DNA of 64,000 nt from positions 62,001-126,000 of the forward strand of contig JASANH010001308.1 in assembly GCA_030248295.1 (NCBI GenBank). Direction: 5' to 3'. The notes beneath the pieces were generated by a model. That model searched no databases and was not told the origin of the DNA. It saw only the letters and a program-made list of their open reading frames with translations. This DNA comes from Mesodorylaimus sp. YZB2_4. Lineage: Eukaryota; Nematoda; Enoplea; Dorylaimida; Dorylaimidae. This document shows, piece by piece, positions 1 through 64,000 of this stretch (position 1 is the stretch's first letter; every line of letters begins with the position of its first letter). The position numbers were made by a program, and so were the translations under genes.

Positions 1-207
1 AACATGCAATTTAAGCAGCCTGCGTGAAGATATCATGAAATAATAACAGTGGGCAAGCATTCCTTGTTACTTAAAAATCTGAATGTTGCCAAGGGAGTTG
101 AAATTAGTAATAATATCCTTGATTCAAAGTAGGAACAGGGTTTGACTCACCCAGCAACTCTCCGCATTACCATCATTGTCTATTTTCCCAATGTGCACAA
201 CCAAACA

Positions 208-254
208 GCCACACAGGAAGTGCCACTCCTGTGTGGCTACAAAGGAGTGGCACT
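208..254. repeat. Two overlapping, mutually exclusive hairpins
   Basis: GCCACACAGGA (208-218) pairs with TCCTGTGTGGC (227-237). AGTGCCACTCC (219-229) pairs with GGAGTGGCACT (244-254). Both stems are 11 perfect base pairs, and they share bases 227-229, so both cannot form fully at once. The similar sequence near 1613-1655 suggests a dispersed repeat rather than a regulatory switch. Confidence 0.6.
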
Positions 255-738
255 TTCAGAACTACTGAATCATACTGCACTGCACCAGAGCCGAACAGGG
301 AACAAAGGTTGCTACGTACAGTTTCTCAGTGACGTCATATTAATTTACTTTGGCATGTTTACTTTTGAAAGAGTCCCTTTTTGATGCGATGACTACCTCA
401 AATATAAATGCATACCTGTCCATAGGCGCTGCTGACGACATCAAAAATAACAAGCCAAGGTATCAGAAACAGCATTTTTGGACTTCTTGTTTGGGGTGGA
501 TGTTTCGAAGTCTTCACGAAGTTCCGCTGGAGCAAAAGCTAATAATCTTCTAGATTACCAGCCAAGTCGCGTTTATATTTTTCGGAATGTTATGCGCAAC
601 CACATCGCGTCGGATGAGTTGGTCTCGAGAAAAAGCCAAGAATACAAATTTTGAATCAAAAACTGTTCAGCTGGATCAAGAATATTTTAGGCACCATCGA
701 AGGTCCTGCTCAGAATATGCAATTTTCTGAAGTACTAT

Positions 739-809
739 CTGTTTTCTTTGGGAGTGTGTGCGCGGCAGTATGCGGAACGGAGGGCGTGCATATTCTCCAA
801 AGAAAACAG
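739..809. repeat. Inverted repeat with 15-16 bp arms
   Basis: CTGTTTTCTTTGGGAG at 739-754 is the near-perfect reverse complement of CTCCAAAGAAAACAG at 795-809, with one extra G in the left arm. The 40 bp between the arms are GC-rich. It could be a short foldback element; no target-site duplication was recognised. Confidence 0.6.
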
Positions 810-1452
810 GTTATAGAAGTAGACTGATAAAGGCAAAACATTGTTAAAGGTAAAAAGACCTAGACTTGAAAAATGCCATTTACAATTTTTTAAGCGATTT
901 ACACCTCAGGCATGAAGTGAGCCTCATTCTGCTATCTGATATTTTCAAAGCTATGGGGTGCATGTCAAGTTGTTTGATTCTGCAGTGCATTGCCGCAGCA
1001 GATAAACTGATAATATCAAGCAGAAACAGGGGACAATTGTATTTGCTTTACTAAAGGTTCTAAGAATCGCTCGCTTCGAGCAAAAGCATCGGCAAAGACC
1101 TCGATCGAAGGCGAGGCCCCTGAGTTGCTGCGCCATGTCTTCCTATTTTTCTTGTAGCTTCTTTCTTTTCGATTTGGAGCTGTAACAACAAATAATCGTC
1201 AGGAAATTTTTTGCGTTCTCAAACTCTTGCAGCTTCTGTACTATTAAGTGTACGAGTATAGGAAAATCTTGTTTACTTTCGTTGAGCGGCGAGCAATGAA
1301 AATCTTAATTGCATTAGCAAGTTGAAATTTTATCCAAGTGTGGCTGTTTGATTGGGCCCAAGTCACGGATCCTCGGAGGCTGCACAGAGGGTGTGGTCTT
1401 CAAGCGCATCCGCTGCAGCCATCTTTGAAGAGAAGTGATCTCACATTATAAC

Positions 1453-4400
1453 ATGAAATTGCGGTGTATATTTTTTATGGTGCTTGTCATTTCTCTATGT
1501 GTCTGCGGACAAGAAAGTAAGTCAGCTGCGCATTCTTTGCCCTGAGTCGGTTATCCCTGTGTAACAGTGTAATGTCGGGCAGGAAGCGAGCGACTGTCAC
1601 TGCACGGCCACACAGCAGTGGCATTTTCAGCACGACTGACTCATAATGCACGAAAGGGCACATTAAGCATGTAGGCACATCATGTGCAAATGGTCTTGGG
1701 CAGGAAACCCTGCATCAACAAAAAAGCAGACCAAAATCCGAGGATTGACGGGCCAGGCATTGGTAACGAGACGGGGGCGGCAAGGGAATTTTAAGTGCGC
1801 CGCGGATCACTATCACACCTACAGTAAATGTCATTGATGATCCCTATAAGAAAAATATTCTCCAGTGACTAGCTGACTTGTGACTGTGCTATTCGTTACA
1901 CCAATGGGTCTTCTCCAAGTACAGTATCTGCCGAGAAGTTAAAACTATTTTTCAGCTTGAACCTTCTGAAAATCACTCATTCACTCTTCCAGATCATATG
2001 CGATTGACAAAATCTGAATTTTGTCGACCCGCTTCTACCAATCCCTTATCCCCGCTGACGATGAGAGTATTTCTTTTTTTCTCTCTTTAGGTAGCGCAAG
2101 TCAACGGATCAGGCCTATATCGGATCCGGAATAGCGTTTGATCAAGTACCTGTTTGATGGCTCTTCTTATGACAAACGTGCTCGCCCTAGCATCATCGTA
2201 AATGGAACAAAGTTACCTGTGCACATCTCACGATCAGTTGAACTGGATCCCAATAGGATTATAGGTCTGGTAAGATGTTTAACACATACATGCACTTCGA
2301 CGAAAAGTATGCCCCCGTACTGAACATATACTGTATTTATGTAGGTTGCAGCCCGAAATGCCAGTACGCGCATCATACAGTACAACAATGCGTACACTAA
2401 ACTGCATCAAACCTGCAGTGGATCTGTCTAATACAACGCCTTGTATCACGTAGTGATTACTCTCTAATATTGTCTAGTCGAGGTTAGATCACTAACGGTA
2501 AGTCAGCACACTATTTAGACCAGATATACTGCAGTAGATGTCCATGTTTTACCCAATCACCAAGCGATGGTGAAGGGACACATCACAGTAGACACGAAAT
2601 GATTGATCTGACCACTAGTCGAACACTCGCCCGTAACTGCGCACCTGGCGTGAGAAGCTGACGCCTACCCACATCTGCAAGATCTTCGCATGATCCTATT
2701 GCAGGATGATCGCTTTGAGATCATGTCCATGTTGGTAGTGATATATGAACGATGGCCCGATCCACACTTAGTTTGGGATCCGAGAGAATTCGAAAATCTT
2801 ACAAACATCACATTCAAGTCCGACCAGCAGATCTGGACGCCAGTCACCTTATTTTCAAATATGTAGGCATGAGAGTAGTTTTCATGCTATCTTCATCAAA
2901 AGGTTTCAACTAGTGCTTTCCTCTCATTTTAGACTGACGAGAAACCGAGACGACCGAGCGGACCCTCCCATCGCCCACATTTACAAGAACCCCAAAACTA
3001 TGGTCCAAGAAGTCGGTTTGACTTCATCCGCTATTTTTCAAGAGCATTGTCATCTGAATATGGACTACTTCCCGTTCGACCGCCAGCAGTGTTTAATGTG
3101 CGTCAATAATCTTCAATATCGCAGTAAAGATTTGGTCTACGAAGCCGTGTATAAAAGAACTAGCGGTTTTCTACCCACTGGCGAATGGAGCTTGAAAGAA
3201 ATGTCCGTGCTCGATATGCAGGCTGAATCGATGAGCTTGGCATGTATGAATGTGACTGTGCAAAGGGCCTCGCTTTACTACGTCATCAACCTCTTTGTTC
3301 CTATCTTCGTCATCTGCGTCCTCAATACGATTGGCCTCTTCGCAGGGGTCATGAGCTATGACGATCACACCGAGCTGGATTTCGCGGCTCTGGGACAAAG
3401 CACGTTGCTTTCGCTGGGAGTTATGCTGTTGACAGTAGCAGAACAGATGCCAAGAGGATCAAAACACGTATCGGTAAGCATGGGTGCATGGGACTAATCT
3501 TGTGGCAGGGTGGGATTAGAGATTAGGGAATCATGACAGTGCTTGCCGAAATCCGTGCATCGAGCTGCCTATAATTGTGACAGACTGAATATCTTTGCGT
3601 TGGAAAAGATACCAGCAGGATCTGTTGGTCTCTTTAGGCAGCCCTCCTAGTTGTTGGAGCCAGAGACATCAACCTGACGGGTTTCAGCCTCGCCTGGAGG
3701 AGCGTAGCGAGCGGCCAGCGGAGGCAACTTATACGCTGTGCGCGGGGCCAGTCAAGGCAGCCCAGATATGCCGCCTTCTTCTCAGGCCAAACACACCTAT
3801 TACATACCCGTAATCAAACCAGAGAAGGTGTCACATGGGTCTCACCAAGCATTTATCAAGACTCATCCTGAGTAATCCTTACGTTACATTTTTCAGGTAT
3901 TTTCTTTTTGATCATGATATTCCAGACCCTGGCGGCTACAATCACGGTGGTAATCATGAAGCAATGGTATACTCGAGCCGAGAAATCAAGTACAACGTCA
4001 GATCTGAGACAAAGAAGACCTAATGCAAAGAAAACGTTTTGCGCAAGTGCATATGCCTGACATTTCATCTGACGATTATTATTGCAGCCACTGGATCTGT
4101 GGTGGCCATAGGATTTTTGAACAAGGCGGATTTTTTTATGTGAAATGACCATGCATTGTCATGTACATCCTAGCAGCTGCTTAGAACTGATGAAGGTACT
4201 GTGGCTAAGCATGAAATCCCCATTGATCTTCAGTCTAGCCTCTGCAGTCCCACTCTTATCTTCCAGCTAGCAAGCCAGTCTGATCTTCAAAGCTTCGATG
4301 TTGCAAATGACTTCTGTAAAACCACTTGCTCACTTATGTGCTTCTAGGCCAGACAAACCCCTAGGGGCCATTCATAAAGGTCGACCGCAGCCTAGGAGGG

Positions 4401-7400
4401 GGGGGTTGGCAAAAAGTGGTCAGGTGCGGTCGGGGGAGGGGGAGGGGTAGCGGCCAATGGTCGACCGCAGCAAATTTTTAGACTTTTGATGACAAAAAAC
4501 ACCTTTTATCTTCACCAGTAGTGCGCGTTCAAACCTTCAAACTTTTTGTCTTCTCTTCTCCTTGGTCGTTCATTCTCGATAATGCAATTTCGGCTTCATC
4601 ATGACTCTTATTCCCAACTGGAATGATATCTTATCCGAAAGGGAAAAGTTGGGAGGCGATGTCTAAGCTGATTATTGCGTTGATCCGCCTTTCTTGGCCC
4701 GCACCTGACCTGGGAGGCCGAGGTTCTATTCCGACGAAGGACGGAAGTTTAGTAGCTTGTCGTCGGCTTTGGACACCTGGCTCCGGGCGACACCACGTTA
4801 CTGTTAAACGGCGGACGCCCACCCAAGGAGCAGAGAATTGGGAAACTGTCTTCAAACACCAGTCGAGATGGTCCCCAAGCTAACGATAAGCCCCAGCCCC
4901 TTCTCACCCAGTATGCCCTCGTGTTGAGGTGCTCCCAGTGAAGACACACGGAGCCTGCCATGAGAGCTGGTCACCTCAGGGATAGGTCGGTATCACCTTT
5001 TTCCAGGATCGAGATCAGGGCAAGCCCAATCGGGATCGGGATTTTTTGTTTGAGGTCGAACAGTTTGCACGCACGAAGGAGATGAGTCTATTTTCCAGAC
5101 TGAAGCACACTTAAGTCATCCAGGTTTTTTAAGTTTTTTATTAGGTCGAGTTTCAGTCATTATAAATAAGCTGAAACTGATGAGCCGTATTTCCTCGAAA
5201 TTCTCCCCGCGGGAGAAATTTTTTCAAATGGGTCCCAGACGGGGGAGAATAACCAGAGGGGGGGGGGGGAGGATTTCCAAAGGGGGGATAAAACTCAAAA
5301 ATTTTCCAGGTGCCATTATAGAAAGATAGACAGCCTAAAGCTACCCAACAAGTACCGCCAAGTTTGTTTATTTCAATACTTCTCTTCCCGTATTCATGCT
5401 ACTCATAGCCGAATTCAATCAATATGCTATATGCATAATATATGCATATATAATGCATATAATATGCATAAGACGAAATATTTCACAAAACTGCGTTTGG
5501 AAGGGGGAGGGCGTCTGGCTGAAGTGGTCGACCATTTTTTAAACGGGGGGTTCGCGATAAGTGGTCGGCATGCGGTCAGGGGGAGGGGGGGTCAAAAAAT
5601 CGAGATTTTGCGCGGTCGACCTTTATGGATGGCCCCCTGCCATCAGTTATTGAAATCTTGACAGTCTCTGTTGGCCCCTCTGACAATCCAATTATTTGTA
5701 TTTCCGCTTGTATCCCAAAAACTTGTATTGACTCACTCAAGCGCCTTGAAGATTACGTGTTTCGTGCATTTTATCGTCAGCTTCACCGACTGATTATTTT
5801 TGGTGATCTCAACGTCGATTTTTTGTCTGTTTCTACCGCAAATACGCACTTGCAAAATTTCATTTTTTCAATTGGTGGTGTGCAGACTGTCAGTGAACTA
5901 ACCCGTTTGGCAAAATCGCTGTTGGATTTGGTCATAATTGGTGATAAATCAAAACGTGACTACACAACGGTTCGCCCGCCGATCTCTACGTCAGACCACA
6001 ACTCGATTGAAGTTTCGTATTTGGGCTGTTCGACGAAACGGCATCAAGATGAGCGCACGATTTGGTTCATTAAACGGGCTGATTGGGATAAAATTAGCAA
6101 TGAATTATAGGCGAAGAATTTGCCTGGAATTATCAAAAATGCGGCCACCGTTGATGACGCTTGCGCAAAATTTACATCAGTGATTTCTGAGATTATATCA
6201 AGAAATGTCCCGCAAAAGGTGGTAAATATGGAAACGCGTAAGCTGTGGATATCCCGTGATCTACTCTCTCTTATCAATGCCAAGAATGAAGCTTATAAAA
6301 ATTGGAAATCCACCGGTCAACAATGCGATCGTTCTCGATTTATTGGCCTTTAAAAGCGTTGTCGGAAGGAAATCCGTCTGGCAAAATCGTCGTTTATTTC
6401 TGACAGTTTTTCCAAGTGCAACTCAAGTGCTGACTTCTGGGCAAATTATCGGCGCCTTGAGAATCGGGACAGTTCTATTCCAACCCTATCCAATGAATTC
6501 GGTCAATTGTTTATCGGCTCTGGGCAAAAAGTGCAGGAATTAAATGATCGTTTCTCACAAAACTTCAGCAAGCAAGATTTTGGCCTTTTTTCCCTGCCTC
6601 CTGCTGATCACGACGATTCAATGGATTATTCAATATCTCCCAAAGGTATTGGCAACGAAATCCGGCGATTAAAACATAATTCTGCTCCTGGGGATGATGG
6701 AATCACGGTCGAAATACTGAAACGTATTGTAAAATCGATTTCGTTGCCGCTGTCACCCCTAAGCAATCGGATTATGGAATCGGGCATTTCTTCTCGATTT
6801 GGAATGCGGCCAAAATTATTGCAATACCGAAATCCGGAGAAAAAATTTTGTTTGGTCTTATCGTCCTATCTCATTACTACCAGTGTTTTAAAAAATCTGT
6901 GAAAGCCACATTCAAAAAATGCTTGGCCGTTTTCTGCGTATCTCGCCCAATCAATTCGGTTTTGTGAAACGTCGTGGCACTAACTCGGCACTCATCGCGG
7001 TCTCGCAATTCATTCATAATCGGTTGGACGAGTCAAAGTTTGGAAACGTCGTTGGGATATTTTTGGATGTTAAGAAAGCTTTCGATCGTGTTCCCCATGC
7101 TCCTCTGCTGAGATCCCTTCAATATCACCATATATTACCGCAAAAATTGTTGTCCATCGTCCACTATTATTTATCTAATCGAAATCAATGCGTTGCAATT
7201 AACTCAGCGAGGTCAGGGGCCATCCATAAAGGACGTCCACCAAAAAAAACGCGTTTTTTTGACTCCCTCTCCCCCTATCCACCTTCCATCCATTTCGCCT
7301 TGACCCCCCCCCCCCCTTAAAAATGGACGTCCAATTTAGCGGACCCCCCCCCCTTCCATAGCCCATATTTATTCTAAAAAAGCATTAACCAATCCGCCGA

Positions 7401-9843
7401 AATAATGGGCATTCGTCTTCAGTCTGATCCGACTGCTGCTCTGCTGCATTGGCAAGTTATAATTTTTCGCCCTCTCTGCTTGCACATAATGTCTAATATA
7501 CTACATACAATTGATAAATCATAATTTTGCTCGCAAATTGGTGTAGAGTCCCGCTTTAGGTGCATGTTAGTTCTGCTGAGTTTTCGAAGTAGGCATAGAC
7601 AGTGACAGCTGGAAAGCAGGCTCGCAGGAGGGTAGGTTGGTGAGGGTGTAGCCCCAAAGATGCCTCCCTTTGCTTTTATGTCTGATTTCTTGAAGCATCA
7701 GCCGCATCGAGATTGTGATCCACGCCGAGGGTCGGATCAGTTGATGCTGGCACTGCTCAGCATCGCCTCTGGCGTCCAAAAGACGGAACAAATAAATGTA
7801 TTGATCCTCCTCTCTGCCAGGTTCAACCAAACCAAGAAACCAAAAATGCATTGATCAAGCTTTCGCAGCTGACGACCAGACCATGATTGAGCCAGGATCG
7901 AAATAAAACGCAGCTTTCCTGCTGCTAGTCAGGATGGACCAGTCAAGTTGTTGCAAAGCTCAACAGCTTGTTCAATTGCAGTGAAGATCAAGGGACACCC
8001 ACGATAACTCCTAGCTTATAATTGTCCTTTCACTAGAAGCTTTTAACTAACAACTTTTTTTATTTTCGCACTGTCATTCAGTGTGAAATGATGCAAGGCA
8101 AGCGGGTTGGTCCTGGTTCGGTTCGGTCTGGTTCAGTGTGGCAGGCTTGACGGCGGTAATCGATCTTAGTATCGTGGTAAAAACTGGAATATAATCGATC
8201 TTAGTCACCCGACGAAGAGTCTTTGGATCGACGCTTGATGATTCTAAAATATTAGTAATTAGAACCTTTTAAATAATGATAATAATGATTTGCAAATTTT
8301 CCGAGATATCTCCCACCAATTTTGTAAAGTGGACGTCCACTTGGCTTGCCCCCCCCCTCTTCCATCCACTTCCGTTCACTTTCCGATGACCCCCGCCCAC
8401 CCTCCCCCCTTCTATGGTGGACGTCCTTTTTGGATGGCCCCTCAGGACGTTCGACCGTGACCACTGGAGTTCCACAAGGCTCAATTCTAGGCCCAACCTT
8501 ATTTAGCTCGAACGTCGACCCGATTTTGGAGGTTTTTGCATCGACCTTTAGCGGGGCCAGATTATTTGCATACGCTGACGACTTAGTTCTCCTCGCTGCA
8601 GTAAAAAATTTGCTGGAAGCTGGTCAACTGTGCCAATCAAAAATTGATTTTGTGGATTAATGGCTCTTGGATTTCAGAATCAATCAATCATCAGAAAATA
8701 AGTCCCCGAATCACCGAAAAAGGAAAACCCCAGAACCCCAACAAGACCACCCACAAAAAAAACCCCCCCCCCCAGAAAAATGTGGGTGGCATCGCTTTCC
8801 GACCGCCGTGAATATTTGAAATTACTTCAATTTCATAAGTTTCACCATGGATTTCACGACTACAATAACTCAAATTTTATCCACAAATCGATTTCTGGTC
8901 AGCGTTTTAGTCAAAGAAATACTGCAAGTCATCATTTGGTGCTGCCGAAATCTCGAACGGTCTCTTACAGACAGTCTTTTGAACATTCTACAAAGATTTT
9001 ATGGAATGACTTGCCAGAAGATATCGCCTTATCATCATTGCGTGTTTTTATGACGAATATTCGTTTTAAGTCTTTTTCTGTGTGACATCTGTTTTCTTTT
9101 TTTGTTATATGTCTTGTCCGTCAGTGCGCTTTGGCTGCTTGGGATTGCAGTGAAGTAAGAACTAAGAACAAGAAGTTTACATGATCTCTTGACGGTATCA
9201 GAGCAAACTCCGAAAGGATCTGTCACCGTGTCTGAATACCACATACCATACCGAAAGGATTCGGGATGGTATTTGATTCAGCCACTGGTTTTTAGTCTTT
9301 TGTGAATTGCATTCTGAATCCCTGCTTGCCTGTTAGCTGCGCCATAAGCCGCATTCTTTGCTGGGTTTAAAATTCGAGAGCGTCAAGATATCAAACCATA
9401 GTAATCTCTAGCTGGACGTCGATCCTCTATGAGCTTCAAGGCTAACCAAAAGCACGACTCTGCGTCCACGAGTGCTGCATTCCTAACTCTCACTCGTATG
9501 TTTATGCAACATTCCACATCGTTTACAACTTAAATTTCTATTGATTCTAGGCATCTTTTTCCTCGCCATGATATTCCAAACACTTTTGGCAACATTTACA
9601 GCAGTGTATTTGAAAAAATATCTTCGGCGACTGGAGAACTCACCGCCAGGTCCAAAAGCACAACTAGCTAAAATGGCTGGGAAACGGTGGGCGGATGGCT
9701 GCATGTGGATTGATCTGATTCTGATCACAGCTATCACGGCTTCTGTCATCGCGATTGGATGCATTCACAAGGCGAACACAGGGCCAGTTGTGCACTGGGT
9801 ATCAGAAGATGTTCGTGCATGTGATACTGATACTTTTAGCTAA
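1453..9843 (+). CDS. Cys-loop ligand-gated ion channel (nicotinic-type receptor subunit), with in-frame stop in exon 2
   Basis: Five exons fit by phase: 1453-1516 (signal peptide beginning MKLRCIFFMVLV), 2091-2269, 2705-2862, 2933-3483 and 9551-9843, giving about 414 residues. Visible marks are an N-terminal helix like EERL..LF..YD.RARP, the WxDxxLxWDP segment, a Cys-loop with 13 residues between cysteines (C-HLNMDYFPFDRQQ-C), TM1 (YYVINLFVPIFVICV), TM2 (STLLSLGVMLLTVAEQMP), and TM3 and TM4 in the last exon. The donor at 3484 (GTGCAT) is chosen over GTAAGC at 3474 because only it keeps the phase and the family spacing between TM2 and TM3. There is no vicinal Cys pair in loop C, so this is a non-alpha or divergent subunit, and the TM3-TM4 loop is very short, about 30 residues. 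Codon 2132-2134 is TAG exactly where the family has Glu, so the gene is a pseudogene, a polymorphic allele or carries a sequence error. The last intron (6 kb) contains a spare terminal exon and nested transposons. Confidence 0.8.
3655..3775 (+). repeat. Dispersed repeat, copy 1 (second copy near 24475)
   Basis: The stretch beginning AGACATCAACCTGACGG, with GAGCGGCCAGCGGAGGCAAC further on, aligns loosely with 24475-24545 (AGACATCAACTCGACGG, then CGAGCGGCCAACTTACAAGG). The family is unidentified. Confidence 0.4.
3897..4144 (+). pseudogene. Decayed alternative TM3-TM4 exon of the Cys-loop receptor
   Basis: A TTTCAG acceptor at 3891-3896 precedes a TM3 reading that starts IFFLIMIFQTLAATITVV, parallel to IFFLAMIFQTLLATFTAV of the exon at 9551, and it joins exon 4 in the same phase. 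This frame stops at 4058-4060. A TM4-like piece (IIIAATGSVVAIGFLNKAD) follows from about 4057 in another frame, matching LITAITASVIAIGCIHKAN downstream. It is therefore a duplicated terminal exon carrying a frameshift. If spliced it would give a receptor lacking TM4. It could be decaying, or a rarely used alternative exon with a sequencing indel. Confidence 0.7.
4364..5636. mobile_element. Non-autonomous TIR DNA transposon, palindrome GGTCGACC family
   Basis: The left end reads GGGGCCATTCATAAAGG and the right end is the reverse complement of GGGGCCATCCATAAAGG; both continue inward into GGTCGACCGC. The palindrome GGTCGACC occurs twice at each end (4379, 4459; 5526, 5614), about 80-90 bp apart, within G-rich flanks. 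Flanking trinucleotides are CTA and CTG, a possible imperfect 3-bp duplication. No transposase frame is visible. The interior (about 4690-4980) carries a dispersed repeat also seen near 13360. The ends recall PIF-Harbinger/IS5-like elements whose termini begin GGGGxxxTCCATAAA, but that assignment is from memory. Confidence 0.7.
5637..9180 (+). mobile_element. Degenerate non-LTR retrotransposon (LINE), endonuclease plus reverse transcriptase
   Basis: The element is split by a DNA transposon at 7216-8441. Frame 5637-6110 carries the end of an apurinic-type endonuclease (FGDLNVDF and SDHNSIEV motifs). Reverse transcriptase motifs follow: SAPGDDGI near 6690, QFGFVKRRGT near 6955, LDVKKAFDRVPH near 7066, then after the insertion GVPQGSILGP near 8467 and FAYADDLVLL near 8566. 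A C-terminal tail with SFEHSTKILWNDLP ends at 9085, typical of CR1/Jockey-like LINEs. Several stops and frameshifts and a deletion near 8660-8780 make it dead. The 5' part is missing where it meets the TIR element at 5636. The 3' end (about 9180) is approximate. It lies in the last intron of the receptor gene, on the same strand. Confidence 0.85.
7216..8441. mobile_element. TIR DNA transposon inserted in the LINE, palindrome GGACGTCC family
   Basis: Both ends are GGGGCCATCCAxAAAGG followed by GGACGTCC-containing sequence: a 26-bp terminal inverted repeat with one mismatch. The element is flanked by TCA on both sides (7213-7215 and 8442-8444). Reading across with one TCA removed restores the LINE frame (ARSG joined to RSTVTTGVPQG), which marks the exact insertion. 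GGACGTCC occurs twice per end (7231, 7325; 8331, 8419), the same plan as the element at 4364-5636. No transposase is visible, so it is non-autonomous. Confidence 0.85.
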
Positions 9844-9981
9844 TCGTTAAAGCTAATGGTTCGTTTTTTGTGAAGTAGAGCGCAGTAAACTTGAACCGCT
9901 TTCGCACTTGCCCAAGCCCTCTCAGGGCACTCTAACAGGGCCAAGGCCGAGCTGTTTAAGCTCCCAACGAAGTGGTTACGG

Positions 9982-10148
9982 GTATGTCATGCTTTATCCA
10001 TAGCCAAGCACTATAAAGCGCACTCGAGGGGTTAAGGAACCCATAGATTGACATAAATTTTTTACCCTAGGTGGGAGTCGAACCCGCCCTAGTAAGTGCG
10101 CTCTCAGCATGAGAAGCAGATGCCATAACCCGCTAGGCCACGACTTGC
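9982..10148 (-). mobile_element. tRNA-derived SINE, family B
   Basis: On the minus strand the order is an A-box-like GTGGCCTAGCGGGTTATGG near the 10145 end, a B box GGTTCGACTCCC-like segment (here GGGTTCGACTCCCACC), then a tail GTGCTTGGCTATGGATAAAG and TGACAT. The same structure is at 13108-13356 and 49646-49820 on +. It lies between the receptor gene and the next gene, tail to tail. Confidence 0.75.
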
Positions 10149-10366
10149 TAGGCCTCGACTTGGCGCAGGCCATTTGTGACAGCTTGTGAAAAAATATTTT
10201 GATGCTTCCCATGCATATACAGCAGAAAACGCTCTTTTGCACCTGTTTTCCGCGTCATACAGCACGATTTGACTCAAACGCGCACCTATTTATTCATTTA
10301 CTGGCAACCAAACGCCAACTATACAGTGCATACTTCCACACAAAGGACACTCTATATTCCTCTAAA

Positions 10367-11647
10367 TTACTTGCACGATGATCTCCCTCGACCAGCAAAC
10401 AAATTACATAAATAAGTGGACGCATCACGTTGTCGATCTCCTACAATTTTTATGACTCCTGCTAAAATCAATAATTTCATGGTCAAATTTACTGTTTGCA
10501 CAGCGTCAAAACAAGCCACCTCGTCGTTTTCTAATTTCATCAATCTTCGTCCACTTTCCTGATGAATGCATGTCCAAGAGAACGTCTGCACACTTTGCCG
10601 ATCTCGTCTCCTCGAAGTCAGACTGCTTGCCTCGGGTGAGTAGCCACTGGAAATGTCATCAGTCGAATCGGCGCTATCAGCGCAAACTCGCCTACTCAGC
10701 GTATTTTGCCTTATAAATTTCCCAACGGTCTCTTTATCAGCAGTTTCTAAAAAAACAGCTTCCCCACTTCCCGATACCACCAAATATCCGAAATATTCCC
10801 CATTCCAATCAGTGATCGACCACCGGCGCCACGCGATCTTGCTCAATTCGTGGTCGGCTTGCGATCGGGGAAAAAATCGTTTCGCCGATATCTGAGGGCT
10901 ACACGATTTCTGAAATGCCAGTACCGATTCGGTGGAACGTTGTATAGTCAGGATTAGGTTGCCACAAGCTTCGACTACCCAGCGACTCCCCGACTGAGAT
11001 AAAGCGAATCGTTGTAGCCAAGCGTCAAAAAGAGGGCAGCCATCACAATCAGTTATTTGCATTTCGGTGATTCGGGGTCCTATAAAACCAAAAATTCCTC
11101 ATTTTTTGAAAAAACTTATCCCAGCAAAGGTACTCTTTCGGTACCTCTTGACTGCTGGAAACTATGCACACCACAAGGAGATGAAAGCGAGTTGCGACTT
11201 ACCTTTGCGGGATAAGCAGCATTTTGTTGGTTCCTTATCACCAAGTGTTGTGACTGTGACAACTCGGAATAGCCTAGCATATGAAAAATACTGCAAGATA
11301 ACTGTTTTCTTCTTCCTCGTCGGCAAAACTGCCCATCGATTCCACGACTCGATCGACGAGGACGCGCCTTGTTGAGCATTGGCCGATATGTATTGCTTGC
11401 TCTGTTCGTCCTCCTCTTCCGCCTCCGCCTCCGCCTCCACTTCCCGTTCGCCCTCTCGGCTGACTGGTCTGATATCACCCTGAGTGGGGACACGGATACT
11501 ATTGTTGCCGAAACAGATCCTTCGAATTTCATTGTCCGCTTCTTCAGTGCCGTTCTCGCTTATCACAAAACTGCCCCCGTCGTCCGATTGACGGCCAGTG
11601 GCCAGCATCGGACCGAGATAAGGATACTTGCCGCTGCAGTTTGCCAT
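10367..11647 (-). CDS. Putative phospholipid-scramblase-like / Tubby-C-fold protein
   Basis: Two exons on the minus strand: 11647-11203 and 11079-10367, joined by a phase-1 GTAAGT..TTATAG intron, about 385 residues. The N-terminal third is low complexity, with an acidic EAEAEAEEEDE run. The second exon shows paired strand patterns such as ITDCDGCPLF, WVVEACGNLILTIQR and WSITDWNGEYFGYLVV, and a hydrophobic LTMKLLILAGVIKIV near the C-terminus. This order recalls scramblases and LURP-one/Tubby-C proteins, which end in a short MKALLLG-type membrane segment. The similarity is weak and no binding residue can be named, so the function is unproven. The gene is tail to tail with the Cys-loop receptor gene. 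Confidence 0.5.
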
Positions 11648-13107
11648 TCGACCAGCTGCCGCAACGAGTGAGACTGAATGAACGCTCGATCGAGTTCAGT
11701 CGACTTGTGTTGACTGAGGCGAAACTAAATTTACTGCGACGAACGGCGCTAATTGAAAAGAATTGGCCCAGCGAGCTTGTCTGTCCAATTTTAAAAATTG
11801 CTTCTCTAGAATTGGACTCGTCTTAGGAAGACATCTTATTTTAAATACTTCTAAGCAAGCATGCATTCCAACTCGTCCCTAGTCCCCAGTCTCTTCCAAA
11901 AGTAGGCCTAGGCTACCCATTGTTCCGTGGTTCCTAGTTTCCTCTAGGTTAGAGATGAGCTACCAGCGGCGGGTGCCCGTGGCTGGGCCTCGTCCAATGA
12001 TTCGTTTCGATCAGCACTCGTCTTCTAGAAACCTCCAGAGATCTTAGGCACACACAGGGTCAGGAGAAAATGAATTTCTTTTTTCCATTGCTTCTTCCTC
12101 TCGCCCGCTTTGCCCCATTAGCGCACTCTTCCATCTTGGCCCGAGCATGGAGCCGACACGATAGATCAAGGCCCCATCTGCACACCATTGAAAACACCAG
12201 CTAGTCACGGGGTCTAAAATGGAGCTATTAGCCGGTGCGCTTAGCCAAGATGAGACAAGGGAATGCGGGACCATGTTGGAAGGGGGTTACCTACGCAGCT
12301 GCACAAAGCATAGGTTCATTGTAGAACCGGAAGTAATATCGGGCATGCGTCTAGCTGAAAACAGTGCTGTTACATATCGCCAATATCAACTTGACGTGTC
12401 TTGAGGGGCAACAGCAGTCCGGATGCTCTGGGCTACCCGCCATTCACGATCAGTTTGAGAGAAAGAAATGCTCTGACATGTTTATCTGCCATTATAAACC
12501 CGAAATACTCATTCAGTTCCGTCTTGTTTTCCCTCTTTCAGTTCGCCTTCTAGGACTCAATTGATAAGACTGGTTGCCCGCTTATAGTTCCTCCAGGGTG
12601 TTTCACATGGAACCCGTAACACCAGCAGAATATTAAGCGGGGGATTACATAGAGTACTTTACTGACGATGAGGTAACTGAGCCGCTCTGCACTTTCCACG
12701 CATACATCACGCACAACATATTCTCCTCACGCACACACACTATCCTACCAAATTAATCCCTAAATACCGCACCCAAACGCCAGAGATCCTCCCCCCCTAC
12801 AAACCCTCGAATAGTCTCCCACAAGCCCATTTGAAATACTTATTTTGCTTGGATATTACTTGATAGTAACTCAGGAATAAGATCACAGGAAATTTGGACT
12901 TTCTAGGCCAAGACCTCCCAGACAAGGGCCGGACTACAGGACGGTCTAGTCTGGATGTGTGAATGGGGATGGTATGTAAAGATTCGTGTCTGTCGGCTCG
13001 TATTTTTGGATCTACGGTTTTGTAGACGCTCCTCTAGCAATCGATCTTCTGCAAGGAACCACCAGCTAGGGCATAACCGAATAAAAATGACATATTTTAT
13101 ATGTACA
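11648..13107. other. Intergenic DNA, no gene seen
   Basis: A short + strand open frame (11641-11826) overlaps the start of the minus-strand gene and has no family features. The rest is unremarkable sequence with CA- and C-rich stretches near 12720-12800. No splice-supported exon was found. Confidence 0.4.
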
Positions 13108-13356
13108 GCCGCGGTGGGTCAGTTGGTTAGGCGTTGGTCCCGCATTGCTATGGCCAGCAACCCTGACCACGAGGCGGCAGCTCTGTTCCAGCTGAGGACG
13201 GGTTTCGTAAATAAGGGGACCAGTCTTCGACGGCGACTTGGTAAGTCCGCACTTACAGGGGAGGGTTCGACTCCCGCCTCGGTACAAAATGATAGTCAAA
13301 GATGTGTTCGCTGTACAGTGCTTGGCTATGGATAAAATATGACGTGACTTGACATG
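13108..13356 (+). mobile_element. tRNA-derived SINE, family B, longest copy
   Basis: A box GGTCAGTTGGTTAGGCG lies near 13116, B box GGTTCGACTCCC at 13264-13275, then CGCCTCGGTACAAA and the shared tail CTTGGCTATGGATAAA..TGAC. About 60 bp more lie between the boxes than in the copy at 49646. No terminal duplication was recognised. Confidence 0.75.
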
Positions 13357-13359
13357 GGT

Positions 13360-13590
13360 CCGTCGCTGGCCTTGCACACCTGCCTCTGGGCGACTCGCCA
13401 ATTTGGCGAGTGGCGGATGCCGGGCGAGTAGAGAATGAGGAAATTGGCTCTCGAACAAGTCGGGAAGGTCCCCATTCTCGCCCAGTATCGTCGTGGCACG
13501 ATAATGCTGGCACAGGATGCCATCGTGTGGAGGTGCTCCTAGTGTAGACACACAGAGGAAAGCTGGTCATGTCACGGTTGCGCCTGTCAT
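13360..13590. repeat. Dispersed repeat C, copy
   Basis: Segments such as GTGGAGGTGCTCCTAGTG, AGACACACAGAGGAAAGCTGG and CCTGCCTCTGGGCGACTCG recur with changes at about 4760-4970, 21419-21655, 28095-28165 and 50545-50880, in both orientations. No coding frame and no end structure is clear; it may be the body of a SINE or MITE family. Confidence 0.5.
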
Positions 13591-14535
13591 ATCAGGACTG
13601 CTGGCCGGCTTTAGGCAAAACGGGCTGGAAGTCCCGTGAGGAAGCAACGAGCCCACTAAAATTTTTAAAACAGTTATATATTCTCAAAGTCGCCGTGGCC
13701 TAGCCATCTGCACTCACGATCACTCAGTGAGGACAGCCTGTGTCTTCTACTTCGAGTCCTCTGCTTTCTTACTCACCTAAAACTGCATACATACTTTAAA
13801 CTAGTCTGTACCATACTGGCGCGGTACTTCCTGCATGAAGCGCAAGGTCAATATGCGCAACTTGAATGGCATTCCACGAGTGAACATACTAGGGCTCTCC
13901 CAGAACGGGTCCCGCAGATTTTTATTTGAGGAGGCTAATTTCTAGTCTATCTAGGATGTTTATCAGTGTAGTGTATATGCGCAGTGCGAAGACGCAACAT
14001 GCCTTGCACATAACCCCAAGGGTAGCGCCTGCCTCTCCCACTGGGTCTTACGAGAGAACCTGGAGATCAGGTTGCCCTCGCAAACAAAGCGGTGAGTGTT
14101 AGACTCGCGGCCATGTAAATTATTGCGTCCCTCGAATGAACACACCTGCTCTTCGTGATCAGACAAAACAAGCTCTGAGGAGTATTTCAAGAACAACTGA
14201 CTCTGAGAGAAAGTACTGCACATGTACTTACGAGCCGTCCTTACCAACCCGGAAGCCGCTGTTTACCCTCGCTCGACACTCATCAAGATTCACTTTGATT
14301 GGAGACGGCTACAAACTGATCTTATTTCAGTCTTTTACTTACACCTCAAGAAAGTCCCGTGTTGGATGATGATGCCTTCCAAGTCCGCTCACACGAACTG
14401 CATAGGTACCAAATCAGTCAGTAGACCGCGCGTACCAGTGTATGCTTTACACCATAACCACTGTCGCCTGATCGTGAGTCGTATCCTCTCCTACTCAATA
14501 ATCAGTCAGCATGCAAGCACAAAGCAGGCAATAAT
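13591..14535. other. Intergenic DNA with SINE-like remnants
   Basis: A degraded A-box/B-box pair (GTCGCCGTGGCCTAGCC at about 13690, then ACTTCGAGTCCTC at about 13750) suggests a SINE remnant on +. Another tRNA-like stretch lies at 14010-14115 on the minus strand. No gene was seen. Confidence 0.4.
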
Positions 14536-16721
14536 TCAATCGTCATCGCTTTCTTCGATCACGTGGGCGGCTCTGCGTTTCGCTTCAGTTTTCTCACTCG
14601 ATTGACGATCTGCGAAACTTCTACTGGCACTGGCACTACGTGAATCATCTTCTTCATCGCTGTCAATAATTCTCTTCTGAGTCTGTTTACTCGACGAGCC
14701 CTTCTTTCGACTGTCCATATCACTGCCATATTCGTCCTCGTCTTCTTCTTCCTCGTCGTCGCTGAACGGTCTTCGACCACGTCCCATGGCGAGATCTTTA
14801 GCTCCTGACTTGTACCGATTCTTGATCGCTGACAACGAAACATCACCTTCTTCTGAATCGTGGCCACGATCCGGTTCCAAGAACGCCGCCGAAAGGGCCC
14901 TAGTGCCGCCTTGTGTGCGCTCACGCATACGACGCTGTTGAGACTCGCGACGAGCAGATGCTCGCATTCTTTCTTCTTCTTTCTAAAAATTAATTATTTT
15001 CATTTCTAAAATCATTCCAAACACTTACAGATAGCATACCTTGATCAACTCTTGTTTCACGGCTTCCGGATTCTTGCCAACCGCGGGCAACACCTTGACT
15101 TTATTTTGGGCTTTATTTGTCTTGTCCGCCATACTAAGCGTCATTTTGCGATGCGTAAAACTGTCAGTCGAATGCGGTCGGAATGTTAACTTCGTTCGAA
15201 ATACGTTTCGGCCTTGCAAACCCGTGCCTTGGCGAACGAACAAATGATGATGGTCGCCTTGCAGTGGATGCGTGTGAACATCGAATACTTCCGAGCCGAG
15301 GTACAGGGATAAGCTAAAACGCCAATTTAGAGATTCAGTGATCAACTACAATATCACCCCATCAGTCTCCTGTCACTCACCTCCCATCGGACCATCGAAC
15401 AATCTTAGCATTGCTTTCTCGTTTCAAGTTTCCATCTTCATCTAAACCAAGGCGCCATCGAATTGTGTTTTCGACTTTCAATTTTAGACGCGATCGGCCT
15501 TCCTCATCCAAAATTTCATCCTCGTCCACTTCGTCCTCGAACGTTTCAGGATCGAAAGGTCTTGGCTCGACGCTGAGAAAATTAGGGAACTTGACGAAAT
15601 GAATTTGATTCCCTAAATCGACGCTGATTTTTGGAATTTCCGCGTTCAAAATCGTTTCTTCTACGGGAGCACTCGCTTGACGTCGTGTATCATCATCCTG
15701 CAAATAAAAAAAATGGGATCACACCGATGAAACACATCAGAAGTATGAAAAATGCTACGCCTCACCTCCATTTCATCTCCATGAGCAGCTGGGCTTTGAT
15801 CACCTGCTGCAGCCGAATGATTTTTCTCTCCCTCATCACTGCTTGACGTAAGTACATCGTCCGCGTCACCAAACAGGTCAGCTGCGAAAATGAAATGGTT
15901 CGTGATTTAAAGTCCTGCTAAACCATAGAAAATCGATAGGAAAAAAGGCAGATACAACTCCAGAGCTCTGGAGCCAATGTCTGCCATGGAAAGTGTAAAG
16001 TTTTAATTAGGCCGAGTTATAAGTGAATATCAGATCAGGTATAAGAATTTCAGACCATGGCAAAATTGGTTTCTGAAAATGAGTCAAAAATTAAAGATTA
16101 GGCCTGGTAGATTCGAGTGATTTTTCTCACAAAAAATAATAATTTTGGAATCGGCCAAACTGTACAAATCTCAAATTTTGTAGTTGCGCCCCTTCAAAGC
16201 AACAAATCGTTAAATTAATGAGTAGGCGCAACCACCAATTATCAAGCCCGCCCATGTCCCGAAAGGTTCCGACTTTCGATCAAGCCTGGCCCCTTACCTT
16301 GTGTCGGACTCCTCACGTTAGCTGCACCCTCCGAAGAATCCGATCCAGGCGATTTAATCGCAACATGTTTTTTCGATTTTAATTTCGGTACGTCATCATC
16401 GTCGTCTTGCTCAGCCGATGGTTCTTCGGCTGGTTCGTCTTGGTCATCACTTCCAGCTTCTTTCTCCCGATCGCTGCCTGCTTCTTGCTCATCATCACTT
16501 TCTCGTTGACGATGTTCTTGTTCTCCGCCACTTTCGGCAGGCGATGAAGCTGCAGATGACGAAGACGATGACCGAATTTGACGTTTTCTGGAAACCGATT
16601 CCGATTGCCGTTTTCTGTTTTGACTCGATTCTTCCTCATCGTCGCTTTTCTGCTCTTCGGCGGATGCTATATGTTGTTCTTGTTCACTATCGGACGATGC
16701 TTGTTCTTCGGATGATGACAT
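14536..16721 (-). CDS. leo1: RNA polymerase-associated protein LEO1
   Basis: Five exons on the minus strand with matched phases: 16721-16298, 15881-15766, 15697-15381, 15313-15040 and 14982-14536, giving 525 residues. LEO1 is a PAF1-complex subunit that acts in the nucleus on elongating RNA polymerase II and helps histone modification. The family marks are clear: an acidic Ser/Glu/Asp-rich N-terminus, the ADLFGDADD motif at the start of exon 2, [24 protein letters not shown], then [28 protein letters not shown] and [21 protein letters not shown] in exons 3-4, and a charged tail ending EESDDD. Length is in the usual range. The start is the first Met of the acidic segment. It is divergent from the membrane-protein gene on +, 194 bp away. 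This is the most certain assignment in the window. Confidence 0.97.
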
Positions 16722-16915
16722 TTCGGATTCGCAAAGTTTAAAATAATTTCTCTACACACTTCTTTAAATTCGAGCGAAATGAAATAATCGAAAACCGAAA
16801 CCAGCCTCGGTGTATATATTGAAACTATTTCTCACTGCTTTAATGCTTGAATTAAGCCCTTTACCTACGGCTCACAACTGCCAGCAGAAAAAAATGCCTA
16901 ACAATGGTTAAAAAT
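16722..16915. promoter_or_regulatory. Short divergent intergenic region, likely bidirectional promoter
   Basis: Only 194 bp separate the LEO1 start codon on - from the proposed first ATG of the membrane-protein gene on +. The interval is AT-rich. No TATA box or other motif is claimed; the promoter role is inferred from layout. Confidence 0.45.
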
Positions 16916-18245
16916 ATGATGATTTTCTGTTTTTATGTATTTCTTTTTCTCTGCCTCAAGTAGAATCTCAGAATAAAAATCGTAGTAAGCGAGTGCGAAA
17001 TAGTGAAAAATTGTCAAAATAAGCTGAAGTTGCTCTGTGGACGGATCGACTGGGTCCAGTCACGAGGGTGGCCTGTCTTGGGATTTTTCTTTACTGCCGT
17101 TCTATTTCCTATCACTTTGATCATTCGTTTGAAATAGAAAATTGTGCTTTCGTCGATGGAATATGCACAATTATACGATAATCGACTCTCCGAAAATCGA
17201 CGAAGGGATCAAAGGAACTCGGGAAAGCTCAATTTCGACCACGACTGTAGCTCCTGCTACTGATGATCGCCTAATATTGATCTTAATCTTATCATTAGGT
17301 AGTGCTGGTGTGATTTTGGTTATTTTGACTTTATTTCTTTGTTGTTATTTTTATCGACTACGACAACGACGACGAAATTACCCGCTGACATTGACTTTAC
17401 AAAATCATACGACTGTTGTTGGTACTACCGATGACAACAGTGGAATCAGTTTTACGAGATCTAATCGTCCACGATCACCTGTCACGACCGAAGCTGATAT
17501 CTACGGTTGCGATCCATCTGATACAATCCGATCGCGGAATGGTATCGATTCCGGTCAATCATACGCATCGATCGATACGGATAAGTCAAAATCGGGATTA
17601 GGATTCGATAATCCGATATATAAAACGCACGAACGATCTATTATGCAGCCATTGGAATATCCATCAGTTTTTGATATTCGAGACGACAGTATTGGAATGG
17701 GTCCACGGAAAAATAGTTCGACCCCGTCCGCAATATTAACCGGTTTACCAGCCATGTTAGTCGTGGATGAATCAAGTGATGATCATCGGAGATTAGTACC
17801 CAATGATTGCTTATCAATGGAAATCGATCGTAGTCAACGTTGGTTACGAAATAATCGCGAAGCTCAACGGCGAGTGTACGAATCTGGACAAAATGGAGAC
17901 GACTCGGAGGATTTACCTTCGATTTATGTCCAGGAATCAGCTATGGCTGCCAGTATGGATGTGGGAGATAGTTCGAAATCTCAATTGAATCAAGCAGCTC
18001 CGAGAAAGAAATTACGTCGTCGATTAGCCGAAACCATCGCTAACGATCGGGTATTAGAAACGACGGTGACATTTACCAACGACGTATTGGAGTCACCAGC
18101 CACAACACCTACTCCACTTCTTCCTTTCACTAATAATAATTCATTGGAATCAATTAGTGAAAAACGAATACTCGATATTAAAAGGAAATATGACAGCGAT
18201 GACGACGATTTGGAAGTGATCTTTAAAGAAAGGACGCCTTTGTAA
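16916..18245 (+). CDS. Single-pass membrane protein with FDNPIY cytoplasmic motif
   Basis: The main exon 17138-18245 holds a short outer segment, one strong membrane helix (LILILILSLGSAGVILVILTL), a basic stop-transfer CYFYRLRQRRR, and about 300 cytoplasmic residues rich in Ser, Asp and Arg. A proposed first exon, 16916-16959, codes MMIFCFYVFLFLCL, a signal peptide, and joins in phase 2 through GTAGAA..AAATAG. Without it, translation would begin at the ATG at 17163. The cytoplasmic tail has GFDNPIYK, an NPxY-type motif known in LDL-receptor-like and other endocytosed receptors as a PTB-domain or clathrin-adaptor site. No extracellular domain is recognisable, and a larger ectodomain upstream is unlikely because LEO1 begins 194 bp away. 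The protein family is not recognised. Confidence 0.75.
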
Positions 18246-19363
18246 ATTATGCATTTGGAATGGGTTCACTGTGACCAGTGTTGACGGGCGTTGACGAGGA
18301 CCAGGATCGCGACGGACTGCCTTAGTATTATATCGGTGGCCGGTGAATTGTTGGATCTGTTTGAACTGTCTCGATCACTGTATGACCTCTGTAAGTGGTG
18401 GTTTACACGAGTCAGCTATGACTCGCTAACCTATGTACGCTAGGTATGTATGCTTTTGCGTGGCCTTGCTCCCTGCGACAACGATGGTTACTGTTTTGGC
18501 TTGCATCATATCATAGAGATCTGGCAATGCATTAATTAGGCTCTAAGGGATCTCGCAATTGCTCCTTTCTGGTTGTTTATCATGTGTGAGGGTGGATAAA
18601 GTGGTTCTTGACCAAATTGCGTTGGAAGGTGGCGAGGGTGTTGCATTGAGGTTTGGGTATGATGGTGAGGTGACGGAATGTCCTTTACGGTTTGGTGTGA
18701 TGTGGTGTGGTGTGGTGTGCTTGCTTGTGCCCTGTGACCACCTGGTGCGCAAAGCTACGGTGCAGTGTAAAGTATTTTGAGGAGTACTGGTTAGATGCGC
18801 ATTGCATTTTGTGGATCTTTCTGGCTGAAACATCACCTTTACGGGTGATTCTATCTAGAAGATCCATTGCCAGACGGGCCTCCAATAGGGTTCATCATTG
18901 GCAAAGAAGGAAGACACAGAAAGTTCGTGCTGCAGGTTTGTTCAGTATGTTGGTTGGGTTTGCACGGCATTCCAGTCTCCCGTCTGCACACAGTAAGCGC
19001 AGGCACACTTTGTGCACGTGTCTGGCTCACGTCATCGATGTCCTTTGATGTGTAATCTATCACTTCACTTTTCTTTGAAATGTGGGCATGTTTTGCCACA
19101 GATTCACGTACTAGTTTCTGGTCAAGATGTAGTCCACTGATTACACGGCCATCTCTAATTGGGCCTCCTCGAATTGAGTGGAAAAAATAGGGAAAAACTC
19201 GAAAACGTAACTGGGCTGGGCGGCCAGGGCGACCAAGGCAGTCGGGTGTGGAAATGGGCACGCAACTATTCCGGCACTAATTCCGGCTCCATATATAAGA
19301 CCAAAGGAGTGTTTATCGGTGGCTGGTGTTGTTGCTGTACATACTTTCGCTTTCATCCTGAAA
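18246..19363. other. Intergenic DNA, one unexplained minus-strand frame
   Basis: The + strand has a GGTGTGGTGTG run near 18700-18720. On the minus strand, 19180-19045 reads as an uninterrupted peptide including QKLVRESVAKHAHISKKSE and ends in a possible donor (GAC before GTGAGCC). No partner exon or family was recognised, so it is not called a gene. Confidence 0.35.
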
Positions 19364-20551
19364 ATGCAAATGATCTACGTCCTACTCGCCCTGGTGTGTG
19401 TTTGGCCAGCTGTCGTGCCTGGTGCAAAAACTGAGCGACTACATCATGTGGTGAAGAGGTGAGTGTGCCCGGCGTTAGTTATCAGTTCATTTTACCCGTA
19501 TATTTGGCTTATCAGTTCCCCACGGCTTTACAGTATTAGCGCACCATGCATTCCTGTGTGGCAATCAGTACTGTACACCAGGCATCTGTAATTGGCTTAT
19601 TAGTGCGCGATGCACTTACTTATAGTATAAGTTATCTCAATGCATGGCCAGGGCTTATAAGTACTGTCGGCTGTGCAAGCACCATGTCACCTCGAACCAA
19701 GCAGGACATTATCTCGCAGCATCTCTTCTTCAGGGCATTGACGGAACAAAATTTGACAGACCCAGGTTCGTGTGTGCAAACCTGTTTCATCAAACAGAAT
19801 CGTGCCGTTGCCGATGACGTGCCGTCGAACTTCAGCATTAACGCGACCAAAGTACGATCAGTGCCAAAGACACATCCTGCAGTCCGAGGATGCGAGTGAG
19901 TGCACTCCAACCATCCATGGCACATCTGAGATTACTATGGCTCTCATTTTAGGATCCATAACATTGCTGTGGAATGCCTGAAATCGTGCCCTCCATCCGA
20001 AGCCAAATTCCTGTACTTGGACAGCATATTGACCGAGAGTACCCAGTGCAATGTTACCGTGGACTGTAGGTTAGCGTGTGTGCAGTGGTGGCTTGTGTGC
20101 ATATTGCACTCCTTGCAGTGCTCAAGGCTCAGTGGGACTGCGTAGCTAATGAAAGCTTGGTGGCCGAGATTAAGTCTTGCAATACCAAGTGTCCATCAAT
20201 CCCGCTCGGTCTGACTGAATCGATCGGCTTGAACCCCAATGCCGCCCAAGTGGTCTATATCAACTATGAGTCCGATTCGAACCTCGTGGAGAAGGATTTG
20301 ATCGAATCGTGCAAGTAAGACTGCTTCTTCACATCCGATGCCAGTCTGGTATATTGCACCTTTACCCCAGGTCGGCCCAATGCCTCTGGCCATGTATGGA
20401 GCCCATTGTGGAGTCCCGATGTGGCGAGGCTGTGGCTGACCAGTCCAATGTCATTAATAAAGCGGAAATCCGATCAGTGGCGAATACATTCATTGGTTTG
20501 AAAGTGATCAAGGATATTCCTGCAGAATGTCGTAAATTCTTGGCCGAATAG
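19364..20551 (+). CDS. Secreted cysteine-rich protein of nematode type
   Basis: Five small exons with matching phases: 19364-19458, 19734-19895, 19953 to about 20065, about 20118-20315 and about 20371-20551. Exon 1 encodes a signal peptide beginning MQMIYVLLALVCVWPAVV. The mature part has repeated Cys-x3-Cys pairs (CVQTC, CLKSC, CNTKC, CLWPC) with single cysteines between them, and no membrane segment. The spacing recalls nematode extracellular families such as DUF19/T20D4.11-like or the chondroitin proteoglycan 4 domain, but no specific match is claimed. It ends KVIKDIPAECRKFLAE. About 1.2 kb downstream lies a decayed copy of exons 4-5, so this gene belonged to a tandem array. Confidence 0.75.
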
Positions 20552-21418
20552 GCATTCGTGGCTGTCTTTGTTCTTCCTGGTTTGCTGGGTCAGTGCAATA
20601 TTTTTATTTTTTATCCGTGAGAGTAAATGGATCTTGCTAATTGCCTCTTGCTTGTATTGACAGGAGTCGTAAAGAGGCGAAATTTTGTGTTTATAAGTCA
20701 TCAGGGATATACAGTAGGTCATGGCAAAATGTGCGTTGTGGAACCATGACTGGCGTCCATTGGGTTGTACCAGCAACAGTGTACCCTGGCGCCTTGTATG
20801 TAGGTTATGGCGAGAGAGAGGATTTTTGGTCTACCCTGCCTGCGGAAAGCCAAAACCCTCCGGTTGATGTTTCATAAGCCTGAGACCCGCCTTGCTACAC
20901 GCAGAGTTTTGTCCCACTTTGGTCGGACACACTGTCTCCTACGCCTGCCGAATGGTGGCAACAGTCAACACCAGGGATGGATGGACCATCACCAATCATC
21001 ACGTTACCCTGGAGGCTGGAGTCCCCTGCAGCTTAAAAGGAGGGCGATCCTGGGATTCAAAAAGGGACTTACGGTACTTTCAAACGGGCTATATGCCCTT
21101 TATACTGGCCGTAATTTATTCGGGAAACGGGTGTCGGTCATGTCTCTCGCGTGATATAGCGGAGCCCTGCAAGTTTTCTAAATGTGATGGTTCAATGGTC
21201 CGTGGTCTCTTGGTCAAAACGCACTCTAATGTCTCAACCACAGAATGCATTTATGAACAATCTTTACCTCCTAATTTTTCTGAGCACTAGAGCCAGTATG
21301 TTTGAGAAAAAAATGCGAAACGTTTCTGAGCATTGGATCCAATGTTTCTGCGGGAAGTTTTTTTATAACTTTTGTGGGCCGAAACGCTGTTTGCCTCTAG
21401 CCGGCCCAGTCAAACCTT
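20552..21418. other. Intergenic DNA, no gene seen
   Basis: Several open frames of 78-132 codons overlap at 20641-21290, but none has a recognisable domain or supporting splice sites, and they overlap in different frames. It is probably repeat-derived. Confidence 0.35.
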
Positions 21419-21655
21419 ATAAGCAAGGGCTGTGCGGGACCGGCACACACAGAAGCTTCCCTCTGCGCGTCTCCACTAGGAGCACCTCCGCGCGAGGGCA
21501 TCCTGGACAGCACACCGACTTCCTCGGACAATGGCGGGGGGGGAGCTTTGAACCCTGCCGGTGTTCGACAGCCGAGACTGTCTTCTCGTTTGGCTTCCGT
21601 CTCTCCACTCGGTGCACCTCGACGGTACCGGGTGAGTCACCCACGGCCTGGCGTG
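21419..21655. repeat. Dispersed repeat C, copy
   Basis: The order CACACACAGAAGCTTCCCTC, TCTCCACTAGGAGCACCTCC and CCGTCTCTCCACTCGGTGCA, then GGTGAGTCACCCACGGCCT, parallels 50545-50880 in the same orientation. It directly abuts a minus-strand SINE at 21656. Confidence 0.55.
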
Positions 21656-21786
21656 CAAGGTCAGCGAGGGTTTATGGTTCGCAAACCGACCTCCATCACC
21701 GGGGATCGAACCCGATACGAGTACAGCCCATCGCTCCCAAGAAATACGGAGAGACGAATGCCGAACCGCTGCACCACCGCGGCTGC
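21656..21786 (-). mobile_element. tRNA-derived SINE, family A
   Basis: Read on the minus strand it begins GCCGCGGTGGTGCAGCGGTT, continues through CGGCATTCGTCTCTCCGTAT, has the B box GGTTCGATCCCCGGTGATGG, and ends TAAACCCTCGCTGACCTTG. The copy at 47401-47565 on + is closely similar. Confidence 0.8.
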
Positions 21787-21805
21787 ACTGTGAAATGTAG
21801 CCATG

Positions 21806-22115
21806 TGTGCCAAGTGGTGTGTGCATGTTGTATTCCTTGAAGTGCTCAAAGCTCACAATGAGTGGGACTTTGCAGGTAGTAAAAGCTTGGCGGCTCGGTC
21901 TGACTGAATCGATCTGCTTGAACCCAAATGCTGCCAGAATGATCTGTATCAACTATAAGTTCGACTCAAATATCGCGGTTTGATCGAACCCTACAAGTAA
22001 GCCCAGCATTGGTGTTTTCACGCAGTCGTATGCTGTCTTCCCCCTAGGTCGCCCCGATGTCTCTGGCCATGCATGAAGCCATACAGCTCCGACCGTACTG
22101 TAGAGTTGTGGCTTT
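21806..22115 (+). pseudogene. Decayed copy of exons 4-5 of the secreted Cys-rich gene
   Basis: The stretch follows 20090-20420 base by base in places: an acceptor-like segment near 21835, then GTGCTCAAAGCTCACAATGA, GGTCTGACTGAATCGATC near 21898, the exon-4 donor AAGTAAG near 21995, and a CCTAGGTCG acceptor followed by TCTCTGGCCATG near 22062. Deletions and frameshifts break it, and nothing like exons 1-3 is seen. It lies just after a SINE. Confidence 0.8.
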
Positions 22116-22973
22116 CACGATCCGTGTACAGTGAGCAAGCTAAGTACAAAACTAAAACATGTGCCAGAGGAAATTATTCAGGTAATTCTTACTTCCGCGC
22201 GTCAAGAACTTTTCCCACGTTCTCGAGAACCTGACCATTCGTTTCCGCACCTGCTACTTTTCACTCTAATCAGTGCACCCTCGGCGATCCACAATAAACC
22301 TTTTTGTTATAAGCGCTTGTGTTTACGAATTTTGAGCTTCAAAATTTTTAGGCCACGTTGCCACACAATGGATCACCTGCGTTTGCTCACATCATTCTTT
22401 CGTTGCGAAGCAGTACATTTTCACGTTCCGAAAACATACAGTATATGCACTGGCAAAATATCATTTAGATGAACGGCTCTAATCCTTTTCAGCTGAAAGC
22501 CGTGGGCATTAACTTAATCACTAATTCCGTTGTTGGCTGGCGGGTCCAATCCATCTTTTATCTTCTCTTCTGTCTGATCTGTAACGGATAAACGATAGAA
22601 AACACAACCGAAAATAGGAATGGGATTTGCTTTAGATAAAGATAAGAGCTGGGTGTTAACTCACACATAGAATACCACATACGGATTTTTACTTACAACT
22701 TTTGTTCTCTATGTGCAGGAAATACTGACTCTCGCGAAAGGGTTCAGCGATGATAAATAGATTCACCAGTGCAAAATCCTGCATTCGTTCTTCGCATGAC
22801 ATTGTTTTCCATTGACAAAATACATACATATATCACATAAAGATATCACGATCCCACGAGAGATCACCAACTTGAAGTGCTACGATTATCATCCATCATC
22901 ACAGTGACAGCATATGCATTAAAGGGGCATAGGGCCAGATCACCCATCGAAACGTGCGCAATATACCTCCTCT
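22116..22973. other. Intergenic DNA, no gene seen
   Basis: AT-rich sequence with short non-specific open frames. The last 30 bp (CTCTATCCAACTTCTGCAAA) begin the homology block shared with the other two Srx-like receptor copies. Confidence 0.4.
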
Positions 22974-23948
22974 CTATCCAACTTCTGCAAATGGCACTGT
23001 TGCTATTCTTCCTTTATTCCCACGCCCCATTGCTCCAGTGGTCGGAAAAGAGGGCTCAGCATTTGTGGAATCGGCGATACTTTTGCACCGAACGAGTCCT
23101 CTCGCCTGATGACGTATCTGGCTATTGAACCCGACATACACAAAAGGGTGCACACCAATGGCCGCTATGTATAAAACACTACTTAGCAAATTCCACCATT
23201 TATTCGATGATAATAATGGGACGATGGTGAAACCCAATCCAAACGTGATTATCAAACCAGCTACCAGAGCTGATTGCAAGGCCAGCCGCACATCAGATTT
23301 CTGCTTGTTTTCAGACTGCGACAAAGAACTGGGATTGGCCGCATTGCGCGCCGTTCGGACTTTCTTGAACACGAGTCCATAGCACACGACCAGGGTGAGG
23401 AAAGTGACCATATTCGATGCCCTGTCGTACCACACGTACACTGCATTGCCGTCCAAGTCCAGGTCGTAGCCGAAAGTGTAATCAGCCTCGAAATATCTCA
23501 GCGAGCAGCACGGGGTCATTTGAGCAATGGCGCTTGTGATGCCGTACACAAGGCAGCCGAATATAATAATCTTGATCTTTCTCTTGTCGTGGACTTTTTT
23601 CGACAATGTTTTCGAGCAAATTGCAAAATATCGATTCAAAGCGATGTTGCACAGGAGAGCCAGGCTGGTGAAATAAGTCATGTTGCACAGTGTGCCACAG
23701 AACAAAGCATCGAAGGAGTCGCCGAATGGACTTCGCTGGAGAAAAGTGGCTGTGGTTGCGTAAAATAAAAACAGTCCCAGCATCGTGCTGTCACTGATAC
23801 CCAGTGCGAACAATAAAAGATAGAACGGATTCTTTGTAAGTTTACGAACTCTATAAATCGCTGCTGATGCTACGAGATAAGGAAAAAAGGCAGCTGCTGA
23901 TAATCCAAGGATGACACAGGCTGCTAAAATGTCGTCTTTTGACGGCAT
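22974..23948 (-). CDS. Srx-like 7TM chemoreceptor, copy 1
   Basis: A single exon of 324 codons with seven hydrophobic segments. Marks include KNPFYLLLFALGISDSTMLG in TM2, an extracellular Cys before TM3, ALNRYFAICSKTLSKK after TM3 (in place of the rhodopsin DRY), MTPCCSLRYFEADYTFGYD, and a TM7 ending HPFVYVGFNSQIRHQ. Loop and motif order fit nematode serpentine receptors of the Srx type, which are G-protein-coupled chemosensory receptors. The frame is open upstream to an ATG at 23984, but the other two copies start at MPSQDD, so the start is placed at 23948. The core is almost identical to copies 2 and 3; the last 35 residues differ. Confidence 0.85.
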   Translation of the reverse strand: MPSKDDILAACVILGLSAAAFFPYLVASAAIYRVRKLTKNPFYLLLFALGISDSTMLGLFLFYATTATFLQRSPFGDSFDALFCGTLCNMTYFTSLALLCNIALNRYFAICSKTLSKKVHDKRKIKIIIFGCLVYGITSAIAQMTPCCSLRYFEADYTFGYDLDLDGNAVYVWYDRASNMVTFLTLVVCYGLVFKKVRTARNAANPSSLSQSENKQKSDVRLALQSALVAGLIITFGLGFTIVPLLSSNKWWNLLSSVLYIAAIGVHPFVYVGFNSQIRHQARGLVRCKSIADSTNAEPSFPTTGAMGRGNKGRIATVPFAEVG

Positions 23949-26050
23949 GATTGACCAATCAGTTGTCGACTTTGCGTCGAACACTTACAATTGACCACCC
24001 ACCAACGCCTAGAATTGACTGTACTTCGAGCGAGCTGTGATTTAGGGCTCGGAAGAACCAAAGAATAGATTTAGCCGCAGGAAATTTACGAACTGAGAAA
24101 AATATAAGAAGAAATAATTTAAAAAATGGGGAATGACGCAGCAAAAATATACAATATACATACAAGCGTAAAATATACAGCTACATGGGTATGCACATAC
24201 AAGACTTGACGTTTGGGAATTGTATGTGTAGACTCGAAAATTAACCAGATAAGCCGGACTCAAAGTCACTGTTCTTACACTGGTGAACGCCAGAGTGTTA
24301 AGAATCGCGGAAGATTAAACTTTGGAAAGAAAGAATAGGGCATGCGGGGACCTTTTCTAGCAACAGATATTCTTATGTAACAAGCTGACTCACACCTCAC
24401 ATTATTGAAGAAACCGAGGTGAGATTATTGGCCTCACAAACATTTTCGTCATAGCCTCCTCGTCATAAAAGCCCGAGACATCAACTCGACGGTTTATGCG
24501 CAACCTAATGGAGCTCTTGTCGAGCGGCCAACTTACAAGGCAGACTGCTCTATGTTTTTAGAAGGCCAGGAGGCAACCAACGTTATCTTCTCTGCAGACC
24601 ATGGTATTTGACCGCCTTAGCTCCTTTCTCCCATGCGGCATCTTAAACCAACCTCTAGCTATGAGGGACTGCATTGTTTCGCCTCGTGCACCAGCGTTTG
24701 TTGGCGGCCAGGATATCGATTCTTTCCCTCAGTCAGCCAGGAAACATCAGACCAATCAGTTCGTCCACAGATTATTCCCGTGAAGAGATTTTCAAGTCTG
24801 ACAGATTGGCTAACTCGTGCCTGTCAACCTTTGCGTGCTCTGCGACATCAGGCAGTCTCTGGAGCATACCCTGTAATGACAGAAATTCAATAGGGTTTCT
24901 TGTAAGAAATGTTTGACTCCTAATAGAAGTCGACAGTATGAACCGAATTTTAAAATAGTGACTGGAGACTCCGAAATAAGAATCTATGCAACAGTTCCTC
25001 TGAGCACCGTGAGCTGTGGTCGCTCCTCACCTTTATGTCTTTCCATTATACTCTATTCAGGTTTTATCAGTCGCTGGTGAGCTCGACCGCAAATTTGCTT
25101 AGTTTGCTTCAGAGCGGTTTTGGGAGCCAAAGATATCTTAGCAAGACATGCTATGATTACCGCATGAAATAGGCCCTCATTATCCTTAGCCATCACCTGC
25201 TCAGCTAAAGATAGGGAACACCCGAAATCTCAGGACATGTCAAATCGCATCTTATGCCCCTGATCTACGAACGTCCTGTTTTGGGCGTTCTTGCAAAATT
25301 GATCGTGAAAGGCACCAACAGTTGCATGCAAGTTTATGAAGGGTCAGAAAAGCAAAGGATGCTCTCATATTGACCGCCAAAATGCTGGTAAATTGTTTTC
25401 CTACGGCTGGACAAGGTGCCTTTTGATCAAGGGGATGTGAGCGCTGATGCGAAATTCAGGCTAATTACAGAAGGATCATGCATACCTGCTTCACATAGAC
25501 TAGTGATGACTGAGTTCTCTGTGCACCAGCACTAGGGAAAAGAAAAATACAAGCAGAAATAAGAAATTCAGATTTCCCAGAGTGAAATTCTCGACGACTG
25601 AATCAGACGACGACAATTCGAGAACTAATGGTTCTGTTAACTGCTACCGGATTTTCGAAGATAAATAAGACAGTTGCAAAAAAGATCTGGTATTGAATGG
25701 AAGCGGAGCTGCTTGGCTGCAGTACATTAGTAAAATAGGAGAGTTTCAAAGATTTAGTGAGATTTAAACAAATTGCACCTTTGAATGAACTGACTGGGCA
25801 TGGTGCTCTGGAAACCCATTAACTGCAGTACCTTAGCTTTAAAAAAGTTAGGTTTTGGTTAGTACTCTGACCTAAGCAGGATATACGCGGTTGCACTACC
25901 ATCTATGCACGTAATTATTGGGTAATGGGTTTGTGATACGACATCCGGATGGTCAAGAGAACACAAGATTGGGGACAGTGCACGCAGCAAGTGGCTCCGT
26001 CATTTCAGGCAGGTTTTTAGCGCGAGAAGTGCCTTGTAAGCCATACTTTT
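23949..26050. other. Gene-poor DNA between receptor copies
   Basis: No gene is supported. Around 24475-24545 there is a second copy of the dispersed repeat seen near 3655. The rest is AT-rich with scattered short frames and no splice-supported exon. Confidence 0.4.
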
Positions 26051-26060
26051 CAGATGTACT

Positions 26061-26172
26061 GCATATATATATATATATATATGCATATATATATATATAT
26101 ATATGCATATATATATATATATATATGCACACTATACTGTATATATATATATATACAGTATAGTGTGTGCAC
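26061..26172. repeat. TA microsatellite with phased TGCA and a terminal palindrome
   Basis: Three (TA)n blocks are separated by TGCA at regular spacing of about 22-24 bp. They are followed by TGCACACTATACTGTA, (TA)n, and TACAGTATAGTGTGTGCA, a near-perfect inverted repeat of about 46 bp. Strong cruciform or slippage potential is likely. Confidence 0.85.
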
Positions 26173-26179
26173 CGGTTCT

Positions 26180-26480
26180 AGCTCAAGCGCACCTGGCGGC
26201 TTTAGAAAATCCAGCAAGTCTAAAGCCAATGCCAGCAATTAAGTGAAAAGTTTCCGCCCGCTACGCAGAGGGTGAAAAATGTCGGTTGCCTACTCGTATT
26301 CTATTAAAAACCCAACCATCAATGCAACAGACAAAATCATCCCAAAAACGTCCAGCTGGTATCGAATGGGCGTGGGAAACACGCCGCCTTATTTCTAAAA
26401 CTGCATTCTAAAGCGTGAGACACTAATATGACTGATCAATATCCATATTATCTCCGTATTGCCCACCCTACTGTATGATG
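26180..26480. repeat. Dispersed repeat R1, copy 1
   Basis: Shared words with 34030-34330 and 38945-39210 include CACCTGxCGxCTTTAGAAA, AACGTCCAGCTG and TTCTAAAGCGTGAGACAC. No coding frame and no clear ends; it may be a MITE or SINE-like family. Confidence 0.55.
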
Positions 26481-28479
26481 ATGGCATATGTGTATGCTTG
26501 TGTATGACCTGAGATAGAGAGAGCAGTCCTGCCTCTCATAGCCATCGAAGCATACGCTCAGAAGCCCTTAGCTTACGGGTACAGCCTGATAAGTCTCTTA
26601 GGTCTACTTCTCAATGGCCAATACGCATAACGTTATTTCCAACGCTTTTCTGGCTTCTTTTGGCTCACGGTCTGCCTTTCTCGACTGACACCATTATAAA
26701 ACACTGGGTTAGTTAGGATGTGGGCGTGACAATAACCACGCCTTTGAGTTTTGAGACCAGCGAGCTCTATACAGTATGCACACATCAAACGCGGCCCTCA
26801 TGGTCAGTGTCATTTGTGTACCCAGTATACAGCATTGTCGTCCAACCAGTAGCGTTCTGGTACGTAATTCTTTCATTCTCATTTGGCATCTACAAAACAG
26901 CAATGTACGAAGTATTATGTACATTCGCATACTGCAGTACTGCAACGTTATCGAACAGCCATTTTAGTGGTCCCGTCTACATAGTTGATTCAAGAAAATG
27001 CAAATTCTTCTTGTGTTTCGAATTTCAAGTAAACGTTTTGCCTTTACCACAGTAAATTTTTAAGCTTGGCATCAGTCTGGTGCAATTCAAGATAACACTT
27101 TGCTTTGGCTTTCTTGCAAGCTCGAAGTTGGCCATTTTCATTCAGAGGACTTAACCAAGATAACGTTGGAGAATGGTTTCAGATGCAATTTGCAAATAGG
27201 TAAGAGTCGATAGATCACAAAAGCATTTTTCACAATTAACATGCTGCAGTTTAACCACATTTACATGAATGTTAGGGACCACCAATTGTTTTAGCACATG
27301 CTGCTTCTCTTTTCTCTACTGTTCGTAGTGCGATCTCACTACTAACTTGTTGCTGTGGGCTCACTGATGTCAACTCCAAAATCTCACAGCCCCAACTCCA
27401 AAATTCAAGGGAAAATAACTACACGCCTTTTTGCCTCCCGACCCAAAAAAAGAAAACCTGATTCGGGATTCACATGCTACAAACTTTCTTTGACATTCGC
27501 AACAACCTTGCCACATGCTGCTTTTGCACCTGGTACTTTCAGACCTCAATTAAATCTTTATTACACCCTCGTCTACTCGTTTACATTATCAATCTTTGTG
27601 TTAAGGTTGTTGTTTATTGTGAATTTCAAGCTTCAATTTTAAAAGGGAGAGACCGCACAAGGAGGGCGGCTGCTAGCTTAGATTGTTCTTTCATTGTAAA
27701 ACAGGACCTTCCCACGCTCAGAAACGCACCTAATGTACTAGAGCGAGCAAATGGGCTCGGTCTGGGGCTTAATCTACCCACAGATGTCTGTTTGTAAGCC
27801 ATGAACCCTCTCCGTCTGGCCTTGCAGCCAGGGTTGCGGATGACTCAGCTGTACCGTCGAGGCCTTGGAGCATAGACAGGTTTAGCTGTCCCGCCAAACT
27901 TGAATAGAGCATAAATGGCAAGTTCGCGTGACGCCGGACTACAGTAGGCATTTCTTAGAGACCCTGTTGAACAAACTCTTTCGCTCCTGTAGGAGTTTGA
28001 AGTTTGCTGAAGCTCTTCCAAAGTCGGCTCATACTGTCGACTACTAGGAGTAGAATATATTTTTTGCAGGCTCAATTAAACACTGACATGGTTCAGAGAC
28101 CGGCTTCAAGTCCAGGATGCACTCGTGGAGGTGCTCCTATAGGAACAGAGGAGAAGCTAGGATAAGGAAGCTGCCGTGTGGCTGGTCTTGCTAATAAGGT
28201 GTGGTGACTGGTGGACGGTGACATGGCGAGGTGTTCGTCATTTCAAGGTCACACTGCCGTGCCCGCGGGAATGCATACCTTTCTGCCATCTTGGGAAGTG
28301 CTATTTTGTCAATATCAAGAATAAAGACTCAAAGACTGGCTCAAACTCAGAGTGCAATAAAAATTGAATGCAGATAAATTCAAATGTGCCCAAAATCAAA
28401 ATCAGAATTGTCAAACGTGAAAAAAAAAGAAATCTTAACCACCATTTGTACAAAGGCTCAAATGCTATTCAGGCTCAAA
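26481..28479. other. Gene-poor DNA
   Basis: No exon with family features is visible. A copy of dispersed repeat C lies near 28095-28165 (GTGGAGGTGCTCCTATAGGA). Short open frames at 26720-27055 and 27355-27800 overlap in several frames and lack domains. Confidence 0.4.
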
Positions 28480-28899
28480 TTAGAAAATCCCTTTTTCTGA
28501 TGACGCCTTCTTTAACAATTGACATCCAAGCTCAGCCTCCGAGTTGCGGTTCATAGCACCAGATCGTCGCTTCCAGCAAATCAGCTGCGGTAGAAGTCGC
28601 CTTCTGGCCCCTAAGATCCTATTCACCTCCGTTTTCGATTGCTTGAAGTAGTCGGCGACAGGCTGCTTGCCAGAATATCGATTTTCATCTTTTTTAATTT
28701 GATCACAAAACAAGGGGCAGATGTGCACGTTGATAGCCTCAGATTTGGCGAAGACATGGCTAAAGGGGTGTAGCAAGCATTTTCCGTCGCCCATGATCGA
28801 TGTCTGCTCTCGTGACGCCGACTGCAGCACACTGCAACTTCGTCTTGATCTTTCGCAGATGCGGCTGGCTGCTATTCCGCATTTATGTTGACGGAACAC
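28480..28899 (-). pseudogene. OTU-protease-like fragment, probably transposon-derived
   Basis: The minus-strand frame of 139 codons contains MGDGKCLLHPFSHVFAKSE, followed by INVHICPLFCDQIKKDENRY. This matches the start of OTU cysteine proteases (DGNCLFHAFS..L.GSE, then I..+I.D.I...E.RY), including the D-G-x-C loop with the catalytic Cys. The C-terminal His region is absent, and the residues after about 90 look random. OTU domains occur both in deubiquitinases and in transposons. Given the surroundings a transposon remnant is more likely, but a short real exon cannot be excluded. Confidence 0.5.
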
Positions 28900-31274
28900 A
28901 AGTCAATCAGCTGATCTTGTTGCAAACTTGTTGCTCGTTGCTGATCGCGATGCAGAATTCTGGGGGCTCCAAGCACTGATATAAGACATGACATATAACA
29001 TACATGGGTATTAAAGTCCAAAAAAAGTATCTCGTTCGATTATCCGACCACACAGAAGCAAAAAATGCCTTTCAAGATGCAGGCAGAAATATGCTATGCA
29101 AGTTCAAGATATCGATTAGACCTCTGACCATTCAGCCAAGTCGAGCAGGCGACAGCTTGGAGCCTATAACCTTACTAACATACCGCCTGAATGGCGCCTG
29201 CCTAAAAATGTTGGGGCGGCAATCGACTGTTTTTCCAACTCTGAACCAGCAAAAGTAGTTCATTGACCACGGCATCGCCTGTACATTACTGTACGAAGAG
29301 TTGTCGGCATGTAGAGTAGTGTGGTGTGTTGAATGTGTCGTTCGAATGAGCTAGTAATCACAAGCTTCTAGCTGCCCTTTCGAGACTTACCCAGCCTAGG
29401 TTCCAACAGTGATCCTGATCACACTCGCGGATTACCGACAGGAATAGAATTTGTGATTAGGCGCGCACGCTTGGCCGCCAAGAAAAGGATTGGAGCTTGT
29501 GTTTTATACTGTATATGTTCTTCTTGCGCCATTAGGTCATTTACTGACGATGGGCGTGAAAAACTCGCTCTGCAAGACAACTGTGATTTAAGCAAATTAT
29601 CCCAAGCGCACAGACATTATTCAAATTTCTTGAGCCAGCATTAAGTTCTATATTTGAGCCTAATATACAGTATGCCATGTCGTGATGCCACGGCTCACAG
29701 CTGTGCTGTTCTCCCTGATGAATTAATGTATTCTATGCCACAGTTCCAACTATAGTTCTGTAAAAATGCAGCTCCCCGACCTGAGAATGCTTCCATCAGC
29801 AAACCAACAAAAGATTGTCACCTGCAGATACAGAACTGTACTCCGCAAACTTTCTTCCACTTTTGCTAGAACCTTATAATACATTTTTCGTGCACGTGCT
29901 ATTTTTAGGTGCGAAACGGTTTTTTTTTACATGGTCCATCCTCAATGCTGTAAATCTTACTGTCAGAAATGTGTGTTTTTTGGATATCTTCATAATTTGA
30001 GGGGAAAAGGGTTCACAACGGCACCTGCTTATCTTTTTAGGATTATTGTTCTATTGTTAAGAAAGGCTTTTCTACGCCAAAGAAAGCACCGATGCACTGG
30101 CACAAAATCTCATCGACTATAATGCGGGTATAAGGACTAAGAATAAGCCATTTTCGAATTTTGTTATGATGGCTTATTTTTGAATCAGTAGACAGAAAGC
30201 TTTGGGGAGGGAACGTTGGCGCAGGTCAAAGTAGACAGGAGTTTGCTCACGGCTTAGTCATTTTGCACGTTTTGGATTTCTCCAGCTCTGAAGAATGCAA
30301 GAATGCTGTGCTTGCAACAGTGCGCTTCTTTACTTCGACTGTACTAGTCGAATGCACAGGTTAGACTGACAAGGCAGTGAAACTAATACAGAACAGAAAA
30401 ACAGGTTTACCATGAAGGATCGCCTGATATTGGAGGATAAGGAGAAGGGCAATATTATCATTATAGCCCTACAAACTAGACATCCTATGCACTATCCCCC
30501 CCCCCCCCCCCGCCACACTCATCACACACACACACATGCTTCAATCCGTTTCTTCACGAGCAGTCGGAGCTAATATCTTCTCACAAATCCTTTTCCTATC
30601 GGAGATTCGCGAATAAAGATTGCTGATAGGGATAGAACCTAGCAGGTGCCAACTAAGCCACCTGCGCGACATATTTTCACAGGCCCCTCTGATATTGCAT
30701 CGGTCCACCACTTGCTTTGTGCAGACATACACGTTGAGCACGATAGCTTAGGAAAGACTCGAAATAATTAGCTCATACAAAACATTTTCTGAATTGATTA
30801 AGGATTGTCTTCTTTTCTGATCCAAACCAATGCTGACGACTGCCTGAAATAATGTGCTGCATTTGGACCTGAATTTTTGTTCTTGGATATCAGAGCGAAC
30901 GAGAGTCCATGGTAAAATGATAACAGCATTGTCGATGTGTCACGCCATTTACTATCGCCACGCCATGTGTTGAAAAATTTCACACAAGATTTACTGCTGA
31001 ATGCAAATTCGAGTGAAGGTGAAAAGAAGAGACTTAGGAAACTAATTCACTAAAAAATTCACGGAACGTAAAAAAATGGCACTTATCACAAAATCATTCA
31101 GTACACCACTCCATAACAGTACGTCATCTCTGTGCAGCGCTCTTTGGGTTCTAGCGAACATTAAAATATCACATAGTGATTTGATATTATCACACAGTGA
31201 TATAAAAGCACCTATATCACCCTATGCCATATATGCAGTCTTTATGACCCTTCAGCCTTACACTCTTCCATCTC
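28900..31274. other. Gene-poor repeat DNA
   Basis: It contains a copy of dispersed repeat R2 (about 29880-30130, with further similarity near 30590-30680 to 36050-36130), a run of 16 C at 30496-30511 followed by CA repeats, and small inverted repeats near 31165-31205 (ATATCAC..GTGATAT). No gene is supported. Confidence 0.4.
29880..30130. repeat. Dispersed repeat R2, copy 1
   Basis: It aligns loosely with 35790-36020: a shared TTTTTAGGTGxG near the start and GCACCxATGCACTGGCACxA near the end, followed in both by CTCATCxACxATAA. No coding capacity is seen. Confidence 0.45.
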
Positions 31275-32249
31275 TTATCCAACTTCTGCGAATGGCATTG
31301 CTGCTATTATTCCTTTGCTACCACGCGGCATTGGACCAGTATTTGCCGCCGAAGGCTCAGCATTTGTGGACTCGGTGATACCTCGGCACTGAACGAGTCC
31401 TCTCGCCTGATGACGTATCTGGCTATTGAACCCGACATACACAAAAGGGTGCACACCAATGGCCGCTATATATAGAACACTACTCAGCAAATTCCACCAT
31501 TTATTCGATGATAATAATGGGACGATGGTGAAACCCAATCCAAACGTGATTATCAAACCAGCTACCAGAGCTGATTGCAAGGCCAGCCGCACATCAGATT
31601 TCTGCTTGTTTTCAGACTGCGACAAAGAACTGGGATTGGCCGCATTGCGCGCCGCTCGGACTTTCTTGAACACGAGTCCATAGCACACGACCAGGGTGAG
31701 GAAAGTAACCATATTCGATGCCCTGTCGTACCACACGTACACTGCATTGCCGTCCAAGTCCAGGTCGTAGCCGAAAGTGTAATCAGCCTCGAAATATCTC
31801 AGCGAGCAGCACGGGGTCATTTGAGCAATGGCGCTTGTGATGCCGTACACAAGGCAGCCGAATATAATAATCTTGATCTTTCTCTTGTCGTGGACTTTTT
31901 TCGACAATGTTTTCGAGCAAATTGCAAAATATCGATTCAAAGCGATGTTGCACAGGAGAGCCAGGCTGGTGAAATAAGTTATGTTGCACAGTGTGCCACA
32001 GAACAAAGCATCGAAGGAGTCGCCGAATGGACTTCGCTGGAGCAAAGTGGCAGTGGCTGCGTAAAATAAAAACAGTCCCAGCATCGTGCTGTCACTGATA
32101 CCCAGTGCGAACAATAAAAGATAGAACGGATTCTTTGTAAGTTTACGAACTCTATAAATCGCTGCTGACGCTACGAGATAAGGAAAAAAGGCAGCTGCTG
32201 ATAATCCAAGGATGACACAGGCTGCTAAAATGTCGTCTTGTGATGGCAT
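31275..32249 (-). CDS. Srx-like 7TM chemoreceptor, copy 2
   Basis: A single exon of 324 codons. It differs from copy 1 at only a few core positions (for example ATATL for TTATF in TM2-TM3, NITYF for NMTYF, VRAAR for VRTAR), and more in the C-terminal tail after IRHQARG. All seven membrane segments and the NRYFAIC and TPCC motifs are intact. There are no internal stops, so it is likely functional. Homology with copy 3 continues about 40 bp upstream of the start codon. Confidence 0.85.
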   Translation of the reverse strand: MPSQDDILAACVILGLSAAAFFPYLVASAAIYRVRKLTKNPFYLLLFALGISDSTMLGLFLFYAATATLLQRSPFGDSFDALFCGTLCNITYFTSLALLCNIALNRYFAICSKTLSKKVHDKRKIKIIIFGCLVYGITSAIAQMTPCCSLRYFEADYTFGYDLDLDGNAVYVWYDRASNMVTFLTLVVCYGLVFKKVRAARNAANPSSLSQSENKQKSDVRLALQSALVAGLIITFGLGFTIVPLLSSNKWWNLLSSVLYIAAIGVHPFVYVGFNSQIRHQARGLVQCRGITESTNAEPSAANTGPMPRGSKGIIAAMPFAEVG

Positions 32250-34029
32250 AGTTGATTGAACAGTTGTTGATTATCGCGTTGATTGCTTGGATTGGCTGCC
32301 TAGTTAAACTCCTCCTTTTCATGCAGGAAACAGGCCCAGACCACCGTTAAGCTATTAGCTGCGGCAATGTTGAAAACTAAGAAAAGGATAAGAAAGGTGT
32401 AACTGGAGAAGGAGCAGCAGGGCGGCAAGAAAAAATATTGATTCTAAATATCGCCCAAGCGAGACACGTCATTGCTTTTACAAGGAACGCACTTGCTCAC
32501 TTCAGGATTTGAAGATCGAATGAGAACAGAATTAGGAGAAACATTTTAGACCACGAGACAGGTGCCATCAAGGCGGTCTCTATTGTCAGGGATATTTTTC
32601 AACCCACGCATACTTTTTCTTTCTTGTGATGACACGTGTGGTATATGGAAACGTGACGGCGCTGTGTCGCCTAGTGCAACTAGCATTCTTGGATGGTCGC
32701 GAGATCAATACTCCCTTGCAGAACTATGAGTCGGTTTGGAGTTGGCCTTTTTTGTAGTATGTCAGGTTGGTACCTGACAAGAGGTGTTCGATTCACCGTC
32801 AGCTCTTTCAATGCCTAACAGTAAGTGCGCTGGTTCAATTATAGGTACTTTCCTTACTATAACAACGGGTGCTTTGAAAACAGGCGATTTTACTCATCGT
32901 CAGATCATCAAGCTACAGTATTGCAATCCTCAATTTTGAGGTTACATTCACTTCTGCCTTGTTAAAAAGTAGGAGGCTCTTTAGCAACGCATCGGTTGGA
33001 GATAATCAGTTAGAGTAATTTAACAATACCCCAATCATAGTTGTTTAGCGTATGATAAGGATCATAAAAGTTTAGAAAAGCGGGGATACTTTGAAAGCCA
33101 CTGCCCAATAAAATGTGGGAATGCTGCTTCATACTCCTCGACTAACATAAAATGTCCTTTGATCAAAAAGTTGTAAATGCTAACACGAGTTAGTGTAATG
33201 CAGGCTTATTGTTAGTAGCCCCAACTGCGCTTCAGAAACTAAAGTGTTTTGGGCATTACTAAAAGGGAAAACAATTGTGGGCGGAACTGAAGAATTCAGC
33301 TTGCCCGAGGTACCTTCACGCTCATGGAACTTCAAGAACAGATATCTTTTCGGTCATCGGGGACGATGATTTAAACTTGGCCGCATCTTCGTTGAGCGGA
33401 CTTACTAGGAGGGTTCGGCACTTCAGTAATGACTTATCCTTTCCTACTTGCATGCAAAGTGCTTTAGCAAGGCAGCTGTCCTCCCTTCATTTTGTCCATC
33501 AAATCCTAGACCTTTTTTTACTCATCTACTTTTATAATCCTGGAAAAGCTGACAGCAGCGGATTATTTTTCACTGTAAGTCCTTGCAGAACTTACGATCG
33601 TTAGATTCTGGTCGCGAGAGGCACACGTTTGCCATTATTTGGCAGGGCGTAGAGAGAAAGCTGCTTCGTCATTTTCATTAGCCCCATTTCTAATTTGTTT
33701 GAGCGTTCTTATTTCAAACCTTGTCTTGAAAAAGGAGGATTTACGAGGATTTACAAGGTAAAGGGAAAGGATATATCAATAACAGCGGACGGGCGTTCCC
33801 TGGAGCTTCGTGCGATCGCACGATGTCTGATCACTGGATTTATATCCGATAGATTCCCTGGAGCAGCTCCAGGGGATTACTGCTACGAGGGGCAGGGTTG
33901 CTGCTGACACTCCTGATCACCCGAAGACTCTATGGAGGCAGCAAATAAAACAAGCGGCTCCCTATCTACTTTTAAGCTCTAAGGATGCCTCAAAATCCGT
34001 ATGTGTTCCTTGATATATATATACTTTTG
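32250..34029. other. Gene-poor DNA
   Basis: No supported gene. A small inverted repeat at about 33852-33877 (TCCCTGGAGC with GCTCCAGGGGA) is present. The frame at 33275-33604 has no domain. Confidence 0.4.
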
Positions 34030-34330
34030 CTGCACTAAATAAGCACCTGTCGCCTTTAGAAATTCTTGTACGAATAAACGATGAGAATTTTCTGCCCAAG
34101 GCGCAAAAAGGGTAAACATTGTCAACTGCCTCCAACTAACATTCTATTGAGTACCTGACCATTGATGCCACAGACACGATTATGCAAAACGTCCAGCTGC
34201 CGCCGAGCGAGTGGGACACACTGTGGCTACTTTCTAAACAGTAAAAGCTGTTCTAAAGCGTGAGACACCAATACGCGTGATCGATTACCGCATATTGTGT
34301 CCCTCATATTTCCATTTTGAATGTTAGAGG
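34030..34330. repeat. Dispersed repeat R1, copy 2
   Basis: It aligns with 26180-26480 through CACCTGTCGCCTTTAGAAA, AAAACGTCCAGCTGCCG and GTTCTAAAGCGTGAGACACC. It is about 70-80 percent alike by eye. Confidence 0.55.
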
Positions 34331-37300
34331 ATGTACATAGTACGCTGTGTGAGCGGAGACAGATGCCCCTCATTTTTAAATGCCCAGAAATCTGACGAGT
34401 TGAAGCCAGAATGATTAAAATCGCTCCTTACGACTGTAACCTGCTTTCAAAATGGCAGTTATAGTTCCAGGCCTCCCTCGGTTTCCTCAGAGTGTGAGGG
34501 TCACAGTTTGGTTTCCTCGGCTGACATGAGCGAAGTGGTTTGTTTGGCAGGACCTAAACAAAAAGCAGTTTTCGTTTTGAGGCTTTTATTGTATCCAATT
34601 AGGTGATCGAGACCAAGGCTGGTTGCATCTTACACGAATGTGCTCCATGAAACCCTTGTTTTCCGGAAGAAAACAGGAGCTGCGAAAGAGAAGGTACAGA
34701 TTACTGTACACGCACGCTGACCAGGCTCCTCGACTGGAAGCATTGCGACGGATAGGCAAAGTCAGCGAGCCTTCACCTCAACCCGTAAATAGCCGCGGCA
34801 CTTCTTGCAGCCACTAACTGTCTGTATACATTGAACCTCTGACAGCATTATTATCCAGTAAAAATTCTACCAAATATCCGTAGATCCAATTTTTTTATCT
34901 AAGCTAGCTCTCTCATGGTGCCATGGCACTTCGCCCTTTCCAGTCGCCCATTCAGTCCCGCACAGTATGTGTTGTGGGCAATCGATGTCACAAGTCAATT
35001 GTACTCGGCAGGCGACAATCCACATGCGTAACCAGCATTCCTGGCGGTCGGGTGACCGACGCTCTCACCTGACTGGCAGGCGTCAGGCACTCTGGTTGAT
35101 GTTTCAGCGGCAGGCATAGTCGCGTCGGGTGCCTTTATCCGGTCGGAGCTTTTGTTCCGAGACTTAGGTCTCTACGACTCCGCCGCCTGGGTGCTCTGCT
35201 TTCACATGCATTCCCAGCAGTCTATGTCGACCCTAACTGTTACTTGGTCAGAGTGCACCCGTGTATTTGAAACTTGTGCAGGACTAGTGCTACTGTAGGC
35301 GCCCAACACGTCTTGCCATTTCTACCTGCACTATGGGTTCTCATCAGCGCATGAAGCATTTCAAGCCATTTTTACAGCACCTAGTGTTTCTGTCTCCTAA
35401 AATTTATGATCAGCTTGAAAAGTGATCCAAAATATCGCAGGGGCGAATAGTGAGGGGGAATCAACCAGGGGCGAAGCTACAGTAGATAAAGTACTGATGT
35501 AGAGGAGTGGAGTGTGATGGGCGAGAAATGTGGAGTGGACCAAGTTTACTCAACGTTTTCGCAAGCCATGCTGATATTATATTATAAAGAAGACGCGCAG
35601 AAGTCATCTGTGCACAAGGGAGAATGGTTTGCAGATCCAGCAACTTGCGTGTCACAACTCAAGAGTAACCACAAAAATATATGCGTATTACATACTGTAG
35701 CTCGAGTTTCAAAAGTTGCAAAAAATGTGCATATGTTATGCCCGAACCTCATTCACAAGAACGTTAGCATTCATTGCGTGAACATTCTATTTTCAGGTGT
35801 GCAGTAAGATCTTTCACACTCTTTTTTGTCCAGTATATCTTTTGTTGGATCGTGAACTCAAAGGTCTTCAAGCCTCGGAATTTGAAAGGCTGCCGTAAAA
35901 TGGACGGCACCTGCTCCATGCTTGGATCAATGCTCTATCGCAGAGCAAGACTTTCCCACGCCCACAAAAGCACCTATTGCACTGGCACCATACCTCATCA
36001 ACCATAAGTTCTAATCATTTTCTAGGCGAGCCACCGTGAGCTTATACTTCATCACAAATTCTACAGTATTCCTGTCGGAGATCCCAAGCTCACTAGCGGA
36101 TGACTGATAAGGGTAGAAGTTGCCTACCAGCATTACATTTTTATCAGGTGCGCCATAAAGAATGACGCTCGCAGAAATGGCTTATTTTCTTTGGAAGCGG
36201 TCGAGCTGTAAACTTTACACTAACACAGGCAGATGGAGCATTCAATTCTGCATCGGGCAGTCCACTTAGTGTTCATCAGATTGTACAGCTGCTTACCCGA
36301 TATATATCGAGTGCAACAATCTTTCACACTCTCTTTGGTATTCAATAGATCTTATTCTTCAATTGTTGGTTTTGTAAATCAAAAGATCTACGTGACTCGC
36401 AATCGGAGGGATCATCTTCACACGCCCACTCATATTTTACACAACACCCAAGCATATATGTACAGTACCCGATACATGCACTCTGAGGCTGAGAGTACGT
36501 ACAGTTTACTACGAAGCAACTAGGACATTGGGTGTTCAAAGCGTATACGTGATTGTGCTGGATTTTGCTGTTCAGGGCTCGAGGGTCCAGGGTTTGATTC
36601 GCATTTAATTTGTGCAGAGTCTCCCCCAAGTTTTGCCCCCCCCCCCTCCCACAAAATTCACGACTTGGTGCACTGCATGTCTGGTGCGAGCGCCTCTCGA
36701 TGCGACTGCATCATTTTGTAACTTTTTAAAATTTTTGCCACCTACCACTAATTTGTGCTGCCTGGTTCAAGATTTATTCGCGTTTCCTACTCAGTTTTTG
36801 TGCTCTATCCATATATGATAAGGGAAACGCCATAAGAATGTCCCCCAGTTAGTAGTTGCTGCTAGAAGTGAAAAAGTCAGAAACCTGCCTCACTTTTGTT
36901 ACCTTACTGTACATGCACCCTGGAAATTAGATGACACTAGGAAAAGCCTAGCTTGCGATTAGGACATTAGGTCTACACGCATGTTGATGTTTGCTCTGAA
37001 TTTGAGCTGGATAATGCTGCCAGGGGTTTGGCGCATGATTAACAAATGCAGCTGCAGGAGCTACAAGAATATTTCTGGGGCTGTGATGCCAATGGCCACG
37101 GGATGTCTTGTATGATTTGGCTTATCATTCGACCAGCAAGCAAGCTTTGCAGGGCGGCCACTACACCAACTAGCATGTGTGGGCGGGAGATACAAATTGC
37201 ACTATGACAAGGAAAACCATCTTACTAAGGACAGCGCCAAGATTCTTATTTTGAATATTCATGCCGAGGGATGAAATATGGGTGCGGCGGGGAAATGCGG

Positions 37301-37578
37301 GGGAGGGGCATATTGCCTTTCAGCACCAACCTTTCGCGCAGAAAAAGTCGAAACTCGAAAAAGATTATCTATGAGAAGAACAACTACAGAACACTTTTTC
37401 TTCATCCACGATGCAGAATTTTTAAACTAAAAAAGCAGAGTCGCATCGCCGTATTTCGATGCTGAATAGCATCTGGGGATTATCATATATAACATAAGAA
37501 AAGGGTTAGTAATATCACTTCCAAGAGCCACCAAGACCAAATCTTGCTTTCAGAGTCCCAAAATCCTCACCCCACATC
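34331..37578. other. Gene-poor repeat DNA
   Basis: It holds repeat R2 (35790-36020, and a partial copy near 36240-36380) and a C-rich run at about 36638-36648. No exon is supported. Confidence 0.4.
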
Positions 37579-38553
37579 TTATCCAACTTCTACAAATGCC
37601 ACTCCTTTCGTTCTTTCTCCGATACCACGTGTCGTTATTGCAGTAGTTACCATTGAAGGCTCGGCATTGGTCGACTCGATAATACTTTTGCACCGAAGGG
37701 ACCCGGCTGCCTGATGACGTATCTGCATATTGAAACCGATATACACAAAGGGGTGCACACCGATGGCCGCTATATATAGAATACTACTCAGCAAGTTCCA
37801 CCACTTATTCGATGCTAATAATGGGATAATTGTGAAACCCAATCCGAAAGTGATCATCAAACTAGCTACCAGAGCTGATTGCAAGGCCAGCCGCACATCT
37901 GATTTCTGCCTGTTTTCAGACTGCGGCAATGAACTGGGATTGGCCGCATTGCGCGCCGTTCGGACTTTCTTGAACACGAGTCCATAGCACACGACCAGGG
38001 TGAGGAAAGTGACCATATTCGATGCCCTGTCGTACCACACGTACACTGCATTGCCGTCCAAGTCCATGTCGTAGCCGAAAGTGTAATCAGCCTCGAAATA
38101 TCTCAGCGAGCAGCACGGGGTCATTTGAGCAATGGCGCTTGTGATGCCGTACACAAGGCAGCCGAATATAATAATCTTGATCTTTCTCTTGTCGTGGACT
38201 TTTTTCGACAATGTTTTCGAGCAAATTGCAAAATATCGATTCAAAGCGATGTTGCACAGGAGAGCCAAGCTGGTGAAATAAGTTATGTTGCACAGTGTGC
38301 CACAGAACAAAGCATCGAAGGAGTCGCCGAATGGACTTCGCTGGAGAAAAGTGGCTGTGGTTGCGTAAAATAAAAACAGTCCCAGCATCGTGCTGTCACT
38401 GATACCCAGTGCGAACAATAAAAGATAGAACGGATTCTTTGTAAGTTTACGAACTCTATAAACCGCTGCTGATGCTACGAGATAAGGAAAAAAGGCAGCT
38501 GCTGATAATCCAAGGATGACACAGGCTGCTAAAATGTCGTCTTGTGATGGCAT
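37579..38553 (-). CDS. Srx-like 7TM chemoreceptor, copy 3
   Basis: A single exon of 324 codons, the most different of the three copies. Changes concentrate in TM6-TM7 and the tail (VASLMITFGLGFTIIPLLA, YIGFNMQIRHQAAG), while TM1-TM5 are nearly identical to copies 1 and 2, even at the nucleotide level. The frame is intact with no stops. The function is presumed to be chemosensory G-protein coupling, as for the others. Confidence 0.85.
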   Translation of the reverse strand: MPSQDDILAACVILGLSAAAFFPYLVASAAVYRVRKLTKNPFYLLLFALGISDSTMLGLFLFYATTATFLQRSPFGDSFDALFCGTLCNITYFTSLALLCNIALNRYFAICSKTLSKKVHDKRKIKIIIFGCLVYGITSAIAQMTPCCSLRYFEADYTFGYDMDLDGNAVYVWYDRASNMVTFLTLVVCYGLVFKKVRTARNAANPSSLPQSENRQKSDVRLALQSALVASLMITFGLGFTIIPLLASNKWWNLLSSILYIAAIGVHPFVYIGFNMQIRHQAAGSLRCKSIIESTNAEPSMVTTAITTRGIGERTKGVAFVEVG

Positions 38554-38944
38554 AGTTGATTGAACAGTTATTGATTATCTCGTTGATTTTGACTGGTTTA
38601 GATTTTGGCTTTTCAGCCCTACTTGACCGGTCGCTATTTCTTAGGTAAGGCTTAAAAGAAAGCAGCTTCGTCATCGGTATATTATCGGGCCTGTCAAGAG
38701 GGCCCAAAACAGGGACACTTATGGCATAAAACTCTACAGCACAGGTGGTACCCCTACTCACCATCAACCCACCACCAGCCTTGGGTACCCCTACTCAGCA
38801 CCATTAACGGGTGGGTGCGAATCGCCACGAGAACTGATTGAAGCAAGCTGCGGGTCATTTACGTGTCAATGCTCCTGCTCATTTCAAAGTTTCAGGGGGT
38901 GGCTGCGTATGAGATTACCAGTTCTAATGCTCTGCACCTGGCAC

Positions 38945-39210
38945 CTGTCGGGGGTAAATGTGCACCTGCCCTTTAGAAAATCGTGTAAGACAATATAAGC
39001 TATGTGTAGCTATGTACGTAGATGCGTGAGAATTCCTAATGCAAGGCGGAAAAGGACAAAAATGTCAGCTATGTTAGTGCCTGCCTTGTTATGGACACCA
39101 CATAAAACATGCAGCTGTCGCCCATTGATAGTAAGGAACATTGCGCCATGCTGCACAAGACTGTTGTTAAGTGCGGGGCCAATATGCGTGATCAACAGCA
39201 ACATAATGGT
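38945..39210. repeat. Dispersed repeat R1, copy 3
   Basis: CACCTGCCCTTTAGAAAATC at the start, and CATGCAGCTGTCGCCC further on, match the other R1 copies. It is more decayed than they are. Confidence 0.45.
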
Positions 39211-39289
39211 TTTCCGTTTTGTACCTTCTGTATGATATGAAAGCCACCCTTGAGCACGAGAAGCACGCGATAGAAGGGGCTAACTATGG

Positions 39290-39700
39290 CGATGTTTTCG
39301 GTTATGGCACTACATGACGCGAGTCACAACACATTCGACGACATGAAATATGGCGAATTCGGGGTATATAGATATGTTATCTTATGGCTAGTAACCGAAG
39401 ACGATCTTGGATTTGCCAAGAGGGCCTACAGTAGACTGAACCTTCCCTTTGGATAGTATCTATTGTCGGTCAGTGGATGAAGGCCTTGATGCTGATAGTA
39501 CTGCTTCTTGCACCGCGCCGCTATGCTGTATCGTACGTTGAAGTGGCGTCGACGTTTCGTAGCCAGCGTTTGTCAAAGATACCCTCTGATTTCACTCAAA
39601 ATCCTATCAAATCTGCGGTCAAAAGTGTATTGTAGTTTCGTTGCTCTTGAAAAACTGCTCCTGGTGGACAGCTGTTGTAAGGGGGAATGAAGATCAAGTT
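39290..39700 (-). pseudogene. Decayed copy of the 3' part of the SWIM-domain gene
   Basis: The block aligns with about 41160-41500: CATATTTCATGTCG/CATATTGCCG-type start, AATTCGGGGTATATAG near 39358 and 41189, CCTTCCCTTTGGAT, TGATAGTACTGCTTCTTGCA and GCTGTATCGTACG. Its minus-strand frame has stops and shifts, so it is not coding. It suggests a tandem duplication about 1.8 kb apart. Confidence 0.7.
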
Positions 39701-41172
39701 ATGCAAATGAGAGTGACCTCGTCTGATGTTAGGCCTGTTCGGTATCATTCGGTGATTGCTGTGTTTGGAACTGGTCTCCCTTTGTCTGATGTGTGTTGTT
39801 TGTTTGTTTTGTACCGGTGCACTATTGCCCTTGGGTTGATGCTCGTTCGACTAATCAGTGTTTTGCCTGTGCGTACTCGGTGCGGTTGAGTAATAAATCC
39901 TCTTCCTACAAGACAAGTGGTCTTATAGTGCGTCAATCAAAAGATACGAAAACAGTGGTCCCAGCAACAGTATCGAGGAAGCAGGAAACTAAGGATGGCT
40001 TGAGAAGATGTTAGTTCTACACACTCTAGGTAGAAGAAGCTGCCAGCAGTGTTCGAGTATAGCTTTGATCCGAGCGGCCGGCTCTCTGAGCACTTACGCC
40101 AGCGATTTAGGCTACGATTTTTGGTGCCGCGAACCGCCCGGGCCACCAAACAATAGACTGGATGCGGGGAAATGGAAATATCGTTCAATTGTGCACTGAC
40201 CAAGCCCAAACTCCCAAATGAGCTTCACCAAAATAGCAGAACTCGTAACATACGGCTCGCCTGCGCCAGAAAGCAGTCATTAATCTTTTATCGGCGGGTC
40301 TGCACAAAACCAGTTGCACGCCATCAGCTGGTAGAATCGACGTTATGCTGATCGAGTTTTACGGAGGAGAGTTATGCGAAAGGGTATGATAAAATTCATA
40401 GTGAATCCTTTCGCATAGCAGCCGTAATTTTAGTGAACTAAATGGGCTGGGCTCTATTTCCCATTTCGTTTTCCCATCAGATGACAAACAGTATACAATT
40501 CCTAAAAAAGTGATACAGTAGGTCACCACCCTCTTTTTCTCATTTTCCTTGCATAGAACAAGAAATACCCAGTTATATTTCAGGAAACTATTCAAAAATC
40601 TGGGACAAAACTTGTTGGAAAGGTTGCACACTTTACTGCACATAGCCATGACTGATGTGCACCGGACAAACACCACAGTAAAACCGTTACAAACACTCTG
40701 CTGCACTGTTACGTTAAGCTTTATCATTGAGTGCATTCCGCTAAAGGAATTTTTGTAAGACAATTAAGAACTTTTTCTGAACTAAAAGACAGTAAAACTA
40801 TATATTCGATATATTGCACATACTGTAGGCCCGCCTCAAATACAGTGCGTGGCAAAAAACACGTGGTGAAAAAAGGACGAGTTTGTTCAGGTGAGAATGA
40901 ACCATTTGTGGTAGTTGTATGTATGCAAAGTGTCATTGGTACGATTCGGGGTAAAGAACGGTACAGAATTATACACAGACATCTTCAAACTGGGAGCTGA
41001 CACCGGGGTGGAAGTGCACTCAGGTTTGGAATCAATGATTGATCCATTCAGACTCGCACTGCCTGGAGCCCATATGGCTGAAAAAGGGTTCCATGTAGCG
41101 TGAAGCTATACTCATCATGGTAGCTCATGTATGCAGGTAGATATGCGAGTCTCACACCATTCGTCTGCGGCA
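39701..41172. other. Gene-poor DNA
   Basis: No supported gene. A hairpin with 11-bp arms lies at 40373-40417 (TATGCGAAAGG with CCTTTCGCATA). Confidence 0.4.
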
Positions 41173-42121
41173 TCAAAATACGGCAAATTCGGGGTATATA
41201 GGTATGTTGTCTTGTAGTAAGCAACTGAAAACGATCTTGGATTTGCATAAAGCGTACAGCAAATGAAACCTTCCCTTTGGATTGTATCTATTGTCGTTGT
41301 CAATAATTGAAGGCCTAGATGCTGATAGTACTGCTTCTTGCATTCTTGCAACGCTGTATCGTACGGTGAAGTGGCGTCGATGTTTTGCAGCCAGCGTTTG
41401 CTTAAGATTTCCGCTGATTTCGCTCAAAACTCTATCGAATCTGCGATCAAAAGTATAGTTCTGTTCCTCTTTGAAGTGGCTCTGGTTGGATAGATGCGTC
41501 AATAAAAAGATAAAATATTTTCCAAGTGTTGTTCTTCTCGAATGATCTGACAAGTGATCGAGCTGACGATGAGCTGTGCGCATATGTAACCCGCATACGT
41601 GGGTTACAATGCGCATACGTGTCCAACATTTTCAGCTTTCTCGAACACTCACGAACCACTTCAACGTTTTCAACCATTTCAAGTTCCCCAGCGATCGATT
41701 TGCACAAAGCAGACGCATGTTCTTTCTCTTTTGCGATCAAACTCTTTCCAGATTCAGCCGATTGGATAGACAAAGGTGGATCGATATCAGGCGACGTTTC
41801 CTCTGGATCTTCACTCACCATTTCGATGGAGCACGACGCTGAGCTACTCCAGCGCACTTGGCCGGCCAAAGTTGTCTTATCAATATGAGCAGCGATAAAA
41901 TGAGCGTGCTTACAAGCAGCCGATCCAAACAAGGCAGTCGGACAAGAACAATCGTACAGATCCGGACAAACATGGCAATAACGACACTTAATGCGACATC
42001 CACATTTGTCCCTTACCCGAATAATATCGTACTCACTGCCATTCTTTCCTGATCCTTTGATCTTCCAATGACGATTTTCAACCTGCTTGACTAAATTTGC
42101 CGCATTTTTTATGACGATCAT
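41173..42121 (-). CDS. SWIM zinc-finger protein, possibly frameshifted at its C-terminus
   Basis: The frame 42121-41447 (224 codons) contains CRIKCRYCHVCPDLYDCSCP followed by TALFGSAACKHAHFIAAHID, a SWIM zinc-binding motif (CxC..CxH) preceded by CxxC pairs. SWIM domains occur in DNA- or protein-binding factors and in transposase-associated proteins. A Cys-rich plus SWIM arrangement of this kind is common in nematode multicopy, often transposon-linked genes. After the motif comes a helical segment (KSIAGELEMVENVEVVREC). The frame stops at 41447, but the overlapping frame 41616-41173 continues with SNQSHFKEEQNYTFDRRFDR, a more natural continuation, so a frameshift or missed intron is likely near 41520. 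A decayed partial copy is at 39290-39700. Confidence 0.55.
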
Positions 42122-44161
42122 GCATCTCCTTGATTCGATAGTTGTTCATTGTCCCTGTCCCTTGTTCATTGTTCTTGACTGATACACTGGGGTTTCAGAC
42201 ACGAGTGGATCCACAACCATTCAAAACGTGCATCAAGTCCTATCCGTAATCGCAGCGAAATGGCTAGCATAAACCTAGGACATGCCCCAAACGACAGTGA
42301 AACCAGCCTCAGGAAGCCAAAAAGCGATTGTACAGCAGACATGCTTTCTCAAAGTAAAGCTATCCAGCACCTCGATCTGATGTTCATAGCTAAAGAAGGG
42401 TTCGAATTCCACAGCGGTGGTCGCCTTCGGATTTTTAGTTTCGAATCAAAAGATCGAGGCTGATTGCATCGTCGCGACGATATCCCACTTTTCGCAAGCC
42501 AAGCTGATTAAAGATATTATAAATGTCCCGTTGACAAACTCCAAGCTGGTCATTCGTCTGGTGTAATTCTGAAAGAATAATTTACTAGTGCAAGTTAGGC
42601 ATAAAAGTCGCCCGCATGCAGAGGGTTTCTGTAGCCTAGACAGCTGTTTCTTTTCCAGACCCAAAAATTTGCTGTTAGGACTCGACAGTAATCTCAACCG
42701 CATGGTCGATTAAAATACAGTAAATTTTGACTGTTTTTCAGCCGCACCAACGCGGCCGCTTCCTATAACAAGCTGAGTCTGGCCAATGCACAATATTATA
42801 ACCAAAACTGTCATGAATAGGTGACCCAAAAGTGGCGGACCTGTGCTCATCTGACCGTAATTAGGCTCTAGCAGAAGAGTTCGAACGGGAGGAAAACGCT
42901 GCAATACCTAGTGTAAAAACGATGTCGTTTTGCCTTTGACCCCCCTCCCCCTTGTCGTTTTTTGTAGTTTTGGTGCTACGCCCCCTAGCGTACGACGGCG
43001 TATTTGAACGGCCTCACTGTGTTGATGAGACAACCAGTAGACGGTTAAAATGTGAATAACGATTGAATTGTAAGCAGAAACAACAAAATCTGGGGTTGAA
43101 AATAGGACCTCCACGCGGCAAATAGGAAGTTGATTGCATATTTATCGTTTGATTTCTTGTCCAAGTGTCCGGGACTGTATGAATCCTCCTGTTATCTGGC
43201 TTCCAGTAACTGAACAGGGGTAGAACATGAAAATTCCAAATCTGCTGTTCGAAGCTCTTCAGCCGATGCATGCCTGTCTGTTTCGACCTTCTTCGATGTT
43301 GTTCTTGGCGACCACATATTTATGTTTTTACAGGCATCCTCATATCATCGCCGTAATCCTGACTCACGCATACCCCAAGGTAACAGGTGAGGATTTACGA
43401 CATGCCTCATGGTCCATGCAAAATGATGCCTTCTTCCTCTTCCGTCTTCGATCTCATCGTACTTTTTTATGGCGGAGCCCTAAACGGTCGTGTCACCTGC
43501 CGCACGTCATAACCCTAAGGCCGTAACACCCCGAAAACGGTTAGACCTTCTTCTAGACTGCTCTACTCGCCGAGGCAGTTCGACCCAGCCCTCCTTACAA
43601 GTCCCGCAAGACCACTCGACGACAACACACGATGCGACCGTTACGCCCATTGGCCACCTGTCTACGGTTTACCTGGAGGGCGTTCACCATCCGCTGGCCC
43701 CGACAGCGGGCAGGGACAATATCCAATATGGATGTATTTGGGAAGAGCAATTAGTCTCGTGCACGATTTGGCCGTTTCGCTCGATCGACGCGTCTCGTCC
43801 GCTCGAGATAACATTATTAATTGAGCATTGTTCATTGGTGGCCTGCACGAGCACATGAACGCAAATGCGTAGAGCGTGCATAATTACAGGTGGGACTACG
43901 CTGCACACCTGCTCTGGCCTACGACCCGCCGAAAATGAAATCACCTCGCTGCCGATATAAAATAAAGCGCGGCGTCTCCTAGGACGTCTTCCCCTGCCCA
44001 GTGACCAATGCTCGGGTTGGTGCCAGAGTCAACGGGATTATAGCCATACAGGTGTCGTCCGCGTGGTGTGTCCGCTCGCCACACTTGTTGTCCACGAAGC
44101 CAAGGAGAGGCTCATAGTCGCCGAGTCACCACCGTTGAAAGGTCGTGTTGGTGTATGAATC
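42122..44161. other. Intergenic DNA, no gene seen
   Basis: Open frames at 42260-42463, 43227-43526 and 43490-43858 have no domain or splice support. The final few hundred bases should include the promoter of the cuticlin-like gene. Confidence 0.4.
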
Positions 44162-46885
44162 ATGGCGCTGTGGTGTCTCGTGACATTGCTAAGTTTCGTC
44201 ATTAGCGCGTTTGGTGATGGGAATGGTTTTGGTAAGTGGGGACGGTGCTATTGAATTGCCTTTATTGACAAAGTCTCTTATTCAGTGGAAGAAGTAGCTT
44301 GCACTGGCTCATCTATGACCATTGTTGTCAACAAGTCAGACCCTGATGTGATCAGGTGGATACGCGATCCCGCAGCTCGACCCATCGTTTACGTATATGG
44401 TCACAAAGACCGTACACCATGCGGCATGGCATTGAAAACGAACATTTTATTGGACAATTCGTCCTCGTCCGTCACTTATAACTTTACCATCCCCTACGGA
44501 CCAGCCTGTTCTGTCTACTTGGCTGATTTGGTAAGTACACTTCCTTGTGAACATTTGGACTGGGGTTACTGTCACCGCCAGGCGGCCATCACGAGATGTC
44601 CTGAGCCCGGCAAGCGAGGATTGTCTGACCATTGTTTCAGGAACCAAGCTTCCAAACTGCAGAGACCACGGTGGCGATCGAGAACAATGCTCAATTCGAC
44701 TCATCCAAAGGAGGTATTCGTATCAATCATGTGTTCTGCCTGTACACGAAGCAAGTGGAGACTCTGCGTATTAGCGACGTGTCCAAGTATGGCTCGTCCC
44801 CTTCCCCTCGTGCCGATCAACAGACTTCTCTCATCTTATCATTCTTTCCAGCGGACACGAGGTTGTGGCCAGTGTCGGCGGCAAACCCAAACCCAAAGTG
44901 CAGATGTTATTTCGAGATCCTGATGGACGTCCATTGAAAGCTGCCAAATTCGGAGATCCAGTCGGCTTATACCTGATGCTTTCACCTGACAGTGAGCTTG
45001 GATTATTGGATTTTTATGAGTCATTCAGGTTTTCAGAATTGCTCATTAGGAATAGCATTTGACGGGAGGGAAACATGTCGCGTGACTAAAAATGGGGGGT
45101 CGAAGATAATGCTGGCGATTCATCACAAGGTTTCTCGTTATAGATGCATATAAAGCCATTTCGCCAAAGCATTGTCTATTTTCTGATCGAGAAGAGATGG
45201 AAGAGCCCGATGCGAAGACTCTGACATTCGTGCAGAGCAAGTACGTGAGTCCCTCATCTGCATAGAATTAATTCCTTGTCTTCCATGTCATGTCCTCATC
45301 AAAAACATTTCTCAATCAATCTTTAAAGGCACAGAATGCCTAGCACTGTAAAAGGCACACTAGAAAGCGCGAAACCAAAGTAGTGCACCCCTGATTTAAA
45401 ATGATTACAGTACCCCACATCAGCGTCAGTGCGATCTATGGGCCTCTCAGATCACGCGAGCCGTACCCAAGACCACCACGAACAGTTTGACTCTCAAGAA
45501 TCATCTATTTTCAGCTGCCCAGTAACGGAACTGAGCGAAGTTATTCGGCCTGTGAGTGAGCTCAACGACGAAGTTTATTTCACCCACTTCCAGGCATTCC
45601 GTTTCGGAGAGCGTCCCACAGTGTATGCGCACTGCAAAGTGGAAGTGTGCCTGGAACAAAACGGTTGCGCAAAGGTACGTAACAAAGGGGCCAAGGAGCG
45701 GAGTTCCCCAAAAACCACGTGCCACATGGGCACCCTGAGGGACGAGCAATAACGGTACCGTCCGTCTGTCCTCTGCCTGTTATGTAACGATTAGACATCT
45801 GTCTGTCCTTGAGCGTATTGTGGGGCCATGGAAATGGCGATGGATTAGGCATCTGGGATTAGGCATTTTGGTAGTGAGCATATGGTTTTCACGGATGGCT
45901 CGTTCTGTACATTATCGTTTCCTGAAAAAAACTTGTTTTTCTCCGCTAGCGATTTTCTAATGTTTTAGAAAAACTGCTATCCGAAAGTAGTCAACTCTAC
46001 ATTGGCGGCCGAGGCCGCTAGACTTCGCTTGCGTCGAGGCGCTTCTGGTGGATCGATGTCTACATTGAGAAATCTCAATGAAGATGGATCACCGGGAGAA
46101 GAAATAGCTCTGAGCAATGCGCTTACTGTCTTGGATCATCGACAGTCTGTTGAAGGTATGCAGTATGCCTGGTCCTTACCGTTAGGCCAAACGTGACTGT
46201 GATTGCGGTGGCCGGTGCTTCTGGTTGATGTCCATCCACCTCTTACTTGGGCTGATGAGCTACGGCAGTCACATTCTTACTGTAGCCACCGAATATAAGT
46301 GCACCACAATTGCTTGTGGACAGCTCCACTTATTTCTCATCCATAAATACAGGGAGGCTGTTCTGTATAGGGGATTCCACATTTGAAAACGGCTCACCTT
46401 TCTTTTCAGTAGTGGGAAAAGCGACTGAAATGTGCCTCGATCAGCGCATCTATCAAGGCCTATTCCTAGTGATCGGCTTCTTGGTCATGCTGCTCATTTT
46501 GATCCTGGTCCTCATGTTCCACTTGGTCCGAAAACTGCGGCAGTATAAGAAAACGGCTATCGCTGCTATGAACCTGCCTTCGGTCTATTACGCTTACCCC
46601 TCTCACAGCCAGAGCATCGCCAGCAGCCGTACCCTCCCTTGTCCTTCGGCTTACCGACAAGTATCTCATCGCGTTCAACCGACCTCCACCTATTCACCGA
46701 CTATGAGCGGTCGTGGCGGATTCCATGGTTCGGCGCCCGATTTTGGCACATTGCATACCGAAAGCGTTACTGACGCAGCGACAGTCACCACTTCGACTGG
46801 CACTGGATTACCCAGGACCGGATACTTTTCACCGCTGTTGATCACCGATGACCACGCTATACCACGCGTTCGAAATTCGCAGTAA
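44162..46885 (+). CDS. Cuticlin-like ZP-domain transmembrane protein
   Basis: Eight exons in matched phase: 44162-44231 (signal peptide MALWCLVTLLSFVISAFG), 44286-44530, 44641-44786, 44852-44991, 45144-45240, 45515-45674, 45969-46155 and 46410-46885, giving 506 residues. The middle is a zona pellucida domain of the nematode cuticlin type: FCLYTKQVETLRISDVS, VQMLFRDPDGRPLKAAKFGD, NAYKAISPKHCLFSD, and TLTFVQS followed by NCPVTELSE, then VYAHCKVEVCLEQNGC. A dibasic RLRLRR follows and may be the consensus furin cleavage site that frees the ZP part. The last exon gives one membrane helix (LFLVIGFLVMLLILILVLMF) and a Ser/Thr/Tyr-rich cytoplasmic tail. Cuticlins polymerise outside epidermal cells to form cuticle structures such as alae. 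The exact member cannot be named. Confidence 0.92.
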
Positions 46886-47400
46886 TGACACCTGATTTGA
46901 GAAGCGATCGAGGAGACTGCTCGTCAAAAAGCGGTCCTGTTTGCAGCAGAAATTTTCAGGTTTCTTGAATGCTTTAACGTTTGGCTTATATTGCACTTAC
47001 TGTATTAGTGACGCTTGACTGAACCAATTTGCAGTTTTTTGTATCCAACTGTAAAGCTACTGTACAGAAATAATGTCCTGGTTGATAATTTCCGTTAAAT
47101 AATCAAATTTTTTAGTGCGGGTAGCCTTTACTGGTACGAGCAATGTGACATACTGTAGTGGCACCCACATCGACCTAGAAGAACTTTCGTGCATGCATTG
47201 ACCCCCCCCCCCCCCAACACCTGCATACTGTATATGTACATCTAGGTATTTATCGAAAAACTTTTTATTCCTAATTTCGACAATGACTAGAAAAGTGATC
47301 GCTGCGCTCACGATTTCCTAGCATCCGTCTCTGGCTGAATAAACCAAAGAACCAGCAAATGTAAGATGGAAAGGAAGACATGCATGACCAGCATGATGCG
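46886..47400. other. Intergenic DNA with a poly-C run
   Basis: A run of 14 C lies at 47202-47215. No gene is seen between the cuticlin-like gene and the SINE at 47401. Confidence 0.4.
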
Positions 47401-47565
47401 GCCGCGGTGGTGCAGCGGTTCGGCATTCGTCTCTCCGTATTTCTTGGGGGGGGGGGGGGGGGGGGAACGATTGGCTGGACTCATCCCGGGTTCGATCCCT
47501 GGTGATGGAGGTCGGTTTGCGAACCATAAACCCTCGCTGACCTTGCTGACTTGACCTCGCTGAAC
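47401..47565 (+). mobile_element. tRNA-derived SINE, family A, with internal poly-G
   Basis: It begins GCCGCGGTGGTGCAGCGGTT (A-box region) and has B box GGGTTCGATCCCTGG at about 47488-47502. A run of 20 G at 47446-47465 interrupts it where the copy at 21656-21786 reads CTTGGGAGCGATGGGCTGTA. The 3' part, TAAACCCTCGCTGACCTTG, is shared. Confidence 0.8.
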
Positions 47566-47841
47566 TAAAAATCCTAGGAAACGATACATATAATGTCTGG
47601 TCTCTCTATTTGTTGCTCCTTGCCACAGGTACATAAGACTTGCACTATCGGCAAATCCATCGAAAGCTCTGGAGAATTGAATTTACTAATCAATCATCGC
47701 TTGACCAAGAGTTCATTTCAGCGGGCAACGCCCTAAGCTTCGCCTACAAGGAGCAATACTGCACAGCAAACGTTCGCACCGTAATGCGGCCAGTTGGTGT
47801 GCTTCGAGGATCATGAATCAGTCGCTTAGTGCGCTGGTCGA

Positions 47842-48798
47842 ATGAAGTCGATCAAAATGCGTTTCCTCGTGAATTCCGATCTGACCAAGTGGCTCTTGGT
47901 CGCAAGTGCGATCAATTTTTGGATGAAGGTAGGATCGATGACGTCCAAGCCTCTGCAATGTAATTGTAACCGTCCTGGTAAATATATCAACGACACGACA
48001 GGTAATGTGATTGTGGTACCATGCGTCGATGGCCTGTGCGACACGGATAGTCCGCATGCAGCATGTATTATCGCTGCAGTACTTTCGAATCGACCATTCA
48101 AGATTTTGCGCTTTTGCTCCTATAAAGCGCCTGGTGTCGCTATCTACACGCCCCGTGCCGTGTTCACGACTATGACAGCGAATGGAGAAATAATGGTCTA
48201 TCATAAATGCGGCACTCGCCACTGCAACAGCAACTTCTCCCAGGCGGGAGTACCGTGGGTCGACGATGACCTGAACAATGCGGCTAGATGTCTACCAGTG
48301 TCGCCCGAGCGGACCCGACGAGTGTTGAAAGGTAACAAAAGTGCCGACGATCCGCTTAAGTGCGAGTGTTCCGACACTGCCTCAGTGGGATGCGTGGGCG
48401 GCATATGTGGTAGTGCCGAACTCGATCGATCAAGCAAGCAGTTCTTCGCCTGCGAAAAGTCACGAGATCAGTCACGATGCCGGAAATACGACAAGAAATT
48501 GCTTCAAGTCCTGCCCCCAAACATCTCCGCATTTTATATGATCGACAAGCAAATGCCCGCAGAAAATTTCGCTTGTCGGAACTACGATTTCTGCAATCGA
48601 GATTTCCCTGTTGGTGATATGCTTGGAATCGAAGCAGTGGTCTGCCATTGGATGTGCCCGAAGCTTGGCGTGCCAAAATTTCTGATCCAGTGGTGGGGAT
48701 TCGCAGTGATCGTTTTTATCGCCCTTCTTGTGTGCCTAATCGTGACATGGTTCCTCGCCAGTCGGTTCTTCCGCCTCACTCTTCGACTATCCAACTGA
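47842..48798 (+). CDS. Membrane protein with two Ly6/activin-receptor-like three-finger domains
   Basis: A single exon of 318 codons. A hydrophobic segment (WLLVASAINFWMKVG) near residue 17 is a likely signal anchor. Two Cys-rich domains follow: the first runs from LQCNCNRPGKY to CGTRHCNSNF, the second from LKCECSDTASVGCVGGICG to CRNYDFCNRDF. Each has the C..C..C..C spacing and terminal CN typical of three-finger folds. One C-terminal membrane helix (WGFAVIVFIALLVCLIVTWF) precedes a tiny tail, so there is no kinase domain. It could be a decoy-type receptor or an adhesion/signalling modulator; no ligand can be named. It is convergent with the transporter gene on -, 149 bp between stop codons. 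Confidence 0.8.
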   Translation: MKSIKMRFLVNSDLTKWLLVASAINFWMKVGSMTSKPLQCNCNRPGKYINDTTGNVIVVPCVDGLCDTDSPHAACIIAAVLSNRPFKILRFCSYKAPGVAIYTPRAVFTTMTANGEIMVYHKCGTRHCNSNFSQAGVPWVDDDLNNAARCLPVSPERTRRVLKGNKSADDPLKCECSDTASVGCVGGICGSAELDRSSKQFFACEKSRDQSRCRKYDKKLLQVLPPNISAFYMIDKQMPAENFACRNYDFCNRDFPVGDMLGIEAVVCHWMCPKLGVPKFLIQWWGFAVIVFIALLVCLIVTWFLASRFFRLTLRLSN

Positions 48799-48933
48799 AT
48801 CTGCGATCGATCTCTAATTAAGAAACCGATTTTTGATCTCTGCATTCTGTGAAACCGCGATTTCTCTTTTGTGACAGTGACTGGTGTTATACTGTTTGCT
48901 GTAGTTCTTTACTCCGGCACATTCACGCGTGTC

Positions 48934-48939
48934 AATAAA
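48934..48939 (+). terminator. Poly(A) signal AATAAA
   Basis: An AATAAA hexamer lies 136 bp after the stop codon of the two-domain membrane protein and just before the 3' end of the convergent transporter gene. The position fits a polyadenylation signal, but the role is inferred. Confidence 0.5.
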
Positions 48940-48947
48940 TCCAGCGC

Positions 48948-51900
48948 TCACAGTGTATTCTGCACAGGTTCAAAATGGCTATCGTCTCTTCCATCATCAT
49001 GATTTTCGTTTTCGTCCTCTTCATCGTGCTTAGGGAAGGGGAAATTCCGCGATACGTAGAATCCGATCAGAGTGAAAGTCAAGGCGGCAAATTGGAAAGC
49101 AGCCGTTGTGGAGTGGAATCGAACTCGTAGTAATCGATTGTCATAAAGTAGACAATATCCTGATTCGCAGGCAGAGTTCTGATCGACACTCCAGGCCGCG
49201 CATGTGGAGTCGAATAGCTTGCCGTAAAGGACTTGACTAGGGATAAATCCAAATACACTCATGAAAAAATTTGACAAGGCTACCGCATTGGTCTTTTTCT
49301 CTTTTGGTACCGCCCTAAAATTGAAAGTGATAAAAATTTGATGAAGATTCAAAAATTTCAAGTATACATACCAAATAAGGTTAGTAAATAATGCCATTTG
49401 AAAAAACGCGCCGACAGAGCCGCCGATGAATGAACCAATTAGGTAAAGAGTCAGCTTCGAAGAGCAGGAATGTTCACAAAGTCCACTTTCGACAGTGCCT
49501 AATCCAGAAGCACAGGCACAGTTTTCAAACTGAAAAAAGAGGACTGTATCATTATTTTCTGTCGAGGGTAGTGAGCTATGACCGATAGGTAGCCTGTGTT
49601 TTTCGATAGATGTGGCCCTCGCCAAGAACCAATCGGTTAAGAACCGGGGTCGTGGCCTAGCGGGTTAAGGCGTCTGCCTCTCACGCTGGGTGCGCACTTA
49701 CAGGGGAGGGTTCGACTCCCGCCTCGGTACAAAGTGATTGTCAATTATGTGTTCCTTAGCCCTCGAGTGCGCCTTATGGTGCTTGGCTATGGATAAAGTA
49801 TGACATGAAATGACATGACAAGAATATGATGAACAAGCAGGTAGTCCCCTAGGCCTCCAGCCAAACTTACTCCTGTTTCATTTCTTGGAGTGCTACATCC
49901 GAGATAGCAAGGAGAATAATACGATTGTCCAGTGCCACGATCGCAAATCGGAGAATATTGGAGCGGACTGCATGAGCACGTGTCTCTGGCCATCCACTTG
50001 GTGGAATTGTCAATGCAAGTCGGATTAGCAAAGTTGTTGTTCACTATTAACGACCTAAAATTAACAGTTTTAACTTGAAATTACTGTCCTCCAAAATCAG
50101 AAGATAAAACACTTACTGAATCGTATCGGGCATAATTCCGTTAATTGTTGGGTTATCACAGCTGACAAACGTGAGGAGAATAAATGTGACCAGCGAGTTA
50201 ATAAAGGTGACGGCCACAAACATCAATGCCCTCGATGCCTTTGGATTTAGGCATGTCAGTACTTTACCACCGACAGCCGTCGAAGTCGCCACTCCCACCA
50301 CGGCCACAATGCCTACAGTAAATAACCAATATGAGTCACGAACAAAAAAAGTAGATATGGTCATTGCAGGGATTTGAAAAATCAATACGATGATAAACAG
50401 TACAGCAATTAGTGTGGTGGGGGTCCAAAAACCCCCAGGCCTTAAAAATAGGTTCTAGGGTAAGTTTATTGAATTGTGCAGCCCCACGCAGCATTTTAAA
50501 AAAATTTTGCGCCTATTTGCCGCAAGAAGTGGGCAGCAGTCAAAACCTTAGAAGCAAGGCCGTATGAGGATTGGGCACACGGCAGCTTCCCTGTCTGTGT
50601 TTCCACTTTGAGCACCTCCACTTGAGGACACCCAAGATGTTTTGACCATAGCTAGCCAGTAGTCAGGCCAGCACACACAATACCGTCCATTTTCACGTTT
50701 CTAGAGCATCTTCACACGAGGTTAGCCGACAGTAGACTGGACATTGACTTCCCAGAACCATGGATGATGGGTGAACTTTGAGCACTGGCAAGGGTTGAAT
50801 ACTCGTTTGACTGCCGTCTCTCCACTCGAAGCACCTCGACTGTACTGGTGACTCACCCACAGCCTAGTGCGCCGTCGCCGGATATTGCATCTGGATACTG
50901 AACCCAAGACGACCCTAGCCCCCCCCCCCCCATACCAAGCAATACTGGTAGGCGAGAGCCAAACCACCTGCACAGCCGCTACCAGCATTTTTGGCTCTTG
51001 CGTGACTTTTGGCCAGCTAGAGCGGAAAATGTAGGTAGGATCTTATCATGCGTCTGTTGATCGCATTATTGTGTATTGCGGACCCACGCGCACACAGCAA
51101 CAATTTTCTCGTCGATTGTAATTATTTTTTCTGGTCATAATAGGACGGCTGGTTGACTGTTCATCATCCATCATTCAGCCAAGTTATTTGAGGCACGGGT
51201 ATTCACTCACAGTGGATCTCATGCAAATGTAACCCTCCGCAACCTCAACCTCGCCAACCTCCCTCCTGCGCCAGCCACGTTCGGTCACTCAATGACTGAG
51301 AAGGACCAACCCAAAGCAGCATGCGCTTTGGTGGACTACATGGCAAACTTCCCCAAAGCTTGTGTATTTTTCGTCGTAGCCTGTTTCGTCTGTCGCAGTC
51401 ATTTGATGAGTGAGCGGGCCCGCACAAAACAGCAGAACTTTCCTCACCTCCTAATATGTTGGCAATAAAGGTCGGCTGGAAGAATATGACTTCAAGGTAC
51501 TTGGGCAAGAATGTGCTATAGCCGCCGAACAGGTACGCACCAGCCACCCAACTCAAGCTCAATGTAGTGAACATGGGATTGCGAATAAGGTAGACGATTT
51601 CCATCGGAATTTCTGCAAAAATCTCATAAATTTTTATTTTAAAACAAGTAACCTGCCACTTACCAGCCAGTTTGGACAAGCACCACTTGACTGAATGTTC
51701 ATCTTTTCTACTCACGTACGAATTGGCTTTAGTCAAATCACGAAGTGTCATCAGTTCCACGTCTCCTGTGTCGCCTCTGACAAGACCCAAATTACGACGT
51801 TGTAAGCTCTTAGGATAGAAAAGGAAAGGCAGGCCGACCAGCAAGTACAAAATGCACAGCACGATCAAGCCGAGCCACCACGCTCCTAACCAGTCGGGAC

Positions 51901-53275
51901 TATCAGCCGCGATGTCCGCCGGTGGTGCCCCCAGGTTGATCCACAGCTGAGCAGTGTACGAGCTTAGGCCAAACCCTAATGCTGGTCCGTAAGCCCACAT
52001 TGCTGATGCCACACCTGCAAAAAACGGGTTGTAAGGATTTCCACAAAGGATTTCCCTCATTCTGCATTCCGAAGATTTTCAGAAATCTTGCAAGTCGAGA
52101 ACACGGTTTGGTGACTTACCCATGTAGAAAGGAGATTGCTTCCTGGTGGTATTATCGTCCATGTAAACATAGGTTAGAGTAGTGAAAGGACTGCTAGCAA
52201 CGCCAGCCACTAATTGGAACAATGCCAACACCATGTACGCATACTGATTCGCCGTGGATTCGATCGATTTGACGCACGATCCATCGCTCACGACACTTTT
52301 ATTTTTCCATTGACACAAGGCCAGTGCTTCCATATTGGCTTCAGTGTCCGAGCCAAGTGTTGCATTGAGTCCCAATTTCGATTTATATTCTCCGAAAAGG
52401 ACGTGTGGTAAGAAGAGACCAAAACAGGCGATGCTACTAAGCACGGCTCCGCCCGCGATCCACTTCGGTTGGTGCAATCTAGATCCATAATGGCCCACCA
52501 ACAAAACAGATATAGCGTGGCCGACATCGTAGACGGAGAGTAGGGCTCCACTCCAGGCACTCGGAATTTCGAATCTTTTCTCGATAGTGGTCAATACTCC
52601 GATCATATACCCCAAATATATGCCTTGCACAGCGATGATCGAAGAAGCAAAAACGGTGAACCACTGAATTGTGGCGCACGGCTGCAAAAATTGAGGACGC
52701 CATGATCCCAAACCCATGTACTCTTTCCGCCATCCCCGAGTCACCAGAGTTGGCTTATTGACCATAATAGGAAATTTTAAGACTTATCTGGAGTCTGAAT
52801 TTATTGTGCAGACCTATGCGAGGGCCCTCTGTGGCTATTCTGATCGACACTGCACATTTCTAGGCAGAAACAGTAATTGGTGTGTGCTCTTATCAGTAGT
52901 GGCCTCTCTTATCATCTCCTGTGCAAACTATCCTAAATGGCACAAGCACGTGAGTAGGCCAAGGTGTTCATGGCTGTTTATTGAAAATTTGTAGCCAAAG
53001 GAAGGCTTTAGCGAGGGAATATGAATTTGGTAAAAATGCACTAAGGTGGAAACTTTAGTCACGTACACACTTCACTGGCATTGTTTTTTCCTTCGTGCTT
53101 GAAAGACAGAGATATGAAGTGAAAATCCCTGGGCCGTGGTATAAGATTGAGGATAAATAGGATTATCCCTAGTTCGAAGATTACTTACCACAACGACCGA
53201 TCCACATGCTACAGGCGAGTCATCCAGAAGAGACAACTTCGATTTCTCTTTCGGACTTTGAGCCTTTTCGACCAT
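48948..53275 (-). CDS. Organic anion transporter, SLCO/OATP family
   Basis: Eight exons on the minus strand with phases that match: 53275-53189, 52753-52120, 52014-51664, 51612-51448, 50312-50117, 50054-49871, 49529-49372 and 49314-48948, giving about 713 residues. If the first exon is not used, translation could begin at the ATG at 52765 (688 residues). The protein is a multi-pass plasma-membrane exchanger for organic anions. Family marks are about 12 hydrophobic segments, the large outer loop between TM9 and TM10 with a Kazal-like Cys pattern (CSCSPLQYSPICD, YYSPCYLGCS, then FENCACAS), FMSVFGFIPSQVLYGKLFD near TM11 and CAAWS after it. The first exon (MVEKAQSPKEKSKLS) joins at an atypical acceptor, so it is less sure than the rest. 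A SINE lies in the intron at 49646-49820 and dispersed repeats in the intron at 50313-51447. Confidence 0.9.
49646..49820 (+). mobile_element. tRNA-derived SINE, family B, in a transporter intron
   Basis: A box GTGGCCTAGCGGGTTAAGG near 49652, B box GGTTCGACTCCC at 49709-49720, CGCCTCGGTACAAAGTG, and tail CTTGGCTATGGATAAAGTAT then TGACATG repeats. It is shorter than the copy at 13108. It is opposite in strand to the host gene and does not touch an exon. Confidence 0.8.
50545..50990. repeat. Dispersed repeat C, copy in a transporter intron
   Basis: The order GGGCACACGGCAGCTTCCCT, TTTCCACTTTGAGCACCTCC, CCGTCTCTCCACTCGAAGC and GGTGACTCACCCACAGCCT matches 21419-21655. A run of about 10 C lies near 50920. 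Confidence 0.55.
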
Positions 53276-54077
53276 CGTGCTCCTAACACCGCAGTTTTAG
53301 GCCAAATAAAGTGTGTATGAACGAAAATCCTATGCACCCTGCCACCAGTGCAACCGTGCGTGCTGTTCATATTATTACCTTTCACAACAAATTATAACAT
53401 GAATTTTGACGTATGGATCATTTCTGGTTGCACAGGCCTAACACAAAATCTAGTCGGGTTTTTAATGTGAAAAACTGGTTTATATGGGAGGATTTGCATT
53501 GGTATAGGGCTCGACAGATTTGGGTTTTAGCGACAGACACAAAATGATGAATGTAACTGAAATATAATGCTGACAGTGCTCACTAAGGCAAAGGGCTGTC
53601 TGGGCGGGTGCTATCTGGGGGCTGAGGCGGACACAGAAAACCCACTTGGAGCAAAATCCTTCAGTATCAAATGCTAATTTCGTGATTCTGACGCAGCGCA
53701 CATAAATCATATTTTGCAGTTTTTAAAACTGTTTTCTATTTAGTCAGGAAACAGAACATGTTGATCCTCATAGCCTTTGTTAGATTAGGTCACTCAGAGT
53801 CAGTTTTGAATTGATGGCATCTGATGTTAGGCTAGGCAGACATGCTTTTGGGGGGGGGGTCTTGTCGGAATCGGGATGTGCCAATCGTACCTACTCTGGA
53901 TGAAAGGCATTTTTCTGAGACGGGGTTGAGCCCTCGTCTCCCGTATCATCATCGGATCACGTGACCTATTTTACACTGCTTCCGATGTATTGGAATTTGC
54001 GCTAGTTGTTGCGGTGATATGCTTCTGGCTGTACGGCTGTCGACTCGTCGTGACGTGATACTGTAGCTCTTGACACG
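53276..54077. other. Intergenic DNA between divergent genes
   Basis: The transporter gene (-) and the lectin gene (+) start at either end of this 802-bp gap. It includes a G run at about 53850-53858. No other gene is seen and no specific promoter motif is called. Confidence 0.4.
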
Positions 54078-54734
54078 ATGAACCCGTTCCTGGTCTTCTC
54101 GCTGATGATCAAGTGGCAATTGTCGTCGGCCGCGGCTACGATCAATTGGTGCGACAACACAACCTGGACTACACTGGCTACCCAGGAATTGGGTAACGCA
54201 ATCCACCAGTGGCACGAAGACCAAATCAACAACATGTGCTATTTCTACGTGGGCTGTGCCAATGATCGATGCAATCAACGAGAAAATGGAAATTTCCGTT
54301 TCCTAATGAACCTAGCTCGAAGCATTTGCCATCAGTTCGGAGCTACGCTCCCCAGCATTAGCGATGAAGATGACATGAATCTGCTGATGCACGCTTTTCC
54401 AGGCCATGGCAACAATGATGCGGTCGCTTTGGGGATGACCAAAGTAAGTTTACCGCTTGTTTATGAGATGACGACATCAAGTTTTCGATTATAGGTGCCT
54501 GGAAAAGCTGAAATCAAAGCCTGGGACGACGGCTCACCATTCAATTTCACTGCAGACAAGTGGCTTGGTGCCACAGATTTCAACGAGGTAACGGCCGTCA
54601 TTATCGATTTAGAAGGACGCCTGTCTTGGCAAAGTCAAGCCTTCGTGAGCAGCACCGTCTACTCTGTCATCTGCAAGCAAGACCTGAACAAGCCATCGCC
54701 CGCCGCGTTCAATACCAAATTCGTGCCAATCTGA
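54078..54734 (+). CDS. Secreted C-type-lectin-like protein
   Basis: Two exons, 54078-54443 and 54495-54734, split by a 51-bp phase-0 intron (AAAGTAAG..ATTATAG), 201 residues. The signal peptide is MNPFLVFSLMIKWQLSSAAA. The C-type-lectin-like fold is suggested by MCYFYVGC, ARSICHQFGATLPSISDEDD (the common C..GA.L.SI..E.E motif), WDDGSPFNFTADKWLG and a closing VYSVICKQ. The outer disulfide pair (SIC with VIC) is present, but the usual inner Cys before the last strand is replaced (EVTAVIID), and no Ca-binding EPN/QPD motif is seen. It may bind without calcium, or not bind sugar. Confidence 0.8.
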
Positions 54735-54903
54735 TCATGTCCTGGGGAAGGTTGGAAATGTGGCGATTTTGATCTTGGTGGGACTGGGAGTGTGCGACGT
54801 TAGTGCTTGGGCTTGGCTGTCTGTGGAGTTTGTTCGTGATGCAAAAAGTGACGTGACCCGTTTATTTATTTCAGTCCCTCCATCACTTGTCCAACATGTG
54901 CTA

Positions 54904-57008
54904 TCACTTCGTTAGTTTGGTGACACTGAGTATCCAATCCAAATACGGGCATATACTCAGCACAGTATGATGACCGAAGGGTGACTGGCTCGTCAACGTT
55001 ATGGCTTCTGTCAGCACACCCACCAGATCGAAGACATCACCCGACCGGAGACTGACCACCCCACTGCCAATCACCCTCCTGTGTTCAAACGCATCACTGG
55101 CCAACTGACTTTTAACACAAACCGGGTTCAGAGTGGTTTCATTCCGGTCTGACCCTGCTTGGCATTTAGTGCCGCTTGTTGCTGTCGAAAGGTACGGGAA
55201 CACGGAGAGCGGGCAGCCGTCGGCGTATTGCCGCTTGCAAAGACTCGGCCATGGCAGGTTGACCCCGCGCGCACCATGGCCAGTGAAGACGATGGATAGT
55301 TGGGGGTTAGCTAACCTGGCCACGGCTAGGTTCTTGTCAGGTGTGGCCACGGGATCTATGTAACCTGTCACAGGGATGACCGAAGAAATGTTGTAGATCA
55401 GGGAGCCTAGGCGAGTAATGGCGATGCTGTCGGCCCGTTGGAGGACGTTGGCAGGACCGAGGACCCAGCTGGAAAAGAACAAGTGTTTTTCGGGGCATGA
55501 GGCATACAATCTGGGCTCGGAAACGGAAAGTGAGCTGCTGTACATCATGCAGTACTCATTACTTCAGCTCATTCGAATCTCTCACCCGTGTTCACTCGAT
55601 GGTGACAATTTGATTGAGTAGAAGAGTGGCATACTATTCTTGTAAGCATAAGACTTAACGCCGACGAAGTTCCCCTGAATTTGACCACTTACAATGTCCA
55701 CAAAACGCAATGTTCGAATATGGTCTGTATCGACGAGACTAAATGTTCTGCTACTAATGCGTAGCCTCTCGCCCCACAGTCAGATCCCTGAGTAATGTGT
55801 AAATGTAGCTAACATGATGGCTTACTTCTCGTTGATGATAGTTGCATACGCATCAGTGTCTTCGTCTGTATCCGAGCTGGAAACCACACGAGCAAGCCAG
55901 GGTGGATACTCCGTTGACTCATTAATTGACAAAATCCCCGCGCCAGCAGTCTGGCCTGATGCACAGCTCTCGTTTAGCTGTGCTCGAACACCTGGTAGGC
56001 ACTCTGGTATCTCGCAACATTCCGACCCTCGAATCGCCTTTCGACAGTCGTTGCTGCCATGCAGTTCGAATGGGGGACAATGTGATATGCAGCTGGGTCT
56101 CGATTTCTCACATGTGCATCGGGCGTAGCAGTTAAATGTATACGTCTCGCCATCGCTGTAATAAGGCGGTTGTACCAAGCCTGTAAAGCTTGGCCATTGT
56201 TGATGCCTAGACAAATTCGGACCAGCACACAAAGTCTACAGTACTCTTGGTAGTGGTTTCTAATTTCTGTTCATGCTTTTTGAGCTCTCCCCACCACGAA
56301 ATCACTGACTTCGCCTAAAGCTCCCAACAGTGTAGCCCAGCTGCTGGCTTAGATGCAGGATCGAGCGACCGTCAAGCTTAGGGGGTGTGAGGGATATGAA
56401 CTGGGAGGAAACATCGTCATTCTTCGTGAGAGTGCATCAACATGAGCTTCCCTGCCTAGGTACCAGTCATGCAATGCGGGCCACTGTTGCTTACCATTGT
56501 CTCGATCGCTGTCCTCTGCTTCCACACAGTCCATCTCTTCCACTGGTTTCAGCTGGAATGTCTTCTCTATGCTTCCATCTCCGCATCGATACACTATACT
56601 CAGTGCGAACTTCAGTGCACTAAAAGTAGTCTGTCCGTGACCATCGATGACCGATGTCCGAAAATCCACTATTTTGAATGGCGGACACAATGCCTGCTCC
56701 ACCTTGACAGTGGCCGTAAACCCGTGCTCATTCGATGGCGACAGCTGGTCGTTGACTGACCAGTAGAGTGCCACAGTGTTCCTGGACTCGAACGAGGTCA
56801 GGTACTGGCGCAGTCGGACAGGCTTTCCTTGAATGGTCACCTTAACAGTGTCATTAGTCACAAAGTCCAAGGTACGATTAGTATCGATGGGACTAAATAT
56901 TATTCTGCCACTCGTGCCAAAGGCCTGCCTCCTCGCGATCAGACCTCCTGTAGGAACGGAGTGAAAGAAAAATGTCAAAACAATGTAGGAGCAGCCTGTG
57001 AGCAGCAT
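54904..57008 (-). CDS. Secreted VWC-domain protein with a trypsin-like domain that looks catalytically dead
   Basis: Three exons on the minus strand: 57008-56495, 56180-55826 and 55537-54904, phases 1 and 2, about 500 residues. Exon 1 has a signal peptide (MLLTGCSYIVLTFFFHSV) and an unrecognised N-terminal region of about 145 residues. Exon 2 is a von Willebrand factor type C-like domain (YYSDGETYTFNCYARCTCEK, then ECCEIPECLPG), followed by the start of an S1 peptidase-like domain (PPWLARVV). Exon 3 continues the S1-like fold (WVLGPANVL, NLAVARL, YLDWI) but lacks the His of the AAHC box (ANV), the Asp before the ALLRL-like segment (N), and GDSG (GSGVVSLRSG). A serine-protease homolog used for binding, not cleavage, is the best reading. 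It ends 170 bp from the convergent lectin gene. Confidence 0.75.
55585..55800 (-). pseudogene. Decayed copy of part of exon 1 of the VWC/S1-like gene
   Basis: Within intron 2 of the host gene, words such as CACTCGATGGTGACA, GACCACTTACAATGTCC and GTATCGACGAGACTAAAT resemble CATTCGATGGCGACAG, GTCACCTTAACAGTGTC and GTATCGATGGGACTAAAT in exon 1 (56725-56900). The order is the same, but the frame is lost. It is likely the remnant of a tandem duplication. Confidence 0.6.
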
Positions 57009-58513
57009 CGTGGTGGTCTGTCGCTAGCATTCAAATGATGCACACTCGTCTGCAATTCGCTTATTTAGATGCGGCAATATTGAAAACAAATAACTGGATA
57101 AACCAGACACTGTCGAGGGTGACTGCCTAATCCAAGGTTCTGCTGTCAGTCGAATTTGTCTAATTTAGGATGGATGAGGAGTCAAGGCGAGCCAGCCCGA
57201 CTCGGCAGTTTTGACAAAGTTATTATTTCTTATTGGAAAAAGAACCTCAAATTTTCGAAACAGTGTGCTCAATTAGTCATTTTGGAGATGATCCAGTGGT
57301 GCACTGGCTTTGAAAAAGTGAAGCCTATTTATCATTCTCGACGGTATCTGGTTTTTGTGTTTTATTGAACAATGCTCACACGAGTTTTCATAGTTTAAAA
57401 ATGGGTCACAGACCGAGACTTAAAGATTAGTCATCATTGGATGATGGATGGGGTGGCTGCACTGAACTCGTTTAGTCTGTTTTCGATTGCCCCTATAAAG
57501 GATAAAAACTCTTGAAGTAAACAACTTGTTTTACAAAAATGCCTTGCACAGTTTCAGAAGATATTTTTCTCTTTTATTACAGCTTTTTTGTTTTTGCTTT
57601 CTCCGCTCCGTTCTTACCCCATTTATTTTAGTCCGTTTGAAGTTCGCGCGGTGTGTCAGTAAAGGCATTCAGCTCTATTGTCTGCTACTTAGCGGGAAAA
57701 AGTTGCAATCTTTTTTTTCGGTATTCGCTCTCGCCCACCAGGCCAGCGTTGCCAGATGCAGCTAGAATCGTTTTTGTCCGGCAGCGGGAAAAACAGCGGA
57801 TTGAGTGCTTTAGCAGAATTTGCAGCGAATTTTTGGGTTTTCAGCGGATTCTAGCGGATTTGTGCCAATCTACAGTATGTTCGAGTAGCCTATGCGGGAA
57901 GGTTTTGTAAACACCTCGCCCATTTTTCTGCGACTTTTGAGACAGTTTTGTCCGTGCGTTGAGGTCTGAAGGGTCAGTGTTGACAAGGGATGGGGTAGGC
58001 AACAGAGTAATTTCGACTATGGGTCTACGAATTTGAATGAAATACCGTATTTGACAACAAATTCATAGTTGAGTGCTCAGTCGGTATTACAGCAGGCCTA
58101 ACCACAGTCCAGCCTTTGGCACGAGCGTGGGTCTCAAAGGCGGTTCCCCTTTCTTCTGTCCCCCTTGTTTAGTATAAATGGAAATTTTTTCCCTCTCCCC
58201 TGACCTTGGCCCCAAGCCTGGTATAAAATCCTTGAGATATGTGGTAGATGGTACAGCATTTAAGCCTTTGTGAGTAAACTTTTCCTCATTCGCCGTTATC
58301 GACTGTATTCCATGCTTTATTTGCTAAAATTGTAGCTCAGTTTTGCGATAAACTTTTGGCGAATTTTTTAGCGGATTTTTTAACATATATAGCGGATTTT
58401 TAGCGGATTTTCAGGTCCCTGGCAGCGAGTTTTCAATTTTGCATCTGGCAACGCTGCACCAGGCTGATCGATCACAAATCGGTTGAGGAATCAAATTAGT
58501 TGGTAACTCAGAC
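57009..58513. other. Intergenic DNA with AGCGGATTT-like repeats
   Basis: The short word AGCGGATTT (with variants TAGCGGATT, CAGCGGATT) recurs at about 57795-57865 and 58370-58420. No gene is supported; the open frame at 57156-57368 has no domain. Confidence 0.4.
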
Positions 58514-59922
58514 ATGTATCCTGATTTGACCGCAAGTCTTCGTCAAGATATCCGAAAATTGGCTCGAAATGAACTTTACTTCATCCGTGATCATTCTACT
58601 GCAGACGGCTCGTTTCTGCTTTATCACTTTATCAGTTCGTATTTACGGAGTCCAGAAAATGCGCAAGTTTACGTTTTGGCTCTGAATCACACTATTGCAC
58701 ATTATAAAGTCGTTTTGGCTAAACTGGGCGTTCAGTTACAACGACAGATAGATGGTAATCGATGCAGGTTCTTGGATTTTTCTTATTTTTTCTCGATGGC
58801 CGACGAATCTAAAAATACCGAAGCATCATGGTTTCGATTTGGTATCGGAGATGGACCGTCGACCACCGAGTCAGACACTGACATGGAGGAAGCGGTGAGG
58901 CTGTTGTATTTTCATGTCAAAAACGAAATCTCGGCAATGATCGGCCAGAAATCGATCTCTGATTCGAGACCACCATTCTTGATCGTTATCGATTCGTTAA
59001 GTTCTTTGTTGGATTTTAAAGTCCCGGTCAAGTGCGTTATTCAGTTTGTCCAATATCTGCGGAACTTCGGGCATGAACACGGTGTGTCATTTGCGATTTT
59101 GGCAAAAACCGATGAACGATTTCGGGCATCAGTTTGTGAAGATCGGGTTATTTCGGCTTTCGATCAATTGGCTGCATTCGTGTTGGAGTGGGGGTCGAGT
59201 ACATTTGAGAAGACTGTGCTGTTTGATGTGAAACCGTTAGCTACCGGCTGGTCTCAGGATGTTCACGGGCAGGTAAGGAAGAATGCCATTTTGAATCTCA
59301 GACCAGCAGGGGATGGTTGAATCAGAGGTGAGGAAGTCCCCAATGGTCCAATGATGAGACTGGTCCTTCCCAAGGTTCGGTTAGCGAATGGAAGCCTAAT
59401 GTCACCTTTAGCCCGTGACAAAAGCACAATTAGGGCTGCTATCATTATCATTATTTTGAGCTGATGTTGCTGTTGCCTCCTCATCGCTACTGCTTCATGC
59501 TGGATCAGAGTGTATCTAGCGTGCTTATGCATATGTATTCGTAGAATCCCGATGCCTCAATGTCGGTATTGCAATCGGGATCCCGACCTATTTCTAGGTT
59601 AGAAGGTATCCGTAGCAGGGCAGTGGCTCCATGGTCTTGGGACTATTGGTTCTTGGCAGTGGTCTGCTACGCTTCCATGAATTTAGTTGGTTGATGGTCT
59701 TGTTTGTCCTTCTGATGATCACTCTTAAACTCACGTCTTTTACAGTAAGTCGCGTCAAATCAGCGTCTGACTTTTCAGGTATCCATTCGGGAAATCAACA
59801 ACTTCGATGTCGATGATCCATCCAAGAACGTGCCTGAAACCGAAACACGACTTCTCTTCAAGTTGGGTGATCGAAATGTGAAATTCATGGCGCCTGGCTT
59901 AGTTCCAAGGATCGGAGTTTGA
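58514..59922 (+). CDS. elp6: Elongator complex protein 6
   Basis: Two exons, 58514-59272 and 59779-59922, joined in phase 0 (CAGGTAAG..TTTTCAG), 300 residues. ELP6 is a RecA-fold subunit of the Elp456 ring of Elongator, which modifies wobble uridines of tRNAs. Marks include DGSFLLYHFISSYLRS near the N-terminus, QVYVLALNHTIAHYKVVLAK, FLIVIDSLSSLLDFKVPVKC, FVQYLRNFGHEHGVSFAIL, VLEWGSSTFEKTVLF and the end HGQVSIREINNFD..LFKLGDRNVKFMAPG. The intron phase and the VxGQ-VxIxxI join support the splice. The P-loop is not canonical, as is usual for this subunit. Confidence 0.9.
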
Positions 59923-61177
59923 GCTGCTGATGCTGGTGATTGGGCTGCAATGTGGGCGAACGTCGATTGAAAGGTGTCTTTACTTTTTAGTGACCTATGC
60001 AACAGTCTCTGGACGAAGGGTTGTTTGACTCTGCCTCTCGCTTAGGTGATGCGAGTACCGGAAGGTGATTAATGGTTCCGTCCAACAGGGCTTCGGGTTA
60101 AGAGGCTATACAAACAAATGCGACGTGACTCGTCTCATGCCTCGAGTTGGCAAGCCATTCCATCCTGCTTATGTTCGTAATTTACGTCCACTCGAGGGTG
60201 ATACGACATTGCGCACGAAATGACTTGCTCGGCCGCAAACCTAGCGTGAGAGGCAGGCGCCTAACCCACCCAGGAGCCCGGCAATGCCCAGACTTGCACC
60301 TGGGTGGTGAATCATACAGGATCTGAGACGGCAGACGCCTGTGCCCCCCAGGCCGGGACTAACTCCTAAGCATGTCGTATACTGATTACGTAAGGATTTA
60401 GGTTTCCTTACTCGTCATGGGCTGCTCCCTTCACTCTGCCTTACGATCGTTGGGTCTATTGGACTTGCTGATGCTCCTTGGATTTTCTAACTGATTCGCG
60501 AGCATCAGGCACTGCTGGCCCAGTGCTGACCTGTAACGATTAGACGGCAAATGAGCACGAACCGAATTACAGGGGAGAAAGCTTTTGAGATTACTCCATC
60601 TTTAGTGTCTTTTCATTCCTCACTTAGGTTTGTCTTGTCTGGTGCTGTTCATGGAAGAAAGTGAATGTCATTGCCACTTAGCAAGGTCATTCCTATTACC
60701 TCTCGCTGCTAATGGGCCTCGTTACCCAAATTACATGGCCCGTGCCTTTTGCTTCTCGAACTCGTTTCTAGATTTTATCTCGAAGAAATCTCTCACTTTG
60801 GTCCCGAAGATGCTCGTTTTCTTTTATAAATCGCATTTCTAATCACCTGCCCACACATTCTGAAACGCTAATGAAAGGCAGCAGTTAATGGCAGCTTGCC
60901 TTCCGACTCTGAAATTATCACCTCACTGCAGCTATGTGGCAAACTACCAGACCAAGGCGTGAAGAGTAGGAGGGAGTGCTATGCCACCCCTGACCTCGCA
61001 CACGGGATTCGAAAGACTGGCGCTACCTTGACAACGGATGAGTTAGGACAATGCCTTGGGCTCACTAATGACATGCGTATGACTGAGGGAGCACTAAACG
61101 ACCCTAGCGCGTCTTTGCCTTTGCTTAAGCGGAGAAGGGAAGGAACATTGTCTGGAAACATCCTTGAACTTATCGAA
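59923..61177. other. Intergenic DNA with a SINE remnant
   Basis: On the minus strand, 60190-60290 shows a decayed family-B SINE 5' end (the reverse complement reads GTTAGGCGCCTGCCTCTCACGC). The frame leading into the 7TM receptor stays open from 60896 to 61177, but it lacks membrane segments and may be 5' untranslated sequence. Confidence 0.4.
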
Positions 61178-62260
61178 ATGAATAACAGCAGTGCACTAAC
61201 GATAAGCCATGGCTTGTGCGAACAAGCAAAGAGGATCACGGGTACTCATCAAATGACCATCATCTTGGCTTTGGAAATCGTCTTTGGTGTCTTCGCTGTA
61301 TTCCCTAATCTGCTCACTATAACTTTACTTTGGCGTGTTAGAGTATTTCATTTGAATCTTCGCCTTCTATTGGCTCATTTCAGTGTCGATCTGACACTCT
61401 ATTCGATCACCCTCGCTGAAAAAGCCCTTCGTCGATTGGTGACCCCGGTGTGTAAGTTAAGCATGTATTTGCGACCATGTATTGCGGCCGAATGGGCCTA
61501 TACTATACCACTGCACAATGCTATGCTGGCATTGGTGGTTCTTATAGTGGAACGGTTGTACGCCACAGTTCGATTTGGTGGTTACGATCACGGGAGCAAG
61601 TATCCTTACTGGGCTGTGGTCCTGCTGGCTTGCTCGTGGGCGAGTACTTTGGCAATACAACTCTCAAATTACGCTAGTACACCAGAGGGCGTTGTGGTTC
61701 CTGTATGCGAAATCGGCTTGCTAGCAAATCCATCTCACATGGGTTCAGTTATTGCTACATTCGTGTCATTGGAGAGCGTGGCTACTGTCTTGATCGTATT
61801 CATATTCATCTATAATCGAGTCTTGTTACGTCGAATGGGCACGAATCGTTCTCAATTCAATTTGTCCTCACGTTTTCAAGTAGATCAGAATGTCAGGCTC
61901 AATGTGGCTCTACTCCCCTCCGCTATCCTGCACATCATCTGCTACTTACCCAACTACGTGTTCTTATTCTTCACCTTGATCAACTCCACACCGGGATACG
62001 TGGAGACACGGGCCTGGCTCGTGCATTTGTCTTTTCTTTGGCGCATTTTCTTCGCTTGTGTACACCCTGTCCTCTTGATCACCTTAAATCCGAATTTGAA
62101 GAAGGAATATCGCAAGAATAGGCTAGGTCGCTGTCTCTGTCATCTCTTCGGATGCCATAAGATGAACAAAGCTGTAGATGCAGTCGTGAATAGTACTCAT
62201 GTTACGAGTGCCCATTTTAGGTATCTGGAGAAAGCTTGGGGTGTTATGGGGCAGAACTGA
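61178..62260 (+). CDS. Sra/Srab-like 7TM chemoreceptor
   Basis: A single exon of 360 codons from the ATG at 61178 (MNNSSALTIS, a glycosylation site before TM1). Seven hydrophobic segments follow. Marks are TIILALEIVFGVFAVFPNLL in TM1, LALVVLIVERLYATVRFGGY at the end of TM3, LLRRMGTNRSQFNLSSRFQV in the third inner loop, and HPVLLITLNPNLKKEYRK after TM7. The ER.YAT motif and the LSxRFQ..N loop match nematode Sra/Srab/Sre-like serpentine receptors, which are chemosensory GPCRs. The frame is open 282 bp further upstream. It is not closely related to the Srx-like trio. The subfamily name is tentative. Confidence 0.8.
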   Translation: MNNSSALTISHGLCEQAKRITGTHQMTIILALEIVFGVFAVFPNLLTITLLWRVRVFHLNLRLLLAHFSVDLTLYSITLAEKALRRLVTPVCKLSMYLRPCIAAEWAYTIPLHNAMLALVVLIVERLYATVRFGGYDHGSKYPYWAVVLLACSWASTLAIQLSNYASTPEGVVVPVCEIGLLANPSHMGSVIATFVSLESVATVLIVFIFIYNRVLLRRMGTNRSQFNLSSRFQVDQNVRLNVALLPSAILHIICYLPNYVFLFFTLINSTPGYVETRAWLVHLSFLWRIFFACVHPVLLITLNPNLKKEYRKNRLGRCLCHLFGCHKMNKAVDAVVNSTHVTSAHFRYLEKAWGVMGQN

Positions 62261-64000
62261 AAATGACAACGGGAAATGAGATCTCTCTGAACTAGTTTAT
62301 AGTGTGGCCAATTTGCATGGCTCATGGTTCTGGTTTTGGTCCGGTCCCCTACTGTATGCTGTACATGGCTGATCTGCTATATTTTTCAGTACGGTTCGCA
62401 ATCAGAATAGTGCTCCTCACCGTCTTTGATAAGTTTCGTGAAGATCAAGCGTAGAACTTTGAATTTTTAAACCAGTTCCCCTGTTTCCATGCTGATGAAG
62501 TTTGCTCATTATTCTTTTGCTGTCCATCGCTAATATCGTTAATGAATGCTTATCTTGTTTGGCTGTGTACACGTGACATCGTGAAACATGAGTGCTAAAG
62601 CTATTTACATAAGAGCACCTTGGACCTCTGACGTCGTTGGCACCTATCATGTCCGAGCATCCGCAATGCGGAGCGCCTCAACACACGTTATCGGGCAGCC
62701 GAACGGCTGACTGACTCTGCGAAAGCGTAGTTCTAGAGGCAAAATGTTATCTTTAGGGCAGGTTTCAGAAAAAAAGCACAGCAGCCAACCTTTTAGAAAC
62801 AGCATGAATTTTCATCCTACTGTTCCACAGGAAGGACATGACCAGAAATATTTAGCCACAAAAGTCGACTGTCTAGCCGCAACCTACTGTATTATCATAA
62901 AGCTCAGGCACAGCAGAAACAGCCGTCGCCTTCTGTCGCTGGCAATTCGAGCAATGTCTTTTGTGATTTGAAGCAGACAGGTCCAATTAGTTACCAGTGG
63001 TTAAAATAGCGGACTGAAGCGTACTCCCACATCTGTGCAATCAGGGGTGCTCGAAGGTACAGTCACGATCTGGCCAAATAGGGCTTTATCCAGTTTGTCG
63101 AATTTCCTGACTACATTGATCAGTCAAATATGCAGATTAGAAACACACAGGAATCGCGACTATTGACTCTCGCTTTCACTATGCGAACAAGCTCTTATGA
63201 GAAGTCTTAGTTGGCTGGAGGCCGTCTGGCCTCAGAGTTTCGCAAAGTAGTATGGCTCAAAGAGTTCACGCAGTCAAAAACTGAACCTACTTTTTACAGC
63301 TTACTACTTTAGTTTTTCTCATCTTCTTGAGGAACAGCGCGAATCACACTGGATCTACAGTAGCCAGCAAAGGAACAAGCTTTCAAATCATCGTTTTACT
63401 CTCTGTAGATACGATACCTGGTCACACTGTACTACATCATGCGTGGCACGAATGACCACAGATGCACTTTGTGACCTCATAAGGATTACTGAATTTGCAA
63501 CTGGGGAGGCAAAATAGGCGCTCTAGATTTTTCTACGGATAGAATCCCGCTTTTCAATAGTTCAACGGATCAGCATATGCGCAATCACTTTCAATGTCCA
63601 AATTGTACCAGTTTCCCCTGCCATTTCGGTATCGGCTCGTTACGATGCGAAAGAATCCATACTCGCCCTAACGACACATGTGAAGTAATAGATTCAGTTA
63701 GCCGGCGTGTTGTCAGCTTACCCATTGCGATCCCCATGAATTACGGCCAATCCAGTATTCAGTTTTGGTTTGTGGGTCTACACCCCAGCCAACGACAGAG
63801 ATGATATGATTTATCTAAAATACACCGTAGAAGCAGTAAAGCCAGGAGAGATTTCTTGCGCAAATGTATCATTTTGGCTGCAATGCCTTTTTTTCTCCCG
63901 CCAATCTCAATCTCAGCATCTCAGTCGATCAGTCATGTCAGTCGATTCATAATTGGATAAGGACTTGTATCTACTCTTCATCGTTATCACCCATCCATAT
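62261..64000. other. Intergenic DNA, possible exon near the right edge
   Basis: No firm gene. Overlapping frames at 63577-63804 and 63770-63952 include THTCEVID-like text and [20 protein letters not shown]. They could be exon pieces of a gene reaching past the window, but no splice pattern or family was recognised. Confidence 0.3.

Follow-up and report, generated by a model that had tools for sequence, protein, structure and literature searches.

Half-site differences shared by both ends of two putative sister transposon families in the nematode Mesodorylaimus

Introduction

A transposase whose specificity changes needs every one of its scattered binding sites to follow, and how the two change jointly is an open question. 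It is raised by two neighbouring elements, A and B, in a 64,000-bp stretch of the genome of Mesodorylaimus sp. YZB2_4, to which we refer as the window and whose positions are used throughout. According to the original prediction, the elements belong to two related families that have a common end design, with a different palindrome in each family and two copies of it per end. Here we compare A and B with each other and with their copies in the genome, and we consider what changed between the two families and what may have caused the change.

Results

Element A (4364..5636) and element B (7216..8441) are non-autonomous transposons with terminal inverted repeats, of the GGTCGACC and GGACGTCC type, respectively. 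The boundaries and sizes predicted earlier (~1.27 and ~1.23 kb) were correct, the measured lengths being 1273 and 1226 bp. The tips of both elements are GGGGCCATYCATAAAGG. The inverted repeats of A, at 4364..4388 on the plus strand and 5612..5636 on the minus strand, are 25 nt long and 96% complementary; those of B, at 7216..7247 (plus) and 8410..8441 (minus), form a pair with 91% agreement, whose measured length of 33 nt counts one flanking base on each side. B is bordered by a TCA target site duplication (7213..7215 and 8442..8444), and the flanks of A, CTA and CTG, are an imperfect 3-bp duplication. A pattern of the ends in which the core of the palindrome was left free matched four times in the window, against 0.01 matches expected.

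The sequence at 5637-7215 and from 8442 onwards is a remnant of a non-LTR retrotransposon (a weak endonuclease match, and RVT_1 with E 4e-9 in 6919-7215) that is split by B. Its reverse transcriptase frame is broken by B and, read by eye, seems to resume beyond it with TGVPQGSILGP. B sits inside this remnant and is thus younger than that copy of the retrotransposon. A 45-bp stretch of A (4909-4953) recurs at 13513-13557 and 21461-21506 (87% and 80%), a hint that A includes part of another repeat. Elsewhere in the window, three uninterrupted Srx-like chemoreceptor frames that closely resemble each other lie on the same strand (22974-23984, 31275-32249 and 37579-38553), and a Sre/Srab-like frame lies at 60896-62260; these receptor families would fit a nematode or another ecdysozoan.

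Both families are numerous. A search of 145 Mb with up to two mismatches returned 541+530 A/B ends, and the reversed-pattern control returned 1+0. Over long matches, A copies among the 40 scored of 1518 candidates share 90-93% identity with the window element; among the 40 scored of 578 candidates, B copies are 75-83% identical over near full-length matches. The median pairwise K2P distance is 0.111 for 14 complete A elements and 0.129 for 13 complete B elements, and these 27 elements range from 1.03 to 2.04 kb. No transposase domain was found by Pfam in the ten longest of their 84 stop-free stretches, in which the lone match was Dsh_C with an E value of 0.005, weaker than the cut-off. Three further loci (L052, L051 and L046) have one end with no partner nearby, and look truncated or deleted. 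A search of element A against plasmids gave no match, and the pattern GGGSCCRTCCATAAANNACGT had 0 matches in viral contigs.

Identical 3-bp flanks border 19 of the 27 two-ended elements, against 1.48 expected when the flanks are re-paired; the other eight are without an exact 3-bp duplication, and a 4-bp duplication was seen in none of the 27. The duplicated triplets are ATA, TAT, ATG, TAA and nine others, and the middle base is A or T in 15 of 19. The 3-bp duplications are the signature of an insertion process without a strict target rule.

Duplications of exactly 3 bp with weak specificity, as measured for A and B, resemble those of Zator, which makes weakly specific 3-bp duplications and has a PF07592-type transposase. 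The palindrome and cassette plan described below is not known from Zator. Zator has been related to the bacterial TP36 group (PMC7386202, PMC12239620). It is possible, though somewhat unlikely, that A and B belong to Zator and depend on an ISAzo13/TP36-type transposase for their movement; this would be compatible with the interpretation that we favour below. No PF07592/ISAzo13-type transposase was found in this genome: the PF07592 profile had 0 matches in a search in which no positive control matched either, and the NF033519 profile had a single match (E 0.59), which lies inside a DUF7869 frame without A/B ends. This DUF7869 frame, at L056, also matches PF07592 weakly (Pfam, E 0.018). Altogether, no autonomous partner with A/B ends was found with the PF07592 and NF033519 profiles, at 18 DUF7869 loci or at four PF13359 loci, and the autonomous source may have been lost, may be rare or may be absent from the assembly.

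The palindromes are placed in the same plan in both elements. In A, GGTCGACC lies at 4379..4386 (outer left), 4459..4466 (inner left), 5526..5533 (inner right) and 5614..5621 (outer right), and in B, GGACGTCC lies at 7231..7238, 7325..7332, 8331..8338 and 8419..8426. Base composition predicts 0.68 occurrences of each in the window; there are four of GGTCGACC, all in the ends of A, and five of GGACGTCC, of which four are in the ends of B and the fifth is at 44925. The spacing is 80 and 88 bp in A and 94 and 88 bp in B, and in the consensus ends the inner palindrome starts 82-88 bp past the outer one. The predicted design, with its two palindromes per end and one type per family, was thus borne out, with a spacing of 80-94 bp. 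At every site the two palindromes differ by one changed letter per half, and both halves of every consensus palindrome stay symmetric across the differences between A and B.

The same two types recur throughout the genome. With a free core, 100 ends listed of 1071 comprised 64 with TCGA, 23 with ACGT and 13 decayed ones that were one or two changes away; the other 14 of the 16 possible palindromic cores were absent among these 100, and the random variation of the palindrome named in the original prediction as a refuting case was not seen among the listed ends. Since the outer palindrome served to assign each end to A or B, the inner palindrome and the cassette are the free tests. We looked for inner sites, with one mismatch allowed, in 73 ends that extend inward by 200 bp or more: 62 of these ends gave 63 sites, and the other 11 gave none. 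All 63 match the outer type (39 TCGA with TCGA, 24 ACGT with ACGT, 0 crossed), which agrees with the expectation of one palindrome type per end, although this count, like the 100 of 100 given below for the cassette, mostly restates two or three family ancestors because the copies are not independent. Compared with other homopolymer-free windows of its own family, the inner palindrome does not clearly stand out in conservation: it outdoes 12 of 14 such windows in the G-rich end of A and 35 of 41 in that of B, and 8 of 34 and 6 of 39 in the respective C-rich ends.

Between the palindromes lies a block to which we refer as the cassette. Its limits were set by eye at 4398..4447 and 5545..5592 in A, both with the G-rich strand on plus, and at 7265..7316 and 8349..8394 in B, both with the G-rich strand on minus. 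The G-rich or C-rich setting that had been noted around the palindromes is indeed present, but the two ends are not mirror images in this respect: within a frame that is inverted, the cassette is directly repeated, and one and the same strand carries the G-rich sequence in the left and the right end. When the left end is compared with the reverse-complemented right end, the cassettes agree at 50 of 60 positions in A (z 4.3) and at 55 of 59 in B (z 6.1), and they are more similar within than between families.

The cassette carries single half-sites of the kind that form the palindromes. Consensus sequences were built from 86 ends with 160 bp of inward sequence (36 A C-rich, 19 A G-rich, 15 B C-rich and 16 B G-rich). 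The core of the A cassette is AAGTGGTCrGCwTGCGGTC, with two GGTC half-sites 10-11 bp apart, found in the window copy at 4418 and 4428 on the left and at 5563 and 5574 on the right; the B core is AAGTGGACGGAAGTGGAT or near it. The cassette was recognised in 65 of 86 ends. Among these, 38 of 41 A ends have GGTC as their first site, and 22 of 24 B ends have GGAC (10) or GGAT (12) there. As their second site, 39 of 41 A ends have GGTC; in B it is GGAT in 15 of 24 ends and GGAC in none. In the window copy of B, the half-sites are GGAT in the left cassette and GGAT and GAAC, neither of them GGAC, in the right one. A GGAC followed by G that turned into GGAT through CpG loss could explain the GGAT form. 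A genome pattern for G-rich ends in which either T or A was permitted at the variable positions gave 82+85 matches (control 0+0); by eye, the 100 listed of these 167 comprise 73 with TCGA then GTGGTC, 27 with ACGT then GTGGAC and 0 crossed, a pairing that covers G-rich ends and is subject to the kinship of copies mentioned above, and no hybrid palindrome is among them. The prediction of two families in one frame stands, and the unit that differs is a half-site with one changed base, a difference that extends into the cassette.

Between the palindromes, the word GGTC/GACC occurs 2.5 times per C-rich A end (0.35 in shuffled sequence) and 1.84 times per G-rich A end (0.34). It is also above shuffles between the B palindromes (G-rich 0.81 vs 0.28, C-rich 0.53 vs 0.21), where an enrichment of GGAC/GTCC is not clear (0.5 vs 0.5 in G-rich and 0.53 vs 0.32 in C-rich ends).

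The ends of A and B can be aligned end by end. In the stretch between the palindromes, 54 of 72 positions agree between the G-rich ends of A and B (z 4.7) and 60 of 75 between their C-rich ends (z 9.3), whereas z lies between 0.4 and 1.3 for the remaining four end pairs, read inward. A and B also agree in the inner flanks of their C-rich ends (z 3.8), but not in those of their G-rich ends (z -0.6). The sequence beside the outer palindrome is specific to each end and still alignable between A and B. These comparisons suggest that the common ancestor of A and B probably had two ends that differed from each other. Since the alignment holds end by end, the change between the GGTC and GGAC half-sites took place in parallel at both ends, and a simple duplication of one end would not explain the pattern.

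One further end bears on how firmly a palindrome type is bound to its surroundings. Of the 16 ends inspected that have no G after AAA, most are decayed A/B ends, L088 and L092-L094 look like chance matches, and L085 is new. L085 is a third, single-copy end built to the same plan. It reads GGGGCCATCCATAAATGACGTCCGCAG; its inner GACGTC follows 87 bp further in, and its G-rich block contains TGGAC. It combines the next letters of A (CGCAG) with the core of B, and the palindrome type is thus untied from the neighbouring sequence. Within 3.9 kb of L085 we found no partner end. The ends at C39, C40 and C96 look like further ACGT-type subfamilies. Among the seven frames beside L085 (L097), one had a weak Pfam match, C2_PACS_N (E 1e-4), and is probably a host gene.

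In our view, these data probably, if not securely, reflect two sister families in which the preference of a binding protein shifted and the sites followed, leaving two recognition systems. A and B would be non-autonomous cut-and-paste DNA transposon families derived from one ancestor. A dimer, of the transposase or of a helper protein, would bind each palindrome and read GGTC in A or GGAC in B, and the cassette would contribute single half-sites about one helical turn apart. The two palindromes of an end may bring the half-site cassette into one complex, and the tip GGGGCCATYCATAAA may be recognised by the catalytic part. Once the families had separated, the preference of the binding protein for the third base would have shifted in one lineage, and the sites there would have followed, namely the eight palindrome half-sites and at least one cassette half-site per end. 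The outcome would be two recognition systems in one genome, and of the causes considered for the half-site switch, a change in the binding protein is the most likely.

The pattern might also have arisen with the specificity of the protein unchanged, from inherited founder sequences together with conversion or exchange between the two ends of one element, an origin that we consider rather unlikely. The greater likeness of the cassettes within than between families fits such exchange, as do the inner palindrome at both C-rich ends, whose conservation is not raised, and the GGTC words between the B palindromes. Conversion confined to palindrome, cassette and palindrome could explain the end-by-end pattern. 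However, such a tract must convert these three parts and yet spare the sequence between and beside them, given that the neighbourhood of the outer palindrome and the C-rich inner flank are end-specific and alignable between A and B, and every consensus palindrome has kept its two halves symmetric in spite of the family differences.

As in A and B, PIF/Harbinger ends start with GG, and PIF/Harbinger and PHIS groups and Tourist-like MITEs are similar to A and B in having 3-bp duplications and non-autonomous copies. A and B could thus be MITE-like PIF/Harbinger (PHIS) elements whose palindromes are sites of a Myb-like helper, which would again be compatible with a shift in binding preference, but this is unlikely. 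In its favour, the genome has at least 152 matches to PF13359, and, according to PMC2836001, Harbinger ends are bound by a second, separate DNA-binding protein. Against it, the triplets do not follow the target rules given in PMC4482050, which are TWA for PHIS and CWG, ANT and TNA flanked by C and G in sister groups: among the 19 triplets, TWA occurs 3 times, CWG once, ANT 0 times and TNA 4 times. A/B ends were also absent from the three PF13359 loci fetched of 152, and a PF13359 domain as an element's own gene inside A/B ends was not seen in the four loci looked at.

An A copy on C344 (L098, C344:42700-46700) does contain a PIF/Harbinger transposase gene, and this gene was considered as the autonomous partner of A. 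Of the other copies of its family that extend to that side, most start next to TAA at query base 10-18, which is where A stops, and two on C196 already start at query base 1, 12-14 bases before this point. We read the gene as a nested insertion from its own, separate family inside an A copy, given that most family copies start at the break with A, and we rejected it as the partner. Short copies with both ends of the L098 Harbinger family were observed on C13, C39, C97, C138 and C216.

It is very unlikely that A and B are members of the genome's DUF7869 transposons, one family of which, family C, has ends (GAGGGGCTCCATGCATAAAGGTCATATGTGAC) resembling those of A, with GGGGC in common with A and B followed by CATAAAGGTC, and GGTCATATGTG repeated inside, since family C duplicates 4 bp (AACT, AATT) and none of the 18 DUF7869 (PF25273) loci has A/B ends within 1.5-kb flanks. 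This also led us to reject as a source the five loci with A-like ends; an isolated GGACGTCC is present at one of the 18, which include several transposon families. DUF7869 looks like a DDD transposase domain, in line with the weak PF07592 match of the L056 frame, and we take it to be possibly the transposase domain of Sola; the word DUF7869 is in none of the literature matches listed. DUF7869 frames adjoin GAGGGGCTCCATGCATAAAGGTCATATGTGAC ends at L066:896-3229, L068:872-2522, L072:791-2441, L069 and L071, and two of these loci show the 4-bp duplications, AACT or AATT. The DUF7869 element at L075:1626-6395 (C291) has 167-bp inverted repeats that are 87% alike, with TTAA near both ends. At L073:601-2226 (C158), a DUF7869 frame runs for 542 aa without a stop and gives a weak DNA-binding match of the RFX type (E 4.5e-5, below the cut-off); inverted repeats were not found at this locus.

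Discussion

The kind of element to which A and B belong, non-autonomous cut-and-paste transposons, is already known; the half-site switch together with the direct-repeat cassette is a variant of it. A search of the literature with the A/B end sequence gave one match, which is unrelated, and no description of a concerted half-site switch with a direct-repeat cassette was found in the literature matches listed. Several known systems share part of the design. CACTA/EnSpm transposons have 3-bp duplications, many subterminal sites in both ends and CACTR termini; A and B are like them in the first two respects, and unlike them in that their termini are GGGG. In bacterial REP/RAYT systems, the palindrome type follows the transposase type. 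REP palindromes (PMC2817692), like those of A and B, are palindromic signals scattered as non-autonomous units. Unlike A and B, these systems are bacterial and use tyrosine transposases, so that the analogy is one of logic and not of kinship.

A bolder form of our interpretation would be that A and B form a so far undescribed lineage of transposons that has a transposase of its own, and that one base switched symmetrically in at least ten half-sites per element, giving a natural pair of recognition systems for which L085 and the ends at C39, C40 and C96 would be possible intermediates. We regard this stronger claim as quite improbable.

In summary, both states of the half-site are present in one genome, in hundreds of copies with alignable ends, with a defined half-site change and possible intermediates. 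The end plan, consisting of inverted tips, palindromes and a direct-repeat half-site cassette, is a concrete model of a protein-DNA complex. Once the protein is known, the order of the changes and the cross-mobilisation of the two families will be testable.
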